A DNA stretch of 64,000 bases, taken from assembly GCF_014642075.1 (NCBI RefSeq), contig NZ_BMIK01000002.1, positions 248,001-312,000 on the forward strand, in the 5' to 3' direction. Both the position numbers and the translations under genes were made by a program. Of this stretch, positions 1-64,000 are shown piece after piece. The notes under the pieces were generated by a model. That model saw only the letters and a program-made list of their open reading frames with translations, was not told where the DNA came from and searched no databases. Every line of letters begins with the position of its first letter. Positions within the stretch are counted from its first letter, which is position 1. This DNA comes from Parapedobacter defluvii (lineage in GTDB: Bacteria; Bacteroidota; Bacteroidia; Sphingobacteriales; Sphingobacteriaceae).

Positions 1-529
1 CTGCAAGTGAAGGATCGGGTTTATATCCTAAGCGCGTAATAACATCATTGCTTTTATCCAACTTGGGATTGGCGTAAAGAAAAGTAACTTCGCTGCCTTT
101 GTCAAGTACAATATCCAAACTCTGGTCGGTTGCGATAGCTTGTATGGCCTGGGCTACCCGGTCCTGTATGGGTTGGATCAGTTTTACTCGCTCCTCGAAA
201 AGGTCTCCTTCGAAACCGAATTTCTGACGTTGAAACTCCTTGGCTTCTCGCTCTTTGAGCACAATTTCGTCTTCTCTTTTCCGGCGCATTTCCTCGCTGA
301 GCAATACCTGGTCTTCCTGGTAAGCTTTGTAAAGCTTTTCGATGTCGGCAAACCGGTTATCTACTTCTTCCTGCCATTGGACAGATAGTGCATCCAATTG
401 TTTTTGGGCGGCGAGGTATTCGGGTATATGTTTGAGAATGTACTCGGTATCTACGTAGGCAAACCGTTGGGCAAATGTCGCCGATGATGCCATCACGGTC
501 AATGCTATTACACCTATTATTTTTTTCAT
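1..529 (-). CDS. OmpH/Skp-family periplasmic chaperone (3' end outside window)
   Basis: The reading frame opens with an ATG at 529 and stays open to base 1, giving 176 codons without a stop, so the C-terminus lies outside the window. The N-terminus is a signal peptide (MKKIIGVIALTVMASSATFA, cut before QRFAYVDTEYIL). It is followed by the OmpH opening 'AYVDTEYILKHIPEY' and a long charged helical stretch rich in Glu, Lys and Arg, as expected for the tentacles of Skp, a trimeric periplasmic holdase that carries outer-membrane proteins to BamA. An in-frame ATG two codons upstream (535) is an alternative start. It lies 67 bases downstream of bamA on the same strand, the usual Bacteroidota arrangement (bamA-ompH-ompH), so co-expression with bamA is likely. 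Family is clear; the exact paralogue cannot be fixed. Confidence 0.88.
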   Translation of the reverse strand, partial: MKKIIGVIALTVMASSATFAQRFAYVDTEYILKHIPEYLAAQKQLDALSVQWQEEVDNRFADIEKLYKAYQEDQVLLSEEMRRKREDEIVLKEREAKEFQRQKFGFEGDLFEERVKLIQPIQDRVAQAIQAIATDQSLDIVLDKGSEVTFLYANPKLDKSNDVITRLGYKPDPSLA

Positions 530-596
530 GCTCATTTTAGTACATATTTTGATTTCTGGAATATCGCTGCAAAAGTAATTCCATTTTTTTATTTAA

Positions 597-3152
597 TTAG
601 TTAAATCCTCCCATCTGCTGCATGATACTGAATGTGAAATTCTGCCGCCATTGACCGGCATCTACACCCGGTATCGGATCAAACGCATGGCCGTAATCGA
701 TACCCAGCAAACCGAAGATAGGCAGGAAGATGCGGGCGCCTACACCTACTGAACGGCGAACTTTGAACGGATTGAAATCGCGGAAGTTGTTCCACGTATT
801 TCCGCCCTCCGCAAAAGCCAGTACGAATACGGTAGCTTGGTCATTCAGCATAACCGGGTGGCGCAGTTCCAATTGGTACTTATTGTAGATGGGACTCCCT
901 GAATTGCGGGCAATGTTTACATCCGCACCGTCAGGAATAACCATGCCATTGGCATAGCCCCGCATTGCGATAATTTCAGAACCCTGAAGGAAGTCAAATC
1001 CCATCATACCGTCTCCACCCAGTTTGAAACGCTCAAAAGCCGATTGGCCGGTAACACTGTTGTAGGTACCCAGGAATCCGAATTGGGCCTGCGCTTTCAG
1101 CACTAATTTACCGGTAATCCGCGTGTACCACTGGGAATCAAATTTCCATTTGTGGTATTCCGTCCACTTGTAACGCTCTTCGTTGGGCGCTGTGGGATAG
1201 TTGACGTTATTAAACGACGAATAGGGGGGAGTCACCTGGATGGTTAACCGTAGGTGCGATCCCGACGTTGGATAGATCGGAGCATCGACCGAGTTACGGC
1301 TGATTTCCTGGGTGAGGTTAATGTTATAGGATGTTCCGTTTTCAAACAGGAACCCGGGATAATTCTGTAACTTGTATTGCTGGAATCCCACCGAGTAGTT
1401 CAGTTGGAAATAGTTGTCGGGCCATTGCAGGCGCTTACCCAAGCTGACGGTCACCCCGTTCATCCAGATGCGGTTCAGGTCTTTGTCCGCTGCAATCTGC
1501 CGTCCGGTCCAGTAATCGAATCCGCCGAACGAGGAAGACGATGTATACGCACTGACCCCGAAATAAATGGGCTTTTTGCCTCCCAACCAGGGTTCCGAGA
1601 AGGAGAAACTATACGACTGGTAGCGCTTGCCACTGGTTTGTCCACGTAGACTTAGTTTCTGTCCGTCGCCCCGTGGAAGTGGCTTCCAGGCAGTCTTGTC
1701 AAAAAAGTTCCGGGTTGAAAAATTGTTGAATGAAAGTCCCAGTGTGCCGATCACCTGACCGGCGCCGAATCCGCCGGACAGTTCTACCTGATCCGAGGGT
1801 TTTTCCACCACGGTGTACTCAATGTCAACCGTTCCGTCCGAATGGTTCAGATTTGTCGGTACCGGATTGGTTTTCTGCTCGTCAAAATTGCCGAGTTGTG
1901 CAATTTCACGTGTGCTCCGCATTAATAGCTCTTTTGAGAACTTCTGCCCCGGTTTGGTGTAAATGGAACGGAGCAGCACCCGGTCATTGGTTACGTCGTT
2001 GCCCTTCAGGATGATGTTGTTTATTGTGAACTGGGCACCTTCATAGATGCGCAGATCCAAATCGATGGTGTCGTTATAGATTTTGGTCTGTACCGGGTCT
2101 ACGGTAAAGGTCAGGTATCCATCGTTCAGATACAGTGAAGAAACGTCATCGCTGTTGCGGGTTGGTCCCATGAGTTTAGTAGTCAGTTTTTCTTCACTGA
2201 ATACTTCACCTTTTTGGATGCCGAGGATAACATTTAGCAACGAGTCAGAATATTTGGCATTTCCCTGCCAAGTAATGTTCCCGAAATAATATTTGGAGCC
2301 TTCGTATAAGTCAATATCCACAATGACGTTGCGGTTGTTGTACTTGTAGAACGTATCCCGTAGGATTTCTGCATCCCGGTAGCCGCGTTCGTGCATTTTG
2401 GCGATGAGCTTTTCCTTGGCTTCTTTGTATTTATCCTGCTTAAATTTGCCGGGCCCGGTAATCCGCCACCACGTACGTTGACGTACACCCTTGAAAAATT
2501 TACGGAGTTGATGTTGCGAAAAATCTTCATTGCCGGTAAAGTTGATCCGGTGTGCGCGCACCTTCCGGTTCTTGTCTACATTGACCACCAGAATCTGGTT
2601 GTTTACCTGGGCGGAATCCTTTACCGGAGCCATGGTGATTTCGGGATACAGGTATCCTTTTTCACTTAAATAGCGGGTGATGGTATTCCGGGTGGTATTC
2701 ATCAGATTTTCATTGACGATTTTTCCGGTATTTTCGTTGAGTTTTTTGCGTACTTCCTCGGTTTGGGTCTTGTTAAGACCTTCAATGTCAATCCGGGTAA
2801 GGCGTGGGCGTTCCACTACGTGGATGTTGAAGAAGATGGAATCTCCTTTTATGGCATCGGCATAGAGCTCTACTTCATCAAACAAGCCTTGGGACATCAG
2901 GTTTTTTACCACGTTGGAGGTAGCATCGCTCGGCACTTCAATTCGTGACCCCACAACCAGTTTGGAAATGGTGATGAGCACATCATTATCGAGGTATTCC
3001 GTGCCGCTTACCGTTATCCCGCCAATGATATAATTCTGCGGATTGAGGTAGCTGAATTCATCCGAATCATCCACAGGTCTACCGCGTTGTTGGGCTAGGG
3101 TGGTCTCTGCTGCCAATATGGTAATGAGTACAAAAAAGAGTATTCGCTTCAT
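597..3152 (-). CDS. bamA: BamA, outer membrane protein assembly factor
   Basis: 851 residues. A signal peptide ends near residue 20 (TLAQQ). The first half (about 35-430) reads as a series of POTRA domains, with repeated short beta-alpha-alpha-beta blocks such as 'VVERPRLTRIDIEGLNKTQ' and 'EGSKYYFGNITWQGN'. The second half is an Omp85 beta-barrel with alternating aromatic strands ('FSFSEPWLGGKKP', 'GGDGMMGFDFLQGSE', 'RGYANGMVIPDG'). BamA inserts beta-barrel proteins into the outer membrane. The frame ends in MQQMGGFN, so the last strand is followed by a few extra residues rather than the usual terminal aromatic. It sits between uppS and ompH on the same strand, in the conserved Bacteroidota envelope cluster. 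Start chosen at 3152 because it gives the signal peptide directly. Confidence 0.96.
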   Translation of the reverse strand: MKRILFFVLITILAAETTLAQQRGRPVDDSDEFSYLNPQNYIIGGITVSGTEYLDNDVLITISKLVVGSRIEVPSDATSNVVKNLMSQGLFDEVELYADAIKGDSIFFNIHVVERPRLTRIDIEGLNKTQTEEVRKKLNENTGKIVNENLMNTTRNTITRYLSEKGYLYPEITMAPVKDSAQVNNQILVVNVDKNRKVRAHRINFTGNEDFSQHQLRKFFKGVRQRTWWRITGPGKFKQDKYKEAKEKLIAKMHERGYRDAEILRDTFYKYNNRNVIVDIDLYEGSKYYFGNITWQGNAKYSDSLLNVILGIQKGEVFSEEKLTTKLMGPTRNSDDVSSLYLNDGYLTFTVDPVQTKIYNDTIDLDLRIYEGAQFTINNIILKGNDVTNDRVLLRSIYTKPGQKFSKELLMRSTREIAQLGNFDEQKTNPVPTNLNHSDGTVDIEYTVVEKPSDQVELSGGFGAGQVIGTLGLSFNNFSTRNFFDKTAWKPLPRGDGQKLSLRGQTSGKRYQSYSFSFSEPWLGGKKPIYFGVSAYTSSSSFGGFDYWTGRQIAADKDLNRIWMNGVTVSLGKRLQWPDNYFQLNYSVGFQQYKLQNYPGFLFENGTSYNINLTQEISRNSVDAPIYPTSGSHLRLTIQVTPPYSSFNNVNYPTAPNEERYKWTEYHKWKFDSQWYTRITGKLVLKAQAQFGFLGTYNSVTGQSAFERFKLGGDGMMGFDFLQGSEIIAMRGYANGMVIPDGADVNIARNSGSPIYNKYQLELRHPVMLNDQATVFVLAFAEGGNTWNNFRDFNPFKVRRSVGVGARIFLPIFGLLGIDYGHAFDPIPGVDAGQWRQNFTFSIMQQMGGFN

Positions 3153-3214
3153 CTATCTAATTTATTGCCGCTAAAGTACGTCAAACAGTTGTTAATTTTT
3201 GTTAAAAGGTTTTT

Positions 3215-3323
3215 TTTTGAGCTATTCTGTGTTGGCTATCAGTTATCAAACCATCGGCTATCGGCTTTCAGCAATTCGGCTCCCCGGCACCGGCCCCCCA
3301 CCACTGACCACCGGCCCCCACCA
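3215..3323. repeat. Intergenic low-complexity repeat tract (GGCTATC / CCACTGACCACC words)
   Basis: The gap between uppS and bamA is filled by degenerate short words: 'ggctatcagttatc', 'cggctatcggctttcagc', then a C-rich run of 'ccaccactgaccaccgg' type. The stretch 3257-3286 resembles 16268-16296 between asnS and lgt (same GCTATC-GCTTTCAGC-AT-CGGCT word order). It has no open frame of note. It may fold or end transcripts; function unknown. Confidence 0.6.
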
Positions 3324-4067
3324 CTACCTCACTACTTGTTCACTTGTTAATCCGAAGCGGCGTTCGCGCCGTTGGTAGGCAAGGATAGCCTCAAATAAGT
3401 CGGTTCTTCTGAATTCCGGCCACATTTTTTCCGTGAAATATAACTCGGCATAAGCCAGCTGCCACAATAGGTAATTGCTGATTCGTTGTTCGCCACTGGT
3501 GCGGATCATCAGTTCCGGATCAGGTATATCATGCGTTTCAAGCGATTGGGCAAAACGGTTTTCATCGATCTCATCGGGATGGAGGCGGCCTTGCTGGACT
3601 TCTATCGCTAGTTTGCGGGCGGCTTGGACGATTTCCCAACGGGCACTGTAACTCAACGCAAGTGTCAAGGTACATTGCTGGTTCTCAGCCGTCTTTTTGA
3701 TGGCTTCAGACAGTTGTTTGTGGCATCTGGAAGGCAATTTACCAAGGTCGCCGATGGCATTCAACCGTACGCCGTTGTCCATGAGTGTTTTTGTTTCCTT
3801 GTTGATGGTGTTGACCAATAACTCCATCAAGGCAGAAACCTCCAGCTTTGGGCGGTTCCAGTTTTCTGTGGAAAAAGCATAGAGTGTTAGGTATTTAACA
3901 CCGATTTCAACGGCTCCTTCCACGGTATCCCGAACGGCAGTTACCCCGTTTTTGTGGCCAAATACACGTAACTTACCCTGCTCTTTGGCCCATCGCCCGT
4001 TGCCATCCATGATAACAGCGATGTGTTGGGGTAACCGGGCCCTGTCTATAATTTCTTTACTATCCAT
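3324..4067 (-). CDS. uppS: Isoprenyl transferase (di-trans,poly-cis-undecaprenyl-diphosphate synthase)
   Basis: 247 residues, the usual length of bacterial UppS. Near the N-terminus is the signature 'HIAVIMDGNGRWAKEQG', with the catalytic Asp of MDGNGRWA that binds Mg-diphosphate. 'YLTLYAFSTENWNRP' follows, and near the C-terminus 'PELMIRTSGEQRISNYLLWQ', the (D)LxIRTSGE(x)RxSNFxxWQ motif; all key positions are present. The enzyme condenses isopentenyl diphosphate onto farnesyl diphosphate to give the C55 lipid carrier for peptidoglycan and O-antigen. It lies 38 bases after the porG-like gene and 171 bases before bamA on the same strand. The gap to bamA is a repeat tract, so bamA may have its own promoter. 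Confidence 0.97.
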   Translation of the reverse strand: MDSKEIIDRARLPQHIAVIMDGNGRWAKEQGKLRVFGHKNGVTAVRDTVEGAVEIGVKYLTLYAFSTENWNRPKLEVSALMELLVNTINKETKTLMDNGVRLNAIGDLGKLPSRCHKQLSEAIKKTAENQQCTLTLALSYSARWEIVQAARKLAIEVQQGRLHPDEIDENRFAQSLETHDIPDPELMIRTSGEQRISNYLLWQLAYAELYFTEKMWPEFRRTDLFEAILAYQRRERRFGLTSEQVVR

Positions 4068-4105
4068 TCAATAATTCAGGGCAAAGTTAAGATTTTTTTG
4101 AGGAC

Positions 4106-4915
4106 TTACTGCCATTCCGGACATCCTCCTTTGAAGATTGTGTAGGAGAGGGTAATACCAATGGTCATGAACGAATCATACGGACGGCCGTCGCCGCGTT
4201 GGCTTCCCGGCTGGGCATTGGGAGAATTACCGTAAGCAAGGGCTCGCCAAATCCCTGGGTCGATTTTTTTTGGGGGAAAGGTTCCATAATTGCCACTGAC
4301 ATCATCTAGGTAATCGGTCAAAGTCAGCCGATATCCAAGTTCAATTCCCACGGACCACGAACCCCTCAGGTTGTATTTGAATCCAGCACCAAAAGGGATG
4401 GACACAGCATATCGGCCGTAAGGTGTGCTGTTATACAATCTATCGTATTCCGTTTGCCAATCCCTTAATATAGCGGTATGAATCGCTCCCGATTGATCGG
4501 ATACATATCGTTTCGGGTTAAACCGCACGCCCCCAATCCCTGCAAAAATATACGGCGTGTAAACAATCCTACCCCGTTGGGGCAGCCATTTAAAGAAATT
4601 GAAATCTACCAGCAGCGCCGCTTCTTTCACTGCACCGAAAAAGCCGAGATTACGATTACGCCGTTGTTCGAAGCGGGAATAACCGTCGTATGCAAACACA
4701 TTCGCGTAAGCAAAATTGCCCCGTAGGCCCCAGGTATGGTCGAGGTTGTATTTAACGGACGCTGCTGCCGACCAATCGTTGAACGCCAATGGATTTTCGG
4801 GATTGAGATCGCCCATGTAACCCGAGCTGCCTCCCTGTAAACCGAATTCCCATTCCTGCGCGCAGGCATTCATAAATTGGAAAGCGATGAATAACGTCAA
4901 TAGTCCTCGAAGCAC
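4106..4915 (-). CDS. DUF6089 family outer-membrane barrel protein (PorG-like)
   Basis: 269 residues. A hydrophobic N-terminus ends in 'NACAQEWEFGLQGG', compatible with a signal peptide; the NAC could also act as a lipobox. The rest is an 8-strand-type beta-barrel: 'EFGLQGGSSGYMGDLNP', repeated Tyr/Phe/Trp strands, and a final 'FMTIGITLSYTIFKGG'. The order nadK - DUF6089 - uppS - bamA is the standard Bacteroidota cluster, and the porphyromonad member of this family, PorG, is a type IX secretion component. Whether this copy serves type IX secretion cannot be decided from the window, since no other por/gld genes are present. Spacing to nadK is about 118 bases and includes a dispersed repeat. Confidence 0.78.
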   Translation of the reverse strand: MLRGLLTLFIAFQFMNACAQEWEFGLQGGSSGYMGDLNPENPLAFNDWSAAASVKYNLDHTWGLRGNFAYANVFAYDGYSRFEQRRNRNLGFFGAVKEAALLVDFNFFKWLPQRGRIVYTPYIFAGIGGVRFNPKRYVSDQSGAIHTAILRDWQTEYDRLYNSTPYGRYAVSIPFGAGFKYNLRGSWSVGIELGYRLTLTDYLDDVSGNYGTFPPKKIDPGIWRALAYGNSPNAQPGSQRGDGRPYDSFMTIGITLSYTIFKGGCPEWQ

Positions 4916-4983
4916 GCTATGGTCGTCTAAATTATAAGGGGATAAAGATAGCTATTTTCGTTCACGTGTAAAGGGCTCCGTGT

Positions 4984-5017
4984 AAATCCGCCAAACCTGC
5001 GTTATCCGTGTTCCATC
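4984..5017. repeat. Dispersed 34-bp intergenic repeat, copy A
   Basis: This 34-base stretch begins aaatccgcc, has ctgcgttatccg in the middle and ends in atc. It matches 46138-46171 at 30 of 34 positions. It lies just past the stop of nadK on the minus strand. The second copy likewise sits at the end of a minus-strand gene, trpD. Confidence 0.7.
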
Positions 5018-5033
5018 GATTATCCGCATTCCA

Positions 5034-5918
5034 TCAATAATTCCGGGCGTCAAGTCCCCAAAGCAACTTGTTGCGCAGGTTGGAAAAATAGCTGTAATTT
5101 TTCAGCCGTAGCAGATTGGCCTGGTAATGGGCCCTACGGATTTTGAGCCGGATATCTGTAGAAACCGAAGTTGTTTGTGAATCGCAGGATAAGAGGAACT
5201 TGCCGCTCCGGCTTTCGATTTGCAGCTCCAATTCGATGTCATCCGAAAGAACCACAGGCCGCACATTGAGGTTATGCGGTGATATGGGCGTGATGACAAA
5301 ATTGCCGCTACCAGGCACAATAATGGGGCCGCCGCAGCTCAGTGAATAGGCGGTTGATCCGGTAGGAGTAGCCACAATGATCCCGTCTGCCCAATACGCG
5401 TTCAGTAATTCACCGTTGAGGTACGCACTTACCGTAATCATTGCCGAGCTGTCGCTTTTGAACAGCGTAATATCATTTAATGCAAAGGGACTGCCTTTGA
5501 AGAGTGTCGTCTGCTCGGACCATACCGATAACAGCGTCCGTTTCTGAATGTTGTATTCGCCCTGGAAAATGGCCTCGATGGCAGTGTCGATATCGTCTTT
5601 GTTAATATCTGCCAAAAAACCGAGTCGCCCGAGATTGACACCCGCAACGGGAATCCCTGAGTCGCCCACGATGGACACCGCAGCCAGCATAGTGCCATCA
5701 CCGCCCAGACTCAGCATAAACCCGATATCTTCCGGCAATTGGCTGCGGCTGGAGTAATTATGGAATGCTCCAGAAAAGGTAATCTGCTGCCCCAGGAACT
5801 GCTGAAAATCTTCGTATATCCACAGTTCGGCGTTTCGGGCTATCAATACGTCAAATAGGTGCTGCACATAAGGGATGACCGATGGTTGGAATTCCCGTCC
5901 GTAAACCGCTATCTTCAT
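5034..5918 (-). CDS. nadK: NAD kinase
   Basis: 294 residues. The ATP-NAD kinase signature 'SLGGDGTMLAAV' is at about residues 70-81, carrying the catalytic Asp of GGDG. 'GVNLGRLGFLADI' follows, then the glycine-rich 'TPTGSTAYSLSCGGPI' and 'ISPHNLNVRPVV'. The enzyme phosphorylates NAD+ to NADP+ using ATP in the cytoplasm. The start lies 4 bases after the CBS-protein stop, so the two are translated from one message. Length and motif order are those of a complete enzyme. Confidence 0.96.
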   Translation of the reverse strand: MKIAVYGREFQPSVIPYVQHLFDVLIARNAELWIYEDFQQFLGQQITFSGAFHNYSSRSQLPEDIGFMLSLGGDGTMLAAVSIVGDSGIPVAGVNLGRLGFLADINKDDIDTAIEAIFQGEYNIQKRTLLSVWSEQTTLFKGSPFALNDITLFKSDSSAMITVSAYLNGELLNAYWADGIIVATPTGSTAYSLSCGGPIIVPGSGNFVITPISPHNLNVRPVVLSDDIELELQIESRSGKFLLSCDSQTTSVSTDIRLKIRRAHYQANLLRLKNYSYFSNLRNKLLWGLDARNY

Positions 5919-5922
5919 AGTT

Positions 5923-6585
5923 TTACATGTTGATGTAGTTCATCAATTGCTCGTAGCGGTCGCGGGAGTTGTCGCGGCTATTCTCGTCGTTATACGTAGC
6001 TTTGACGGTGTAATCGTGCCGTAAAAACGAAGATACGATGGATGAAATATTCGATTTATTGACTTTGATGGTGACCTCCAGCCGGGAGGAATCCGAGAAA
6101 GTTTGTACATAAGAATTCAGGATCTGTGCGTTGTCCGATTCGACAATGTGAGCGATGTGTGAAAGTGCATTGTCGCGATATCCCATTTCCAACACAATAA
6201 TGCCTCCGGGCTGATGAATAGACATGGTTTGGCTCAATGTGCTGACCAGCTCAAGTGGCGTGATGGCCCCTAAATAGGTATGCTGTTCATCCACAACGGC
6301 TAAGAGATCAAGTTGATAAATCTGAAAAAAGAGTAGGGCGTCATAAATGTGCTGGGTGGCATAGAGATGAATTTGCAGATACGCCACATCGGCCTGCTCG
6401 ATATTTTGATCGACGTTTGTAAGACCTGCTAAGGTTTCATAAGATACCGATCCGAGGAACAGATCGTCTTTTACCACCGGCAATTGGGTCAGGCGTAGGT
6501 CGGCCATTTTATCCAGCGTATAGCGGATGCTATCCGTCGGATTGATCGCATAATTGCCTTCTGTAATGACTTGACCGATATTCAT
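5923..6585 (-). CDS. CBS-domain protein linked to nadK
   Basis: 220 residues. The first ~125 residues hold two CBS repeats ('ADLRLTQLPVVKDDLFLGSVSY' region and 'LDLLAVVDEQHTYLGAITPLEL'). A C-terminal part follows ('GGIIVLEMGYRDNALSHIAHIVES...') that reads like an ACT-type small-molecule fold. CBS pairs usually bind adenosyl ligands, so this may report adenylate status. Its invariable place directly before nadK in Bacteroidota suggests a role tied to NAD(P) or energy state, but that is inference. It is the first gene of the minus-strand envelope/nadK cluster and faces a divergent promoter region with two dyads. Confidence 0.85.
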   Translation of the reverse strand: MNIGQVITEGNYAINPTDSIRYTLDKMADLRLTQLPVVKDDLFLGSVSYETLAGLTNVDQNIEQADVAYLQIHLYATQHIYDALLFFQIYQLDLLAVVDEQHTYLGAITPLELVSTLSQTMSIHQPGGIIVLEMGYRDNALSHIAHIVESDNAQILNSYVQTFSDSSRLEVTIKVNKSNISSIVSSFLRHDYTVKATYNDENSRDNSRDRYEQLMNYINM

Positions 6586-6609
6586 GACTGCTCTCCAAGC
6601 TCTTTATTT

Positions 6610-6670
6610 ATTAAACGAGTAAAATGTCAAATCGTTTAATCTTGTCAAAATTAGTCGGTTTTGTTGACAA
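6610..6670. promoter_or_regulatory. Two dyads in the divergent CBS / acyltransferase promoter region
   Basis: ATTAAACGA (6610-6618) is repeated inverted as TCGTTTAAT (6632-6640), a perfect 9-bp dyad with 13 bases between the arms and about two helical turns centre to centre. A second dyad, TTGTCAA (6642-6648) and TTGACAA (6664-6670), follows at once. They lie between divergent operons and look like regulator-binding sites. No regulator is identified. Confidence 0.45.
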
Positions 6671-6754
6671 CCACGACTGTTTTGCGTTTTTTTTCACATA
6701 TTGATGATTTTAGAAGGTAATTAAACAAACGAATGACAATACACGAACTTTTAC

Positions 6755-6762
6755 TACTTTTG
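6755..6762 (+). promoter_or_regulatory. -7 element TACTTTTG for the acyltransferase operon
   Basis: TACTTTTG fits the Bacteroidota -7 consensus TAnnTTTG and lies 22 bases before the TTG start at 6785. No clear TTTG is seen at the -33 position. Confidence 0.55.
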
Positions 6763-6784
6763 GCTGCTGATCGCATACGCTGTT

Positions 6785-7609
6785 TTGGAAGATAAAGACA
6801 AATACATTGTTATTAGGGAGGTTATCCGGAAGAAAAACCCGCGACTCCTCCAGTGGATACCTCGCTTCTTACTGCGTTACATTGAACGAGTCGTGCATGA
6901 AGAGGACATCAACCAGGTGATGGCCAACATAGGACACTTGCATGGGCTTGATTTTGTGAATGCATTGATTGCAGAACTGGGTGTCGTTGTTGAACTCCGC
7001 GGCGAAGAAAATATTCCGGCTACGGGAGGAGCGATTTTTGCCTCGAACCATCCCCTGGGCGGATTGGATGGAATTGCCTTCATGCATGCACTGGGCAAAT
7101 ACAGACAGGATATCAAATTTTTGGTGAATGACATTCTGTTGAACATCAAGAACCTGGAACCCTTATTCGTGGGAGTAAACAAACACGGAACACAGGGTCG
7201 TAAAGGGATGGAGCAAATTGAGGAAGCCTATGCGCGCGATCATGCGCTCCTGGTTTTTCCAGCCGGACTGGTATCCCGCAAGCGAAAGGGCAGGATTGAG
7301 GACCTGGAGTGGAAAAAAAGTTTTATCAACAAGGCTAAAAAATATCAGAAAGATATTGTGCCCGTGTACATCGAAGGAAAAAATTCTAATTTTTTTTATA
7401 ATTTCGCCCGTTTCAGGGAATTTATAGGAATCAAGGCTAACATTGAAATGTTTTATCTTGCAGATGAAATGTTTGCGCAGAAAAACAAAAAAGTAACCAT
7501 ATGTATAGGAAAACCAATTTCTTATACTTATTTTGACGCCTCTAAAAGTGAAAGAGAGTGGGCTGGGCATATAAAACAATTGGTTTACGACTTAGCCCCT
7601 GAAAACTAA
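6785..7609 (+). CDS. Lysophospholipid-type acyltransferase (GlsA/OlsA-like)
   Basis: 274 residues starting at a TTG codon. An in-frame stop at 6734-6736 and the promoter at 6755 leave no ATG upstream, and the first downstream ATG would cut the conserved N-terminus. The PlsC-type site is 'FASNHPLGGLDG' (His89, Asp95; five residues between, as in the hemolysin-associated subfamily rather than the HX4D of PlsC), followed by 'LLVFPAGLVSRKRKGRI' for phosphate binding and 'IVPVYIEGKNS'. It lies 4 bases before an N-acyltransferase of the OlsB/GlsB type. In Bacteroides such a pair makes glycine lipids, so this protein likely adds the second (ester-linked) fatty acid. Substrate is inferred from context; the fold is clear. 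Confidence 0.82.
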   Translation: MEDKDKYIVIREVIRKKNPRLLQWIPRFLLRYIERVVHEEDINQVMANIGHLHGLDFVNALIAELGVVVELRGEENIPATGGAIFASNHPLGGLDGIAFMHALGKYRQDIKFLVNDILLNIKNLEPLFVGVNKHGTQGRKGMEQIEEAYARDHALLVFPAGLVSRKRKGRIEDLEWKKSFINKAKKYQKDIVPVYIEGKNSNFFYNFARFREFIGIKANIEMFYLADEMFAQKNKKVTICIGKPISYTYFDASKSEREWAGHIKQLVYDLAPEN

Positions 7610-7613
7610 CTAT

Positions 7614-8570
7614 ATGCAAGAAATAATAGCACCTGTTGACCGCAGTCTCATAAAAACGGAGCTTACTCAGGAGGCGTTTGTCAGGTATACCAACAATGGG
7701 AATAACGAAATTTACCTGATAAATCATCACAATGCGCCAAACACGGTAAGAGAAATCGGACGATTGAGGGAACTGACTTTTCGCGCGGCCGGAGGTGGTA
7801 CGGGGTTGGATCTCGACTTGGATGATAACGATACCTGTGCCGATGCTTATGACCAACTGATTGCCTGGAACCCAGAAGACGAGGAAATCATCGCGGGATA
7901 CCGGCTGATTAAATGTAAGGATGTAGGAACAAACAGCCACGGAGAAATCAACTTATCCACCGCTCATTATTTTCATTTTTCGCCCAAATTCATTCGCGAA
8001 TACTTACCTTACACCATTGAATTGGGGCGTTCATTTGTGCAACCCAAATACCAGCCAGGAAAGGATAACCGGAAAGGATTGTTTTCACTTGACAATCTGT
8101 GGGATGGGTTGGGCGCCGTGGTAAAACTCAACCCCGACGTTAAATACCTGTTTGGAAAGGTAACCATGTATCCGCATTATAACCAGGAGGCAAGAGATCT
8201 GTTGATTTATTTCATGCACCATTATTTTCCGGATAACGAAAATTTGGTTTGGCCGATCAGACCTCTCGGCTATTTTAGTGATACCACGCACTTCCGCCGG
8301 CTTTTTGAAGGACTTGAATATAAGGAGGGATATAAAATACTCAATACCCGGATACGGGCACTGGGGGAAAACATCCCCCCGTTGATCAATACCTATATGA
8401 ATCTATCTTCTACCATGAAAACGTTTGGTACCGCCCAGAACAACGAATTTGGTACGGTAGAGGAAACCGGCATCATGATTACGATTGACGATATCTTCGA
8501 AAGCAAAAAAGAGCGCCACATTTCTACGTATGAGCGCGATAAGGAAATCGGAAGCCGAAAGGTGATTTAG
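7614..8570 (+). CDS. GNAT-fold N-acyltransferase, hemolysin-like (GlsB/OlsB-like)
   Basis: 318 residues. The conserved core 'EIGRLRELTFRAAGGGTG', 'IIAGYRLIKC', 'IELGRSFVQPKYQP' and 'YLFGKVTMYPHYN' marks the ornithine/glycine-lipid N-acyltransferase family, often annotated hemolysin. These enzymes transfer a 3-hydroxy fatty acid from acyl-ACP to the amino group of an amino acid. The partner O-acyltransferase is directly upstream with a 4-base gap, so the two probably make an aminolipid of the cytoplasmic membrane. Which amino acid is used cannot be told from sequence. The gene ends at a GCTATCA repeat that probably serves as the terminator. Confidence 0.82.
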   Translation: MQEIIAPVDRSLIKTELTQEAFVRYTNNGNNEIYLINHHNAPNTVREIGRLRELTFRAAGGGTGLDLDLDDNDTCADAYDQLIAWNPEDEEIIAGYRLIKCKDVGTNSHGEINLSTAHYFHFSPKFIREYLPYTIELGRSFVQPKYQPGKDNRKGLFSLDNLWDGLGAVVKLNPDVKYLFGKVTMYPHYNQEARDLLIYFMHHYFPDNENLVWPIRPLGYFSDTTHFRRLFEGLEYKEGYKILNTRIRALGENIPPLINTYMNLSSTMKTFGTAQNNEFGTVEETGIMITIDDIFESKKERHISTYERDKEIGSRKVI

Positions 8571-8632
8571 GCTATCAGCTATCAGCTATCAGCCGATTGC
8601 CGACAGCTGATAGCCGACTGCCGACAACAGCT
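8570..8632. repeat. GCTATCA repeat with 11-bp inverted arms between convergent genes
   Basis: Tandem GCTATCA units (8571-8594) are followed by inverted versions. GGCTATCAGCT (8570-8580) pairs with AGCTGATAGCC (8605-8615). It fills the whole gap between convergent genes, so a two-way terminator is the likely role. The word family recurs at 3215-3290 and 16268-16296. Confidence 0.6.
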
Positions 8633-9086
8633 AATTCTCGGTTAATAAGGCCTTGGCAATTTCGGAAATGGTTTTGCCGTCTGCTTTTCCGGCGAGTTTC
8701 TGGTTTGCCAATCCCATCACCTTGCCCATGTCTTTCGGACCCGAAGCACCCGTTTCAGCAATGAGTTGTTTGACGGCACTTTCCACTTCTTCACGGCTGA
8801 GCTGCTTTGGCAGGAAGCTTTCGATTACTTCCAGTTCTTCTATTTCGATCTGATACAGATCGTCACGGTTTTGCTGTTTGTAAATCTCCGCAGACTCCCG
8901 TCGTTGTTTGGCCAATTTCTGCAGCACTTTAACTTCGGTGTCTTCCGTGAGTGCCTCGGCAGGTCCTTTTTCTGTTTTTGCAAGCAGTATGGCTGCCTTG
9001 ATGGCGCGTAGGCCGCGGAGCCGGGTATTGTCTTTGGCCAGCATGGCTGCCTTAATGTCCTGATCTATTTTATCTTGTAAAGCCAT
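8631..9086 (-). CDS. GatB/YqeY domain protein
   Basis: 151 residues, the full length of the YqeY family. Visible blocks are 'IKAAMLAKDNTRLRGLRAIKAAI', 'AKQRRESAEIYKQQNRDDL', 'EIEELEVIESFLPKQLS' and 'GPKDMGKVMGLANQKLAGKADGK'. The domain is the tail domain of the GatB amidotransferase subunit, where it contacts tRNA. Stand-alone YqeY proteins have no settled function. It has its own promoter (TATCTTTG at 9126-9133) and is convergent with the aminolipid operon. Confidence 0.92.
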   Translation of the reverse strand: MALQDKIDQDIKAAMLAKDNTRLRGLRAIKAAILLAKTEKGPAEALTEDTEVKVLQKLAKQRRESAEIYKQQNRDDLYQIEIEELEVIESFLPKQLSREEVESAVKQLIAETGASGPKDMGKVMGLANQKLAGKADGKTISEIAKALLTEN

Positions 9087-9125
9087 TTTCTGTAGGTTAC
9101 TTGTTTTGAGGTTATTTTACGATGC

Positions 9126-9133
9126 CAAAGATA
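9126..9133 (-). promoter_or_regulatory. -7 element TATCTTTG for the YqeY gene
   Basis: On the minus strand this reads TATCTTTG, an exact TAnnTTTG match, 40 bases before the ATG at 9086. The -33 position is not clear. Confidence 0.55.
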
Positions 9134-9149
9134 GTAATTTAAGTTTACA

Positions 9150-9292
9150 CGAATAGCCACGGAAGCGGGGGTATTAATCGATAGCAGTTGATGTTTGCCA
9201 CGAATGCACAGATGGTTATAAATGATCCGTGTTTGTCAGATGATTCGTTTGTTAGATGATTCGTGTTAATTCGTGTATTCGTAGTTTTTTTG
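9150..9292. repeat. Degenerate CACGAAT / GATTCGTGTT intergenic words
   Basis: Between the divergent YqeY and small membrane protein genes are scattered words such as 'gccacgaatgcacagatgg', 'gatgatccgtg' and 'gatgattcgtgttaattcgtg'. The vocabulary resembles that of the hairpin at 14737-14785. No open frame is seen. Confidence 0.5.
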
Positions 9293-9305
9293 AGATATTT
9301 TTTTG

Positions 9306-9313
9306 TACTTTTG
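9306..9313 (+). promoter_or_regulatory. -7 element TACTTTTG for the 72-residue membrane protein
   Basis: Exact TAnnTTTG match 18 bases before the ATG at 9331, which argues for that start and a very short leader. Confidence 0.55.
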
Positions 9314-9330
9314 GCGCAAATGTTATTTAT

Positions 9331-9549
9331 ATGGCAACTGCATTAGAAAAAACACCTCCGAGAAAAACCGATAACAACGCAAATCAAACCCATTATTATG
9401 TAACATTGGCTATTGCTGTAGCAATCGGGTTGGCTGGTACCTTCCTCCGGTTCTTACAGGATTCAGCACTGCTATCCGCCATTTCCAATATCCTGCTCGC
9501 CCTCGGTTGGTTTATTGTCTTCCGCGTGGTGTTCCGGATTATGAAATAG
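9331..9549 (+). CDS. Small two-helix membrane protein
   Basis: 72 residues. A polar N-terminus (MATALEKTPPRKTDNNANQTH) is followed by two hydrophobic segments, about 26-44 (YYVTLAIAVAIGLAGTFLRF) and 51-69 (ALLSAISNILLALGWFIVF). The ATG at 9331 is preferred to an in-frame ATG at 9256 because the promoter element at 9306-9313 falls between them. Small proteins of this layout are common in Sphingobacteriaceae but I cannot assign a function. It is convergent with the CBS gene downstream. Confidence 0.7.
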   Translation: MATALEKTPPRKTDNNANQTHYYVTLAIAVAIGLAGTFLRFLQDSALLSAISNILLALGWFIVFRVVFRIMK

Positions 9550-9566
9550 GACGATGACGTAACCTG

Positions 9567-9995
9567 CTAACTATTAATGTAATTTTCTAATTGGTTGATG
9601 GTCTGCTGCTGGTCTTCGATGATGTATTTGACCAAGTCACCGATAGAAAGCATACCGATCACTGTATCTCCTTCAACAACCGGGAGATGCCTGAAATGAT
9701 GATTGGTCATCAGCTGCATGCAATGATCAATGGCTTCATGCGGTGAGATGGTATGCGGATTAGGAGTCATCACCTCATACATGGGCGTATCTTTGGAGGA
9801 TTTTCCCTGTAGAATAATCTTGCGGGCATAATCCCTTTCCGTAAAGATGCCCCGTAATGCCCCGTTTTCAATGATCAGCAATGCACTGATGTTTTTTTCC
9901 ATCATCATCTTTAATGCTTCCAGTACAGAAACATCTTGGGATACCGAATAGACGACGGCTGGTTTGTTGTTGAGGATGTGCTTAACGGTTTTCAT
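9567..9995 (-). CDS. Two-CBS-domain protein
   Basis: 142 residues made almost wholly of a CBS pair: 'VSVLEALKMMMEKNISALLIIENGALRGIFTERDY' and 'ISPHEAIDHCMQLMTNHHFRHLPVVEGDTVIGMLSIGDLVK'. This is the stand-alone CBS protein type that binds adenosine nucleotides and is often stress- or hypoxia-related; no partner domain is present. Its start codon and about 100 bases upstream form one copy of the 108-bp duplicated element described below, so its regulation may be shared with other loci that carry the element. Confidence 0.88.
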   Translation of the reverse strand: MKTVKHILNNKPAVVYSVSQDVSVLEALKMMMEKNISALLIIENGALRGIFTERDYARKIILQGKSSKDTPMYEVMTPNPHTISPHEAIDHCMQLMTNHHFRHLPVVEGDTVIGMLSIGDLVKYIIEDQQQTINQLENYINS

Positions 9996-10096
9996 CTGTA
10001 AATAATTTTATTTCATCGGTCAGATGGAGCTTATCCTGTTTAAAATTTACATTTCCTTGTGTGATAAAAATGAAATTTCAAACAGGAACGGTTCAT
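9989..10096 (-). repeat. 108-bp duplicated 5' element, copy 1 (upstream of CBS gene)
   Basis: Read on the minus strand, this segment runs from about 100 bases upstream of the CBS gene through its ATG. It matches 37257-37364 on the plus strand over 108 bases with 7 differences and no gaps. It contains a dyad in which GTTTGAAATTT-CATTT faces AAATG-T-AAATTTTAAAC across 13 bases, so it can form a long hairpin about 40 bases before the ATG. No good TAnnTTTG promoter is visible inside (TAAATTTT is closest). Confidence 0.85.
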
Positions 10097-10229
10097 AAGT
10101 CAAGTCGTTGCTTAATATGTCAACAGAAATACAGGGGCCAGCTTATAACTATAATCGGCGTTTCGCAAATACAGGATAAAGATAACGAAATTCCTCAAAA
10201 AAACCTAACACATTTTTTCGACGCTGCTA

Positions 10230-10664
10230 CTAGCCGGCCAGTCCGCTTGGCCAGGCATGCCACGGAATGCGGGAAAGAATCAAAATCAATCCGATGATAT
10301 AAAATATCAGCACACTTGCATTTTGTTGTTTGGGGGTTGGCAATCGTTTTGCCCGTGAATAGCCGACGGTAATCAGCACAACGGCTACCAGCATCATGAG
10401 GGGGTGTTCGAGAAAGTAAAGGCGGGCTACGCTATCTTTCATTGCGGCTCCTGATGCATTTTTAATGCCATAAGGTGAGACGAAATAGGTGATCAAACCA
10501 ACGACCAATTGCAGATGCGCACAGATGAGTCCTAACAATGCCATTTTACGGTTATACCCTTTATTTTGCAGGTAAGCGAATAAGACGTAAAGAATGGAAA
10601 TAACCAATCCGGCCAGTAGTACATAAGCCAAAGTTGAATGCAGGTGTTTGATCCCGGTGTACAT
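10230..10664 (-). CDS. Conserved four-helix membrane protein, function unknown
   Basis: 144 residues with four hydrophobic segments, roughly 11-31, 42-63, 88-103 and 117-130. Histidines lie at or near the membrane faces: His7 and His9 in 'IKHLHSTLAYV', His49 in 'LICAHLQLVVG', His86 in 'FLEHPLMML', and one in the C-terminal 'IPWHAWPSG'. The pattern suggests a haem-b or quinone-type membrane protein, but no known signature is met and I do not assign one. It lies between the SprT-like gene and the CBS gene on the same strand. The 230 bases that follow it, up to the CBS gene, show only the duplicated element. Confidence 0.72.
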   Translation of the reverse strand: MYTGIKHLHSTLAYVLLAGLVISILYVLFAYLQNKGYNRKMALLGLICAHLQLVVGLITYFVSPYGIKNASGAAMKDSVARLYFLEHPLMMLVAVVLITVGYSRAKRLPTPKQQNASVLIFYIIGLILILSRIPWHAWPSGLAG

Positions 10665-10724
10665 AGTTTTTTAGTTGTTTATGTTAGTACCATCCCCAAC
10701 TCGATAGTGGGGCTGTTGTTGCCA

Positions 10725-11375
10725 TTACGATGAATGACGTGCTAAAATTACGGAATTAATTGGAGATTCCAGCACCGTTACTTCGGCAACCGGACTGAAA
10801 AGATAGATGCGCCGTGTGGTTAGCTCAATGCAGCGGTACCGCTTTCTGATTTTTTCCTTCTTTTGGAAAACACGGCCGTTTTTGAGGGAAAAAATAGCAT
10901 TTTCTGGCAATTGCTCCACAACTTGGATACCATTGCTTTGGATATCATATCGTTTCAATACGCGGAATAATCCCAGGTCCGTACAACTTGATGCAGCCGG
11001 ATTAGCCAGATAGCGAATCAGGGCCGCTTCGACGTCACCGGGGAAAACCCTCAATTGGATAAAAGGTTGCATAAGTTGGCCGAAATGGGTTTTCCACTCC
11101 TGTCCATGGGGCTTTACGCTATTTTTATGGTTATTCCAAGTTTTTAAATGGGCAAACTCGTGGATGGTCGTAATCAAGAAAGCGTAAGGATTCAAATTGT
11201 GATTTACGGATATGCGATGTCCATGTTTACCATGTGGCGCCCTGTAGTCGCCCAATTTGGACGATCGGCTTTTGCTGATGCGGAAAAGACATCGGCTATC
11301 AACAATCCATCGGGAAATAACCGGCGCAGCAAGCGCGGGCATGTATTGGCTTAACTGGTGACTGTAGTCAGGCAT
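10725..11375 (-). CDS. SprT-like zinc metalloprotease domain protein
   Basis: 216 residues. The zinc site is 'TTIHEFAHLKTW' (His72, Glu73, His76), and a third ligand candidate lies in 'KPHGQEWKTHFGQLM'. This is the SprT arrangement HExxH plus a downstream H..W. The C-terminal part 'FQKKEKIRKRYRCIELTTRRIYLFSP' corresponds to the zinc-ribbon-like region, here lacking clear cysteine pairs. The start ATG overlaps the end of the ABC gene by 8 bases (ATGCCTGA), so the two are translationally linked. Cellular substrate unknown. Confidence 0.85.
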   Translation of the reverse strand: MPDYSHQLSQYMPALAAPVISRWIVDSRCLFRISKSRSSKLGDYRAPHGKHGHRISVNHNLNPYAFLITTIHEFAHLKTWNNHKNSVKPHGQEWKTHFGQLMQPFIQLRVFPGDVEAALIRYLANPAASSCTDLGLFRVLKRYDIQSNGIQVVEQLPENAIFSLKNGRVFQKKEKIRKRYRCIELTTRRIYLFSPVAEVTVLESPINSVILARHSS

Positions 11376-12894
11376 GTCTGTCTGTTTTTTCTGCGATTTT
11401 CCCTTTTTCCAATCGGATATACTTCGTTACACAAGCGGGGATATCTTCGGCATAGTGACTTACGTAAATGAGCGTTGTACCGACGATGCGATGTAACTCG
11501 TCGACTAAATTTTTGAAAAAATCATGGTGCTGCGGTCCCAGGCCTTGGCAGGGCTCATCGAGAATGAGCAGTGTCGGGTTTTTGATTACTGCCCTGGCGA
11601 GCAAGCACAGCCGTTGCCGGTCTGGACTCAGCTGTGCCAAACGCAGGGAAGCAGTATCGGCCATGCCAAAAAGCTGCAGCCATTGAAGAGCTGTTTCCTG
11701 CTGTGCAGCACTTACTTTCCGGAATAGTCCAACCGTATCAAAAAATCCCGAAAGTACTACCTGCAATGCCGTTTGGGTTTTGGGAAAATATTGGTGTAGC
11801 TCCGGTGACACGTAGCCGATTTGTCTTTTGATGTCCCAAATGCTTTCGCCCGAGCCGCGTTTTCGCCCAAATAGCGTAATATTATTGCTGTACGCCTGTG
11901 GATTGTCGCCGTTAATCAAGCTGAGCAAGGTAGATTTGCCAGCGCCGTTGTGACCCTGCAAGGCCCAGGCTTCACCGGTAGCCACCCGCCAGGTTATTCC
12001 ATCCAGGATGAGCTTATCTCCATAACGTACCGTTACATTCTTCAGCTCAACAACCACCTTGGAGTCTTCAGGGGGGCGGGGTTCGAGCAGCCTACGGATA
12101 GGGCCGTGTAATGACTGGTGCAGCTGGGATTGGGAAGTAGCCAGTTCGGGGGGGGACCACTTGATTTCACGCTTGGGTCCTTGCGCGATGACGGTATCTC
12201 CCTGGATTACGGCAACGTGTGTGATACACGGTGGGATTTCTTCTGGAGTGGTAGCGAGGATGATCTGTGTACCGGACCTGGCAATGGTGTCCAGAATTCC
12301 ATTCAATCGATGCCGTGTTTCCACATCGAGCCCAATGAGTGGATGGTCGAGAAGTAACAGCCTGGGATTGCGGACCAGAGCGGCGGCAATCATGAGCCGC
12401 CGTGTTTCCCCGTTGGATAATTTAATCAGGTTTTTGTCGGCCAGCGGGTCAAGCGCCAGCAGTTCCATCACATCGTTGGTCTTCCAGGTGATTACCGGAT
12501 TCTTGGACGTAATGCTGTGTAGGTACTCGGTTACGGTGGCAACATCCTCCGCCTCTGTACTGTTGAACCGTTGCTGGTAATAAAAGTTCTGCACGTTGCT
12601 TTTGCTGCGAAAATGATGGTGGAAAGGGACGTAACAGACCAGGTCGTGGTGGTTACGGTAGGTGCCATCTTCGGGTTGCGCCAGGTAGTCATCCGCATAA
12701 TAATGACGAACGATACCCCGGGTAATCGGGGTACGCCCGGTAAATACTTCCAGAAGCAGGCGTTTTGACTCTTCGGGATATCCTGTAATGGCCCACTGTT
12801 GACCTCTTTCCATTTTGAAGTTGAGGTTCTTGGCAACGGGTTGCCCCTCTTTCGTCACGGTTACGTCGGTTAACGCTAAAAACGGTGTATTCAC
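11368..12894 (-). CDS. Tandem ABC ATPase protein (ModF/PhrA-like) with degenerate first domain
   Basis: 508 residues with two nucleotide-binding domains and no membrane segment. The second is standard at Walker A ('[17 protein letters not shown]') and Walker B ('TLLILDEPCQGLG'), but its signature reads LSPDRQ instead of LSGGQ. In the first, the Walker A site reads 'ITGYPEESKRLLLEV' (about 36-50), lacking the GKS/T loop, and Walker B reads 'LLLLDHP', with His at the catalytic Glu position; its signature LSNGE is partly kept. So only one domain looks fit to hydrolyse ATP. The start is GTG at 12894, sharing one base with the nhaA stop (TAGTG). The gene forms a linked set nhaA-ABC-sprT. Confidence 0.85.
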   Translation of the reverse strand: MNTPFLALTDVTVTKEGQPVAKNLNFKMERGQQWAITGYPEESKRLLLEVFTGRTPITRGIVRHYYADDYLAQPEDGTYRNHHDLVCYVPFHHHFRSKSNVQNFYYQQRFNSTEAEDVATVTEYLHSITSKNPVITWKTNDVMELLALDPLADKNLIKLSNGETRRLMIAAALVRNPRLLLLDHPLIGLDVETRHRLNGILDTIARSGTQIILATTPEEIPPCITHVAVIQGDTVIAQGPKREIKWSPPELATSQSQLHQSLHGPIRRLLEPRPPEDSKVVVELKNVTVRYGDKLILDGITWRVATGEAWALQGHNGAGKSTLLSLINGDNPQAYSNNITLFGRKRGSGESIWDIKRQIGYVSPELHQYFPKTQTALQVVLSGFFDTVGLFRKVSAAQQETALQWLQLFGMADTASLRLAQLSPDRQRLCLLARAVIKNPTLLILDEPCQGLGPQHHDFFKNLVDELHRIVGTTLIYVSHYAEDIPACVTKYIRLEKGKIAEKTDRHA

Positions 12895-14069
12895 TAGTTG
12901 CTGTTTTGGTTCGTATACTTGCGCCCTAATCGATTGAGGATAACATATCCAATACTGCCGGAGAATATCGACGCGACCAAAATGGCAAATTTAGCCGCTG
13001 TCTGATGATTGAGGTCTTCAAAAGAAAGTAACGCGATGAATATCGACATCGTAAAACCGATGCCTCCAATCAATCCAATGGAGAGCAGTTGGGTCCATTG
13101 TGTGCCTTTGGGAAGCTCACTTACCTTCAGCCTGACTGCAATCCAGGATAGAAGGGTGATGCCCAAAGGTTTGCCTATACATAATCCGGCGATAATTCCG
13201 AGCCCAAGCGGACTGGTAAGTCCTTCTACCATTCCACTTTCAAACCGGATATTGGTATTGGCGAGGGCAAACAAGGGCATAATGAAAAAATTGACGGGAG
13301 TACTGATGGCGTGTTCAACCTGTTGGATCGGAGAGGGGCCGCCATTTCTACCCCGAATCGGAATGGCAAAAGCAGTAAGTACGCCGGCGATGGTAGCGTG
13401 TATGCCGGAATGATGGATGAAATACCAAATAAATAACCCTGGAATCAGGTATAGCCAAATGGATTTCAGGCCCATCCGGTTCATAAAAGTCAGCAGCAGG
13501 AAAATTCCCAGTGCATACAGCAAATAACTTGCTGCCAGATCAGTTGTATAAAAGATGGCTATGACCAGAATGGCTCCGAGATCGTCCACGATTGCCAGGG
13601 CCGTCAGAAATACCTTCAGTGCAATCGGTACACGTTTGCCTAATAGCGAAAGAATGCCAATGGCGAACGCAATATCCGTTGCCATCGGAATGCCCCAGCC
13701 GTGAGCGGTTTCAGTGCCCATATTAAACAGTAAATAAATGCCTGCCGGTATCAGCATGCCACCCAGTGCGGCAAAGAAGGGAAGTGACGCTTTCTTAGCC
13801 GATGAAAGCTGGCCATGTGCCAGCTCTTGTTTTATCTCTATGCCGACCATCAGGAAGAACACAGCCATTAAGCCATCGTTTATCCATTGGAGGATGCTAT
13901 ACCGGAGATGGACCTGCGGTGTCTCGATTCCTACCGGATGGGCAAGTAACGATTCGAAACCGGAGCCCAGGGGTGAATTGGCAATAACCAGGGAAATAAC
14001 CAGAAACACCAACAATGTCATGCCACTGGCCGAGTCGGCTTCAAAAAATTGTTTGATCTGTTTACGCAT
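12894..14069 (-). CDS. nhaA: Na+/H+ antiporter NhaA
   Basis: 391 residues from the ATG at 14069 (MRKQIKQFFEADSASG), close to the 388 of E. coli NhaA. The frame is open further up to 14183 but that extension would overlap tsaC. The paired Asp of the transport site is in 'LTALAIVDDLGAILVIAIFYT'. Other family blocks are 'FFLMVGIEIKQELAHGQLS', 'GWGIPMATDIAFAIGIL' and 'PVNFFIMPLFALANT'. About 11-12 membrane segments are present. It exchanges cytoplasmic Na+ for protons. It overlaps the ABC gene start by one base. Confidence 0.95.
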   Translation of the reverse strand: MRKQIKQFFEADSASGMTLLVFLVISLVIANSPLGSGFESLLAHPVGIETPQVHLRYSILQWINDGLMAVFFLMVGIEIKQELAHGQLSSAKKASLPFFAALGGMLIPAGIYLLFNMGTETAHGWGIPMATDIAFAIGILSLLGKRVPIALKVFLTALAIVDDLGAILVIAIFYTTDLAASYLLYALGIFLLLTFMNRMGLKSIWLYLIPGLFIWYFIHHSGIHATIAGVLTAFAIPIRGRNGGPSPIQQVEHAISTPVNFFIMPLFALANTNIRFESGMVEGLTSPLGLGIIAGLCIGKPLGITLLSWIAVRLKVSELPKGTQWTQLLSIGLIGGIGFTMSIFIALLSFEDLNHQTAAKFAILVASIFSGSIGYVILNRLGRKYTNQNSN

Positions 14070-14100
14070 GGATGGGTAATCTCGTGAGAAATGCCCAAAT

Positions 14101-14721
14101 TTACAAAAAAAGGGACAAATCGCCTTTTCCCTCGCGGACAATTTCGAAATCACCCGAAGTAGCATCCACCACCGTAGAGGCAACGTTGCCGCCGTAGCCT
14201 CCGTCGATGACCAGGTCTACTTGGTTGCCGTATTTTTCGTGAATCAGCTCCGGGTCCGTGGAGTACTCCACGATTTCGTCGTCGTCGTGGATGGAGGCCG
14301 ATACGATGGGGTTGCCCAGCTCACGCACGATCTCCCGGGCAATGGCATTATCCGGTACGCGGATACCCACAGTCTTTTTCTTCGAGCTCAATAGTTTGGG
14401 TACCTGTCCGCTGGCATTAAAAATGAACGTGAATGGACCCGGAAGCGCCTTTTTCAGCAACCGGAATGTTGCGGTATCAAAGGGCTTGGTGTATTGCGCA
14501 ATGCTGGTGAGGTCATTGCAGACAAAAGACAGATTTGCCTTTTCAGGCTTGATGCCCCGCAGTTCGCACACCCGCTCAATTGCGCGGTGGTTGTTGATGT
14601 CACAGCCCAGGCCATAAACAGTATCCGTTGGGTAAATAATCAAGCCACCTCTGCGCAGCACGTCCACTACCTGTTGGATGGCTTTCGGATTCGGATTCTC
14701 TTCATAGATACGTATTAACAT
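14101..14721 (-). CDS. L-threonylcarbamoyladenylate synthase (Sua5/YciO/YrdC)
   Basis: 206 residues, a single YrdC domain: 'GGLIIYPTDTVYGLGCDINNHRAIERVCELRG', 'LSFVCNDLTSIAQYT', 'PGPFTFIFNAS', 'TVGIRVPDNAIAREI' and 'PIVSASIHDDDE'. The family makes threonylcarbamoyl-AMP for the t6A modification of ANN-decoding tRNAs. The length fits the TsaC/YciO type without the Sua5 C-terminal domain. The YciO branch is an alternative, hence no symbol. A gene for the t6A-cyclising enzyme TcdA is also in this window (48064). The gene lies after asnS, separated by a strong hairpin. Confidence 0.9.
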   Translation of the reverse strand: MLIRIYEENPNPKAIQQVVDVLRRGGLIIYPTDTVYGLGCDINNHRAIERVCELRGIKPEKANLSFVCNDLTSIAQYTKPFDTATFRLLKKALPGPFTFIFNASGQVPKLLSSKKKTVGIRVPDNAIAREIVRELGNPIVSASIHDDDEIVEYSTDPELIHEKYGNQVDLVIDGGYGGNVASTVVDATSGDFEIVREGKGDLSLFL

Positions 14722-14736
14722 CGTTTCAGCAATTGA

Positions 14737-14785
14737 ACACAGATGACACGGATGCGTAAATCCGTTTAATCTGTGTCATCTGTGT
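14737..14785. terminator. Long hairpin between asnS and tsaC-type gene
   Basis: ACACAGATGACAC (14737-14749) pairs perfectly with GTGTCATCTGTGT (14773-14785), with an inner GGAT/ATCC pair. No T-run follows on the minus strand, so it may act as a processing or stabilising hairpin rather than an intrinsic terminator. Its words match those of other intergenic repeats here. Confidence 0.55.
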
Positions 14786-14798
14786 GCTAATTAAACCA

Positions 14799-16244
14799 TC
14801 AAAACTCCGCGTTGTTTGGCGTACGCGGAAAAGGAATTACATCGCGGATGTTGGTCATACCTGTAACAAAGAGGACCAGCCGCTCAAATCCGACACCGAA
14901 CCCCGAATGCGGGGCGGTGCCAAAACGCCGGGTATCCAGGAACCAGTCCATTTCATCGGTCGGAACACCCAGTTCCTGCATACGTTGCACCAACTTATCG
15001 TATCGCTCTTCGCGCTGTGAGCCGCCTACCATTTCGCCAATGCCGGGAAACAGGATGTCCATGGCAGCAACGGTCTGCCGTCCCTGGTCATCCGGCTCAT
15101 TGAGCCGCATATAAAATGATTTGATTTCTGCCGGGTAATCGGTAATAATGACCGGCTTCTTGAAATGTTTTTCTACCAAATACCGTTCGTGCTCAGATTG
15201 CAGGTCAGTACCCCAACCCGTTATGGGGTATTTAAATTGTTTCTTTTGATTGGGCTTGCTTTGGCGCAATATATCGATCGCTTCTGTATACGTAATCCGC
15301 TCAAACTGGTTGTCCAAACAGAAATGGAGTTTCGTGACGAGATCCATCTCCGAGCGCTCCTGTTGGGGTTTACCCTTTTCCTCTTCCAGTAGCCTGTTCC
15401 TGAGGAATTCGATTTCATCGGGGCAGTGGTCGAGGGCAAATCGGATAACGTATTTGAGAAGTTCCTCTGCCAAATCCATGTTATCTTCCAGTTCGTAAAA
15501 GGCCATTTCCGGCTCAATCATCCAAAACTCCGCCAGGTGACGCGTGGTGTTTGAGTTTTCCGCACGGAACGTCGGCCCGAATGTATAGATGTTGCCCAAG
15601 GCCATGGCAGCCAATTCGCCCTCCAGTTGTCCGGATACGGTCAGATTGGTAGGCTTGCCGAAAAAATCCTCCCGGTAATCAACGGAACCATCCGGGTTCC
15701 TCGGCGTATGGTCAAAATCCAGGGTCGTCACCTTGAACATTTCGCCCGCACCTTCGGCGTCAGACCCCGTGATAATCGGGGTATGCATATACACAAATCC
15801 ACGGTCAAAAAAGAACTGATGAATGGCAAAAGACAATGCATTGCGTACCTTGAATATCGCGTTGAAGGTATTTGTACGGAACCGTAGGTGGGCGATTTCA
15901 CGTAAAAATTCGAGGCTGTGTTTCTTGGGCTGCAACGGAAATTTTTCCGGATCACTGTCGCCGAGTATTTCGAGCGACTCTACCTTGATTTCGACCCGTT
16001 GCCCCTTGCCCAATGATTCTACCAGCGGCCCGGAAACCGCAATGGCTGCGCCGGTGGTAATCCGCTTCAACAGGTTTTCATCGGTACGGGTAAAATCTAC
16101 CACCGCTTGGATGTTGCCGAGGGTAGATCCATCGTTGATGGCTATAAACTGATTGTTCCGAAATGTTTTAACCCATCCTTTTACGGTTACCTGTTGCCCG
16201 TATTCCGTTGCATTCAATAAATCCTTTATACGTGTATGTTTCAT
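14799..16244 (-). CDS. asnS: Asparaginyl-tRNA synthetase
   Basis: 481 residues. An N-terminal OB-fold anticodon-binding domain (about 12-110, '[20 protein letters not shown]') precedes the class II catalytic core. Motif 2 is '[19 protein letters not shown]' and motif 3 is '[16 protein letters not shown]'. '[17 protein letters not shown]' and '[16 protein letters not shown]' set it as AsnRS rather than AspRS. It charges tRNA-Asn. Length and motifs are complete. The start at 16244 ([10 protein letters not shown]) is the first ATG. Confidence 0.97.
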
Positions 16245-16267
16245 ATCTTACCTTTCGGTTGTTTGTA

Positions 16268-16296
16268 GCTATCCGCTTTCAGCGATCGGCTTCCGG
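16268..16296. repeat. GCTATCCGCTTTCAGC intergenic repeat
   Basis: A copy of the word series seen at 3257-3286, lying between asnS and lgt. No coding sense. Confidence 0.5.
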
Positions 16297-16299
16297 CGA

Positions 16300-17139
16300 T
16301 CAGCCATTTGTTAATTCAACTGTTGCCGGCGTAGGTTTGTTTTTGTATAGCGCTAATGCTATGCCGGCTAAAATGAAGGGGATACTTAGCCATTGCCCCA
16401 TATTAAGCGCCATCCCTTGTTCAAAGGCAACCTGATCTTCTTTGAAAAATTCAATACAGAAGCGGGCAGAAAATAATAAAATCAGAAATATCCCGAACAT
16501 AAAGCCACTGGGTCGGTTATTTTTTTGGTACAGAAAAAGCATTACACAAAAAATAACCAGGTAAGAAACCGCTTCGTAAAGCTGGGCGGGATGGCGGGGA
16601 AGATTATCTACCCGTTGAAAGATGATACCGTAACCCTCTCCCGTGGGTTTGCCAATGATTTCAGAATTCATGAAATTCCCGATCCGGATAAAAGCACTCG
16701 TTAAGGGGGCAACAATGGCCAGGCGGTCCACTACCCAAAGAAAACCCAGCTTGGTTTTTTGGCAATATAGGATGATAGCGATGAGGATACCAAGGGTTCC
16801 ACCGTGGCTGGCTAATCCGCCAAACCCAACAAACCGATAAGCCCCGTCTATTTTTGCTATGGGAAGAAATATTTCAATGGGAGCCTTCCAGAAATATTCG
16901 GGTTGATAAAAGATAAAATGTCCAAGCCGCGCACCGATAAAGGTTCCCAATATCGTATAGATTGCCAGTCGCTCAAATTGTTCAGGTGGAATACCTTCTT
17001 TTTTGTATATCCGAGCCATGACATAATATGCGGCAGCAATGCCCATCGCAAATAATAAGCCGTAGTAGCGTACCGGAAATACCCCGAAAAGTTTGGTGAT
17101 TTCGGGAGATATGTTCCAGTGGATAAGGGCTGCAATCAT
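16300..17139 (-). CDS. lgt: Prolipoprotein diacylglyceryl transferase
   Basis: 279 residues from the ATG at 17139 (MIAALIHWNISPEITKLF). An in-frame ATG at 17169 is rejected because it lies inside the sucC terminator hairpin. Family blocks: 'FPVRYYGLLFAMGI', 'GTFIGARLGHFIFYQP', 'GGLASHGGTLGILIAI', 'AFIRIGNFMNSEIIGKPT' (Lgt signature) and 'RHPAQLYEAVSYL'. About seven membrane segments. It transfers diacylglycerol to the lipobox cysteine of prolipoproteins; several such lipoproteins are encoded in this window (S41 protease, azurin-like protein, GH92). Confidence 0.96.
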   Translation of the reverse strand: MIAALIHWNISPEITKLFGVFPVRYYGLLFAMGIAAAYYVMARIYKKEGIPPEQFERLAIYTILGTFIGARLGHFIFYQPEYFWKAPIEIFLPIAKIDGAYRFVGFGGLASHGGTLGILIAIILYCQKTKLGFLWVVDRLAIVAPLTSAFIRIGNFMNSEIIGKPTGEGYGIIFQRVDNLPRHPAQLYEAVSYLVIFCVMLFLYQKNNRPSGFMFGIFLILLFSARFCIEFFKEDQVAFEQGMALNMGQWLSIPFILAGIALALYKNKPTPATVELTNG

Positions 17140-17153
17140 CGGATATACTAAAA

Positions 17154-17181
17154 CCAAAAAAACCTCCAATGAAACTGGAGG
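17154..17181 (-). terminator. Intrinsic terminator of sucC
   Basis: On the minus strand CCTCCA, a 7-base loop and TGGAGG are followed by seven T (17156-17162). It lies 28 bases after the sucC stop and 15 bases before the preferred lgt start. Confidence 0.85.
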
Positions 17182-17208
17182 CTTTGATACATCATTTAAA
17201 TTTTATAG

Positions 17209-18399
17209 TCACGATAAAACCTTGGTTACCAGGTCTGCGGCTTCTTTTAATAAAATAGCCGAGTAAACCTCCAACCCGGATTCATCAATCAGCCGTTTGG
17301 CTTCTTCGGCGTTTGTGCCATGAAGGCGGACGATGATCGGAACGGGAATATTACCGATTTCCTGATACGCATCAATAACACCCTGAGCTACGCGGTCGCA
17401 CCGTACAATGCCTCCAAAAATGTTGATGAGGATGGCTTTTACATTCGGATCTTTCAGAATGATGTTAAACCCAGCTTTGACGGTTTGTGCATTTGCCGTG
17501 CCCCCTACATCCAGGAAATTCGCGGGTTCGCCTCCTGCCAGTTTGATGATGTCCATGGTAGCCATGGCTAGCCCGGCACCATTCACCATGCAGCCTACGT
17601 TTCCATCAAGCTTTACATAGTTGAGGTTGGACTCGCCAGCTTCTACCTCTGTGGGGTCTTCTTCGGTTACATCCCGCATCTCCGCATAATCCGGATGACG
17701 GAACAAACCGTTCTCATCCAGATTCACCTTTGCGTCTACAGCCAGAATCTTATCGTCCGAAGTTTTCAATACCGGATTGATTTCAAAGAGCGAAGAATCT
17801 GTAGCATCATATGCCTTATATAAGGAAGCAACGAATTTGGTCATGTCTTTGAACGCCACACCGCTTAACCCGAGGTTAAAGGCAATTTTACGTGTTTGAA
17901 AGCCTTGGAGGCCGACTTTCGGATCAATTTCTTCCTTAAAAATAAGATGCGGTGTTTTTGCGGCGACTTCTTCAATGTCCATGCCGCCTTCCGTGGAATA
18001 CATGATGATGTTGCGGCCGCGGCCACGATCCAGCAGCACGCTCATATAAAATTCCTTGGTTTCGCTTTCGCCGGGATAATAAACATCCTGGGCAATCAAT
18101 ACTTTGTTTACCTTTTTGCCTTCCGGCCCCGTTTGAGGGGTCACCAGTTGCATACCGATGATGTCGGAAGCCCGCTGTTTCACCTCGTCAAGATTCTTGG
18201 CCAGCTTCACGCCGCCACCCTTGCCACGGCCACCGGCATGTATCTGGGCTTTCACCACCACCCAGTCCGAGTTGTAGTCTTCCTTCAACTTTTTGGCTGC
18301 TTCCACAGCTTCTTCAGGCGTCTCAGCGACAATGCCTTCCTGCACCCGTACGCCGAAACTCTTCAGTATCTGTTTGCCTTGATATTCGTGAATGTTCAT
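17209..18399 (-). CDS. sucC: Succinyl-CoA synthetase (ADP-forming) beta subunit
   Basis: 396 residues. The N-terminal ATP-grasp part starts '[17 protein letters not shown]' and has '[19 protein letters not shown]'. '[10 protein letters not shown]' and '[11 protein letters not shown]' supply the metal ligands. The C-terminal ligase domain has '[17 protein letters not shown]', '[11 protein letters not shown]' and '[17 protein letters not shown]'. The enzyme interconverts succinyl-CoA and succinate with phosphorylation of ADP/GDP in the TCA cycle. sucD is not adjacent, so the subunits are encoded apart in this genome. It is transcribed alone, with a promoter just upstream and a strong terminator. 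Confidence 0.96.
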
Positions 18400-18416
18400 T
18401 TGCGAAAAATTTGGCG

Positions 18417-18447
18417 TAAAAGTAGGGTTTTAATCGGGAATGGTCAA
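18417..18447 (-). promoter_or_regulatory. Promoter of sucC (TTG-N20-TACTTTTA)
   Basis: On the minus strand TTG (18445-18447), 20 bases, then TACTTTTA (18417-18424), one mismatch from TAnnTTTG. It lies 18 bases before the ATG. Confidence 0.5.
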
Positions 18448-18468
18448 GGGAAACCTCTAAAAATTGCC

Positions 18469-18476
18469 TACCTTCG
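18469..18476 (+). promoter_or_regulatory. -7 element TACCTTCG for the LolD-like gene
   Basis: One mismatch from TAnnTTTG and only 4 bases before the ATG at 18481. If it is used, the message would be nearly leaderless. Confidence 0.4.
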
Positions 18477-18480
18477 CAGC

Positions 18481-19152
18481 ATGCTACAAGCTACTGGCAT
18501 TTATAAATCATACGGCACGTTACCGATTCTGAAAGGAGTAGACCTCCACGTTGCCAAAGGAGAGATCGTGAGCCTGATCGGCGCATCCGGCGCCGGCAAA
18601 AGTACCCTTTTACACATTATAGGTACATTGGATCGCCCCGACCGGGGCAAGGTAGTCATAAACGGAACGGACGTCGGATCGCTCCAAGCCAAGCAACTGA
18701 GCATGTTCCGCAACGAACACATTGGTTTCGTCTTTCAGTTTCATCACCTACTCCCGGAGTTTACGGCGCTGGAAAACGTCTGCATCCCCGCTTTTATTAA
18801 AAAGGAGAGCCGGAAGAAGGCGGAGCACCGGGCGACGGAATTGCTGGACTTGTTGGGGGTACGGCAGCGTGCCGATCACAAACCCGGAGAATTGTCAGGC
18901 GGTGAGCAACAGCGGGTAGCGGTGGCACGTGCCTTGGTAAACAATCCATCCATTATTCTTGCCGACGAACCTTCGGGAAACCTCGACTCTGAAAATGCAG
19001 CAGCATTACATAAGCTGTTTATGGACCTACGGGCGCAATTGAATCAGACCTTCGTCGTCGTGACACATAACGAGGAGTTGGCAACGATTGCCGACCGTAT
19101 TGTCCATATTAAAGATGGACGGATTGAATCGGTTGACCGCCATGCAGGATAA
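18481..19152 (+). CDS. LolD-like ABC transporter ATPase
   Basis: 223 residues, a single nucleotide-binding domain of the LolD/MacB/FtsE type. Walker A is '[20 protein letters not shown]' (about 32-51), the Q-loop region '[20 protein letters not shown]', the signature '[15 protein letters not shown]' and Walker B '[16 protein letters not shown]'. Such ATPases drive LolCE lipoprotein release or related permeases. The permease is not in the window, so the partner is unknown. The frame is open far upstream opposite sucC, but the ATG at 18481 starts exactly where homology to the family begins. It overlaps the next gene by 11 bases. Confidence 0.92.
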
Positions 19153-19630
19153 GGTATTGATTACACAGGGTATGCAGCCGTTTGCCCAACGCGTAGCAAA
19201 GAGACTGCCCGCAGCATATGTCCCTTTATTCGGCTCAGCAGCCGATGTGCCGCAGGTGCTTATAGATGGGGGGAATTTCCTGAGAATTCCGCATCCCAAT
19301 GCACCTGCTTTCGTACACGAAGTACTTAAAAGATGCCTCGATAGGGAAATTTCGGTGGTGATTCCCTTGGGGATACAGGAACTCCACCCGATGGCTGAGG
19401 CCCGACCCCTTTTTTCGGAATACGGCATTGATGTATGGGTGCCCGCTGTGAATACGTTAACTCAGCTTCCCGTCATCGAAAATCCACCCAAACAAATGCC
19501 TTTGGTCATATTGTCCGCAGATACGGTGATTGTCGGCAAAAGGGTGAATCGGCAATTCGATGGGTTATCGGGTGTTTTTACGCCGTCGGACTCCGGCGAT
19601 GAAATAGCGTTATGTTGCATTGCCGATTAG
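19142..19630 (+). CDS. Lone pre-ATP-grasp-like domain protein
   Basis: 162 residues. The pattern '[19 protein letters not shown]', then '[55 protein letters not shown]', follows the N-terminal Rossmann-like subdomain of carbamoyl-phosphate-synthetase-type ATP-grasp proteins. The glycine-rich loop is altered (QGMQP) and the ATP-grasp domain itself is missing. The ATG at 19142 overlaps the end of the LolD-like gene, so the two are co-translated. No family is firmly recognised; the fold call is inference. The degenerate HAD gene follows 44 bases later, and both may form one functional unit. Confidence 0.6.
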
Positions 19631-19674
19631 CGGATGAATTAAACCATTCTGTTATTTGTGATTCCAACCGGTAT

Positions 19675-20292
19675 ATGCGAACAGACGTGAATATTTATCA
19701 AAAAAGGGCACTTGTCATTGGACTGGATGATGTGCTTTTTCCAAAAAAGGATTATCTTTTACAAGTATATTATCTGTTCGCAAATTTGCTTGAATACACC
19801 GAAACCGTGCCGCCCGCCAAAGATCTGACCGAGTTTCTGAAATCGGCCTATATGCATCACGGCGAAGACAGACTTTTTGAACGGGGCGCTGAAGTATTCG
19901 GTATCGATAACAAGTACCAAGCACAGTTTGATCGGCTCCATTTTACAGCAAAACTCCCCTTAAAACTGTTGCTTTATGAATCCGTCAGGGACATTATGCG
20001 GGCAGCACACGAAAACGGGAAGCCGCTTTTTATATTGACCGGCGGAAACCCTGCCATGCAGTTGAATAAATTGAGGCATGTGGAATGGGAAGGGCTGGAC
20101 CGGGTTATCAAAGTGTATTTTGAAGAAGAACTGGCTGGCCAGCAGAAGGAACCCATGACGTTTTTGCTGGCGGAAAACGGCTTGGAGAGCGAGGATGTTT
20201 TATATATCCATGCCCCCGGCGATGATAGGCTGGCAAGGATTGCGGGTGTGGATAGCGTGGATGTAGAACGGATTTTGACAGACGACAAATGA
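19675..20292 (+). CDS. HAD-superfamily-like protein lacking the catalytic aspartate
   Basis: 205 residues from the ATG at 19675 (MRTDVNIYQKRALVIG); an upstream in-frame ATG at 19612 would overlap the previous gene. The motif I region reads 'ALVIGLDDVLFPKKDYLLQ', which aligns with the HAD loop DLDDTLF but with Gly at the nucleophilic Asp position. Motif II is kept ('PLFILTGGNPAMQ'). Motif IV is weak ('VLYIHAPGDDRLARIAG'). The cap region (about 45-95) is helical. A phosphatase without the nucleophile should be inactive, so a binding or scaffold role is more likely. Its end overlaps the S41 gene by 4 bases (ATGA). Confidence 0.68.
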   Translation: MRTDVNIYQKRALVIGLDDVLFPKKDYLLQVYYLFANLLEYTETVPPAKDLTEFLKSAYMHHGEDRLFERGAEVFGIDNKYQAQFDRLHFTAKLPLKLLLYESVRDIMRAAHENGKPLFILTGGNPAMQLNKLRHVEWEGLDRVIKVYFEEELAGQQKEPMTFLLAENGLESEDVLYIHAPGDDRLARIAGVDSVDVERILTDDK

Positions 20293-21725
20293 ATAGAATG
20301 ACGATAAAAATTTTTATGGTAATGGGGGTGTTAACCCTCGTTATGTCGGCTTGTAGCGAGGATACAGTCATGCCGAAGCTCGAACGCCCTAAACAGGCGG
20401 ATACGGACGAAGACCTATTGAAAGATTCGGTTTATCTGTATACGTATGGGTTTTACCTGTGGCAGGACGATTTACCCGATTGGTTTGGGGATGTGCGGGG
20501 AAACACCGGCCGCTTCAATTCTGCGGATGCGGTCTTGGAATCGTTGAAGACATATGCTCAAGACGAGAAAGGAAATCCGCTCGACCGTTTCAGCTTTTTG
20601 GACCGTTGGGGAACCGTTAATGCGGAAATACAGCAGGGACTAGCCGGTAGCTTCGGGTTTGACGTTCGTTACCATAACGACACAGATCTGTATATCAAAA
20701 AAGTAGATCCAGGTTCACCTGCAGATCAAGCTGGCGTAAAAAGGGGGTGGCAGGTGCTACGCATAAATGGCAGAAGCGATTTATCGCTCGCATCTATAGA
20801 AGCTGATAATTTTGATTTTCTTTTCAATGCGCTGGATGGCAACAGTGTGGATCTGTTACTCCGAAAGCCGGATGGGAGTGAGGTGTCACTCCAACTGAAT
20901 CGTAGCAATTATCAATTGCAGCCTATATTGGCAAGTCAGGTGTATACCGTTGGGGAAAAGAAAGTGGGATACTTTGCGTTTGATGCCTTTGTTTCAACGC
21001 TCAACGATTGGGGAAACGCGACGTATGTTAAACAGCAACTGGATCAACTGATGACACGGTTTGAGGGGGCAGGGGTCGAGGAAATGATCGTAGATCTCCG
21101 ATACAATGGGGGAGGAGCCGTCGTGACCGCTGAGTATCTTTCAAATTTGCTAGCACCTTCATCGGTAGGCAGCGGGTTAATGTATACGAATAAGGTGAAT
21201 CCTCGATTGGACGACTTTTTACTGGCTCATCGGGTCCGCATTGATTTCTCTCCTGTGCATTTCCATAAGACGAATGCCCTCAACCTTCGCCGCATTTATT
21301 TTTTGGTAACGGAAGGGACTGCATCAGCTAGCGAGCTATTGATTAACAATTTAACGCCGCACGTGGACGTAAAGTTGATTGGTGAGCACAGAACGTATGG
21401 AAAGCCGGTTGGATTTTTCAACTGGAATATCTTAGGGGTAGACCTCTATGCGGTATCGTTCCAGACATTTAATTCAGTGGGATACGGCAACTATTTTTCA
21501 GGCATGGAAGTCGATAAATTGATTTACGATGATCTCACAAAAGATTTTGGCGATGTTGAAGAGGATATGATCGCTGAGGCATTATATTATGTGCGTAACG
21601 GTAGTTTTTCTGACCAGCAGGTTAGCCCTCAGGCAAAGACAGCCGTAAACGGAACCAAAACTCGTACTCCTTCTTTGAATGGTGTCCTGGATAATCGGCG
21701 AAATAAGGGTATGTATCTTTTTTAA
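20289..21725 (+). CDS. S41-family carboxy-terminal-processing-like lipoprotease
   Basis: 478 residues; ATG at 20289 overlaps the preceding stop, with a second ATG at 20298. The signal ends in the lipobox 'TLVMSAC', so it is a predicted lipoprotein. A PDZ domain lies around 125-205 ('YIKKVDPGSPADQAGVKRGWQVLRING'). The S41 core follows: 'MIVDLRYNGGGAVVTAEYLSNL', the Ser in 'VTEGTASASELLINNL' and the Lys in 'HRTYGKPVGFF'. Members with this Tail-specific protease core cut C-termini of envelope proteins. It is the last gene of the lolD-like cluster, 39 bases ahead of lacI. Confidence 0.88.
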   Translation: MNRMTIKIFMVMGVLTLVMSACSEDTVMPKLERPKQADTDEDLLKDSVYLYTYGFYLWQDDLPDWFGDVRGNTGRFNSADAVLESLKTYAQDEKGNPLDRFSFLDRWGTVNAEIQQGLAGSFGFDVRYHNDTDLYIKKVDPGSPADQAGVKRGWQVLRINGRSDLSLASIEADNFDFLFNALDGNSVDLLLRKPDGSEVSLQLNRSNYQLQPILASQVYTVGEKKVGYFAFDAFVSTLNDWGNATYVKQQLDQLMTRFEGAGVEEMIVDLRYNGGGAVVTAEYLSNLLAPSSVGSGLMYTNKVNPRLDDFLLAHRVRIDFSPVHFHKTNALNLRRIYFLVTEGTASASELLINNLTPHVDVKLIGEHRTYGKPVGFFNWNILGVDLYAVSFQTFNSVGYGNYFSGMEVDKLIYDDLTKDFGDVEEDMIAEALYYVRNGSFSDQQVSPQAKTAVNGTKTRTPSLNGVLDNRRNKGMYLF

Positions 21726-21764
21726 CTATGCGACTTTGGGTGATAATTAGTATCTTGCACTTCA

Positions 21765-22775
21765 ATGAAAGAAGGGAAGCCAGCAACAATCAAGGAAATT
21801 GCCAAACGGTTGAAGATTTCACCTTCTACCGTTTCCCGGGCACTGAATGACCACCCAAGTATTGGGCTGGTAACTACGATGCGTGTGAAGAAGGTCGCGG
21901 CTGAATTAAATTACGAACCCAACCAAACAGCAATTTTTTTTAAGCAGCGTAAGACGTTTACGGTAGGGGTAGTGCTCCCAAGTCTGTCGGAGCCTTTTTT
22001 TTCAGCGGCGATCAGTGAAATTGAAAATGTGGCCAGTGAAAAGAATTATACAGTCATCATGGGGCAATCCCTGGACGATGCCGACCGTGAAATGCGCATA
22101 CTCCAGACACTGAAAACGCATCGGGTCGACGGCGTACTGATGTCAATCGGCAAGAATACGCAAAATTATCCCTTTATAGAACTGATGGAAAGCGCAGGTA
22201 TACCCATCGTTTTTTTTGATTGTGTACCGGATATTGAGAACATACATAAGGTATATTGTGATCTGGAGACCGGTATGCTGGAAGCCATTGATCGGTTTGT
22301 TTCCTGTGGGCACCATGCGATCTCGCTGATTAATGGTCCCGCACGTCTGCTGGCTAGCATGGAGCGCGAAAAGGCATACAGAAAAGGTCTATCCAAACAC
22401 AGTATACCGTTTAAAGAAGAATACATGGTCAATACAGACCTGACGCCTGAGGGTAATGAGGCCGCCATTTTGCAGCTTTTGGCTTTGTCGGATAGGCCGT
22501 CTGCGGTGGTTTCCTTCAATGATTATGTGGCAATGGATGTAATGAAAGCCGTACGGAAACGGGGAGTCGCCCTCAATCAGGATATCCACTTTATCAGCTA
22601 TGCAAATTATCCGCTTTGGAAATATATAGAAAACCCACCCATGGCGTCTATCGAACAATTTCCCGGAGACCAGGGGAGAAAGGCGGCTGAGTTGCTCTTT
22701 CAGCTAATAGAAACGACAGAAGGGCGGGAACCCACAAAAATCACCTTCCATTCACGGTTGGTTAATCCGGGATAA
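21765..22775 (+). CDS. LacI-family transcriptional regulator
   Basis: 336 residues. The N-terminal HTH and hinge read 'PATIKEIAKRLKISPSTVSRALNDHPSIG' and 'AAELNYEPNQTAIFFKQRKTFTVGVVLP'. The C-terminal periplasmic-binding-like domain has 'FFSAAISEIENVASEKNYTVIMGQS', 'VDGVLMSI' and 'DRPSAVVSFNDYVAMDVM'. Such regulators bind sugars or nucleosides and repress or activate transport and catabolic genes. No sugar genes flank it, so it probably acts on distant targets. It ends at a strong hairpin shared with lpdA. Confidence 0.93.
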   Translation: MKEGKPATIKEIAKRLKISPSTVSRALNDHPSIGLVTTMRVKKVAAELNYEPNQTAIFFKQRKTFTVGVVLPSLSEPFFSAAISEIENVASEKNYTVIMGQSLDDADREMRILQTLKTHRVDGVLMSIGKNTQNYPFIELMESAGIPIVFFDCVPDIENIHKVYCDLETGMLEAIDRFVSCGHHAISLINGPARLLASMEREKAYRKGLSKHSIPFKEEYMVNTDLTPEGNEAAILQLLALSDRPSAVVSFNDYVAMDVMKAVRKRGVALNQDIHFISYANYPLWKYIENPPMASIEQFPGDQGRKAAELLFQLIETTEGREPTKITFHSRLVNPG

Positions 22776-22820
22776 ATTAATTCTTGGATTGGATTCAGGA
22801 GCTAGCTGCGGTTTAAAAGG

Positions 22821-22856
22821 AGGGAGGGCAATGACTGAAAAGGCATTGCCCTCCCT
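22821..22856. terminator. 13-bp hairpin terminator between lacI and lpdA
   Basis: AGGGAGGGCAATG (22821-22833) pairs perfectly with CATTGCCCTCCCT (22844-22856) over a 10-base loop. A TTTT run follows on the minus strand, so it mainly ends lpdA. It sits between convergent genes. Confidence 0.85.
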
Positions 22857-22866
22857 TACTAACTGT

Positions 22867-24255
22867 TTATAGGTGTATCACCTCTCCGTATGCATCGGCT
22901 GCTGCTTCCATGATGGCTTCGCTCATGGTAGGATGTGGATGTACAGATTTGATGATTTCGTGTCCGGTGGTTTCCAGTTTGCGTGCCACCACTACTTCCG
23001 CAATCATCTCGGTAACGTTGAAACCGATCATGTGGGCACCTAGAAATTCCCCGTATTTGGCATCGAAGATGACTTTAACGAAACCATCCTTAGCACCTGC
23101 AGCACTCGCCTTGCCGGATGCGGAGAAGGGAAACTTACCTACTTTGATTTCATATCCGGCCTCTTTCGCCGCTTTTTCGGTGTATCCTACTGAAGCAATT
23201 TCCGGCGAACAGTACGTACATCCCGGAATGTTATTGTAATCGATGGGATGAACATCCAGGCCTTTGATTTTTTCGACACAGGTAATGCCTTCGGCAGACG
23301 CTACGTGTGCCAGGGCTTGGCCTTTCACGATATCACCGATGGCGTAAACACCTTCCACATTCGTCTTATAGAAATCATCTACCACTACACGGCCCTTCTC
23401 TGTTTTGACACCCACTTCTTCCAACCCGAGGTTTTCAATGTTGGGAGTAATGCCAACTGCTGAGAGTACCGTTTCAGCTTCGATCGTTTCGGTACCTTTT
23501 GACGTTTTGATCTGTATTTTGCTCAGTTTGCCCGAGGTATCTACAGACTGTACCTCGGCACCGGTAAGGATCTGAATACCCGCCTTTTTAAGGCTGCGTT
23601 CCAGTTGTTTGGATACCTCCTCATCTTCCACCGGCACAATGCGGTCAAGATATTCCACTACGGTCACTTTCGTCCCAATGGCATTATAAAAATAGGCAAA
23701 TTCAACACCGATGGCTCCGGATCCCACAACCACCAATGACTCGGGTTGCTTTTCTAGGTTCATTGCCTGGCGGTAGCCAATCACTCGCTTACCATCTTGT
23801 TTCAGGTTGGGTAATTCACGCGAGCGTGCGCCTGTAGCTAAAATGGTATGTTTTGCCTGATACGTTTTGGTATTGCCTTCTGCATCTTTTACTTCAATGT
23901 TTCCGCCCTTTTTAATGCGGGCAGTACCCATGATGACATCGATCTTGTTCTTCTTCATCAGAAACTGGATGCCCTTGCTCATACCGTCGGCTACCCCACG
24001 GCTACGTTTGATAATAGCACCGAAATCGGGCTCACCGCCGGTTACCTTAATGCCATAGTCTTCGGCGTGGTTAAGGTATTCAAATACTTGTGCGCTTTTA
24101 AGCAAAGCCTTTGTGGGAATACAGCCCCAGTTGAGGCAGATGCCGCCCAAGGACTCCCGCTCTATAATGGCGGTCTTAAAACCAAGCTGGGATGCCCTGA
24201 TGGCCGCAACATAACCACCCGGTCCGCTCCCGATTACAATGATGTCGTAGTTCAT
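22867..24255 (-). CDS. lpdA: Dihydrolipoyl dehydrogenase (first paralogue)
   Basis: 462 residues. FAD site 'VIGSGPGGYVAAIRASQLG'; redox-active cysteines in 'GGICLNWGCIPTKALL' (Cys40, Cys45); NAD site 'LVVVGSGAIGVEFAYFYNAIG'; second FAD site 'GVYAIGDIVKGQALAHVASAEG'; C-terminal His-Glu pair in 'SVHPHPTMSEAIMEA'. It is the E3 flavoprotein that re-oxidises lipoamide in 2-oxoacid dehydrogenase or glycine cleavage complexes. No E1/E2 genes are near. The promoter TATTTTTG lies about 50 bases upstream. A second E3 gene lies 0.9 kb upstream on the same strand. Confidence 0.95.
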   Translation of the reverse strand: MNYDIIVIGSGPGGYVAAIRASQLGFKTAIIERESLGGICLNWGCIPTKALLKSAQVFEYLNHAEDYGIKVTGGEPDFGAIIKRSRGVADGMSKGIQFLMKKNKIDVIMGTARIKKGGNIEVKDAEGNTKTYQAKHTILATGARSRELPNLKQDGKRVIGYRQAMNLEKQPESLVVVGSGAIGVEFAYFYNAIGTKVTVVEYLDRIVPVEDEEVSKQLERSLKKAGIQILTGAEVQSVDTSGKLSKIQIKTSKGTETIEAETVLSAVGITPNIENLGLEEVGVKTEKGRVVVDDFYKTNVEGVYAIGDIVKGQALAHVASAEGITCVEKIKGLDVHPIDYNNIPGCTYCSPEIASVGYTEKAAKEAGYEIKVGKFPFSASGKASAAGAKDGFVKVIFDAKYGEFLGAHMIGFNVTEMIAEVVVARKLETTGHEIIKSVHPHPTMSEAIMEAAADAYGEVIHL

Positions 24256-24301
24256 ATATATTCTGTTTCCTGAGATTGATTCCTGTTTTTTGCTGTCAGA
24301 T

Positions 24302-24309
24302 CAAAAATA
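24302..24309 (-). promoter_or_regulatory. -7 element TATTTTTG for lpdA
   Basis: Exact TAnnTTTG on the minus strand, 47 bases before the ATG at 24255. Confidence 0.5.
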
Positions 24310-24449
24310 CGGTGGCTACAAACTTACGCTTTTTTTTGGAAAGCCGGGAAACCCAAAAGTATCGGTTAACGGTCACATTTTGGTCAAAGCCTGTTAACTA
24401 TGGTGCCGGATGGTACATAATTGCCTATTTTGCGCCCAATTTAATCATC

Positions 24450-24758
24450 ATGAGCGCGAATAACAAAATTTTGGATTGGTTTCGTAACGTTGCCTTGGTA
24501 GAGGGGATCTCCATGGTTGTCTTGGTTACATTTTCTGTATTGAAGCGTACCACTGATTTTGAGTGGGCTGCTTTGGGTGTTAAATATGTGGGGTGGGCCC
24601 ACGGCATCCTGTTTATCGCCTACGTTTATTTGCTGTGGATGTGCACAGACAAATACAAATGGAAATTTAGCCGTGTGGCGATATTTTTCCTTGCTTCGCT
24701 GATTCCTTTTGCCCCATTTTTCGTCGAAAGGAAGTTGAGGCACGAAGAACGATCTTAA
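24450..24758 (+). CDS. DUF3817 membrane protein
   Basis: 102 residues from the ATG at 24450 (MSANNKILDWFRNVAL). Three hydrophobic segments: about 12-32 ('LVEGISMVVLVTFSVLK'), 43-62 ('YVGWAHGILFIAYVYLLWMC') and 74-90 ('VAIFFLASLIPFAPFFVERK'). The block 'VEGxS...KYVGWAHGxLFxxY...PFxPFFxERK' is characteristic of DUF3817, a family of unknown function whose members sit in the inner membrane. The stop overlaps that of the convergent thioesterase gene by 4 bases. Confidence 0.88.
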   Translation: MSANNKILDWFRNVALVEGISMVVLVTFSVLKRTTDFEWAALGVKYVGWAHGILFIAYVYLLWMCTDKYKWKFSRVAIFFLASLIPFAPFFVERKLRHEERS

Positions 24759-25144
24759 GGACGGTCACCCGAATAGGCGTATGTAATTTCCGTCTTTCCG
24801 TGTGGTGATGGATTCCCCTCCGGGTCGAGATTGACAAATACCAATCTATCTATTGTTAAGATACGCTGGCGTGTTATTTTGTTGCGCACCTGGCAGGTAA
24901 GTGTAATAGATGTCCGGCCGAAGTGCGTAGCGGTAATACCCAGTTCGATAATGTCACCCTGTTTAGCCGAACTTACGAAGTTGATTTCAGAAATAAATTT
25001 AGTGACCACATGGGGATTACCTAGTTGTACAATGGCATAAATTACGGCTTCTTCGTCGATCCATCGGAGCAATGTGCCTCCAAACAACGTGCCGTTTGGG
25101 TTGAGGTCCTCGGGTTTTACCCACTTGCGTGTATGGAAATTCAT
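24755..25144 (-). CDS. Acyl-CoA thioesterase, hotdog fold
   Basis: 129 residues from the ATG at 25144 (MNFHTRKWVKPEDLN). The hotdog core has 'LNPNGTLFGGTLLRWIDEEAVIYA', 'TKFISEINFVSSAKQGDIIELG' and 'SITLTCQVRNKITRQRIL'. The 'NPNGTLFGGxLLRWIDE' motif is that of the YciA/BFIT-type acyl-CoA hydrolases. It starts 5 bases after the lpdA paralogue stop, so it is co-transcribed with it. Substrate chain length is unknown. Confidence 0.9.
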   Translation of the reverse strand: MNFHTRKWVKPEDLNPNGTLFGGTLLRWIDEEAVIYAIVQLGNPHVVTKFISEINFVSSAKQGDIIELGITATHFGRTSITLTCQVRNKITRQRILTIDRLVFVNLDPEGNPSPHGKTEITYAYSGDRP

Positions 25145-25149
25145 GTCTT

Positions 25150-26556
25150 CTACATGTGAATCGCCCGGTTGGCCGTGGCAGCCAAAGACGCCTCCCGGAA
25201 TGCTTCCGTAAAGGTAGGGTGTGCATGGCAAATCCGGCCGATGTCTTCGGCCGATGCCCGGTATTCCATGGCGACGGTCGCCTCGGAAATCATGTCTGCT
25301 GCCCTCGGCCCAATCATGTGTACGCCCAGCACCTCGTCTGTTTCGGTGTCCGCCAATACTTTAATAAACCCGTCTGTATCGCCGCTGGCCTTTGCACGTC
25401 CGCTGGCCTTAAAGGGGAAAGAGCCGGTCTTGTAGCTGCGGCCTTCCGCTTTCAGTTGTTCTTCGGTTTTCCCGACACTGGCTACTTCGGGCCATGTGTA
25501 TACGACACCCGGGATCAGGTTGTAGTCGATGTGGGGTCTTTGCCCCGCAATGCGTTCGGCAACGAAGACACCTTCATCCTCTGCCTTATGGGCAAGCATG
25601 GCTCCTTTGATTACATCACCGATGGCATATACCCCCGGTACCGGTGTTTCCAGATTTTCATTTACCGGTACTTTCTTACCCCGTTCTTCCAACTTGATGC
25701 CGATCTTGTCCAAATCGAGTCCCTCCGTATAGGCTGTGCGGCCCACAGCGACGATGCAGTAATCGCCTTCCCATTTTGCAGGCTGCCCTTTTGGATCCTC
25801 GGCGGTGATCGTCACTTTTTTCCCTTTGACCGTTCCTCCTGTTACTTTGTGGCCCAGGTAAAATTCCATGCCTAGTGTTTTTTTTAATACCCGTTGCAGT
25901 TCCTTGCCCAATCCGCCATCCATGGTTGGAAGGATGGTTTTTTCGTATTCGATAACGGATACTTTTGAACCCAGCCGGGCGTAGACTGAGCCTAGTTCCA
26001 GACCAATTACCCCGCCACCGATAACGATGAGGTGGTTGGGTACCTCTGCAAGTGCCAATGCCTCGGTAGAAGTGATGATCCGCTTCTTGTCAACGGGGAG
26101 AAAAGGCAGCGCTGTCGGTTTGGATCCGGTCGCGATAATCACATGTTTGCCACTGACCTGCTCGGTCTTGCCGTCATTTTTTGTCACCTTGATGGTGTTC
26201 TTATCCACAAAAGATCCCACTCCGGTAAAGCTGTCAATCTTATTTTTCTTGAAAAGAAATTCGATGCCGGTTACATTTTGCTTGATAACATCATCCTTCC
26301 GGGCAATCATCTGCTTCATGTCAACTTTGAGATTGCTCAGATTGATACCATGGCTCCCGAAATGATGGGCAGCGTTGTGGTAATGTTCCGAAGAGTCCAG
26401 AAGGGCTTTGGAAGGAATACACCCTACGTTTAGGCAGGTACCCCCAAATGTGCTGTATTTTTCAATGACGGCTGTTTTCAGGCCCAATTGCGCACAGCGG
26501 ATAGCGGCCACATATCCGCCGGGTCCGCTACCGATTACAATGACGTCGTATTGCAT
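25150..26556 (-). CDS. lpdA: Dihydrolipoyl dehydrogenase (second paralogue)
   Basis: 468 residues. FAD site 'VIGSGPGGYVAAIRCAQLG'; redox cysteines in 'GGTCLNVGCIPSKALLDSS' (Cys41, Cys46); NAD site 'VIGGGVIGLELGSVYARLG'; 'GVYAIGDVIKGAMLAHKAEDEG'; C-terminal 'CHAHPTFTEAFREASL'. Compared with the paralogue at 22867, the cysteine loop reads TCLNVGCIPS rather than ICLNWGCIPT. This is the TCA/2-oxoglutarate dehydrogenase type of E3 found in mitochondria and alpha-proteobacteria. The two enzymes probably serve different complexes. Promoter TATCTTTG at 26584-26591; the thioesterase gene follows. Confidence 0.95.
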   Translation of the reverse strand: MQYDVIVIGSGPGGYVAAIRCAQLGLKTAVIEKYSTFGGTCLNVGCIPSKALLDSSEHYHNAAHHFGSHGINLSNLKVDMKQMIARKDDVIKQNVTGIEFLFKKNKIDSFTGVGSFVDKNTIKVTKNDGKTEQVSGKHVIIATGSKPTALPFLPVDKKRIITSTEALALAEVPNHLIVIGGGVIGLELGSVYARLGSKVSVIEYEKTILPTMDGGLGKELQRVLKKTLGMEFYLGHKVTGGTVKGKKVTITAEDPKGQPAKWEGDYCIVAVGRTAYTEGLDLDKIGIKLEERGKKVPVNENLETPVPGVYAIGDVIKGAMLAHKAEDEGVFVAERIAGQRPHIDYNLIPGVVYTWPEVASVGKTEEQLKAEGRSYKTGSFPFKASGRAKASGDTDGFIKVLADTETDEVLGVHMIGPRAADMISEATVAMEYRASAEDIGRICHAHPTFTEAFREASLAATANRAIHM

Positions 26557-26583
26557 GTGATGATGTTAGTCTACTCAGATGGT

Positions 26584-26591
26584 CAAAGATA
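26584..26591 (-). promoter_or_regulatory. -7 element TATCTTTG for the second lpdA
   Basis: Exact TAnnTTTG on the minus strand, 28 bases before the ATG, directly after the terminator of the azurin-like gene. Confidence 0.55.
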
Positions 26592-26594
26592 CAA

Positions 26595-26622
26595 AAAAAG
26601 ACAGCCGTACGGCTGTCTTTTT
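26595..26622 (-). terminator. Perfect palindromic terminator of the azurin-like gene
   Basis: AAAAAGACAGCC, GTAC loop, GGCTGTCTTTTT: a perfect 28-base palindrome centred at 26608/26609, with T-runs both ways. Confidence 0.85.
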
Positions 26623-26645
26623 ATAAAAATGAAAGGCTATTTGTC

Positions 26646-27185
26646 TTATTCGGCTACAATTTTTCCTTGCATCACACCGTAGTGACCCGGAAAGCTGCAA
26701 ACGAAAGGATAAACACCTTTTTCGTCCAGCGTAAATTCGATAACATCCGTTTCACCTGGTCCCAATAATTTGGTGTGAGCCACGATGGATGATCCAAAGG
26801 TAACCGGAATGTATTCGGTGTCAACCGCTTTAATGGCTTCACCACCAAAAGCAGGAAGATCGGTTCCAGGCGCAAGGACAACCACGTTATGTCCCATGGA
26901 TTCTTTAGGCATCTCTCCTACGTTATGCAACGTCAGTTTTACCGATTGACCGGCTTTTACCCGGAAGAGTTTTCTATCAAACGTCATTAGATCGTTCGCA
27001 TTTAAGGTCAGGTCATTGCTTACAGCCACTGTATCTAACCCCGGAATATCTGCAGCAGGTGCTTGTTCTGTGGGGGCTGCTGACTCAGTTGATTCAGTGG
27101 AAGATTGCTCTTTCGTTTGGTTGCCACCGCAGGCGGCGAAAAAAACGGCTCCCGCTACTACGGGCATCAAAAATAATCGCTTCAT
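26646..27185 (-). CDS. Azurin/plastocyanin-like cupredoxin lipoprotein
   Basis: 179 residues from the ATG at 27185. The signal ends in a lipobox with Cys19 ('GAVFFAACGGNQ'), followed by a Ser/Thr/Glu/Ala linker (about 22-50). The cupredoxin domain has type 1 copper ligands: His in 'SMGHNVVVL', Cys and His in 'PFVCSFPGHYGVM', and Met in the same loop. The order His...Cys-x4-His-x3-Met and the 'VTFGSS...ET' region resemble azurin. It should be a membrane-anchored periplasmic electron carrier, perhaps to a cytochrome oxidase or peroxidase. It has a textbook promoter and a strong terminator, so it is a single-gene unit. Confidence 0.92.
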   Translation of the reverse strand: MKRLFLMPVVAGAVFFAACGGNQTKEQSSTESTESAAPTEQAPAADIPGLDTVAVSNDLTLNANDLMTFDRKLFRVKAGQSVKLTLHNVGEMPKESMGHNVVVLAPGTDLPAFGGEAIKAVDTEYIPVTFGSSIVAHTKLLGPGETDVIEFTLDEKGVYPFVCSFPGHYGVMQGKIVAE

Positions 27186-27210
27186 TTCAAATTGCTGTTT
27201 GTTTGCGCCC

Positions 27211-27240
27211 CAAAGGTAGTCGAATTTAAAAATGTACAAA
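27211..27240 (-). promoter_or_regulatory. Promoter of the azurin-like gene (TTTG-N18-TACCTTTG)
   Basis: On the minus strand TTTG (27237-27240), 18 bases, TACCTTTG (27211-27218), matching the Bacteroidota consensus TTTG-N19-TAnnTTTG. It lies 26 bases before the ATG. Confidence 0.75.
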
Positions 27241-27272
27241 AGTGCAATTATCACCTGATTGTAATTTTAATG

Positions 27273-28886
27273 TCACTTTGTGTTTTTTGTCGTCGTATGT
27301 GTCAGGGTCTTGATGATTTGGTACAAGGATACCGGATCGAATGGTTTTCCCACTACGGCGTCGGCCCCCGCGGCGTATGCAGCCTGCTGCTCACGTTGCA
27401 GTACCGAAGCGGAAATAGAAATAATGGGTATCTTACGGATGTGCTCCTGTGGATCGTTCCGGATGGTACGGATTGCATCAAATCCACTCATGATGGGCAT
27501 ATGTGCATCCATAAGAATTAAGTTGTATGGAGTAGTTTCTACTTTTTCCAGGGCTTCCTTTCCATTTTTTACCGTATCGACAGTGATGCCCCAGGTATTG
27601 AGCATATGGGTAACCATAAAGCTGTTCAACTCATTGTCTTCCGCAAGGAGTATACGGATGTCAGTCAGCGGCGGTAAATCCGTATATTGTCTTTTTTCGG
27701 ATTTGGGGGTTGCTTCGGAAGATTCTTCGTCAAACCAGCATTGAAAAACGAATTCGCTCCCTTTACCCAGTTCACTATACGCATGGATCTGGCCTTGATG
27801 CAGGTTGACCAGGCGCTTTACAATGGCGAGCCCTAGTCCGGTGCCGCCAAAGCGTTTGGTAATGCCTTCCTCTCCCTGTTCGAACGACTGGAAAATCTTA
27901 TCCAGCGCACTGTCGGTGATGCCAATACCGGTATCTTTTACGGAAAACTGGATGTGTGCGCGATGTTTTGATCGCTTGAGGAGTTTGGCTTCGAGCGTGA
28001 CGCTTCCTTTTTCAGTAAATTTGATGCCATTGGAAATCAGGTTACTCAATATTTGCGTCAGGCGCAATGAGTCTGCAAGGATATGCTTGGGCAGGTTTTC
28101 GTCGCTGACTACTTGAAACGCAATTCCTTTTTGTTCGGCTTTATAGGCGAATAAATTCGTGAGTTCTTTCAAGATGTTGGTAAGCGATGTTTTGGCATAA
28201 TCCAGCCGCATTTTGCCCGAGTCAATTTTGGAAAGGTCGAGGATGTCATTAATGATTAGCAGTAGCTGCTGTGAAGCATTTTCCAGGTAATCCAACCATT
28301 CCGACTGTTCTTCATTGAGGGGGGAGTTTCGCAACATCGTCGTGATTCCCGTAATACCGTTAATAGGAGTACGTATCTCATGGCTCATGTTGGCGAGGAA
28401 ATTTTCTTTCGATTTCCGGGCAAGATCCGCTTCTTTTTTTGCCTTGACCAGCTCTATATGGGATCGTTCCAGCTCTTCATTTTTCCGTTTTAGCTCCCGT
28501 TGGATATACACTTGTTGCATAAACGACTTGACCTTCGCAATCGTGATGTCCGGATTGAGGGGCTTATAGAGGTAATCCACGGCGCCGCTGTGCAGTCCTT
28601 TAAGGAGAAATTTGTCTTCCTTGGAAATTGCAGTCACCATGATTACCATGATTTGCCAGGTTTTCGGATTGCTCTGCAATAACGAGACAAATTCAAACCC
28701 ATTGATCTCGGGCATTTGTACATCCACCAATGCGATGGCCACATCCTGGTTCCAGCAATAGCGCAGTGCTTCGTTCGGTGAAGTGCTCCCCCATATTTCT
28801 AAATTGTCGATATCGGCCAACAGTGCCTTTAGGCTGAGTACATTTTCCTCCTTATCATCAACAATAACTAATTTTAATTTCTCCAT
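27273..28886 (-). CDS. Soluble hybrid histidine kinase REC-HisKA-HATPase-REC
   Basis: 537 residues from the ATG at 28886 (MEKLKLVIVDDKEEN); an upstream extension is open but would overlap cheB. Domains: receiver 1 (1-125, phosphate-accepting Asp55 in 'IALVDVQMPEINGFE'), a short coiled coil (130-160), HisKA with His169 in 'FLANMSHEIRTPINGITG', HATPase (about 265-385, 'GTGLGLAIVKRL'), receiver 2 (410-530, Asp460 in 'LILMDAHMPIMSGFD'). No membrane segment or sensor domain, so its input must be phosphate from a partner, probably the 1013-residue kinase at 30338. It follows cheB by 25 bases. No DNA-binding output is encoded nearby. Confidence 0.93.
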   Translation of the reverse strand: MEKLKLVIVDDKEENVLSLKALLADIDNLEIWGSTSPNEALRYCWNQDVAIALVDVQMPEINGFEFVSLLQSNPKTWQIMVIMVTAISKEDKFLLKGLHSGAVDYLYKPLNPDITIAKVKSFMQQVYIQRELKRKNEELERSHIELVKAKKEADLARKSKENFLANMSHEIRTPINGITGITTMLRNSPLNEEQSEWLDYLENASQQLLLIINDILDLSKIDSGKMRLDYAKTSLTNILKELTNLFAYKAEQKGIAFQVVSDENLPKHILADSLRLTQILSNLISNGIKFTEKGSVTLEAKLLKRSKHRAHIQFSVKDTGIGITDSALDKIFQSFEQGEEGITKRFGGTGLGLAIVKRLVNLHQGQIHAYSELGKGSEFVFQCWFDEESSEATPKSEKRQYTDLPPLTDIRILLAEDNELNSFMVTHMLNTWGITVDTVKNGKEALEKVETTPYNLILMDAHMPIMSGFDAIRTIRNDPQEHIRKIPIISISASVLQREQQAAYAAGADAVVGKPFDPVSLYQIIKTLTHTTTKNTK

Positions 28887-28911
28887 GCTGATTTCTGTCA
28901 ACTGATTTCTG

Positions 28912-29517
28912 TCAAATATAAGTATCCAGCTGTCGGCTGAATGTAATGAGTTCTTCGTTTGTAAGAATAAGATCGGCCGCCCCGAGTCCGATCGCTGCTT
29001 CGGGCATGGTTTTGACCGCTGCCTCCCGTGGATCCTGTACGATGCAGAGTCCTCCCGCGCGTTGCACCGCACACATACCTTGTGCACCGTCTTGGTTGGC
29101 TCCGGATAATAATGCCGCTGCGATGGCCGGTCCATACACATCGGCAGCACTTTGTAGGGTTACGTCAATGGAAGGCCTGCAGAAATTTACCGGTTCCGAG
29201 ATATCCAGTGAAAAAGTATGGTCCGGCTCAATCAACAAATGATATCCTGCCGGCGCAAAATAAGCCGTAGCTCGCCGGATAGGTTCTTTTTCTTCCGCCA
29301 CCTTGACGGTAATATGAGATTTGGTCATGATGCTCTCCTCGATGTTAGTTTCATATCGGGCATTTCGATGAACGATGACCACGATTGCAATTGGCAGGCC
29401 TCCCGGGAATACTTTGAGCATGTTGAACAACACATTAAATCCACCGGCAGAGCATGCCAATAGCAGTACTTCAATTTTTTGAAGTTTGCTAACAGCATAT
29501 GGAGTTAAATTAGGCAA
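28912..29517 (-). CDS. CheB-type methylesterase domain protein (no receiver)
   Basis: 201 residues, only the CheB catalytic domain. The triad is Ser23 in 'LLACSAGGFNVLF', His50 in 'VVIVHRNARYE' and Asp143 in 'LLSGANQDGAQGM'; 'AYFAPAGYHLLIEPD' and 'RPSIDVTLQSAADVYG' are also typical. CheB removes methyl esters from glutamates. The usual N-terminal receiver is absent, so activity is not controlled by direct phosphorylation of this protein. Its start overlaps the cheR end by 8 bases. No chemoreceptor or cheA is in the window. Confidence 0.9.
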   Translation of the reverse strand: MPNLTPYAVSKLQKIEVLLLACSAGGFNVLFNMLKVFPGGLPIAIVVIVHRNARYETNIEESIMTKSHITVKVAEEKEPIRRATAYFAPAGYHLLIEPDHTFSLDISEPVNFCRPSIDVTLQSAADVYGPAIAAALLSGANQDGAQGMCAVQRAGGLCIVQDPREAAVKTMPEAAIGLGAADLILTNEELITFSRQLDTYI

Positions 29518-30334
29518 TCTTTTGATAAATATTTTGTTTTTTGTTAATAAGTCTAAAACGCTCTCTCAGGTGCTCCGATCGGAGGGTCTCTTTTGATCCC
29601 AGACCAAGAAAACCAAAGAGGGCTAAACTTTCATACAAAAGGTTAAACACACGCTCCTGCAATGCTGTATCGAAATAAATCAGGACATTACGGCAGGTGA
29701 TCAACTGAAATTCATTGAATACGCCATCCGAAACGAGATTATGAATCGAAAACAGGATGTTTTTTCGCAAATCGTGGTGGATGGCAGCCGCGCCGTATCC
29801 CGCAGTGTAATAGTCGGAAAAAGAATCGTCACATCCCGTCTGTAAGTAATTATCGGAGTACACTTTCATCTTTCCTAGATCAAAAATACCCTGTTTGGCC
29901 GTTTCAAGAACCTTTGAATTGATGTCTGTGCCGTAAATAAAAGAACGGTCATAGAGATTTTGTTTTTTAAGTAGTATGGCTAATGAATAAACCTCTTCAC
30001 CGGTGGAACAACCTGCACTCCATATCTTTATGTGCGGAAAAGTGGCCAAATAGGGAAAAACTTCCTCACGCAATGCAACGTAAAAAAGCGGATCACGGAA
30101 CATTTCGGTGACGTTGACCGTGATCTCACCAAGGAAGCGGTAGAAAAAGCCAGAAGTATTAATCAGGTTGTGTTTCAATCCACGGAAATCAAGTCTATAC
30201 AAATCGAGGATACGGGAAATACGCCTTTTAAGCGAAGCACGCGAATATCCATTCAGATCAAAACCATGGACATGGTTGACCAATTCAATCAATTCTTCCA
30301 GGTTTTCAAACGACAAACTCATTTTAGTTGCCAC
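29510..30334 (-). CDS. CheR-type protein-glutamate methyltransferase
   Basis: 274 residues. An N-terminal helical domain (about 8-75, 'SRASLKRRISRILDLYRL') precedes the SAM-dependent methyltransferase domain: 'IKIWSAGCSTGEEVYSLAILL' (about 103-123), 'IYGTDINSKVLETA', 'LITCRNVLIYFDTALQ' and 'LGFLGLGSKETL'. It would methylate glutamates in a helical bundle. It starts 3 bases after the large hybrid kinase stop and overlaps cheB. In such CheR-CheB-kinase operons the target is not a classical chemoreceptor; the coiled coil of the neighbouring kinase is a candidate. Confidence 0.93.
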   Translation of the reverse strand: MATKMSLSFENLEELIELVNHVHGFDLNGYSRASLKRRISRILDLYRLDFRGLKHNLINTSGFFYRFLGEITVNVTEMFRDPLFYVALREEVFPYLATFPHIKIWSAGCSTGEEVYSLAILLKKQNLYDRSFIYGTDINSKVLETAKQGIFDLGKMKVYSDNYLQTGCDDSFSDYYTAGYGAAAIHHDLRKNILFSIHNLVSDGVFNEFQLITCRNVLIYFDTALQERVFNLLYESLALFGFLGLGSKETLRSEHLRERFRLINKKQNIYQKIA

Positions 30335-30337
30335 TTA

Positions 30338-33300
30338 TTAGCTGATCCACACCCGTATGAGCGAAAGTAATTTATTCACATCTACGGGTTTGGTGATATA
30401 GTCATTGGCGCCCGCCTCAAGTGCCAACCGCCGGTCGTCCGGCATCGCCTTTGCCGTAAGCGCAATGATGGGCAGTTTTGCAAACTTTTTATGGGTGCGG
30501 ATTTTAGCGATGGCTTCGTAACCATCCATCCCAGGCATCATAATATCCATCAATACCAAATCGATACCGGGTTTCTGCTGAAGAATGGACAGGGCCTCTG
30601 TTCCGTTATTTGCCGTCTCCACGATCAGGTTATAGGATTCAAAAACCGTGCTTAAGGCGAATATATTACGCATGTCGTCATCTGCCAACAAAATACGCTT
30701 GCCTTCCAACGCATTGTCAAGCGGTTGCTTTTTTGATAGAGATCCGCCAAGCCAAGGGAAAGAATGCGCGGCAGGCGTGCCATTTTTTATCCGGTTTATA
30801 AACAGATTTACTTCGTCGAGGATCCGGCTGTTCGATTTATCCGATTTCATCACCAGCGTTTTCGTGTGGTGAAGCATGCGGTCCGTCATTTCTGCATTGA
30901 GGTCCATTGCAGTGTTGATGATAACGGGTGTGTCTGCATATTGAGGAATACCTTTGATTTCATCGAGCAAATCCGCTCCGGACTTATCCGGCAGGTTGAT
31001 ATCGAGAATGATACAGTCGAAATGTTCGCCGGATGTAAGGAACTGAATTGCCTGACTGCCGGTAAAAGCTTGTATCACGTCCACACCACTTTCTTCCAGG
31101 CTTGTTTTGAGGCTATCGCTTTGGATTTTTTGATCTTCGACAACCAATACCGTTCTGAGTGGAGATTCGGTCATCTTGTGAAGATGTTCGAATGCATCAT
31201 CCAATGATTTTTTGTCAACTGGTTTTTTAAGAAAGCCCACGGCAGCTTCTTTGATTTTTCGCCTGTTTGGCCGGTCTGCCGACATCAGGTGTACGGGGAT
31301 ATTTTCGGTGCCGGGGTTGAGTTTCAGTTTTTTCAGTACGGTCCAGCCATCCATTGCGGGTAGTACAAGGTCCAAAATGATTGCATCGGGTAGGTGTTCC
31401 ACAGCCATCTGCAGTCCTGTGTCGCCCTGGTGGGCGACCAGCGTCTCGAATCCATGCTCATGGGCGCAATTTTCCAGTATTTCCGCAAAATTCTGATCGT
31501 CTTCGATAATCAGTAGCCTTTTGGGATTTCCGGTGTTAGCCGATTGCGGAGGTACCTGCGGCCCAGTTGGCATCTCTTGTTCCGGTACTGTTACCGTGGG
31601 TGAGCCGGTGTAGTCGGTAACGACTGCGCTCGCTGCTTCCGCCTTAAACTGCATGGGAAGTATCAGGGTAAAGGTGCTGCCTGCCCCCTCCCGGCTTTCA
31701 AGCTGGATTTCTCCGCCCAGCATGGTGGCCAGTTCGCGGCAAATCGAGAGCCCCAAACCGGTACCTCCGAATTTACGGTTTGTTGAACCATCTGCTTGTT
31801 TAAAGGCTTCGAATATCAATTGCTGTTTGCTTTCGGGGATGCCGATACCGGTATCTTTTACGGATAACACCAGTGTATCATTCGCACCCCGTGTAAACAT
31901 AAGCTCTACCTTTCCGTTTTCTTTCGTGAATTTGAACGCATTGGAAAGTAAATTTTTTAGAATCTGCCGCAGGCGCTGTTCGTCTGTTGCGATGATAGGG
32001 GGTAGGGTGCTGTCAACAACGACCTTAAAATCAATTGATTTTCCGTTTGCGACACCATTGAAGAGGTCCAACAAATCCTGGGCGATGGACGACAGCATTG
32101 TGTCTTCGATCACCAGCTCCATGCTCCCGGATTCGATTTTTGATAAATCAAGAATGTTGTTGATCAAATGTAGCAGGTCTTTCCCGGCATTGTGGATCAC
32201 TGACGCATATTTCAGTTGATCCGGCAAGAGGTTACCGGGTTTATTATCTTCCAACAGTTTGGCGAGTATGAGAATGCTGTTCAATGGGGTTCGCAACTCA
32301 TGGCTCATGTTCGCTAAAAACTCCGATTTGTATTTGCCCGACTGTTCTAGTTCGTTCGCTTTCATCGCGATGGACTGACGGGCTTGTTCGATGGAGAAAT
32401 TGCGCTCTTCCAGTAACCTCGCCTTTTCCTGAAGTTCAAGATTGGTATGTCTCAACTCGTCCTGCTGTATCCTCAATTCTTCTTCAGATGCCGCTAACTG
32501 ATGGGTTTTGTGGATGAGTTCGTCGTTGGTGGTCCGTAGCTCCTCTTGCTGAGCTTCGAGTTCCTCGGCCTGTTGCTGTGTTTCTTCATAAAGCAGGGTG
32601 AGGGTGGCATGGGCTATGGCTACCTCAGTTGCAGTGGCCAGGTTAACTGCGGCCTTTTCGAGAAAACGCAGTATCGTATCATCAATTTTGCGGAAAAAGC
32701 CAAGTTCCATTACACCAACGGCTTCGTTTTTGTAGACAAGTGGTTGTATGACGAGGTATTCAGGTTTGCTATTGCCCAACGAAGACGTAACCGTCAGGTA
32801 GTTTTTGGGTATTTCCGAAAGGACGATGGTTTCCCCGGAGGCGATGCATTCACCCGCGAGGCCTTGGCCGCTTTCTATGCTGGGGCGAAGGGATTGCACG
32901 TCGGCAGCATAAGATCCCATCCGTACGAATGTGTTTTCATCTGCTCTGCTTTTCAGGTAAATGACCCCAATCTTTGCGTTGAGGTACTTGCAGATTTCCT
33001 GGATGGTAATCGTCGCAATTTCCTGCTCACTGAGTCCACCACGGGTTTTTTCATCAAGATTGGCCAAACCGCTCAATATCCAGTTGTCTAGTTCCTTTTC
33101 TTCGGAAAGCTTGGCTAAATTGCTGTTGGTTTCGCGGATGAGTAATGCTGTCTTCTTTTGCCGTTCGAAAGTCTTGGTGGCATAAACGAGCAGCCAGCAG
33201 ATGACTGCAGAGGTCAGGCTTGCGGTGATCAGGATGGTAATTTTGATGTTGTCAAGTATCTGGTGCGAAATGTCAATGTATCTGAATTGATACAGTATAT

Positions 33301-33379
33301 AGAATAGGCTGATGCACAGGATACCGATAAGTAGGGAAAAGCCAATATATATATGTGCCTTGAATGATATTTTTTTCAT
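30338..33379 (-). CDS. Membrane hybrid histidine kinase, GAF-coiled coil-HisKA-HATPase-REC-REC-REC
   Basis: 1013 residues. Two membrane segments (8-30 and 47-66) with almost no periplasmic part; GAF domain (about 110-255, 'YLNAKIGVIYLKS', 'YLVIQPLVYKNEAVGVMELG'); a long Glu/Gln-rich coiled coil (258-350, with 'EELEAQQEELRTTNDEL' and 'EELRIQQDELRHTNLEL'); HisKA with His360 in 'FLANMSHELRTPLNSI'; HATPase (about 460-575); three receivers with Asp670, Asp793 and Asp945 ('LVLMDIMMPGMDGYEA'). In receiver 1 the region after the Asp is 'LVLPAMDG'. It heads an operon with cheR, cheB and a second hybrid kinase. The layout is that of Bacteroidota multi-receiver phosphorelays with GAF input. Confidence 0.94.
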   Translation of the reverse strand: MKKISFKAHIYIGFSLLIGILCISLFYILYQFRYIDISHQILDNIKITILITASLTSAVICWLLVYATKTFERQKKTALLIRETNSNLAKLSEEKELDNWILSGLANLDEKTRGGLSEQEIATITIQEICKYLNAKIGVIYLKSRADENTFVRMGSYAADVQSLRPSIESGQGLAGECIASGETIVLSEIPKNYLTVTSSLGNSKPEYLVIQPLVYKNEAVGVMELGFFRKIDDTILRFLEKAAVNLATATEVAIAHATLTLLYEETQQQAEELEAQQEELRTTNDELIHKTHQLAASEEELRIQQDELRHTNLELQEKARLLEERNFSIEQARQSIAMKANELEQSGKYKSEFLANMSHELRTPLNSILILAKLLEDNKPGNLLPDQLKYASVIHNAGKDLLHLINNILDLSKIESGSMELVIEDTMLSSIAQDLLDLFNGVANGKSIDFKVVVDSTLPPIIATDEQRLRQILKNLLSNAFKFTKENGKVELMFTRGANDTLVLSVKDTGIGIPESKQQLIFEAFKQADGSTNRKFGGTGLGLSICRELATMLGGEIQLESREGAGSTFTLILPMQFKAEAASAVVTDYTGSPTVTVPEQEMPTGPQVPPQSANTGNPKRLLIIEDDQNFAEILENCAHEHGFETLVAHQGDTGLQMAVEHLPDAIILDLVLPAMDGWTVLKKLKLNPGTENIPVHLMSADRPNRRKIKEAAVGFLKKPVDKKSLDDAFEHLHKMTESPLRTVLVVEDQKIQSDSLKTSLEESGVDVIQAFTGSQAIQFLTSGEHFDCIILDINLPDKSGADLLDEIKGIPQYADTPVIINTAMDLNAEMTDRMLHHTKTLVMKSDKSNSRILDEVNLFINRIKNGTPAAHSFPWLGGSLSKKQPLDNALEGKRILLADDDMRNIFALSTVFESYNLIVETANNGTEALSILQQKPGIDLVLMDIMMPGMDGYEAIAKIRTHKKFAKLPIIALTAKAMPDDRRLALEAGANDYITKPVDVNKLLSLIRVWIS

Positions 33380-33424
33380 CGTTAATTAGCCGTTCTCCCG
33401 TTTGTAAAAATAAAAAAGTCAAGC

Positions 33425-34588
33425 CTAAAGTATGGGATGCCGCTCAAAGGGTTTGGTACGATCAAACCAGTAACGGTAGGTATGGTGCGTTTTATAGATC
33501 GTACCACCGATATACCGGGCTACATTCATCATTTTCGGATTAAAATCGCCGATCCAATTCATCTGTAATTCTTCGTACTTCAGTTGTTTGGGGTCCTGCA
33601 CGACCTTGGCAGCAGCCACCACGAGAGCTGCTTCGAGTCCCTTGCGTTGGTGCGCTGGTACCACACCGAATACGATGCCAAACATGGTTTTGCAACGTTT
33701 ACGCCACCGGTTCCACAGAAAGCGTATTTTCGCGGGTAATGTAAGTCGGCCATTCGTGTACTTGACAATCAATTGATTAACGTCCGGTATATTGACCCAA
33801 AAGCCCACCGGCCGATTTTCGTGGTATGCAAACCAGATGATTTTCGGATCGATGATGGGTTTCATGCTCTGTATCAATTTGTGTGCACTTTCGGCACTCA
33901 TCGGACTTACTCCTTCGTGTTTTGCCCAGGCTTCGTTGTATACGGAACGGAAATCTTCGGCAGCCTTCCCAAGCTGGCGACGGTCAATATGCCCGAAGGT
34001 GTATCCTGCATCCTGAAGGGCAACCAGCGCTTTTTCACCTACTCTGCTGGAAAGACGCGTGGCAATTTCCCGGCGGTAGGTAAACTGTTTGAAATATACC
34101 TGGAACCCATAATGCTCAAAAAGTTCCTGGTAATAAGGAGGATTATAGTTGCAGCAGTAGCACGGCGGATGGAAGCCGTCAACGAGTAGTCCCCACCAAC
34201 GTTCCCGGTTGCCAAAATTAATGGGACCATCCATCCCTTCTACGCCGTGTTCCAACAGCCATGACTTGGCCGTATCAAACAGCAGATCGGCGGCCTTTTG
34301 ATTGTGGATGCATTCAAAAAAACCACATCCGCCCACCCAGGATTCGGTATTGCCGGTTTTTTCTTCGTAAAACGCCGCGATACGACCGATCGGATTGTCC
34401 GAACGATCCAGCAACAGCCACCGTGCACAATTCCCCCGCTGGAAGCGGGGGTTCTTTTCGGGATCAAACACGGCTTCAACATCCGCGTTGAGCGGCCGGA
34501 TATAATTAGGATCATTCCGATAGAGACGCAATGGCATGGTTACAAACAAGTGGGCTGTACGTGTATCCACTACAGGTATAATGTTCAT
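33425..34588 (-). CDS. GNAT-like acetyltransferase-fold protein (YghO-type)
   Basis: 387 residues. Blocks such as 'LYRNDPNYIRPLNADVEAVFDPEKNP', 'IGRIAAFYEEKTG', 'GFFECIHNQKAADLLFDTAKSWL', 'MDGPINFGNRERWWGLLVDGF', 'PYYQELFEHYGF' and a C-terminal 'GIVFGVVPAHQRKGLEAALV' mark the N-acetyltransferase-fold family resembling YghO, whose substrate is unknown. The final motif (VxPxxQRKGLxxAL) is a GNAT acetyl-CoA loop. It lies 45 bases upstream of the hybrid kinase on the same strand, but the gap is AT-rich and may hold a separate promoter. Function cannot be set further. Confidence 0.8.
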   Translation of the reverse strand: MNIIPVVDTRTAHLFVTMPLRLYRNDPNYIRPLNADVEAVFDPEKNPRFQRGNCARWLLLDRSDNPIGRIAAFYEEKTGNTESWVGGCGFFECIHNQKAADLLFDTAKSWLLEHGVEGMDGPINFGNRERWWGLLVDGFHPPCYCCNYNPPYYQELFEHYGFQVYFKQFTYRREIATRLSSRVGEKALVALQDAGYTFGHIDRRQLGKAAEDFRSVYNEAWAKHEGVSPMSAESAHKLIQSMKPIIDPKIIWFAYHENRPVGFWVNIPDVNQLIVKYTNGRLTLPAKIRFLWNRWRKRCKTMFGIVFGVVPAHQRKGLEAALVVAAAKVVQDPKQLKYEELQMNWIGDFNPKMMNVARYIGGTIYKTHHTYRYWFDRTKPFERHPIL

Positions 34589-34733
34589 GGTGATCAGCAG
34601 CTATCTTTGAAATGCGTTAAAAATAGCGGTTTGGGTTGGGTTATCCAAACATAAAACCGGATTGCCGCGTAAAACAAATAAAAGTTGTATCTTTAGAAGT
34701 TTTAAAACAGCATCATTAAACATATTAGACCGT

Positions 34734-35723
34734 ATGGATCCCAATTTCACCCCTATTCTGATGATCGTCGGAGTTATCGTAGCATTCTTTGTCTTACTTT
34801 ATTTGCTCCCCGTAAACCTTTGGTTCACCGCGCAGTTGTCCGGTGTCCGGGTCAATTTGTTGAATTTATTACTGATGCGCCTGCGCAAAGTTTCGCCCGC
34901 CTTGGTTACCAATGCGATGATTACGTCCACCAAGGCCGGACTGAATATTTCTTCGAATGAAATCGAAACGCATTACCTGGCAGGTGGAAACGTAAACAGT
35001 GTAATCAAGGCATTGATTTCAGCAGACAAAGCCAATATTCCGTTGGATTTCAAGCTGGCGACGGCCATTGATCTGGCGGGACGGGATGTGTTTGATGCCG
35101 TGCAGATATCGGTCAACCCACGTGTCATCAATACGCCGCCTGTAGCGGCCGTGGCTAAGGACGGTATTCAGCTGATCGCGAAAGCAAGGGTTACTGTAAG
35201 AGCCAATATCAATCAGTTGGTGGGTGGAGCAGGTGAAGAGACCATTTTGGCCCGCGTAGGAGAGGGGATTGTAACTACGATCGGTTCGGCTTCCAATCAC
35301 AAAGAGGTGTTGGAAAATCCGGACCGTATTTCAAAAACTGTTTTGGCAAAAGGACTGGACAGCGGTACTGCGTTTGAGATTTTGTCTATTGACATTGCAG
35401 ACATCGATATCGGAGAAAACGTAGGGGCAAAATTGCAGACGGACCAAGCGGAGGCCGACCTCAAGGTAGCCAATGCGCGGGCGGAAGAGCGCCGTGCGAT
35501 GGCCGTGGCATCCGAGCAGGAAATGCGGGCCAAAGCACAGGAAGCACGTGCCAAAGTAATCGAAGCCGAGGCACAGGTGCCTTTGGCTATGGCTGAAGCA
35601 TTCCGGAATGGTAATTTGGGTGTAATGGATTACTACCGGATGCAAAATATACAGGCAGATACAGATATGCGCGGATCCATTGCAAAACCGGGAAGCAGTA
35701 CGGATAAAGGAGAAAAGAAGTAA
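34734..35723 (+). CDS. floA: FloA-type flotillin-like protein
   Basis: 329 residues from the ATG at 34734 ([19 protein letters not shown]), which gives a single N-terminal membrane segment at about 7-27. The band-7-like body has '[21 protein letters not shown]', '[23 protein letters not shown]', '[22 protein letters not shown]' and '[23 protein letters not shown]'. The Ala/Glu-rich region '[23 protein letters not shown]' follows. This is the FloA (UPF0365) family that organises membrane microdomains. It stands alone with its own terminator. A separate flotillin/NfeD pair lies at 40668-42907. Confidence 0.95.
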
Positions 35724-36112
35724 CTAAAACAAAACCCCGGTGATGGGCACCGGGGTTTGTTACTAACCAATTATAAACCTAAATTATGAAAAGACACTTT
35801 AAAATCCCGGTACTACCCGGGTTTGTTTTCTGATGCAAAAATAGCATCTCTTTTTTATTTTTCAATGAAACTTTTGTTAATAAATTGTCAAAAGAACATT
35901 GCTTGTAAATCCGCTTATATATTATTTTTTAAGCGTTTCTATTATAGGAGCAAAGGCCATGCCAAAATAAAATACGGACTATTGTGGCCATTTATAATGG
36001 CTGTCTTTTCAAACGTGTAGCGAGAACGGTTAAGGACGACGGGTTTAGTGGACACGATGTCACCCAGAATAACACTTTTTGCCCGGTACTCATAAAGTTC
36101 GGATTTTAATGC
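35724..36112. other. Gene-free region between floA and kdsC
   Basis: About 390 bases without a convincing gene. It holds the floA terminator, a second hairpin CCCGG-tactac-CCGGG (35806-35821) followed by a T-rich stretch, a long AT-rich part, and the kdsC promoter at its right edge. A 15-codon frame from 35786 and a 66-codon minus-strand frame (35942-36142) are open but look like nothing known. Confidence 0.6.
35732..35758 (+). terminator. Intrinsic terminator of floA
   Basis: AAACCCCGGTG (35732-35742) and CACCGGGGTTT (35748-35758) form an 11-bp stem with a 5-base loop, 9 bases after the floA stop. Confidence 0.88.
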
Positions 36113-36120
36113 TAAGTTTG
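36113..36120 (+). promoter_or_regulatory. -7 element TAAGTTTG for kdsC-maf
   Basis: Exact TAnnTTTG, 20 bases before the ATG at 36141. No clear -33. Confidence 0.6.
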
Positions 36121-36140
36121 GCTTCAAATAGTACTTAATC

Positions 36141-36659
36141 ATGTTATTTGATAAGTTTAAGCAGGTAAAGGCCTTTGTGTTTGATGTGGATGGCGTGTTG
36201 TCTGATGGAAATATATTGGTTACGGAACAGGGCGATCAACTTCGGTCGTTTAATATAAAAGATGGCTACGCCATGCAACTGGCCATAAAAAGGGGGTATC
36301 CCATGGCTGTGATTACCGGCGGACGATCGGCAGGGGTAAAAAAGAGAATGGAAGGATTGGGAATAGCAGATGTTTTTCTATCAGTGAGTGACAAAAGTGC
36401 AGTATTGCGTGAATGGCTGTCATTCCGTCAACTGACCTATCGGGATATTCTATACATGGGGGATGATATACCCGATCTAGGCAATATGAAGGTGGCGGGA
36501 TTTGCCACCTGTCCGGCCGACGCTGTGGAGGAGATTAAGGCAATCTCGGCTTACGTGTCGTTCTGTAAGGGCGGTCAGGGAGCTGCACGCGATGTGATCG
36601 AAAAAGTAATGAAATTACAAGGCACGTGGCATGAGGATCCGGAGGTAGCCAGTATCTGA
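36141..36659 (+). CDS. KdsC-type 3-deoxy-D-manno-octulosonate 8-phosphate phosphatase
   Basis: 172 residues, a small cap-less HAD phosphatase. Motif I 'AFVFDVDGVLSDGNILV' (Asp15, Asp17), 'FNIKDGYAMQLAIKRGYPMAVITGG' with motif II Thr, Lys in 'DKSAVLREWL', motif IV 'ILYMGDDIPDLGNM'. The length, DGVLSDG loop and DGxAMxLA segment are those of KdsC, which removes phosphate from KDO-8-P in lipopolysaccharide core synthesis and works as a tetramer. N-acylneuraminate-9-phosphatase-like members are an alternative. maf follows after 31 bases. Confidence 0.9.
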   Translation: MLFDKFKQVKAFVFDVDGVLSDGNILVTEQGDQLRSFNIKDGYAMQLAIKRGYPMAVITGGRSAGVKKRMEGLGIADVFLSVSDKSAVLREWLSFRQLTYRDILYMGDDIPDLGNMKVAGFATCPADAVEEIKAISAYVSFCKGGQGAARDVIEKVMKLQGTWHEDPEVASI

Positions 36660-36690
36660 AAGAACAGTAATAGCAGACAATCGATTCGCA

Positions 36691-37260
36691 ATGCGTATTA
36701 TCCTTGCTTCTCAATCGCCCAGACGGAAAGAACTGCTTTCATTGATGGGGCTTTCGTTTACGGTGGCTATCCGTGAAGTGGAGGAATCTTTCCCCGACGA
36801 ACTGGATCCGGTGACAGCGGTACGTTACATAGCCGAAAAAAAAGCCCAGGCTTTCAGGGAGGAAATTACCGATGCGTTGGTCATCACAGCGGATACCATT
36901 GTAACCATCGATGGCCGGGTACTTGGCAAGCCGAAGGATGAAGTCCATGCAAAAGAAATGCTCACCCTGTTATCCGGCAGGCGGCATGAGGTGATCACCG
37001 CAGTGGCACTCTTACATGAAGGAGCTATCGAGGTATTTCACGATCTCACCGAAGTGCATTTCCGGAGTCTATCGGCCGATGAGATTGATTATTATGTCCA
37101 GCATTACCAGCCCTTTGATAAAGCAGGTGCTTACGGTATCCAGGAGTGGATCGGCATTGTGGCCATTGAGAAGATCGTAGGATCGTACACCAATGTGGTC
37201 GGGCTGCCTACTGCGAAACTCAGCGAAGTGCTCCATTCCCGCTTTTTTAATGTTAAATGA
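36691..37260 (+). CDS. maf: Maf-family nucleoside triphosphate pyrophosphatase
   Basis: 189 residues. The opening 'IILASQSPRRKELLSLMGL' is the Maf signature with the substrate-binding SxSPRR. 'ALVITADTIVTIDGRVLGKPKD', 'LLSGRRHEVITAVAL' and 'GAYGIQEWIGIVAIEKIVGSYTNVVGLP' complete the family. The enzyme hydrolyses dTTP/UTP or modified nucleotides to monophosphates. It is the second gene of the kdsC-maf unit. Its stop codon (37258-37260) is the first part of the duplicated element, copy 2. Confidence 0.95.
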   Translation: MRIILASQSPRRKELLSLMGLSFTVAIREVEESFPDELDPVTAVRYIAEKKAQAFREEITDALVITADTIVTIDGRVLGKPKDEVHAKEMLTLLSGRRHEVITAVALLHEGAIEVFHDLTEVHFRSLSADEIDYYVQHYQPFDKAGAYGIQEWIGIVAIEKIVGSYTNVVGLPTAKLSEVLHSRFFNVK

Positions 37261-37364
37261 ACCGTCCATGTTTAAAATTTCATTTTTATCACACAAGGAA
37301 ATGTAAATTTTAAACAAGGTAAGCTCCATCTGACCGATGGAACAAAATTATTTACAGATGAAAA
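37257..37364 (+). repeat. 108-bp duplicated 5' element, copy 2
   Basis: Plus-strand copy of the region at 9989-10096 (inverted there), with 7 differences in 108 bases and no gaps. It begins at the maf stop and ends with an ATG (37358-37360). Here the dyad is better than in copy 1: GTTTAAAATTT (37269-37279) pairs perfectly with AAATTTTAAAC, and the adjoining CATTT with AAATG, giving 16 paired bases with one bulge around a 13-base loop. CCATC-tgacc-GATGG further on is a second small hairpin. Confidence 0.85.
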
Positions 37365-37414
37365 AGAATAAGGATAAAAAGAATAAGGATCAAGGAAAGA
37401 CGGGCGATCCTTGA
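37358..37414 (+). pseudogene. 18-codon open frame fused to the duplicated 5' element
   Basis: The ATG at the end of copy 2 opens a frame reading MKKNKDKKNKDQGKTGDP and stops at 37412-37414. The first three bases after ATG match the CBS gene start at the other copy, then similarity ends. The body is made of the AATAAGGAT words that pair with the downstream arm, so this is more likely a hairpin reached by accident than a real peptide gene. I list it because the start region is conserved between the copies. Confidence 0.3.
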
Positions 37415-37440
37415 TCTTTAATCCTTAGTCCTTAATCCCT
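37364..37440. terminator. Long imperfect hairpin of AAGGAT / ATCCTT words between maf and the TonB receptor
   Basis: The left arm has two AATAAGGAT units and GATCAAGG (37388-37395). The right arm starts with CCTTGATC (37409-37416), then AATCC-TTAGTCC-TTAATCC-type units. The two arms are near reverse complements. It lies between convergent genes and probably ends both transcripts. Confidence 0.6.
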
Positions 37441-37446
37441 AATCCT

Positions 37447-40008
37447 TCATTTAATGCTAAACCGGATCCCTGCATAAAACATCCGTCCGGAGATGGGCCC
37501 CCAAAGCAGCGATGAGTCAAAATACGGACTAAACGGTTGGTCGGCCGCGAGTATCGGGTTTGGCTGAAAAAAGTCGGTAAGATTCTCGCCCCCAATATAG
37601 AGGTCAATCGGGCGGGTTTTGCCAACGGTTTTGCTGATCTGGGCGTTCATCGTGCTGTAGGCGCGTGAATATCCGGGGATCTGATACTCCACCGGATTCG
37701 CCTCGGTGGAGGGTAATCGTTTCTGACCCGTAATATTGAGCGTATAGTCGAAATGCCATCCGCTGCTATGTGTAGCATAGCTAAGATTAAGGAAGCCCCG
37801 GTGCCGGGCTACAAGCGGGCGTTGCAATAACGTGTTTCCGTAGGTGGTTTTTACATCGAAAAAGCGATAGGCCATCCGTGTTTCAAAATGAGCTAGCGGC
37901 ATGAAACGCAGCTCGGTTTGCAGGCTATTCGAATAGGATTTGCCTTCCAGATTATAGAAGGATAATTCACGTGGGTTCTCATAGTCGACAACCACTTGAT
38001 TGATAAAGTCGTTTCTGAAAAATTCAGTACTGAATGAGGCTTCGCGGTGGAACAACCGGAACGATTGGTCGAAACTGATACCGGTATTCCAGGCAATTTC
38101 AGGTTTCAGTCCATACGCATTTTGGGTATTGTCTGGGGTAACGATACGTACGGTCCGAGCACTGGCCAATGCGGCGGTGTTTTCTGCAAAAATATTTGCA
38201 GTGCGCTGGCCACGGCCACTGCTGATCCGGAAGACGGTACCGGCCACGGGTTGATAACGTACGTGTGCACGGGGTGTCGCGAACCAGCCATATAGGTTAT
38301 TATAGTCGCCGCGGATACCCAATACCGCATCAAATTTATCAGAAGGGCCATAGGTATATTCAAAAAAGCCGCCCGGAACGACTTCGGTCCGGCTAAACCG
38401 CTGTGCGATGTACTGTTCCTTGTACCGGTCATATTGCATACTCAGGCCCGTGCGGTATTTATGCACCACGGTGCCAATGATGTCCTGGTAAATTAAGTTC
38501 GCATAACCGTTTTGCTGCTCGGCATCATAGGTGCGCAGACCAAAATAGGAGGTTTGATTGAATGACGTGCCAGCGAGTTGCAGGCCGATGCTGCGTTGCG
38601 TCTGCTGCGGAAATACATAGCCGATTTTGGCAAATGCCTCATACCGTTCGATGTCAAATCCCAGTCCGTAGCGATTTTCCGTAAGCTTATCCGTTGTGGG
38701 ATTGAAATCGATTTGTCCGCCTGTACGGTCATCACTGAGAAATTTGACGCCAAATTGGAGCATTAAGCCTTTTCCGTCTTCGTATTTCCACCGGCTGACA
38801 CCCGAGAACAGGTTTCCCACCGGAATATCCCGGAATCCATTTTTACTGAAATTCATGTTTTTATTGTACATGAAATTATCATGCAGCAGGAGCCCGCCTG
38901 TCCACCGGTCACTAAACCGATGAGACAGGTTGACGTTGATATCTGACCGCCCCATGTTATTGGTATAGGCGTTGAAAAACAACCGTTCCGATGTTTCGGG
39001 TTTCTTCAATTCTACATTGATTTGCCCTGCAATGTTCTCAAAACCATTTACTACCGACCCGATCCCCTTACCGATCTGAATGGATTCTATCCATGTTCCG
39101 GAGATGCTGTTGAGTCCAAGTGGCGTAGCCAGTCCGCGTGGACCGGGTAGGTTTTCGACCGTCAGTTGGGTATAGATACCGCTTAGGCCGAGCATTTGGA
39201 TCTGTTTGCTGCCTGTCACCGCATCGCTGCTTACCACATCTACGGATGCATTAGTTTCGAAGCTTTCACTGAGGTCGCAGCAAGCTGCCTTGAATAGTTC
39301 CTGCCCGGTAAGGACTTCTAGCCGTGTCGGGCTGAGGGCCGAAATATAATTGGAACGCCGCCTCGCAGATACGGTTACCTCGGCCAATACGTTGTCTTTG
39401 GCAGTGATCACTACCACTTCATGTGGGTCGTTTATGGTAAGCGTGTCGGACTGGTGTCCCGCGTAGGAGATGATCAGCCGTTTGAAGTGTTCCTCGTGGT
39501 CAATCCTGAACACCCCAGAAGTATCTGTCTGCGCATAGATGGTCGCATCTTCCAGCCAGCGGATGTTGGCCGATTCAATGGGGGTGAGTTCGCCACGGTT
39601 GTTTTCCTGCATCACGACGCCGGTAACCTCATGATCACGATGGTCTTGTCCGGTAACCTTATGGATGTTCGACGGGTTCCGGTAATGGCAGCACTCGGGT
39701 AGTGCATTATATGCGTCGTCATCGGCACGTAACCCATCTACATCGTGGCCTGAAGCGGCGATGCTTTTTTTGATGGTATCCAAGTTGGAATTCGCGGAAG
39801 GAAGGGAAAGCTGAAGTTGTTGGTTCGCCGCATTCCATGCGGCAGCCTCTGCGCCGGCATCTTTTGCCGCTTTCTCGATCCGGGCTTTGCACATGTTGCA
39901 ATTGCCCGCCACAGTAAGGATAAAATTGTGCTCGTTCTGGGCCTTAGTCATTAGCGAGATGGGGAGCAACAACAATAGCGTGGTGTACGCTTTGATCAGA
40001 TAAGTCAT
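37447..40008 (-). CDS. TonB-dependent receptor with N-terminal heavy-metal-associated domain
   Basis: 853 residues. A signal peptide is followed by a small HMA-like domain with the metal motif 'GNCNMCKARIEKAA' (Cys37, Cys40) at about 28-95. Next come a carboxypeptidase-regulatory-like beta-sandwich ('VTGVVMQENNRGELTPIESANIRWL', about 128-205), the plug ('SETNASVDVVSSDAVTG', 'IQMLGLSGIYTQLTVENLPGP') and a 22-strand barrel ending in 'GRMFYAGIRFSIK'. It should import a metal chelate, copper or another soft metal being most likely from the CxxC domain and from the Cys/His-rich HYC_CC_PP neighbour directly upstream. Specificity is inference. A hairpin lies between the two genes. Confidence 0.9.
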   Translation of the reverse strand: MTYLIKAYTTLLLLLPISLMTKAQNEHNFILTVAGNCNMCKARIEKAAKDAGAEAAAWNAANQQLQLSLPSANSNLDTIKKSIAASGHDVDGLRADDDAYNALPECCHYRNPSNIHKVTGQDHRDHEVTGVVMQENNRGELTPIESANIRWLEDATIYAQTDTSGVFRIDHEEHFKRLIISYAGHQSDTLTINDPHEVVVITAKDNVLAEVTVSARRRSNYISALSPTRLEVLTGQELFKAACCDLSESFETNASVDVVSSDAVTGSKQIQMLGLSGIYTQLTVENLPGPRGLATPLGLNSISGTWIESIQIGKGIGSVVNGFENIAGQINVELKKPETSERLFFNAYTNNMGRSDINVNLSHRFSDRWTGGLLLHDNFMYNKNMNFSKNGFRDIPVGNLFSGVSRWKYEDGKGLMLQFGVKFLSDDRTGGQIDFNPTTDKLTENRYGLGFDIERYEAFAKIGYVFPQQTQRSIGLQLAGTSFNQTSYFGLRTYDAEQQNGYANLIYQDIIGTVVHKYRTGLSMQYDRYKEQYIAQRFSRTEVVPGGFFEYTYGPSDKFDAVLGIRGDYNNLYGWFATPRAHVRYQPVAGTVFRISSGRGQRTANIFAENTAALASARTVRIVTPDNTQNAYGLKPEIAWNTGISFDQSFRLFHREASFSTEFFRNDFINQVVVDYENPRELSFYNLEGKSYSNSLQTELRFMPLAHFETRMAYRFFDVKTTYGNTLLQRPLVARHRGFLNLSYATHSSGWHFDYTLNITGQKRLPSTEANPVEYQIPGYSRAYSTMNAQISKTVGKTRPIDLYIGGENLTDFFQPNPILAADQPFSPYFDSSLLWGPISGRMFYAGIRFSIK

Positions 40009-40050
40009 GTTTTACGAATTTGAATGCTGATATTGATTTAAAACCAAGAT

Positions 40051-40068
40051 ATGGTGCGGCTGCACCAT
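40051..40068. terminator. Hairpin ATGGTGC-ggct-GCACCAT between HYC_CC_PP and TonB receptor genes
   Basis: Perfect 7-bp stem with a 4-base loop. No strong T-run, so it may reduce rather than stop read-through, or protect the upstream message. Confidence 0.5.
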
Positions 40069-40126
40069 GGCCCCAGCGGGCGAAACAGTGAACTTGGCCC
40101 GTCGGTGAAGAATCAATGGTCAGTAC

Positions 40127-40594
40127 TCAAATACGGTACGTGCAGTGTTGGATAAACAAGGGGACAGCAGTATTGGGAGGGGCATCATCTGCCGTTTTGA
40201 TGGCATAGTCGGTATCCAACGGCAGGTTGATGACATAGGCTAATGTGAAAGCCAATAGCTCCAGCGGATAAATCTTTGCCGGCTTTGTATCTGCACCTGG
40301 AAGGTGTTCTTCTGTGGTTTTTTTTGCGTCTACCTTCACCGTTTGGCAATGCCCATGTCCTGCCTGATCGATGGCACAGCGATCGTTGCCTTCGTCGGTG
40401 CAGCAGACGGGATCCTCCGTTTTCTTTTTGTGGTGTGTAAAGCAGAGCGAGCAATCCTCAGGGGCGGATTTCCCATACTCGGGTTGCATCACCAATGTTT
40501 GGGACTCTCCGCAGCAGTAGTGCAGGTGCACGGTTGCACCCGTCGCCGAGAAGGCATAAATGAAGGTCAGCCATATGACGAATACTTTTGCCAT
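40127..40594 (-). CDS. HYC_CC_PP-type Cys/His-rich secreted protein
   Basis: 155 residues from the ATG at 40594, set by a promoter that ends 8 bases before it. The N-terminus is a signal ('FVIWLTFIYAFSATGA'). The mature start is 'TVHLHYCCGESQTLV' (His23, His25, Cys27, Cys28), then 'CSLCFTHHKKKTEDPVCC', 'CAIDQAGHGHCQ' and a C-terminal hydrophobic segment ending near 'INLPLDTDYA'. The HYC and CC clusters are those of the HYC_CC_PP family of Bacteroidota, which usually sits beside metal-type TonB receptors, as here. The many Cys and His residues suggest metal binding in the periplasm or outer surface. No enzymatic role is seen. Confidence 0.8.
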   Translation of the reverse strand: MAKVFVIWLTFIYAFSATGATVHLHYCCGESQTLVMQPEYGKSAPEDCSLCFTHHKKKTEDPVCCTDEGNDRCAIDQAGHGHCQTVKVDAKKTTEEHLPGADTKPAKIYPLELLAFTLAYVINLPLDTDYAIKTADDAPPNTAVPLFIQHCTYRI

Positions 40595-40601
40595 GACGCT
40601 G

Positions 40602-40634
40602 CAAAGATAGGGAAAAAACCGCCAAGATTCCAAA
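40602..40634 (-). promoter_or_regulatory. Promoter of the HYC_CC_PP / TonB unit (TTTG-N21-TATCTTTG)
   Basis: On the minus strand TTTG (40631-40634), 21 bases, TATCTTTG (40602-40609), only 7 bases before the ATG, so the message starts at or just before the start codon. Confidence 0.65.
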
Positions 40635-40667
40635 CCGCAACGTTTCTAAACTTGGCGGATTTTAATG

Positions 40668-42242
40668 CTATTTTATTTCTTCCGCATCTTGTATATCGCC
40701 ACCCAGCCGATCGTTTTTCAGCGACTGCGTGGTGCTGGAAGGCGTACTTTTCTTGCTATCCCCCAGGTAGCTGGGCAATTCCATTCCTGCCATGTCAAAA
40801 ATATCTTTGAGGGGCGGAACAGACTTGTAGAGGCCCGAAACAAAATTGGCGGTCGACGTCTTCCCGTCTTCGTTTCCACCATTTCCCCCGTCCCAAACGG
40901 TGACTTTGTCGATCTTGATGTTTTTGATCGCTTCGGTCTGCAGTTTCACCAGTTCGGGTAATTTATCTGTAATCAGTAGTAGCACAGCATCTTTCGGATC
41001 ATCGCCCGCGGATTTGACAATCTCCTTGAGACCTTCCGCCTGTTTGGTCAGCATCTCGTATACCCCGCGTGCTTCGGCTTCCAGTTTGGCAAAAATTGCA
41101 TCGGCTTCTCCCCGGGCTTTTTCCCGCAATTGTTCGGCCTCGGCCTGTGCTTCGATGATGGCTTTCTGCTTCTGGATTTCGGCCGCCACTACGATGGAAG
41201 CATTCTGTGCGGCGCGGTCGCGCTCAGCACGTGCCTCTTCCGCCAGTTGCTCGGCGCGGTAAGCCTCTTCCAGCGCCTTTGCCTGTTGCACTTTCTCCGC
41301 TGCAACCGCTTTTTTCAGTGCCTCGGCCTCGCGTTCGCGGCGTTCCGCGTCGGAAGCTGCGATTTGGATTTTGGAGAGGTTCTCTCCCTGTACGGCGATG
41401 GCATTCGCATCGGCTATCTTGACACGGGTATCCCGTTCGGCTTCTGCCTTACCGATATTCTCATCGCGACCGGCCCCTGCAATGCTGACTTCCCTGTCTT
41501 TGGTGGCGATGGCCACTTCCACGTCCCGGTCACGTTGCATTTCAGCTACTTTTATATCCCGTTCCTTTTCGGCTTCCGTCTTGCCAATATCGCCGAGACG
41601 CTCCTGTTCGGCCACACGGATTTTAGCTTCGTTGATCGCTTTTGCGGCCGCTTCTTTACCGAGGGCATCGATGTAACCGCTCTCATCTTTGATATCCGTT
41701 ACGTTCACGTTGATCATTTTCAACCCAATCTTGTTAAGCTCGGCTTCGACGTTGGCGGCAATGTTTTGAAGGAACTTGTCGCGGTTGTTGTTGATCTCCT
41801 CGATGTCCATCATAGCTACCACCAATCGCATCTGCCCGAGGATGATGTCTTTGGCGAGCTCATGTACCTGCGGACGTTGCAGGCCCAGCAGTCGCTCGGC
41901 TGCGTTCATCATCACGGTTGGTTCGGTAGATATACCAACGGTATAACGAGACGGCACATCCACACGGATATTCTGTTTGCTGAGTGCGCTCGTCAGATTC
42001 ACCTCGATGGAAATGGGCGTGAGATCCAAAAAGGAGTAGTCCTGGATAACCGGCCAGATAAAAGCTGCGCCACCATGGATACATTTGGCCGTTCGGGTAC
42101 CTTCAGCAGCATTTTTGCCTACTTTCCCGTATACGACTAAAATACGGTCTGACGGACAGCGTTTATAACGTTTGAATAAGGAAACAATAAAGACAAATAC
42201 AATGATAATGCCGACGGCAATTGCAACTAAGATGTACTCCAT
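40668..42242 (-). CDS. Flotillin-family SPFH protein (YuaG/FloT-like)
   Basis: 524 residues. A membrane anchor (about 2-26, 'YILVAIAVGIIIVFVFIVSLF') leads into the SPFH/band-7 domain ('CIHGGAAFIWPVIQDYSFLDLTPISIEV', 'GLQRPQVHELAKDIILGQMRLVVAMMDIEEINNNRD'). A long Ala/Glu/Arg coiled coil follows, with repeats such as 'AEKERDIKVAEMQRDRDVEVA' and 'EAYRAEQLAEEARAERDRAAQ'. The tail has 'SAGDDPKDAVLLLITDKLPEL'. This is a classical flotillin that scaffolds membrane domains. It follows the NfeD-like gene after a 65-base repeat, the YuaF-YuaG arrangement. Confidence 0.93.
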   Translation of the reverse strand: MEYILVAIAVGIIIVFVFIVSLFKRYKRCPSDRILVVYGKVGKNAAEGTRTAKCIHGGAAFIWPVIQDYSFLDLTPISIEVNLTSALSKQNIRVDVPSRYTVGISTEPTVMMNAAERLLGLQRPQVHELAKDIILGQMRLVVAMMDIEEINNNRDKFLQNIAANVEAELNKIGLKMINVNVTDIKDESGYIDALGKEAAAKAINEAKIRVAEQERLGDIGKTEAEKERDIKVAEMQRDRDVEVAIATKDREVSIAGAGRDENIGKAEAERDTRVKIADANAIAVQGENLSKIQIAASDAERREREAEALKKAVAAEKVQQAKALEEAYRAEQLAEEARAERDRAAQNASIVVAAEIQKQKAIIEAQAEAEQLREKARGEADAIFAKLEAEARGVYEMLTKQAEGLKEIVKSAGDDPKDAVLLLITDKLPELVKLQTEAIKNIKIDKVTVWDGGNGGNEDGKTSTANFVSGLYKSVPPLKDIFDMAGMELPSYLGDSKKSTPSSTTQSLKNDRLGGDIQDAEEIK

Positions 42243-42257
42243 ACGGTTTTTGTGTTA

Positions 42258-42306
42258 ATTGATAGTTGACAGTTGATAATTGATAGTTGACAGTTGATAA
42301 TTGATA
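42258..42306. repeat. Tandem 21-bp repeat ATTGATAGTTGACAGTTGATA (2.3 copies)
   Basis: Two exact 21-base units (42258-42278, 42279-42299) and the first 7 bases of a third. The unit itself is built of GTTGATA/GTTGACA words. It fills the gap between NfeD-like and flotillin genes within one operon. Confidence 0.85.
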
Positions 42307-42307
42307 A

Positions 42308-42907
42308 TTAAATTTTCGTTTTACTGGTAACCAATAATATGCTCTCATTTACGATACCGATAACCGTTACCGGTTTTCCGGTGGGAATATCGTCATCGTC
42401 ATCCGTAAGTGCGCGCAATTCGCGGAGTGAACCTTGTACACGTATATGTACTTTGCCATAGCCTCCCCGCAACCCCGGAATCCGCAGGTAGGTTTCCGCC
42501 TGCTTCTGCAAGGCATTTTGAATCTGTAAGGTACCGCTTGCGCGAAGCTTCGCCATCCGTGAAAATAAGAAAAACATGATCAGGACGATGATAACTCCCG
42601 ATAGCGTAGACCAGAGTATTACATGCAGCATCGGCAGGTTGCCCTGAAGGCAAGCCAATCCTACCCATCCGAATACGGTGAAAAAGGTGATAAAATTTTT
42701 GATGGTGAAAAACTGGTAATCGATTCCGCCATCGCCGTCTACATAGTCGTCTGAATCCCCGAACGTACCGTCGTCATCTCCTCCGATAAATGACATTACG
42801 GTCTGCACGACGAACATGAAGGAGAATAAAAGTGCTACGGCCCAGAAAAATTTTTCCACTCCTCCGAGTGTATGCCACCAGATAGCTATGGATGATAGGA
42901 TCTTCAT
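42308..42907 (-). CDS. NfeD/YuaF-like membrane protein with OB-fold tail
   Basis: 199 residues. Three membrane segments: about 18-40 ('EKFFWAVALLFSFMFVVQTVMSF'), 70-85 and 93-113. An Asp-rich loop 'GGDDDGTFGDSDDYVDGDGG' separates the first two. The C-terminal part (about 130-199) is an OB-like fold: 'GGYGKVHIRVQGSLRELRALTDDDDDIPTGKPVTVIGI'. NfeD1b/YuaF proteins pair with flotillins, and the flotillin gene follows. The Asp-rich loop is longer and more acidic than I would expect and could bind cations. Confidence 0.85.
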   Translation of the reverse strand: MKILSSIAIWWHTLGGVEKFFWAVALLFSFMFVVQTVMSFIGGDDDGTFGDSDDYVDGDGGIDYQFFTIKNFITFFTVFGWVGLACLQGNLPMLHVILWSTLSGVIIVLIMFFLFSRMAKLRASGTLQIQNALQKQAETYLRIPGLRGGYGKVHIRVQGSLRELRALTDDDDDIPTGKPVTVIGIVNESILLVTSKTKI

Positions 42908-43094
42908 ATAGATTTATGTTAATTAGTGGTTCCCATTTACCGCTTATTTCACGGAGCGTTAAAGATAGGAATTGTTATTTTGTTTATTGGATGTCAAAAA
43001 CCTCCATATGTTACACGCGTATACTGATTTCCCAAGTTTTTCCCGTTTTAGCTTGTTACTTTGCGCATATATTTACATTTTAAAATAAATAATC

Positions 43095-43541
43095 ATGAGA
43101 AAATTACTTATAGGATTAGCATTTATTTTGTCAGCTAATTTTTCTGCAATGGCCCAACAGGCGCCACGTGGAGTCCCCGCAGTCGTATTGAATGCATTCC
43201 AGCAACAGTTTCCGAAAGCGCGGCAGGTAGAATGGGAGCGACGGAAAGATGGCAATTTTGAAGTCGAATTTAATCTTAGCTTAGTAGGGCGTGATCATCA
43301 GGCAATTATCAGTCCAGACGGGAAAGTGTTGAAACATGAAGAGGAATTGTCTTCCTCCTCGCTGCCTGATGCGGTAAAACAGCAGATCAAGACCGAATTT
43401 AACGGATACCGGATTGACGAAGTAAAGAAAATAGAAGAAGGGGGGAAAGTGTCCTATGCAGTCGATTTGGATAGCCGTCAAGGCGATCTGAAGGTGCTTT
43501 TTGATGCGGACGGAAAAATTTTAAAAGAACGGATGGACTAA
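43095..43541 (+). CDS. Secreted PepSY-like domain protein
   Basis: 148 residues. Signal peptide to about residue 20 ('SANFSAMAQQAPRG'). Two PepSY-like repeats follow: 'VVLNAFQQQFPKARQVEWERRKDGNFEVEFNLSLVG' and 'AVKQQIKTEFNGYRIDEVKKIEEGGKVSYAVDLDS'. Each has the helix-then-sheet pattern and the 'FDADGKILKE' ending of the family. Such Bacteroidota proteins are periplasmic with unknown ligands. It is a single gene whose stop overlaps that of the convergent trpA (shared bases 43538-43541), with no terminator between them. Confidence 0.87.
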   Translation: MRKLLIGLAFILSANFSAMAQQAPRGVPAVVLNAFQQQFPKARQVEWERRKDGNFEVEFNLSLVGRDHQAIISPDGKVLKHEEELSSSSLPDAVKQQIKTEFNGYRIDEVKKIEEGGKVSYAVDLDSRQGDLKVLFDADGKILKERMD

Positions 43542-44326
43542 TGACCATCCGTTACTTCTTTCAGTTGTTGGATGAATGCCGGAACCTTTTCCAGGTAATT
43601 GGCTTCATCCAGCAGCCGGACGAAAGCACTTCCAACAATGGCTCCGTCCGTATAATCCGTGGCACGTAAGAACGTGTCCCTGTTGGAAATACCGAAACCT
43701 ACGACAACCGGATTTTTCAGTTTCATCTGTTGTATACGGGAAAAGTAAGCCGCTGTATCTTCGGATACCGAAAGGTTTTTTCCGGTAGTGGCAGATGACG
43801 ATAACAGGTAAATAAAACTGGTAGACAAGCCATCGATTTTCCGGATACGTTCTTCCGAGGTTTGCGGCGTAACCAAAAAGATATTGCTCAGCCCATTTGC
43901 CTCAAAAATGGCGCGATACTGTGCCTCGTATTCGTACATGGGTAGATCCGGCACAATAACCCCGTCGACTCCAACGGCCTTGCACGATTGGCAGAACCGA
44001 TCGATACCATACTGCAGAACCGGATTAACGTATCCCATCAGCAGTACCGGGATGTGGACGCGGTCGCGCAGCTTGCTGAGCTGTTCAAAAAGCACATGCA
44101 GTGTCATGCCATTACGCAAGGCTACTTCGGAGCTGTGTTGGATAACGGGGCCATCGGCCACAGGGTCGGAATATGGGAAGCCGATTTCAAGAAAGTCTGC
44201 GCCCGACTTTTCCAACGTTTCCGCGATTGTCAGGGTACTATCCAATGTCGGGTAGCCAGCCGTGTAATAAATGGAAAGTATGCGCTTGTCACCGCTATCG
44301 GCGAATAATTTGTTAATCCTGTTCAT
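43538..44326 (-). CDS. trpA: Tryptophan synthase alpha subunit
   Basis: 262 residues. 'YYTAGYPTLDSTLTIAETLEKSGADFLEIGFPYSDPVADGPVIQ' contains the catalytic Glu of LEIG; 'VDGVIVPDLPMYE' holds the second catalytic acid; 'VVGFGISNRDT' binds the phosphate. The enzyme splits indole-3-glycerol phosphate into indole and glyceraldehyde 3-phosphate and passes indole to TrpB. It starts 2 bases after trpB. It is the last gene of the trp operon and ends tail to tail with the PepSY-like gene. Confidence 0.97.
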   Translation of the reverse strand: MNRINKLFADSGDKRILSIYYTAGYPTLDSTLTIAETLEKSGADFLEIGFPYSDPVADGPVIQHSSEVALRNGMTLHVLFEQLSKLRDRVHIPVLLMGYVNPVLQYGIDRFCQSCKAVGVDGVIVPDLPMYEYEAQYRAIFEANGLSNIFLVTPQTSEERIRKIDGLSTSFIYLLSSSATTGKNLSVSEDTAAYFSRIQQMKLKNPVVVGFGISNRDTFLRATDYTDGAIVGSAFVRLLDEANYLEKVPAFIQQLKEVTDGH

Positions 44327-44328
44327 TG

Positions 44329-45513
44329 CTAAAAGCCAAAATAATTCATGTAATTATCCAAGTCCTTGTCACCCCGTCCGGAAAGGCATATTACGACATT
44401 TTCATTGCCTTTGAAGGTCATTTTTTCCAGCTGAGCCAGGGCGTGGGCGCTCTCGATAGCAGGGATAATACCCTCCAGTTTGGTGAGCAGGAGGCCGGCC
44501 TGCATCGCCTCGTCGTCCGTGGCACTCGCATAGGTGGCTCGTCCCGTTTTGTACAACCAGGCATGTTGGGGGCCAATACCGGGATAGTCCAGTCCCGCGG
44601 AAATGGAATAAGGTTCTACTACCTGTCCATCGTCCGTCTGCATCAGGATGGACCGGCTGCCGTGAAGCACACCTTCGCGTCCCAGAACGGTTGTCGCAGC
44701 AGATTCGCCGGAATGCACGCCTTTTCCGGCCGCTTCCACCGCAATCAGCTTTACGAGCGGTTCATCCAAAAAGTGATAGAACATACCCGCTGCATTGCTA
44801 CCACCACCCACGCAGGCAATCGCATAGTCGGGGGTCTCCCTGTCCGTCTTCTCCAGCAACTGTTTGCGGGTTTCGGCGGAGATGACCGACTGGAACCGGG
44901 CAACCATATCCGGGTAGGGATGGGGGCCTACTACCGAGCCGATGATGTAGTGCGTGTCTACCGGATTGTTTATCCAATCGCGTAACGCTTCATTGGTGGC
45001 ATCTTTGAGCGTCTTGCTGCCCGATTCGGCGGCAATCACTTCGGCGCCCATCATTTTCATGCGCGCCACATTGGGGGCCTGCCGTTTCATATCGACTGCT
45101 CCCATGTAAACCACACACTGGAGCCCCTTGAGGGCGCAGACGGTAGCCGTAGCCACGCCATGCTGCCCGGCGCCGGTCTCTGCGATAATGCGCCGTTTGC
45201 CAAGCCGCTCTGCCAGCAGGATTTGGCCGATGGTATTATTGATCTTGTGTGCGCCTGTGTGATTGAGGTCTTCCCGTTTTAAAAAGATGTTGGCTCCATA
45301 ACGTTCAGAAAGCCGGGTAGCCGGATAGAGTGGAGAGGGGCGTCCCACATAGTCGGTGAGCAATTGATCAAACTCCCGCTTGAATTCCTCGCTTTGGATA
45401 ATCCCGAGGTATTGCCGTCGCAACTCTTCCACATTCCGGTATAGCATTTCGGGGATATAGGCACCACCAAAGTCACCGTAATAACCCCTTTCATTCACTT
45501 GGTATTCACTCAT
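44329..45513 (-). CDS. trpB: Tryptophan synthase beta subunit
   Basis: 394 residues. The PLP lysine is in '[15 protein letters not shown]'. Other blocks are '[17 protein letters not shown]', '[17 protein letters not shown]', '[16 protein letters not shown]' and '[18 protein letters not shown]'. It joins indole and serine to make tryptophan. The ATG overlaps the trpF stop by 8 bases, which suggests translational coupling. This is the canonical TrpB1 type that partners TrpA. Confidence 0.98.
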
Positions 45514-46135
45514 CGTTGAAGATCTGTAATGTCTGTTTCAATAATTCAATATCTTTGATCCCCGGTGCGGTTTCGAACTTTGAATTCAGGTCCAGCGCGT
45601 AAAGGCGGCTATCGCCGATCTCCAATGCCTCACGGATATTTTCGGTACTGATACCGCCGCCCAGGAAGAAAGGTTTGTCCGATGTATAACCTTCGAGTAA
45701 CTTCCAGTCAAAACGTGTACCGGTACCGCCATGCTGTTTGCTTTGCGTATCAAACAGGTAATATTCCGCCGCATCCTCATACTCGTCCAACTGCGCCCAG
45801 TCAAACCGCGGGTCAATGCCGAACGCTTTGATCACCGTAACCCCTGTTTGTTTCAATCGTGCACAGTAGGCCGCATCTTCGTTCCCGTGCAGTTGCACTG
45901 CCTGAAAACCATATTGCGCTACGTAACTGTTTACCTGCTGCTCATCGGCATCTACAAAAACGCCGGTCTTACACACTCCTGCTAATTGTGCCACCCAGGT
46001 AGCCTCCAATGCGGATCCGACGAAACGTTTGGAAGCCGGATAAAAAATGAAGCCGATGTAATCCGGCTGCAAGGTCAGCACACCCCGTATGTTTTCAGGA
46101 TCCCGCAAGCCACATATTTTTATCTTTGGTTTCAT
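45506..46135 (-). CDS. trpF: Phosphoribosylanthranilate isomerase
   Basis: 209 residues from the ATG at 46135 ([15 protein letters not shown]). A frame extension to 46174 is rejected because it runs through the dispersed 34-bp repeat. 'KIKICGL' carries the catalytic Cys. '[17 protein letters not shown]', '[12 protein letters not shown]', '[14 protein letters not shown]' class region and '[12 protein letters not shown]' (phosphate site) fit the family. It converts PRA to CdRP. trpC, the next enzyme in the pathway, is not in this cluster. Confidence 0.96.
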
Positions 46136-46137
46136 CA

Positions 46138-46171
46138 AAATCCGCCGAATCTGCGTTATCCGCGTTCTATC
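46138..46171. repeat. Dispersed 34-bp intergenic repeat, copy B
   Basis: Matches 4984-5017 at 30 of 34 positions in the same orientation. It fills the gap between trpD and trpF inside the operon; its right end overlaps the trpD stop codon (46167-46169). Confidence 0.7.
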
Positions 46172-47153
46172 CAATTAACGTTTTAAAACTTTCCAATGCT
46201 TTTTTACCGAGCAACGAAGCTTCGGCCTCATAATAGCAGTCGCCGAAACTCTTTTCCGGATGAATGGTCTGTATGGCGATGGCAGCGTTGGCGAGGACAA
46301 CGTCGTTTTGTTGGGCTGTCCCGTTTCCCTGTATCACAGCGGTGAAGATCCGTGCAGCCTCCTCTACGGTATCCCCACCATGTATGCTTTCGGGGGGTAG
46401 GGGCGAGAAACCGAGCTGCTCTAGACTGTAGAAGTTCTCACCCCGGTTGCTGATAGTCTTAAAATTACCCGTGAGGGAAATTTCGTCGTAACCATCCAGC
46501 GCATGCAGAATCGTATATTGCTTATTCGTTTGCTGGTAGAGGTAACCATAGAGACGGGCTAACTCAAGGCTGAATACACCAACGGATTGGTATTGCGGAT
46601 TGGTGGGATTCACCAAGGGGCCAATCATGTTAAAAAACGTCTTCACACCCAGTTCCCGGCGGATGGGGGCCACGGTCTTCATCGCGGGATGGAACAAGGG
46701 CGCATGGAGAAAACAGATGTTTGCATTTTCAAGCTGACGGCTGATGGTATCTTTGTCATTGGTAAACCGATAGCCCAGATACTCCATTACATTGGACGAC
46801 CCGCATCCGGATGAAACGCCGTAATTGCCATGCTTTGCAACGGGATAGCCAGCTCCCGCCACCACAAAGGAAGCCAGTGTGGAGATGTTGAATGTGTTTT
46901 TGCCATCCCCGCCGGTTCCGCAAAGATCGATCAGCTTATAACCCGGAAAGTCAAGCTGCAAGCAGAGATCATACATCGCATCGCGGAACCCTTCCAATTC
47001 TTCTACGCGGATACTCCGCATGCCATATGCGGTCATGAACGCTGCGATCTGTGAATTGTTGTACTTTCCCGAAGCAATATGGGTCAGTATCTCGTACGCT
47101 TCACTTCTGGTGAAGGTTTTAAATTCAAATAAATGTGCTAAGATCCGCTTCAT
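46167..47153 (-). CDS. trpD: Anthranilate phosphoribosyltransferase
   Basis: 328 residues. The PRPP-binding glycine-rich motif is 'IDLCGTGGDGKNTFNISTLASF', with 'KHGNYGVSSGCGSSNVMEYLG', 'FLHAPLFHPAMKTVAPIRRELG' and 'FFNMIGPLVNPTNPQ'. It adds phosphoribose to anthranilate. It is the first enzyme gene of the operon, preceded by the trpL attenuator. The usual upstream trpE and trpG are absent here. Confidence 0.97.
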   Translation of the reverse strand: MKRILAHLFEFKTFTRSEAYEILTHIASGKYNNSQIAAFMTAYGMRSIRVEELEGFRDAMYDLCLQLDFPGYKLIDLCGTGGDGKNTFNISTLASFVVAGAGYPVAKHGNYGVSSGCGSSNVMEYLGYRFTNDKDTISRQLENANICFLHAPLFHPAMKTVAPIRRELGVKTFFNMIGPLVNPTNPQYQSVGVFSLELARLYGYLYQQTNKQYTILHALDGYDEISLTGNFKTISNRGENFYSLEQLGFSPLPPESIHGGDTVEEAARIFTAVIQGNGTAQQNDVVLANAAIAIQTIHPEKSFGDCYYEAEASLLGKKALESFKTLIG

Positions 47154-47167
47154 TCGAAAAACGCCAT

Positions 47168-47196
47168 AAAAAAAGCCTGCCGGTAAATGGGCAAGC
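47168..47196 (-). terminator. Attenuator terminator upstream of trpD
   Basis: On the minus strand GCTTGCC (47190-47196), an 8-base loop, GGCAGGC (47175-47181), then seven T (47168-47174). The stem has one U-G pair. It ends 14 bases before the trpD ATG and about 50 bases after the leader stop. TTGCC of its left arm can pair instead with GGCAA at 47236-47240. Confidence 0.8.
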
Positions 47197-47246
47197 CGCT
47201 ATACATTTCAGTAACTTATTACTTACAGTAGGAGGTTGCCACAGCA

Positions 47247-47294
47247 TCAACTGCCATGCCACCACCCAATAATATGTTCTGTTTGAAAATTCAT
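47247..47294 (-). CDS. trpL: trp leader peptide
   Basis: A 15-residue frame MNFQTEHIIGWWHGS with ATG at 47294 and TGA at 47249-47247. The two adjacent Trp codons (47264-47259) near its end, followed by a terminator and an alternative pairing, are the hallmark of ribosome-mediated attenuation. It lies 94 bases upstream of trpD on the same strand and just downstream of a Bacteroidota-like promoter. When charged tRNA-Trp is scarce a ribosome would stall on the Trp pair and favour the antiterminator. The peptide itself needs no other function. Family-level proof is not possible from one sequence. Confidence 0.75.
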   Translation of the reverse strand: MNFQTEHIIGWWHGS

Positions 47295-47304
47295 TTGCTT
47301 GTCG

Positions 47305-47335
47305 CAAATATGAGTTTTTGTTTTGAAAGATGCAA
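47305..47335 (-). promoter_or_regulatory. Promoter of the trp operon (TTG-N20-CATATTTG)
   Basis: On the minus strand TTG (47333-47335), 20 bases, CATATTTG (47305-47312), one mismatch from TAnnTTTG. It places the transcript start a few bases before trpL. Confidence 0.5.
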
Positions 47336-47409
47336 GACACTTACCCATTAATTTGAAGATTGTGCGGTCAAGCCTCAATTTCTGACATAAATAGCAGAAA
47401 TTTGTACCC

Positions 47410-48063
47410 ATGTGTTTCTTTTTAGACATCCATACCCATGGTATCCAACAGGACCCTAACGTACGTTCAATCTACAACGCGGGTATGGATACCGATGGTG
47501 TGCCACCCGGCATGTGGCTGTCTGCGGGACTGCATCCGTGGTTTCTCACAGAAACAAATCGGGAGGAGCAATTCCGGTTGCTTACGGAATATGTCGGCCG
47601 CGATGAAGTGAAGCTTATCGGAGAGTGCGGGTTCGACCGGCAGCGGGGTCCGGCTATGTCGTTGCAGCGGGAGGCATTCGAGCAGCAGGTAGAATTGGCA
47701 TTGACATGCGGAAAACCGCTTCTTATTCACTGTGTCAGGGCGTATGATGAATTGCAGGCATTTGGTAAGCGATATGCCCATAAAATCCCGATGATCATAC
47801 ATGGATTTAATAAATCGCCCGAGCAGGCAAGGCAGTTGGTAAACCGAGGCTTTTTCCTTTCGTTCGGCGCAGCAATATTGAATGAGGCAAACGGTGCGGC
47901 CCGGACGTTGCGGGAAATGGACTCTCTTTTCTTTTTGGAAACCGACGATGCAGCAGCAGCTATCCAGTCCGTCTATGAACAAGCCGCTTTTTTGCGCAAA
48001 ATACCCATGGAAGCGCTAAAAGATACTATTTTTGCGAGCTGGAAAACAATTCAACTGATTTAG
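47410..48063 (+). CDS. TatD-family hydrolase, short form
   Basis: 217 residues, shorter than the ~260 of TatD. Metal-binding residues are seen in 'FLDIHTHG' (His8, His10), 'KLIGECGFDRQRG' (Glu), 'PLLIHCVRAYDEL' (His), 'PMIIHGFNKSPEQ' (His) and 'FFLETDDA' (Asp). The family has 3'-5' DNase/RNase activity. The substrate of this short Bacteroidota form is not known. It is directly joined to tcdA (no bases between stop and ATG) and divergent from the trp operon. Confidence 0.88.
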   Translation: MCFFLDIHTHGIQQDPNVRSIYNAGMDTDGVPPGMWLSAGLHPWFLTETNREEQFRLLTEYVGRDEVKLIGECGFDRQRGPAMSLQREAFEQQVELALTCGKPLLIHCVRAYDELQAFGKRYAHKIPMIIHGFNKSPEQARQLVNRGFFLSFGAAILNEANGAARTLREMDSLFFLETDDAAAAIQSVYEQAAFLRKIPMEALKDTIFASWKTIQLI

Positions 48064-48870
48064 ATGACGGATATCAATTGGCTATCGCGCTCCGCTCTGC
48101 TGGTAGGTGACGATGGGATAGCTTTGCTGCGGCAGAAACATGTATTGGTGATAGGGCTTGGTGGCGTGGGTTCATTCGCAGCGGAATTCATTTGCCGGGC
48201 AGGAATCGGCGAGATGACCATTGTCGACGGCGACGTGGTTGATCCTACCAACCGCAACCGCCAGTTGCCCGCACTGGCCACTAACCATGGTGAAAGCAAA
48301 GCACGCATTATGAAAGAGCGTCTGCTGGCCATCAACCCCGATTTGAAACTGCATGTCGTGGAAGAATTTCTCACGCCGCAGAAATGCCGTGAAATCCTGA
48401 GTGAATCCTACGACTACGTTATGGACTGCATCGACAGCATCACGCCGAAGGTGACCTTGCTTTCGACGGCGTTGAATGCCGGAATGCCCATTGTGAGTTC
48501 GATGGGAGCCGGAGGTAAGCTTGATCCTACAATGATACGGGTCACCTGGCTACCGGAAACATATCAATGTGTATTTGCACAATATGTACGCAAGCGGCTG
48601 AAAAAGCTCGCCAATGCAGGTACGGTGAAGGCGGTGTTTTCCATTGAAGAGGTAAGGCGGGATTCGCTGGTCATGACAGACGGCAATAATTTCAAGCGCT
48701 CGGCATACGGTACCATTTCCTATTTGCCCGCCGCCTTCGGTGGGGTCTGTGCGTCGGTGGTCATACGCGATTTATTGGATATTCCGGTGGAGCTGGTAGA
48801 CCGGCCCAAGCGTATACAGAAGAAACGGATGAAGAAGAACGTTATTTCTCTTCCTCGCGTGGCAGGATGA
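48064..48870 (+). CDS. tcdA: tRNA threonylcarbamoyladenosine dehydratase (TcdA/CsdL)
   Basis: 268 residues. The E1-like adenylation domain has 'VLVIGLGGVGSFAAEFICRAGIG' (about 27-49), 'DGDVVDPTNRNRQLPAL', 'YDYVMDCIDSITPKVTLL' and 'IVSSMGAGGKLDP'. The 'SVVIRDLL' tail is also family-like. TcdA uses ATP to cyclise t6A to ct6A at position 37 of ANN-decoding tRNAs. ThiF/MoeB are excluded by the N-terminal 'SRSALLVGDDGIALLRQKHV' and the MGAGGK segment. A TsaC-type gene for the precursor step is at 14101. Confidence 0.93.
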   Translation: MTDINWLSRSALLVGDDGIALLRQKHVLVIGLGGVGSFAAEFICRAGIGEMTIVDGDVVDPTNRNRQLPALATNHGESKARIMKERLLAINPDLKLHVVEEFLTPQKCREILSESYDYVMDCIDSITPKVTLLSTALNAGMPIVSSMGAGGKLDPTMIRVTWLPETYQCVFAQYVRKRLKKLANAGTVKAVFSIEEVRRDSLVMTDGNNFKRSAYGTISYLPAAFGGVCASVVIRDLLDIPVELVDRPKRIQKKRMKKNVISLPRVAG

Positions 48871-48899
48871 CACCGGTGTATCGGATAACGCCTGGGTAA

Positions 48900-49361
48900 T
48901 CAAGCGTAGTCTTTCACGCGTGATACCAACCCATACAGCGTAATGATGGATAGCAAAAAGAAAATTGCATCGAGCACAGAAGCCGTGGTTTTCGGATGTT
49001 GAATGGCGCTTACAACTGTCCATACGAACGGTGGATAAAGTGCGAGGACGGATCCGATGGCAAAGCGATCACCTACCTTCGTTCTTGGCTTGATAAACAG
49101 GTAGATGAAGAGAAAGAAAAAGCCCAATATGGCGATGATACTGGCCGCCTCAACTAACAAATATTCCCAGGAAAAATGCTGCGGTGGATTTTGAAAATCG
49201 CCTATGACTTGAAAAAGATAAATGTACAGGACGAACGATAAAGGAAGGCTCAGTTTGTCGCCGCTAACAATTAGAAACGGAAATAAGATCAGTATGAAAA
49301 ACTGAAACACAGTGGTCTGTTTCTTTAAGAAAATCAGTAAGTTTTCCATTTTTGTATCCAT
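48900..49361 (-). CDS. Four-helix membrane protein, unknown
   Basis: 153 residues with four hydrophobic segments: about 17-33 ('TVFQFFILILFPFLIVS'), 38-55, 67-91 ('LLVEAASIIAILGFFFLFIYLFI') and 104-147 in two halves. No signature motif is recognised and no neighbour hints at a role. A second ATG four codons into the frame (MENLLIFLKK) is equally plausible as start. It is a single gene downstream of and convergent with tcdA. Confidence 0.65.
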   Translation of the reverse strand: MDTKMENLLIFLKKQTTVFQFFILILFPFLIVSGDKLSLPLSFVLYIYLFQVIGDFQNPPQHFSWEYLLVEAASIIAILGFFFLFIYLFIKPRTKVGDRFAIGSVLALYPPFVWTVVSAIQHPKTTASVLDAIFFLLSIITLYGLVSRVKDYA

Positions 49362-49468
49362 TTTTGCTGCCCGATTTATTGGTAAACCTTTACGCTTTCT
49401 TGTTAAGCCAATTATAGACCCAAAGCTATACGGCTTTATCTAGGAAGCCTTTGACAAAAGTCAAAAAA

Positions 49469-50062
49469 TCAAATACTTGACCGGATTCTGCTTAAGGTGG
49501 ATTGATTGAAGCCTAGGTAAGATGCAATGTAGCCAAGGGGTACACGGGTCAGCAATTGCGGACGGTTTTGGAGTAAATCCAGGTAACGTTCTTTGGCACT
49601 CAACATGCGCAAGGCATTGGCCTTCGCCTCGCTGCGGATGTAATATTGCTCGGTGAGGTGGCGCGCGATGAAATTGAATTCCGGATGTTGACGATATAGC
49701 AGTGAGAGTTTTTCATGGGTGAGCGCAAGCAGCGTACATCGTTCTATTGTTTCAATGGCCTCAAAGCTGGGGCGTTGGCTGAAAAAACTGTATACCGATA
49801 TGGCCAATTCGCCTTCAAAGAGCAACCAAGAAGTGATGTCATTTCCTTCCTTGTCGATATAATACGTGCGTACACCGCCCTGGAGGATAAAGTAAATCGA
49901 TCTGCAGGTTTCACCAATGTGCAGGAGCTGTACTTTTTTTCCGGTAGTAACGACCTTGCTGTGCTGCCTGATACTTTCGGACAACCCTGCACTGATTGGC
50001 TGTATGCTGTTTAAAAGCGCAACGATACGTTCATGTGCGCAGTGGCGCATAGGGTTGTCCAT
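49469..50062 (-). CDS. Crp/Fnr-family transcriptional regulator
   Basis: 197 residues from the ATG at 50062 (MDNPMRHCAHERIVALL); an open GTG at 50110 lies in a terminator, and ATG 50050 is also possible. The cyclic-nucleotide-binding-like beta-roll has 'LLHIGETCRSIYFILQGGVRTYYIDKEGNDITSWLLFEGE' and 'CTLLALTHEKLSLLYRQHPEF'. The C-terminal HTH is 'RVPLGYIASYLGFNQSTLSRIR'. It lacks FNR cysteines and the cAMP arginine motif of CRP, like the many small Bacteroidota members whose signal is unknown. Transcribed alone. Confidence 0.9.
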   Translation of the reverse strand: MDNPMRHCAHERIVALLNSIQPISAGLSESIRQHSKVVTTGKKVQLLHIGETCRSIYFILQGGVRTYYIDKEGNDITSWLLFEGELAISVYSFFSQRPSFEAIETIERCTLLALTHEKLSLLYRQHPEFNFIARHLTEQYYIRSEAKANALRMLSAKERYLDLLQNRPQLLTRVPLGYIASYLGFNQSTLSRIRSSI

Positions 50063-50109
50063 AACTTGGGTATTGGGGTATACGGGGAAAGGCTGATACC
50101 AAAATAACA

Positions 50110-50137
50110 CCGCCCCGGACTTTTGTGTGCGGGGCGG
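50110..50137 (-). terminator. Terminator of the DUF2795 gene
   Basis: CCGCCCCG (50110-50117) pairs with CGGGGCGG (50130-50137) over a 12-base loop; a T-rich stretch follows on the minus strand. Confidence 0.75.
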
Positions 50138-50144
50138 CTAAGCT

Positions 50145-50366
50145 TCAGTATTCATCTTCGTTGAAAAAGAAGTCGTCCTTGGTGGGATAATCGGGCCAAA
50201 TCTCCTCTATATTTTCATAAGGCTCACCGTCGTCTTCCAATGCTTGTAAGTTTTCAATCACTTCCACAGGAGCGCCTGAACGGATTGCATAGTCGATAAG
50301 CTCGTCTTTCGTCGCCGGCCAAGGTGCATCTTCCAAATGTGAGGCTAACTCTAATGTCCAATACAT
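50145..50366 (-). CDS. DUF2795-type small acidic protein
   Basis: 73 residues: 'MYWTLELASHLEDAPWPATK' then 'DELIDYAIRSGAPVEVIENLQAL', an acidic linker and 'IWPDYPTKDDFFFNEDEY'. The WPATKxELIDYAIRSGAPxEVIENLQ segment is typical of DUF2795, a small cytosolic protein of unknown role, highly conserved in Bacteroidota. It has its own promoter (TATTTTTG at 50395-50402) and a strong terminator. Its acidity and short length suggest a binding rather than catalytic role. Confidence 0.85.
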   Translation of the reverse strand: MYWTLELASHLEDAPWPATKDELIDYAIRSGAPVEVIENLQALEDDGEPYENIEEIWPDYPTKDDFFFNEDEY

Positions 50367-50394
50367 AACCTATCAATTTAAGTTCAATTTTGCG

Positions 50395-50402
50395 CAAAAA
50401 TA
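50395..50402 (-). promoter_or_regulatory. -7 element TATTTTTG for the DUF2795 gene
   Basis: Exact TAnnTTTG on the minus strand, 28 bases before the ATG, inside an AT-rich stretch. Confidence 0.55.
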
Positions 50403-50528
50403 TAATATTTCTATTATGATTTTTAAATTTTTTGTCAATATTTTTTGTGTTAAGTTTAAGTTGTTGATTGATAATATTTTATTGGCTACAAAATAGTGAT
50501 TTTTACAAAAAAATGGCTTTTTTCCACC

Positions 50529-51284
50529 CTATATGTTTTCGAAATCAGTGCCTTTTTCACGCAGAGCCGCTAAACGCGGAGATACATTTTTAACGTCTTT
50601 ATTGGGATAATCATCTTCAATCAGACCATCCCGCATACGTACGATCCGGTGGGCGTGCTGGGCGATGTCTTCTTCGTGCGTAACCAGGATAATTGTGTTG
50701 CCGCGGGAATGGATTTCCTCCAGCAGTCCCATGATTTCGATGGAGGTTTTGGTATCCAAATTGCCGGTTGGCTCATCGGCCAAAATGATGGATGGATTGT
50801 TGATGAGTGCACGAGCTACTGCTACACGTTGGCGTTGCCCGCCGGAAAGTTCATTCGGTTTATGATCCACACGATTGCCCAAACCGACGCTCTCCAATGC
50901 TTTTTGGGCCATCTCTTCCCGGCTTTTCTTGCTGTATCCCGCATAAATCAACGGCAGGGCCACATTGTCCAGCGATGTAGAGCGTGGCAGCAGATTAAAG
51001 GTTTGGAATACGAAGCCGATCTCTTTGTTGCGCACCTCTGCAAGCTCATCGTCGCTCATTTCACTTACATTGATGCCATTTAAGATGTACTCACCCCGGG
51101 TAGGGGTGTCCAGGCAGCCGAGTATGTTCATCAATGTGGACTTGCCCGAACCCGAAGGGCCCATCAACGCAACAAATTCACCTTTGTTGATCTGGAGGCT
51201 CACCGATTTCAGGGCATGGATGGTTTCCGCCCCTATGACATATTTGCGTCCGATATCCGTGATTTGAATGAGGGGTTGCGACAT
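50529..51284 (-). CDS. MacB/LolD-type ABC transporter ATPase
   Basis: 251 residues. Walker A '[21 protein letters not shown]' starts near 39 and contains GPSGSGKST at 42-50; Q-loop '[27 protein letters not shown]'; signature '[15 protein letters not shown]'; Walker B '[13 protein letters not shown]'; H-loop '[15 protein letters not shown]'. The C-terminal tail '[22 protein letters not shown]' goes beyond the standard domain. It is the MacB-like half that pairs with an FtsX-type permease, which is not in the window. Distinct from the LolD-like gene at 18481. Confidence 0.93.
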
Positions 51285-51323
51285 AACACTCTTTTCTTTT
51301 TAGATGCATCGAGCGGGGTAAAG

Positions 51324-52076
51324 TTACAAACCCCCGGCCTTAGTCCAATGTTTTTTTATGAGTTGGTGCACGTCATCGCGCAACCGATCTGCATGTTCCA
51401 GCCCGAGACCCGATGTCACAATCGGTTCCAATACCTGTACATGGATAATACCCGGCCTGCTGCCGAACGTTTTCGCTTCATCCCAGAAAATCTTCCAGGC
51501 GTTGTGTATGACGATTGGGATAATGGGCACCTGCGTTTCAATGGCTAGCTTGAACGGACCGTTTTTGAAGTCATATAAATGGGGAGGAAACTCTTCTCCG
51601 ATATGCCCCTCGGGGAAAATAACCATACTCCGCCCTTTTCTAAGATTGTCATCGGCTCGTTTGAAAGCCTTGAAAGCTGAAATCCGGCTTTGTCGGTTCA
51701 ATGGAATATCGATGGTTTTAAAGAACATTCCCGTCACCGGATTGTTCAGTAGTTCAATTTTTCCCATGAATGAAAAGTCGGAAGGGCAGAGCAAAACCAG
51801 GGCGGTGATGTCGAGGTTGGACGTATGATTGGCACAGATGATATACGGTTTTGACCAATCAATCGGTGTTTCATACCGAAACCTGTAAAAAACTCCGACA
51901 AAGGTAGAGCTCAGAAATCCAATGATCCGCCGGCAGCGTGCGATAAGGTGAAAGTGACGTTCGGGATTTTTTGCCAGCATGACTAAAAGTGGATAAAAAA
52001 GTATAAAGAAAAATAAAACAGATGCCAGGTATAGGCATCTGTGTGTTTTTCTCAACAATTGGATCATCTGCTTCAA
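51324..52076 (-). CDS. plsC: 1-acyl-sn-glycerol-3-phosphate acyltransferase
   Basis: 250 residues. N-terminal membrane segment 'CLYLASVLFFFILFYPLLVML'. The catalytic HX4D site is 'IICANHTSNLDITALVLL', then 'FKTIDIPLNRQSR' and 'MVIFPEGHIGEEFPPHLYDFKNGPFKLA' with the glycerophosphate-binding EG. 'VPIIPIVIHNAWKI' completes the four PlsC blocks. It makes phosphatidic acid from lysophosphatidic acid. It lies 9 bases after the M20 peptidase gene. It differs from the aminolipid acyltransferase at 6785 in motif spacing and partner. Confidence 0.92.
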   Translation of the reverse strand: MKQMIQLLRKTHRCLYLASVLFFFILFYPLLVMLAKNPERHFHLIARCRRIIGFLSSTFVGVFYRFRYETPIDWSKPYIICANHTSNLDITALVLLCPSDFSFMGKIELLNNPVTGMFFKTIDIPLNRQSRISAFKAFKRADDNLRKGRSMVIFPEGHIGEEFPPHLYDFKNGPFKLAIETQVPIIPIVIHNAWKIFWDEAKTFGSRPGIIHVQVLEPIVTSGLGLEHADRLRDDVHQLIKKHWTKAGGL

Positions 52077-52085
52077 GCTTTTTGC

Positions 52086-53453
52086 TTAACTCAATTCTGC
52101 AAAATATTTATGGAACAAGGGGATGGTCTCAATCCCTTTGAAATAATTGGCGATGTCATACTTTTCGTTGGGAGAATGTAGGTTGTCGCTATCCAGGCCA
52201 AAGCCCATGAGTACGGTTTTTAGTCCTAGTTCATTTTCGAAAAGCGAGACGATGGGGATACTTCCTCCGCCGCGCGTTGGGATCGGCTTTTTACCAAACG
52301 CCTCTTCGATGGCTTTTTCAGCTGCCCGGTAGGCTATGCTGTCTGTCGGCGTGACCGCCGGCTGCCCGCCGTGGTGAGGTGTGACCTTTACCGTGACGTA
52401 CGCGGGAGCAATGCTTTCGAAATGCTTGGTGAAAAGAACGGTGATTTTATCCGGATCCTGATTGGGTACCAGCCGCATGGAAATTTTGGCATTTGCTTTT
52501 GATGGCAATACGGTCTTCGCACCTTTACCGATGTATCCACCCCAGATTCCATTTAGCTCCAACGTGGGGCGGATACCCGTCCGCTCAATGGTCGTGTACC
52601 CTTTTTCACCCCAAAGGGCTTTAATACCCAGATCTGCCTTGTATGCGGCTTCGTCAAAAGGAGCTTTGTTCAGCAGCTCGCGCTCCGTGCTGCTGAGTTC
52701 GACCACATCGTCGTAAAAGTTCGGTATCGCAATGCGGTTGTTTTCGTCATGAAGTGAGGCGATGAGTTGAGCAAGGATAGTAACCGGATTGGCTACGGCA
52801 CCTCCGTATACACCCGAATGCAGGTCGCGATTTGGTCCGGTGACTTCCACTTCTACGTACGATAAGCCACGCAAACCTGTTTCGAGGGAGGGAGTGTCCA
52901 AACTGATCATTGCGGTATCCGAAATGAGGACGACGTCTGCCGCCAGCCGCTCTTTGTTGGCTTTCACAAATACGCCGAGATTGTCAGAGCCCACTTCTTC
53001 CTCGCCCTCAATCATAAATTTGACATTGCAGCTCAGCGTGCCGGTCGCTTGCATCAATTCGAATGCCTTGACATGCATGTAAAACTGTCCCTTGTCGTCA
53101 CACGCACCCCGCGCGAATATTTTCCCGTCACGTACCGTAGGTTCAAAAGGAGGAGTTTCCCAAAGTTCCATCGGATCAGGGGGTTGCACGTCGTAATGCC
53201 CATAAACCAATACGGTCGGCTTATCCGGACCAATGATTTTCTCACCGTATACAATGGGGTGTCCCGCCGTCGGGCATATCTCCACGTTTTCTGCACCAGC
53301 GTCTTTTAATTTCTGGGCTACGTATTCGGCAGTGCGATGTACGTCCTCGCTGTATGCTGGATCGGCACTTACCGAAGGGAAACGGAGCAATTCAAATAAT
53401 TCATCCAGGAAGCGTTGTCGGTTTGCTTCCATATATTCGTTGATTGTCTTCAT
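52086..53453 (-). CDS. M20-family dipeptidase
   Basis: 455 residues from the ATG at 53453 (MKTINEYMEANRQRFLDELF). A frame extension to 53504 is rejected because it enters the inverted-repeat region. Zinc ligands and base are in 'VLVYGHYDVQPPDPMELW' (His, Asp), 'GRGACDDKGQF' type 'ARGACDDKGQFYMHVKA' (Asp), 'FMIEGEEEVGSDNLG' (catalytic Glu and ligand Glu) and 'LISDTAMI' (Asp). A dimerisation lid follows, and the last ligand His is in 'GFGLDSDNLHSPNEKY'. It cleaves dipeptides in the cytoplasm. Unusual upstream repeats are described separately. Confidence 0.93.
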   Translation of the reverse strand: MKTINEYMEANRQRFLDELFELLRFPSVSADPAYSEDVHRTAEYVAQKLKDAGAENVEICPTAGHPIVYGEKIIGPDKPTVLVYGHYDVQPPDPMELWETPPFEPTVRDGKIFARGACDDKGQFYMHVKAFELMQATGTLSCNVKFMIEGEEEVGSDNLGVFVKANKERLAADVVLISDTAMISLDTPSLETGLRGLSYVEVEVTGPNRDLHSGVYGGAVANPVTILAQLIASLHDENNRIAIPNFYDDVVELSSTERELLNKAPFDEAAYKADLGIKALWGEKGYTTIERTGIRPTLELNGIWGGYIGKGAKTVLPSKANAKISMRLVPNQDPDKITVLFTKHFESIAPAYVTVKVTPHHGGQPAVTPTDSIAYRAAEKAIEEAFGKKPIPTRGGGSIPIVSLFENELGLKTVLMGFGLDSDNLHSPNEKYDIANYFKGIETIPLFHKYFAELS

Positions 53454-53474
53454 ATGCGCTAAAGGCTTTGCTGC

Positions 53475-53557
53475 AAACTTAGCTAATTTGCCAGTAATAG
53501 GCAAGTTAGCTAAGTTTCACCTGCCTTTGAAAACGGAAGTGTCAGGTGAAACTTAGC
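53475..53557. repeat. Overlapping inverted repeats upstream of the M20 peptidase
   Basis: Arm A, AAACTTAGCTAATTTGCC (53475-53492), pairs with arm B, GGCAAGTTAGCTAAGTTT (53500-53517), 17 of 18 plus one U-G, with a 7-base loop. The right part of B together with the following bases, GCTAAGTTTCACCTG (53509-53523), pairs perfectly with arm C, CAGGTGAAACTTAGC (53543-53557). A:B and B:C exclude each other. A weaker fourth unit, CCGGTGAAGCTAG, follows. Confidence 0.8.
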
Positions 53558-53669
53558 GGTGTCCGGTGAAGCTAGTAAAGTTGATGGATGATGCAACAAA
53601 CGTCAGACAACGGCGTCATAGGTACGGCATCTCAAAAAATCCGATGTGCAATTTGGCAGTTTACTATAT

Positions 53670-53687
53670 TTTCGTAATTTTACGAAA
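53670..53687. promoter_or_regulatory. Dyad TTTCGTAA-tt-TTACGAAA
   Basis: Perfect 8-bp inverted repeat with a 2-base spacer, about 65 bases ahead of the receptor -33 region. It has the size of a regulator-binding site. Confidence 0.45.
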
Positions 53688-53752
53688 TATTCATATTTAA
53701 GTTGAAATTAAGGTAAAGTAGATGTTAAAAAATGTTAAGTATCAATATTTTA

Positions 53753-53783
53753 TTTTTAAACTAAATAATTAGTTTTATATTTG
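53753..53783 (+). promoter_or_regulatory. Promoter of the receptor-GLPGLI operon (TTTT-N19-TATATTTG)
   Basis: TATATTTG (53776-53783) is an exact -7 match, and TTTT (53753-53756) lies at the canonical 19-base spacing, one mismatch from TTTG. The leader to the ATG is about 90 bases. Confidence 0.65.
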
Positions 53784-53880
53784 TGCATAGTTGTGCTGCG
53801 AGCAATGACAGTTAGCGTGGAAGGATGGGAAGTATTTGCCGGAGCGTCACCACTGATTAATTATAGCTTAAAATCCGATA

Positions 53881-56676
53881 ATGAAGAGAATGCTCGTTGC
53901 GCTGGCTCTGTTTTTTTCATGCTGGCTTTCCGTTTCCGCCCAAGAGAATGGGCACATCATAAAAGGTTCCGTGGTTGACACCGCTTCCAGTATCAAACTT
54001 GCCAAAGTTTCCATTGTGCTGGTTCATGCAAAAGATTCCATGTTATACCGGTTTACACGCACCGATGAATCCGGCAAGTTCCAAATGAGTGGATTAGACA
54101 CGGGTGAATATACATTGTTTGCCACCTTTCCGGAATATGCAGATTATGTGCAGCATGTTACGTTGGACAGTACAGCTACCGTGTTGGATTTCGGTAATCT
54201 GGGCCTCGTATTACGGTCCAAGTTGCTGGAAGAAGTGCTGGTAAACCGGAGACAGGCGATCACGATCCGGGGAGATACGACAGAGTATGACGCTGCGAGT
54301 TTCAATATAGAGCCCAACTCAAAGGTGGAAGATCTGCTTAAGCAATTGCCCGGTATCCAGGTCGACCAAGACGGAAAAATCACCGCTCAGGGACAAACAG
54401 TAAATAAGGTGTTGGTAGATGGCGAGGAATTTTTCGGGGATGATCCCACGTTGGTCACGCGCAATCTCCGGGGTGATATGGTGGATAAAGTACAACTGTA
54501 TGATAAAAAGAGCGATCAGGCAGAGTTTACGGGTGTGGACGACGGAGAACGTTCCAAAACACTTAATATCAAACTGAAGGAAGATCAAAAGAAGGGGTAT
54601 TTCGGTAAGGTGGATGCCGGTGCCGGTACGAACGATATGTATCAGGGGCAGGCGATGTACAACCGCTTCAATAACAAACAGCGATTTTCAGTATTCGGCA
54701 CCGTCGGTAATACCGGTCGCACCGGGTTAAGCTGGCAGGATGCAGACCGCTATTCGCCGTCAGGCTCGGTGACCATGATGGATGGTGGAGGTATCATGAT
54801 TTCCATGGGAGGAGGCCAGGATGACATCGAATCGTGGGGTGGTCGTTACGATGGCCGGGGTATTCCGTCGGCACTTAATGGCGGCGCCTACTACAGTAAC
54901 AAATGGAACGAAGGTAAGCAGTCCATCAATGGAAATTACAAAATAGGAGAGTTGAGCGTGGAAGGCACCAGCAATACCATCAACCGAAACGAGTTGCCCG
55001 GCGGAGCAATCAATACGATATCCGATCAAGCATTTGACCGGCGTATATTCCGGCAGCGCGGTGGAGCGATCTTCGAAACGCAATTTGATTCGACATCCAC
55101 ACTGAAAGTAACCGTAGACGGAACGTTGAAGAATGGTAGGACGAAGGAATCTAATGCATCGGAAGGCACAGACGAAGACGGCGGGATGCTCAATGAATCG
55201 ATGCGGCGCACAACTAACGATACGGAGGGAGTGGATGCTTACTTGACTGCTTTGTGGACGAAGAAACTGCGTAAGCAGGGGCGTACGGTATCTTGGGAAG
55301 TCAATGAAACGATTAACCAGAGCAAAGCCAACGGATTTCTATACGCCGAAAACTCTTTTTACGCAGACGGAGCCATAGACAGTGTTTCGCTGGTGGACCA
55401 GCTGAAAATAAACGATAGCAAAAGTTCCGTTTTTAACTCCAACATCACCTACTCAGAACCCTTTACCAAGACGCTTTCGATGGTCGTGAACTACCGGCTC
55501 TCGGCAAATAATGGGACCTCATTGCGACAATCGTTCAATCAGGTGGGTGTGGGGAATTACACAGATTTGGATTCTGTATACAGTAATGATTTTAAGTTAA
55601 ATCAGCTTTCCAATCAATTGGGTGCGATCTTGAATTTTAAGAAGGGGAAATCCACACTCAACGTAGGTACACGGGTGAGCCGTGTACAGTTTGATCAAAT
55701 CGATCGGTATTCGGACAACCGGTTTGAGCGGAATTTTACCAATCACAATCCGCAGCTGACCTATCAATACCGTTTTTCGCAGCAGAAATCATTTCGTTTT
55801 TCTTACAACGGTAACAATACCCAACCTACCATTAACCAGATACAGCCGGTGCGGGTAAACGACGATCCGTTGAACATTGTTTTGGGTAACCCGGATCTCA
55901 AGCCTTCGTTTACCAATCGGGTGAATGTAAACTATAATTCATTTAAGGTGATCGGAGATCAATATCTCTATTTCTCCGGCAGTTTCTCCAATACCAACAA
56001 TCCCATTGTCAGTAACGTGACAACAGACTCTGTCGGCAGAACCACGCTTCAATATGCCAATTTGAACGACAAATCGCCCATAAACTATTATTTTTATTCT
56101 GGTTTCAGTAAAAAAATCAAGAAGCTGAACCTGGATGTCGGGGGTGGATTGAATGCAAATGGTAACACGTATTACAATCTGGCGAACGGCGAACTGAACC
56201 GGACGCAGAATTCAACCTATTCGGGCGATGTCAACATCCGGCGGTATGTTCAGAAAAAATATAATTTCTACCTCAATTTCGGTCCCTCCTATACCTATAG
56301 CAAGGCCTCGGTGCAACAGCGGGGTGATAACAGTGGCTGGGGAATGAGTGGACATTATTCCTTTAACATTTTCTTGCCGTTGAAATTCGAGATCAACTCT
56401 GAAGGGAGGTACACCTATACGGCGCCTACCGAATCGTTTGACTACGCTTTCGAGCAATTTATTGTAGATGCCTCTGTTAGCAAGAAGTTTCTGAAAGACG
56501 AAACACTCCGTTTTTCCGTTGGCGTGAATGATCTTTTTAATCAGAATAAGGGCTTCAGCCGGTACGCCAATAATAATATGTTTACTCAAAATAGTTACAC
56601 CACGATTACCCGCTATGTGATGTTTTCCCTTACCTGGGATTTCAGCAAGATGGGCGGCGTATCGGTACAAAATTAG
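53881..56676 (+). CDS. Outer-membrane beta-barrel receptor (TonB-receptor-like, OMP_b-brl_3 type)
   Basis: 931 residues. Signal peptide to about residue 20 ('FSCWLSVSAQENGH'); a carboxypeptidase-regulatory-like beta-sandwich (about 25-105, 'IIKGSVVDTASSIKLAKVSIVLV'); a plug-like domain (about 130-230, 'IEPNSKVEDLLKQLPGIQVDQDGKI', 'VNKVLVDGEEFFGDDPTLVT'); then a barrel ending 'YVMFSLTWDFSKMGGVSVQN'. No TonB box is evident. This family recurs in Bacteroidota beside GLPGLI proteins, as here. Substrate unknown. A Gly-rich insert 'SGSVTMMDGGGIMISMGGGQ' lies near residues 295-315. Confidence 0.88.
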   Translation: MKRMLVALALFFSCWLSVSAQENGHIIKGSVVDTASSIKLAKVSIVLVHAKDSMLYRFTRTDESGKFQMSGLDTGEYTLFATFPEYADYVQHVTLDSTATVLDFGNLGLVLRSKLLEEVLVNRRQAITIRGDTTEYDAASFNIEPNSKVEDLLKQLPGIQVDQDGKITAQGQTVNKVLVDGEEFFGDDPTLVTRNLRGDMVDKVQLYDKKSDQAEFTGVDDGERSKTLNIKLKEDQKKGYFGKVDAGAGTNDMYQGQAMYNRFNNKQRFSVFGTVGNTGRTGLSWQDADRYSPSGSVTMMDGGGIMISMGGGQDDIESWGGRYDGRGIPSALNGGAYYSNKWNEGKQSINGNYKIGELSVEGTSNTINRNELPGGAINTISDQAFDRRIFRQRGGAIFETQFDSTSTLKVTVDGTLKNGRTKESNASEGTDEDGGMLNESMRRTTNDTEGVDAYLTALWTKKLRKQGRTVSWEVNETINQSKANGFLYAENSFYADGAIDSVSLVDQLKINDSKSSVFNSNITYSEPFTKTLSMVVNYRLSANNGTSLRQSFNQVGVGNYTDLDSVYSNDFKLNQLSNQLGAILNFKKGKSTLNVGTRVSRVQFDQIDRYSDNRFERNFTNHNPQLTYQYRFSQQKSFRFSYNGNNTQPTINQIQPVRVNDDPLNIVLGNPDLKPSFTNRVNVNYNSFKVIGDQYLYFSGSFSNTNNPIVSNVTTDSVGRTTLQYANLNDKSPINYYFYSGFSKKIKKLNLDVGGGLNANGNTYYNLANGELNRTQNSTYSGDVNIRRYVQKKYNFYLNFGPSYTYSKASVQQRGDNSGWGMSGHYSFNIFLPLKFEINSEGRYTYTAPTESFDYAFEQFIVDASVSKKFLKDETLRFSVGVNDLFNQNKGFSRYANNNMFTQNSYTTITRYVMFSLTWDFSKMGGVSVQN

Positions 56677-56681
56677 CAGTC

Positions 56682-57470
56682 ATGAGCGTAAAGATTTTCC
56701 TTCCGTTGGCGTGTTTGTTGAGTATCATGCTCGCTACGCAATCGATGCAAGCACAATACGCGCGTTTTATAGAGAGCGGTGTGGTCACGTTTGAGAAACG
56801 GGTAAATATGTATGCCAAAATCCAAAGCAGGTACGGGAAGAGTAGGAGTTCCTTTATGGAGCAGGCGCTTGAACAATATAAGCGGACTCAGCCGCAGTTT
56901 AAGTCCTTCAACTATAACCTGGCCTTTGATGGCAGCCGAACCCGCTTTTGGCCGTTGAATGACCAGACAACTCCATCCGGAGGCTTTTTTGGCGATGATC
57001 CTTCCATAGACATGGGAAATACCATCGTCACTGATTTGCTTGCGGGCCAAAGCATCGGTCAGAAAAGTGTGTACGAACAGACGTACCTGATTACAGACAG
57101 TACCCGCCGCATCCAATGGCGTATCACCAATGAAACCCGCGAAATCGCCGGCTACGAATGCCGAAGAGCAAATGCGCTCGTACTCGATTCCATTTACGTG
57201 GTAGCGTTTTATACCGACCAGATTCCCGTATCGGGTGGGCCTGAATCGTTTACCGGACTGCCGGGTATGATCCTCGGTGTGGCACTTCCTTATGAGAATA
57301 CGACGTATTTTGCCACCAAAGTGGACGATCGTCCCGTAACGGCCAAAGAGCTGGAGGCTCCCAAGAAAGGGAAGGCTGTTAACTACCGCGAATTGCGGGC
57401 CGAGTTGGAAGCCAGTCTGAAAGATTGGGGGGAATATGCACAGCCCATTTTTAAGGCGATGATGCTATAA
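56682..57470 (+). CDS. GLPGLI family protein
   Basis: 262 residues. Signal peptide to about 24 ('LATQSMQAQYARF'). The family motif appears as 'GGPESFTGLPGMILGVALP' (near 195-215), preceded by 'REIAGYECRRANAL' and 'VVAFYTDQIPVSGG', all in the usual order. It is 5 bases after the receptor gene, the standard pairing. GLPGLI proteins are exported and of unknown function. The tail ('KGKAVNYRELRAELEASLKDWGEY') is longer than the core. The transcript probably ends in the hairpins downstream. Confidence 0.92.
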   Translation: MSVKIFLPLACLLSIMLATQSMQAQYARFIESGVVTFEKRVNMYAKIQSRYGKSRSSFMEQALEQYKRTQPQFKSFNYNLAFDGSRTRFWPLNDQTTPSGGFFGDDPSIDMGNTIVTDLLAGQSIGQKSVYEQTYLITDSTRRIQWRITNETREIAGYECRRANALVLDSIYVVAFYTDQIPVSGGPESFTGLPGMILGVALPYENTTYFATKVDDRPVTAKELEAPKKGKAVNYRELRAELEASLKDWGEYAQPIFKAMML

Positions 57471-57492
57471 AGATTGTAGCTTATGCTCCATA

Positions 57493-57646
57493 GGTGTTTT
57501 GACATCTGCTGATCGCAAGCTGGGGCCGAGGCTTGCTCTGCAGCAGACGAAAACACCAGTAGATGTTAGTACCCCAATAACGTTGGATATGCATGAGCAG
57601 CCTAGCGGCGCGAAGCGTTGCAGCTGCGATGCATATCCAACGTTAT
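57493..57646. repeat. Two large adjacent hairpins between GLPGLI and DUF6377 genes
   Basis: Hairpin 1 (57493-57557): GGTGTTTT/AAAACACC, TCTGCTG/CAGCAGA and GCAAGC/GCTTGC nested around a 10-base GC-rich loop. Hairpin 2 (57577-57646): perfect 18-bp arms ATAACGTTGGATATGCAT and ATGCATATCCAACGTTAT, with an inner GCAGC/GCTGC and a GC-rich loop. ACATCTGCTG of hairpin 1 can also pair with CAGTAGATGT (57557-57566). The size and symmetry exceed a simple terminator. Confidence 0.8.
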
Positions 57647-57694
57647 CCATCCCCTTCGTATCCGCCCACGATCTTTTTTTAACTTATATTTCCT

Positions 57695-57702
57695 TAGCTT
57701 TG
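57695..57702 (+). promoter_or_regulatory. -7 element TAGCTTTG for the DUF6377 gene
   Basis: Exact TAnnTTTG, 38 bases before the ATG at 57741, which supports that start over an open ATG at 57618 inside hairpin 2. Confidence 0.6.
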
Positions 57703-57740
57703 CAGATTACGACGACTTACCCGGCCAATTCGTATTGCAA

Positions 57741-59375
57741 ATGAAAAGACTTTTATTCATCATCACGGCTGTATTGGGTTTCAGTACATTTTCCTTTCCG
57801 AAAAGCCGGGGTACTGAAATAGATTCGCTGTTGCAGGTTTTGGATAAAACCATTGCGAAACGCGCGGTTTATATCGCGGAAAAAGAACGGAAAATTGACG
57901 AGATAAAGCGTTTGCTTCAGTATGAACATTCCCCGGAAAAGCGCTTTCAATTGAATAACACATTGATAACCGAATATCAGTCATTCATATGTGATTCCGC
58001 GTTAAGTTACATAAATCGGAATATCCAATTGGCAAATACCCTGAACAACAAAGGGTTTATGGATGAGAGCAGATTAAAACTAGCTTTCGTACTATCAATA
58101 TCGGGCCTGTTTACCCAGGCTTCCGAAGTTTTCGATTCCATCCAATACGATACGCTACCCCAGCACCTGAAGGTATGGTACTGTTGGAGTTATATCCGTT
58201 ATAACGAAAATCTGATCAAATATACCGATCATCCAACGTACGAAGCCGTGCATGTACGGGAGATTGCAAGATGCAGGGATACCCTGATGAACCTACTTAG
58301 TAAGGATACCGAAGATAGAGATATCTATCTAAAGGAAAAGTCTTTCAAGCTGAAGGCAGAAGGTGCTTTTGAAGCTTCTGCTGAAATCCAGGCTGAACTC
58401 ATCAAAAAAGAGCCGGTCGATTCCCACGGGTATGCGATGGCTGCCATGGGACTATCTATGATTTACAAGGAATTGGGAAATCAATCGCTGCAGGAAAAAT
58501 ACCTGCTGCTTGCTGCCATAACCGATGTGAGGCTAGCGGTGAAAGAAAACGAATCGTTACTGACATTGGCTATCTATTTATATGAGCGGGGAGAAGTAGA
58601 CCGGGCTTACAATTATATACAGGCCGCCCTTGACGATGCAAATTTTTACAATTCACGTTTCAGGAATGCGGTGATCGCACGCACACAGCCCAAAATTGAA
58701 GCCATGTACCTGGCAAAGATCGAACAGCAGCGGAGAAATTTGAGATCATACGCGTTGGCAATCAGTGTTTTCCTGATTATCCTAGTCGTTACGTTATACT
58801 TCCTTTACAAACAAATAAAGACCGTATCACGAGCCCGGCGGAATCTGAATACAATTAACGCACAATTAATATCCGCTAACCAACGGCTGGATGAAGCTAA
58901 CCTGATACGGGAACGGTACATCGGATATTACATCAACCAATGTGCTGTATACCTCGACAAGTTGGACGAGTTCCGGAAAACTGTTAACCGAAAAATTAAA
59001 GCCGGACAGCTGGACGAACTGCAAAAGCTGAGTGTATCTACATCTACAGCTACGCTTGAAAAAGATGCACAGGAACTGTATACGGATTTCGATCGTACAT
59101 TTCTGGAAGTATATCCGGATTTCGTAGAAGAATTTAATGCATTGCTCCGGGAGGATGAGCGATACGAACTTAAGAAAGATCACCTGAATACAGAACTTCG
59201 CATATTCGCGTTGATCCGGTTGGGGATAACGGATGTCAATCAAATTGCTACTTTTCTGAGGTATTCCATCCAGACGATTTATAACTATAAGAGCAAAGTG
59301 AAAGGAAAGGCTGTCGTCGATGCCGATCATTTTGAAGAAAAAGTAAAAAAAATCGGTACATTTCCCGTCCGATAA
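57741..59375 (+). CDS. DUF6377 membrane-spanning regulator with TPR-like sensor and C-terminal HTH
   Basis: 544 residues. A signal/anchor at 1-20; a helical, TPR-like extracytoplasmic part (about 30-330) with repeated pairs such as 'LKLAFVLSISGLFTQASEVFDS' and 'LTLAIYLYERGEVDRAYNYIQAAL'; one membrane segment at about 335-357 ('SYALAISVFLIILVVTLYFLY'); a coiled coil (358-390); then a cytoplasmic domain ending in a LuxR/winged-type HTH, 'TELRIFALIRLGITDVNQIATFLRYSIQTIYNYKSKVKG'. The layout suggests a one-component sensor that binds a ligand in the periplasm and DNA inside, comparable to membrane regulators of glycan loci such as SusR; that link is inference. It sits next to an SGNH/GH92 operon with an operator-like dyad. 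Confidence 0.82.
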   Translation: MKRLLFIITAVLGFSTFSFPKSRGTEIDSLLQVLDKTIAKRAVYIAEKERKIDEIKRLLQYEHSPEKRFQLNNTLITEYQSFICDSALSYINRNIQLANTLNNKGFMDESRLKLAFVLSISGLFTQASEVFDSIQYDTLPQHLKVWYCWSYIRYNENLIKYTDHPTYEAVHVREIARCRDTLMNLLSKDTEDRDIYLKEKSFKLKAEGAFEASAEIQAELIKKEPVDSHGYAMAAMGLSMIYKELGNQSLQEKYLLLAAITDVRLAVKENESLLTLAIYLYERGEVDRAYNYIQAALDDANFYNSRFRNAVIARTQPKIEAMYLAKIEQQRRNLRSYALAISVFLIILVVTLYFLYKQIKTVSRARRNLNTINAQLISANQRLDEANLIRERYIGYYINQCAVYLDKLDEFRKTVNRKIKAGQLDELQKLSVSTSTATLEKDAQELYTDFDRTFLEVYPDFVEEFNALLREDERYELKKDHLNTELRIFALIRLGITDVNQIATFLRYSIQTIYNYKSKVKGKAVVDADHFEEKVKKIGTFPVR

Positions 59376-59464
59376 GTTCTCACGCGTTTACCAATTGTCT
59401 TCTGTCTACTGATGTTAACTGGCTTATTTAAAGTTTTTTATATTTTTTAAAATTGAAAATCACT

Positions 59465-59506
59465 TACCAATATCCCTACTTGTGCATACAGGCGGGGGTA
59501 TTGGTA
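59465..59506. promoter_or_regulatory. 12-bp dyad abutting the SGNH-GH92 promoter
   Basis: TACCAATATCCC (59465-59476) and GGGGTATTGGTA (59495-59506) are inverted repeats matching at 11 of 12, separated by 18 bases (30 bp centre to centre, about three helical turns). They cover the -33 region of the promoter at 59509-59516. A candidate operator for the adjacent DUF6377 regulator. Confidence 0.5.
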
Positions 59507-59508
59507 TA

Positions 59509-59516
59509 TAAATTTG
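59509..59516 (+). promoter_or_regulatory. -7 element TAAATTTG for the SGNH-GH92 operon
   Basis: Exact TAnnTTTG, 68 bases before the start at 59585. The canonical -33 is missing, which fits a promoter that needs an activator. Confidence 0.55.
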
Positions 59517-59584
59517 CCAGTACTGGGAAAACAGGTGAATCCGGATTCCAGCTAACGCGTAACCTGTTAGATTATAAACTTTAA

Positions 59585-61006
59585 ATGATAAGCATTGCTA
59601 TGAAAATCCGTCTTTTCCTGATCGCCTGGCTGTACCTGCTGATTCCGTTTTTTTTTCGATCGGGACCGATTGCCCGGGCCCAGGAGATAAAACCATTCAA
59701 AAACAACGACCGGGTTGTCTTTTTAGGTAACAGCATCACCGATGGTGGGCATTATCATTCGTATATATGGCTCTACTACATGACACGGTTTCCGGGTATG
59801 AATTTATCGGTACAAAATGCAGGCATCGGTGGAGACCGGGTCGTGGAAATGGTGAAGCGCCTAGACGGGGATGTTTTCAGTAAACACCCAACGGTACTTG
59901 TAACGACATTCGGCATGAATGATTCGGGTTATTTTGAATACAACGGTTCGGAACCTGATAAGTTTGCGGATGAAAAGGTAAAGGAGTCCTATGAGGCATA
60001 CAAAGCAATGGAAAGACGGTATCAACAGCTTACCGGCACCCGCATCGTGCTGATGGGGAGTTCGCCTTATGATGAAGGAGCGGTGATCGAAGGTAATACG
60101 CCCTTCAAGGGGAAAAATAAGGCGATGCTCCGCATCGTGGATTTTCAAAAGGCATCGGCCCAATCGAACCATTGGGAATTTCTTGACCTTAACCAGCCGA
60201 TGACACGCATCAATGAACGGATTCAACAGGAGGATCCGGCATTTACACTCTGTGGAAACGACCGTATTCACCCCGACAACGACGGACACATGGTGATGGC
60301 ATACCTGTTTCTGAAAGCACAGGGGTTTGCAGGAAACAAGGTGGCCGAAATAGCCATTGACGCCGCTAGCGGAAAAGTAGCCTCGGCTGTTAACTGCCAC
60401 CTGTCCCGCCTCAAAAAAACACCAACCGGCATTTCGGTTGATTACAAGGCAAATTCATTACCCTATCCGTTGGATACGGTGCCAAGGGGATGGGGAAACA
60501 AAAAAAGTCAATTTGACGCGCTGCGTGCAGTCCCGTTCCTAGAAGAAATGAATCAGGAACAGTTGGTTGTGACGGGATTGAACGGACGCCATCAGTTGGT
60601 CATAGACGGCGAAGAAATCGGGGTGTGGTCTGCGGAAGATTTTGCCAAGGGTATCAACCTCGCTGCATTGAGTAATACCCCGCAATACCAACAGGCATTG
60701 GGAGTTATGTATTTAAATGAAGAGCGGTGGGAAATTGAGCGCAGGTTCAGGGATTACGCCTGGGTACAGTATAACTTCTTCCAGCCGAGGGGACTGCTGG
60801 ATGCCAATAACCGACAAGCCATCGAGGTAATGGATGCGCATATTGCAACCGACGGCTGGTTAAAGGCTAAAAGAGACCTGTATGCAAGGGCAATGTTGCC
60901 CGAAGTCCGGCAGGCCTGGCAGGATCAGCTAGATCAATTGGTCGCCGCCATCCGGGAGGCCGGTGTACCCAGGACGCGGAAAATCACGCTTGTGGCAGTT
61001 CAGTAA
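59585..61006 (+). CDS. Secreted SGNH/GDSL hydrolase
   Basis: 473 residues (a second ATG at 59600 is equally likely). Signal peptide ending near 'GPIARAQEIKPF'. SGNH blocks: I 'VVFLGNSITDGGHYH' (Ser50), II 'NAGIGGDRVVEM' (Gly), III 'TFGMNDSGYF' (Asn), V 'NDRIHPDNDGHMVMAYLF' (Asp and His). Block I reads GNSIT as in glycan/acetyl-ester hydrolases. The C-terminal ~170 residues form an extra helical region with many Gln/Arg. It probably removes esters such as acetyl groups from the glycan that the GH92 enzymes trim. First gene of the operon with GH92. Confidence 0.87.
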   Translation: MISIAMKIRLFLIAWLYLLIPFFFRSGPIARAQEIKPFKNNDRVVFLGNSITDGGHYHSYIWLYYMTRFPGMNLSVQNAGIGGDRVVEMVKRLDGDVFSKHPTVLVTTFGMNDSGYFEYNGSEPDKFADEKVKESYEAYKAMERRYQQLTGTRIVLMGSSPYDEGAVIEGNTPFKGKNKAMLRIVDFQKASAQSNHWEFLDLNQPMTRINERIQQEDPAFTLCGNDRIHPDNDGHMVMAYLFLKAQGFAGNKVAEIAIDAASGKVASAVNCHLSRLKKTPTGISVDYKANSLPYPLDTVPRGWGNKKSQFDALRAVPFLEEMNQEQLVVTGLNGRHQLVIDGEEIGVWSAEDFAKGINLAALSNTPQYQQALGVMYLNEERWEIERRFRDYAWVQYNFFQPRGLLDANNRQAIEVMDAHIATDGWLKAKRDLYARAMLPEVRQAWQDQLDQLVAAIREAGVPRTRKITLVAVQ

Positions 61007-61033
61007 ACAAAAGTAAGGTAAGTTAAATCATTC

Positions 61034-63376
61034 ATGGTAATTAAGAAGATGGGCTATTGCCTGGGGGTTGTATTTTTTCTATTGGGTGCTTGTACAGAAA
61101 GTAAGCAGGTGGAAAACGTTTCGGTATCGGATTATGTGAACCCGTTTATCGGTGCCAGCACCAGTACCGGGGCAGCCGGCGTATACCACGGGCTGGGAAA
61201 AACCTTTCCGGGAGCAACTACGCCCTACGGAATGGTGCAGGTCAGTCCCAATACGATAACAGGGGGAGACAACAGTCCCGGATACAGCTACGAGCATAAA
61301 ACCATTGAGGGCTTTGCGTTTACGCAGATGAGTGGGGTGGGATGGTTTGGCGATCTGGGTAATTTTCTGGTGATGCCCACAACAGGAAAGCTGAAAACGA
61401 TTGCCGGCAAAGAGGACGGGAGTATTCAGGGATACCGTTCGTATTACGACAAAGATTCGGAGGTTGCCGAACCGGGTTATTATGCCGTGGAACTAACGGA
61501 TTATCGGATCAACGTTGAAACCACCGCAGCTCCGCACAGCGGGATGATCCGGTTTACATTTCCGGAACATCAGGAATCCCGGATACAGATCGACTTGGCA
61601 CGGCGCGTGGGAGGTACATCCGTAAGGCAGTATATCCGTAAAGTCGATGACCAAACGATACAAGGATGGATGAAATGCACACCCGAAGGCGGGGGATGGG
61701 GAGATGGCGAAGGGAAGGCCGACTATACGGTCTATTTTTATGCGCATTTCAGCAAACCACTGGATGATTACGGTTTCTGGAGTGCGGATATTCCGGATGG
61801 ATGGTCCCGTAAACGGGATGATGTGGTGAGCGAAGGGTACCTCCGGCGTGTGGAAAAAGCGGAGATCATCAGCGGACAGTCTGAATTGGAGGGAAAGCAC
61901 CTTGGCTTCTTCTCCGAGTTCGAAACGCACGAAAACGAAGAAGTTACGTTGCAGGTGGGCATCTCGTTCGTTGATATGGAGGGTGCGGAAACTAATTTCA
62001 GAAAGGAAATAGAAGGGAAAGATTTTGATCAGGTACGGGCAGAAGCTAAAAAACGGTGGAACGAATCGTTATCGGGTATCCAAGTAAAGGGCGGGACGGA
62101 TGACCAGCGGACGATTTTCTATACGGCCCTTTATCATACGATGATCGACCCCCGGACCTATACCGATGTAGACGGTCGGTATGTGGGAGGTGATAAAAAA
62201 ATACACGAACGCGGAACCTATACGAGGCGGACTATCTTTAGTGGGTGGGATGTATTCCGCAGCCAATTTCCCCTACAGACCCTCATCAACCCCCGATTGG
62301 TCAGCGATCAGTTGAATTCGCTGATTTCGCTTGCCGAAGAATCGGGACGGGGATATTTTGAGCGTTGGGAGCTGATGAATGCGTATTCGGGATGCATGAT
62401 CGGCAATCCCGCACTATCGGTGCTGGCAGACGCCTATGTCAAAGGTATCCGGGATTATGATGCAGAAAAGGCCTTCCAATATGCCCTCAATACTTCAAAA
62501 CTGTTCGGCAACGATAAGCTGGGTTATACCGGCCCTCCTTTCAGCATTTCCAATACCCTGGAATACGCGTATACCGATTGGTGTATTTCGCAACTGGCCA
62601 ACGGATTGGGTAAAAAGGAGGAGGCACAGCTTTTCCTGGAAAAAGGGCAGGCATACCGGAATATTTTTGACTCCGAAAAGGGATGGTTCCGCCCAAAGAA
62701 GGACGATGGTTCCTGGGAAGAATGGCCGGATAGTGCACGGACGAAAGAATGGTATGGAAGCATCGAATCCAACCCCTACCAGCAAGGCTGGTTTGTTCCG
62801 CACGATATTCCTGGCATGATCGAATTGATGGGGGGACGCAGCAAGGTGCTGGAAGACCTCACCAATTTTTTCGAAAAAACGCCGGAACATATGCTGTGGA
62901 ACGATTATTACAACCATGCCAATGAACCGGTGCACCTTGTCCCGTTTCTTTTTAACCAGTTGGATGCCCCCTGGATGACCCAGAAATGGACCCGCCACAT
63001 TTGCGAAAAAGCCTATAAAAATTCCGTGGAAGGCATTGTAGGAAACGAAGATGTGGGACAGATGTCGGCCTGGTATGTGCTGGCAGCTTCCGGGATACAC
63101 CCATCCTGTCCGGGAAATACGCGTTACGAAATAACCAGTCCGCTTTTTGACGAAGTGGAGTTTGCGCTGGATCCGCACTATTTCAGCGGGAAGTCTTTTA
63201 AAATAAAGGCTCATGACAACTCGTCCGAAAACACGTACATACAAAAGGCATTGCTGAATGGGCAACCTTACAACAAGTGCTATATAGACTTTCAGGATAT
63301 GGTTTCAGGAGGTACGCTTGAATTGTTTATGGGGCCTCAACCCAATACGGATTGGGGAAGAACCGCAGGTAGCTAA
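61034..63376 (+). CDS. GH92 family alpha-mannosidase-type lipoprotein
   Basis: 780 residues. Lipobox with Cys20 ('VVFFLLGACTES'). The N-terminal beta-sandwich begins 'VSDYVNPFIGASTSTGAAGVYHGLGKTFPGATTPYGMVQVSP', the GH92 opening. The (alpha/alpha)6 domain has 'YTDVDGRYVG', 'IFSGWDVFRSQFPLQTLI', 'WFVPHDIPGMIELMGG', 'HANEPVHLVPFLFN' (catalytic region) and 'GNEDVGQMSAWYVLAASGIHP'. GH92 enzymes are Ca-dependent, inverting exo-alpha-mannosidases acting on N-glycans or mannans. The lipid anchor places it at the periplasmic or cell-surface side. Linkage specificity cannot be read. Confidence 0.95.
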   Translation: MVIKKMGYCLGVVFFLLGACTESKQVENVSVSDYVNPFIGASTSTGAAGVYHGLGKTFPGATTPYGMVQVSPNTITGGDNSPGYSYEHKTIEGFAFTQMSGVGWFGDLGNFLVMPTTGKLKTIAGKEDGSIQGYRSYYDKDSEVAEPGYYAVELTDYRINVETTAAPHSGMIRFTFPEHQESRIQIDLARRVGGTSVRQYIRKVDDQTIQGWMKCTPEGGGWGDGEGKADYTVYFYAHFSKPLDDYGFWSADIPDGWSRKRDDVVSEGYLRRVEKAEIISGQSELEGKHLGFFSEFETHENEEVTLQVGISFVDMEGAETNFRKEIEGKDFDQVRAEAKKRWNESLSGIQVKGGTDDQRTIFYTALYHTMIDPRTYTDVDGRYVGGDKKIHERGTYTRRTIFSGWDVFRSQFPLQTLINPRLVSDQLNSLISLAEESGRGYFERWELMNAYSGCMIGNPALSVLADAYVKGIRDYDAEKAFQYALNTSKLFGNDKLGYTGPPFSISNTLEYAYTDWCISQLANGLGKKEEAQLFLEKGQAYRNIFDSEKGWFRPKKDDGSWEEWPDSARTKEWYGSIESNPYQQGWFVPHDIPGMIELMGGRSKVLEDLTNFFEKTPEHMLWNDYYNHANEPVHLVPFLFNQLDAPWMTQKWTRHICEKAYKNSVEGIVGNEDVGQMSAWYVLAASGIHPSCPGNTRYEITSPLFDEVEFALDPHYFSGKSFKIKAHDNSSENTYIQKALLNGQPYNKCYIDFQDMVSGGTLELFMGPQPNTDWGRTAGS

Positions 63377-63382
63377 AACAAA

Positions 63383-64000
63383 ATGGGTTTGAAAATTAAA
63401 ACGGGATATCGAATGACCGGAAAATTTCTGGCGGGGTTGGCCACCGTTCTGTTGGTTACCGCCTATTCGTTCGCACAGGAACGGGATTTGGTGAAGTATG
63501 TCAACACCTTGCAGGGAACCGATTCGGAGTGGGCATTGTCTTACGGAAATACCTATCCTACGGTAGGGTTGCCCTTTGGTGTCCATTTCTTTTCCGCCCA
63601 AACCGGCAAAAACGGAGACGGGTGGAAATATCAATATAAAGCCACTACCATCCGGGGATTTCAGCAGGTTCACCAGTGCAGTCCATGGATGAACGACTAC
63701 GCGGTTTTTTCGCTTATGCCGGGTATCGGAAACCTGGTGGTCAACGAGGATGCACGGGCATTGGCTTTCAGCCACGACCATGAGGTGGCAAAGCCGCACT
63801 ATTATGCGGTCAAATTTGATAACGGCATACAGGCGGAAATCAGTCCCGTTGAACGGGGAGCACATATGCGATTCAGCTTTCCGGGAAAGCAAAAGGCTTA
63901 TCTGGTGCTGGACGGGTTTATCAAGGACAGTGAGGTGAAAATCATTCCAGAGGAACGCAAAATCATCGGCTTTGTCAATAACGGACGTTTTGTGCCGGAA
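63383..64000 (+). CDS. Second GH92-type glycoside hydrolase (3' end outside window)
   Basis: 206 codons are visible and the frame runs off the right edge. ATG at 63383, or 63413, which gives a cleaner signal peptide (MTGKFLAGLATVLLVTAYSFAQ). The mature start 'ERDLVKYVNTLQGTDSEWALSYGNTYPTVGLPFGVHFF' is the GH92 opening, in a different form from the upstream gene (no lipobox; QGTDS instead of IGAST). 'GWKYQYKATTIRGFQQVHQCSPWMNDYAVFSLMP' corresponds to the SYDH-like block. It starts 7 bases after the first GH92 gene, so both are on one message. Different subtypes suggest two linkages are cut. Confidence 0.9.
   Translation, partial: MGLKIKTGYRMTGKFLAGLATVLLVTAYSFAQERDLVKYVNTLQGTDSEWALSYGNTYPTVGLPFGVHFFSAQTGKNGDGWKYQYKATTIRGFQQVHQCSPWMNDYAVFSLMPGIGNLVVNEDARALAFSHDHEVAKPHYYAVKFDNGIQAEISPVERGAHMRFSFPGKQKAYLVLDGFIKDSEVKIIPEERKIIGFVNNGRFVPE

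Follow-up and report, generated by a model that had tools for sequence, protein, structure and literature searches.

A family of small mobile elements that targets start codons in Parapedobacter and other Bacteroidota

The duplicated unit in the window and its anatomy

The window, a 64,000-nucleotide stretch of the Parapedobacter defluvii genome analysed here, contains a CBS-domain gene and a maf gene, each adjoined by one copy of the same small sequence (Table 1). The original prediction had described these copies as an inverted pair, and an ungapped comparison of 9989-10096 (minus strand) with 37257-37364 (plus strand) confirmed it, with 101 of 108 bases identical. The same two arms (94%) were returned by a repeat search (seed 12, minimum 28), the next inverted pair in the window being of 34 nt, and the unit proper is 107 bp long. 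Copy 1 terminates on the ATG of the CBS-domain gene, within a few bases of which the match had been noted to end, and copy 2 starts at the maf stop, as had also been noted. No gene follows the 3' ATGAA of copy 2.

Table 1. Features of the two element copies and their neighbouring genes in the window.
Feature	Position	Strand	Basis
Element copy 1, type 1, including ATGAA at both edges	9990..10096	-	R2 match of 103.7 bits; BLAST family; site empty in 8/8 sister species
5' ATGAA edge of copy 1 (single in the empty site)	10092..10096	-	Empty-site logic
Long AT-rich hairpin of copy 1, CACACAAGG in loop	10038..10083	-	Folds of copy 2 and representative types; covariation across copies
Anti-start / guide motif CATCTG, copy 1	10021..10026	-	Complementary to CAGATG at 9993-9998; covariation
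CAGATG, final three bases of the element and CBS start codon	9993..9998	-	Pairing, covariation
Target ATGAA with CBS start codon	9991..9995	-	
CBS-domain gene, 142 aa, downstream of copy 1	9567..9995	-	PF00571
Element copy 2, type 1, downstream of maf	37257..37363	+	R2 match of 107.2 bits
5' ATGAA of copy 2, its TGA being the maf stop codon	37257..37261	+	
Long AT-rich hairpin of copy 2	37270..37315	+	Folds
Anti-start / guide motif CATCTG, copy 2	37327..37332	+	
CAGATG pairing with the motif, copy 2	37355..37360	+	
3' ATGAA of copy 2, 18-codon frame	37358..37362	+	
maf gene upstream of copy 2	36691..37260	+	PF02545

The unit consists, in order, of ATGAA, a hairpin, the anti-start motif CATCTG, an A-rich linker, CAG and a second ATGAA. 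When copies were aligned with their flanks, they read as ATGAA-nCC, a long hairpin, (G)GCTCCATCTGAC or a variant of it, the A-rich linker, ACAG and ATGAA. Elements measure about 50-160 bp, and the hairpin is the most variable part, with lengths of a few to about 100 bases within the family; its apical loop reads CACACARGG in many copies, including those from other families of the class. No terminal inverted repeats were present in the aligned copies, the edges of which are ATGAACC... and ...ACAGATGAA, and the definition of a classical MITE (DDE transposase) is thus not met. The earlier claim that the copies carry no transposon ends stands for classical inverted repeats and fails otherwise, since ATGAA stands at either edge and a motif within the element is complementary to each.

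Several variants of this plan were observed. In one subtype (L321, L323, L345), a second small hairpin, such as CCCGTGAAGACGGGACAGGTAC, lies within the CATC/TGAC motif. In copies at four loci (L041, L347, L348, L174), the hairpin arm is longer by about 50 bases; these additions are partly alike and look like insertions of a still smaller element. In the subtype of L327 and L332, the path from the 5' ATG to the target ATG, read by eye, is open and in phase, so that the gene could gain an N-terminal extension through the element.

Other repeats of the window were recorded apart from the two copies. Low-complexity AAGAATAAGGAT units and an inverted counterpart, ATCCTTAGTCCTTAATCCCTAATCC, occupy 37363-37446, between copy 2 and a convergent TonB-receptor-like gene (plug domain). 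A 34-nt repeat (AAATCCGCC..CTGCGTTATCCGTGTTC) occurs three times (4984-5017, 14758-14791 and 46138-46171), each time near an ORF boundary, and is possibly another small repeat family. AT-rich repeats TTGATAGTTGACAGTTGATAAT form a tandem pair at 42247-42301, with a third 8 kb off at 50442-50475. A third match in the window to the covariance model R2 described below (53473-53551, E 0.02) was rejected as a member because it has no ATGAA edges; this stretch contains long palindromes, GCAAACTTAGCTAATTTGC / GCAAGTTAGCTAAGTTT, plus CACCTG/CAGGTG.

Distribution of the copies and empty insertion sites

We searched the genome and its relatives for further copies. BLAST of the P. defluvii genome itself (G000, 5.8 Mb, 66 contigs) found nine, including the two of the window, all at least 91% identical to copy 1; eight span the full unit, and the ninth (L009), a fusion of a type 1 front and a type 3 rear, spans 92 bases. 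Two covariance models were then used, R1 built from ten copies and the broader R2 from 50. With R2, the same genome gave 33 matches at E <= 0.01; once a single echo on the opposite strand is discounted, 32 own copies remain. Eight other genomes of the genus have 2 to 24 R2 matches each, and records of Parapedobacter indicus and P. pyrenivorans carry the element. R1 matches (E <= 0.01) were obtained in 126 of 301 genomes of the family and 13 of its 25 genera, the weakest being uncertain; since R1 scored 13 candidates per genome, the per-genome counts are floors. Across the phylum (R1, E <= 1e-4), 7 of 395 genomes matched, five of which belong to other families; 12 of the 13 matches in these five end on ATGAA and one (L277) does not. 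A chance local duplication would account for two copies 27 kb apart within the window, and it is refuted by the numbers found in the genome and in the family, which leave it a negligible prospect.

Outside cellular genomes, the plasmid and phage collections gave no BLAST match to the single 141-base query used. A pattern scan of IMG/VR returned 36 loci, with two clear element matches and one weak; of the clear ones, both short, L387 precedes a 273-codon ORF and L357, which has TTGAA at the model's 5' edge, precedes a 102-codon ORF. From these members, the element may reach into phage or prophage genomes. No autonomous version with an ORF between the element halves was seen among 76 pattern loci, 70 of which have a model match; the other six lie within stop-free frames of 130-726 codons.

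The Rfam models gave no match at gathering score over the element, neither in the window nor in sets of 11 and 12 loci, and membership in HEARO (RF02033) or another Rfam family, judged by covariance model, was therefore not supported. Two matches below threshold were taken as chance, SECIS_5 in L010 (E 0.32, 27.4 of 50 bits) and mir-4659 on both strands of L144 (E 0.006 and 0.025; 32.3 and 30.1 of 92 bits). The Pedobacter-like locus L144 also holds, apart from the element, a DUF805b RNA above gathering score (378-413). No description of such an element was found in the literature, subscription papers and preprints not being covered.

We compared occupied sites with the corresponding sites of other genomes. 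Base-exact empty sites were found for two insertions only (L059 and L004), in three other genomes, and they have one ATGAA where the occupied site has two. At L059, the element lies between a conserved leader and the gene start, and the leader joins the gene directly in G216 and G301 (leader identity of 97% over 64 bases and 94% over 88 bases, gene identity of 86% and 78%, respectively); the ATGAA at query positions 502-506 and 603-607 correspond to the identical five bases in both genomes. At L004, G002 reads ...gttatt|ATGAAGGATGAC and the P. defluvii genome ...gttatt|ATGAACCG...ACAG|ATGAAAGATGAC; the base after ATGAA differs between the two, and the latter has an extra T before the 5' ATGAA. 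Having ATGAA at both edges when occupied and once when empty, the site keeps its start codon. Upstream of the L059 insertion, at about 1168-1207 and 1448-1481, short stretches recur in many genomes of that genus; judged from sequence, they may be unidentified repeats or conserved leaders, and no tRNA is there.

At the site of copy 1, the CBS-domain gene and its ATGAA start were found in 8/8 sister genomes and the element in 0/8, the leaders being too diverged for a base-exact junction (G007 covered 199 bases upstream only). For L003 and L002, the element is missing in the relatives that were read, and their leaders differ in length, so that these empty sites are not base-exact. No element was found in the 200 bases after the maf match in eight relatives. 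We found also tandem copies with a common ATGAA (L150, L151) and a nested copy (L328), in which a small element sits at an ATGAA inside the hairpin of another element. Of the two readings first offered, regulatory cassette or small mobile repeat, the second is borne out by the 32 genomic copies and the precise empty sites, while support for the first is limited to covariation, conservation and predicted folds.

Position at start codons and pairing within the element

The start codon inside the repeat, which the original prediction had pointed out, proved genuine and general across copies. At the 3' edge of the match, every own copy but the fused L009 ends on ATGAA (31 of 32). An ORF of 100 aa or more follows directly in 27/32 (L009 counted via its fused rear), so that the insertion restores a start codon. 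The five others are L327 (contig ends after 32 codons), L005 (56 aa), L006 (copy 2), L007 and L325. The window has 192 ATGAA, 15 at ORF starts, 156 inside ORFs and 21 elsewhere, as tallied on 54 ORFs that we picked from the ORF list. If insertions within genes are lost, the share expected at starts is 15 of the 36 non-coding ATGAA (about 42%), against which 27/32 gives a binomial p of 8e-7; p is 0.003 even with 60% expected. These p-values take related copies as independent, and selection after random insertion may be an alternative source of the preference for start codons.

The pattern holds in many genomes. All of the 133 tabulated copies (109 distinct sequences) end on ATGAA and 123 begin with it; 118 start a reading frame that spans at least 60 codons or stays open up to the locus end. 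This set includes orthologous copies, and 71 come from pattern loci, 69 of which overlap the pattern fixing GGCTCCATCTGAC and CAGATGAA; one batch of the table came from 75 model matches, of which three echoes and one match truncated where its locus stops were left out. Because the pattern fixes these motifs, the counts of this table and the pairing counts below lean on the other copies. The 62 copies from other sources all end on ATGAA, and 52 of them satisfy the same ORF criterion. The base 3' of ATGAA is A in 113, T in 27, C in 9 and G in 0 of 149 elements, and G follows in 19 of 202 ORF starts (p = 4e-5); the models favour T at this position, which may contribute to the bias.

The genes that follow the copies are unrelated. 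They encode proteins with a CBS domain, a phosphodiesterase, a glutathione peroxidase (GSHPx), a gamma-glutamyltranspeptidase, a LytTR regulator and SusD, as well as a metallo-hydrolase, TraM (conjugative transposon), TetR, GH109, HlyD and others. In a Pfam scan of 17 genes after the 32 own copies, the L333 and L008 proteins had no Pfam match, and no common pathway was evident among the 17, as would be required for a riboswitch or regulon.

The anti-start motif is paired with the 3' edge in a helix, P1, in which CATNNN faces NNNATG. Of 151 distinct elements, 144 could be scored, seven being not scorable. The three variable positions read CTG/CAG in 108, CTA/TAG in 5, TAG/CTA in 3, and CAG/CTG, CTT/AAG and CCG/CGG in 1 each; in five elements with GAG/CGA, CAT/ATG and one G-C pair are retained around a tandem G-A/A-G. 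The 36 elements other than CTG/CAG have 66 of 108 positions Watson-Crick, compared with an average of 43 and a maximum of 59 in 5000 shuffles. Misfits exist, some of them in the P. defluvii genome: CAC/CAG (6; type 3), GCA/CAA (L333), CTG/CTC and others.

At the other edge, the 5' ATGAA and the next bases pair with the bases before and in the motif T(T/C)C(C)AT-NNN, forming the base of the long hairpin. This edge helix covaries in other families, where AACGCCC/GGGCGTT, AACATCC/GGATGTT and AATGCC/GGCATT were read from the alignment. RNAalifold returned no pairs on the first all-type alignment, which in our opinion results from MAFFT misplacing the shorter type 3, and types 1 and 2 were then used to define the structure manually. 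In A5, a stricter alignment of model hits that replaced A4, which held opposite-strand palindrome echoes, changes on both sides were present in 15 of 22 pairs, with 74 cells compared with 15 in shuffles; A5 is fitted to the model structure and the shuffles leave relatedness in.

The evidence on the strand is mixed overall. Predicted folds including the edges were better for the antisense strand in 71 of 90 non-sucC elements and 16 of 19 sucC elements, and wobbles at the hairpin base also favour that strand. In the upper hairpin alone, the G-U pairs number 79 on the sense versus 50 on the antisense strand (80 elements) and 16 versus 7 (19 elements), folding of the same 80 being clearly better on neither strand (40 against 37); P1 has 4 wobbles on the sense and 1 on the antisense strand. 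We infer that the edge pairing would serve movement as single-stranded DNA and that the upper hairpin and P1 would serve the mRNA. The predicted probability that the AUG is unpaired averages 0.23 with the element and 0.44 without it (27/32 own loci, p = 0.0015), the direction of the change varying between individual loci.

In Pedobacter, some copies are old. One precedes sucC (named by NF001913) in many species, and others lie before lpd, trpS and a menaquinone-biosynthesis gene. Over 19 distinct sequences of the sucC set, hardly any variation is seen in the near leader, in ATGAACC or in GGCTCCATCTGAC...ACAGATGAA, and the hairpin arms change in step (compensatory). As 18 of 22 sucC copies come from the pattern fixing two motifs, the invariance there is partly built in; the leader, ATGAACC, the linker and the hairpin are not fixed by it. 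The retention of old copies under structural constraint is an argument for a function of the element in place. By our reading, the sucC copy is preceded by TTTG-N19-TAGCTTTG, which fits the Bacteroidota promoter consensus and would put the element in the transcript; at this one conserved old site, the promoter-like sequence is thus outside the element, on its upstream side.

Retention before sucC, lpd and the menaquinone-biosynthesis gene, a conserved structure with compensatory changes and the placement at start codons would all suit an ordinary cis-regulatory RNA, a riboswitch-like leader inherited with its genes, the copies forming one regulon. We regard this as improbable, and as a sole explanation it is contradicted by the lineage-specific presence with precise empty sites; tandem and nested copies, the unrelated genes downstream, the copies without a gene (L006, L007, L325) and the absence of an Rfam match at gathering score also speak against it. 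The element resembles cis-regulatory anti-start leaders in that its 5' motif pairs and covaries with the start codon, but, unlike them, it is mobile and precedes unrelated genes.

Known mobile systems and the proposed mechanism

We then compared the element with known systems. In IS200/IS605 and REP elements, guides located 5' of a hairpin choose the cleavage sites, and the target of ISDra2 is TTGAT, according to PMC5934647 and PMC8266576. The element is like IS200/IS605 (IS608, ISDra2) in having no terminal inverted repeats, a subterminal hairpin and a short fixed target. Its internal motif is complementary to both edges, covaries, and on the antisense strand lies 5' of the hairpin as a guide would, the active strand and the guide role being inferred. 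The insertion criterion is also met, a five-base target (ATGAA; TTCAT on the other strand) being retained in the left flank. Unlike these elements, it has neither tnpA nor tnpB, one hairpin serves both ends, the edges are identical five bases, the target is mostly a start codon, and the host genus has no Y1 gene except one broken frame.

With TnpA-REP (RAYT) elements, that is REP/REPIN, it shares a small size, multiple copies, a non-autonomous nature and a hairpin with a short guide motif. REP elements sit mainly between genes, but this element inserts precisely at ATGAA, at start codons. Its motif, T(T/C)C(C)AT-NNN, differs from GTAG, the REP motif in the same sources (PMC5934647 / PMC8266576), and the GTAG tetranucleotide with a cognate tnpA-REP, by which REP membership was judged, is lacking, as is any Y1 gene in G000.

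A structured element is also seen in HEARO, the IscB omega-RNA, which is said to insert just 5' of ATGA and has a different structure. The element differs from it by the absence of an Rfam match at gathering score and of a nuclease ORF. The word ATGA does not occur in the main text of the one paper searched on this point.

The search for a mover gave negative results. PF01797 (Y1_Tnp) had no match in the P. defluvii genome, and 8/9 genus genomes are without it; in the ninth, the frame is broken by three stops. Among the 301 genomes, Y1 occurs in 69 of the 126 that carry the element and in 100 of the 175 that do not (odds ratio 0.91, p 0.72), and 23 of the 42 genomes with a best element at E <= 1e-9 have no Y1. 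None of 31 Y1 loci showed element ends, the best two matches having E values of 1.4 and 2.9. A resident Y1 transposase was therefore rejected as the mover for the genus and is uncorrelated in the family, and the mover is probably not of this kind. In 24 genomes hand-picked from the 301, RVT_1 was found in 6 of 12 with strong elements versus 9 of 12 without R1 matches, and IS110 in 4 of 12 versus 7 of 12, with no association for either; the P. defluvii genome has two IS110 matches and no RVT_1. As Y1, RVT_1 and IS110 do not track the element, the likeness to IS200/IS605 and REP is one of mechanism, not of membership.

It remains possible, if doubtful, that the element is a non-autonomous IS200/IS605 or REP-type unit moved by a Y1 (HUH) transposase whose gene lies elsewhere, either on a replicon missing from the assembly or in a past host. 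The antisense-strand anatomy, the target kept in the left flank and the putative guide 5' of the hairpin are as in IS608 and REP, and TTCAT is like the five-base target of ISDra2. Against this reading stand the Y1 results above, from the genus, the 301 genomes and the Y1 loci, and the criterion of an encoded or resident Y1 is not met, a transposase outside the assembly not being excluded.

Movement or removal at the RNA level, by reverse splicing or in the manner of an intron with a guide pairing to both exon edges, was considered as well. It would agree with the complementarity of one internal motif to the two edges, with the precise edges of identical five bases and with the sense-strand lean of the upper-hairpin wobbles. 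Group I and II introns are far longer than 107 bases, no ribozyme family matched at gathering score, and the lack of RVT_1 in half of the strong-element genomes includes the P. defluvii genome; we consider this route very unlikely.

That these sequences are a mobile element family targeting start codons is close to certain. The best explanation overall, to which we give a probability of roughly 0.7, is a non-autonomous mobile element with precise ATGAA insertion, a guide motif and a start-codon helix. In this mechanism, the element would insert precisely at ATGAA, preferring an ATGAA that opens a gene. The internal motif is inferred to act as a guide that joins the two edges with the target within a single strand, as the guides of IS200/IS605 and REP do. 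Once inserted, the element would become the end of the 5' leader, and the CATNNN/NNNATG helix would cover the start codon and may dampen or regulate translation. Both the finding of ATGAA by guide pairing and the translational role are likely but inferred, and there are no expression data.

A broader proposal, which we put forward tentatively and at less than even odds, is that widespread start-codon-seeking elements of Bacteroidota, with a mover other than a resident Y1, a reverse transcriptase or IS110, read ATGAA by base pairing, rebuild the start codon and plant a portable translational switch on unrelated genes, some of which would retain it permanently.

Mobile elements usually break or overprint genes. 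By landing on a start codon and leaving a working start codon behind, this element can rewire the translation of many genes of a lineage with little damage. The finding raises a testable question, that of the enzyme which moves the element, and many natural pairs of insertion and empty site are on offer for measuring the effect of the element. If the internal motif truly picks its target by base pairing, the element may be retargetable. Such a family would explain the origin and spread of new 5' leaders.
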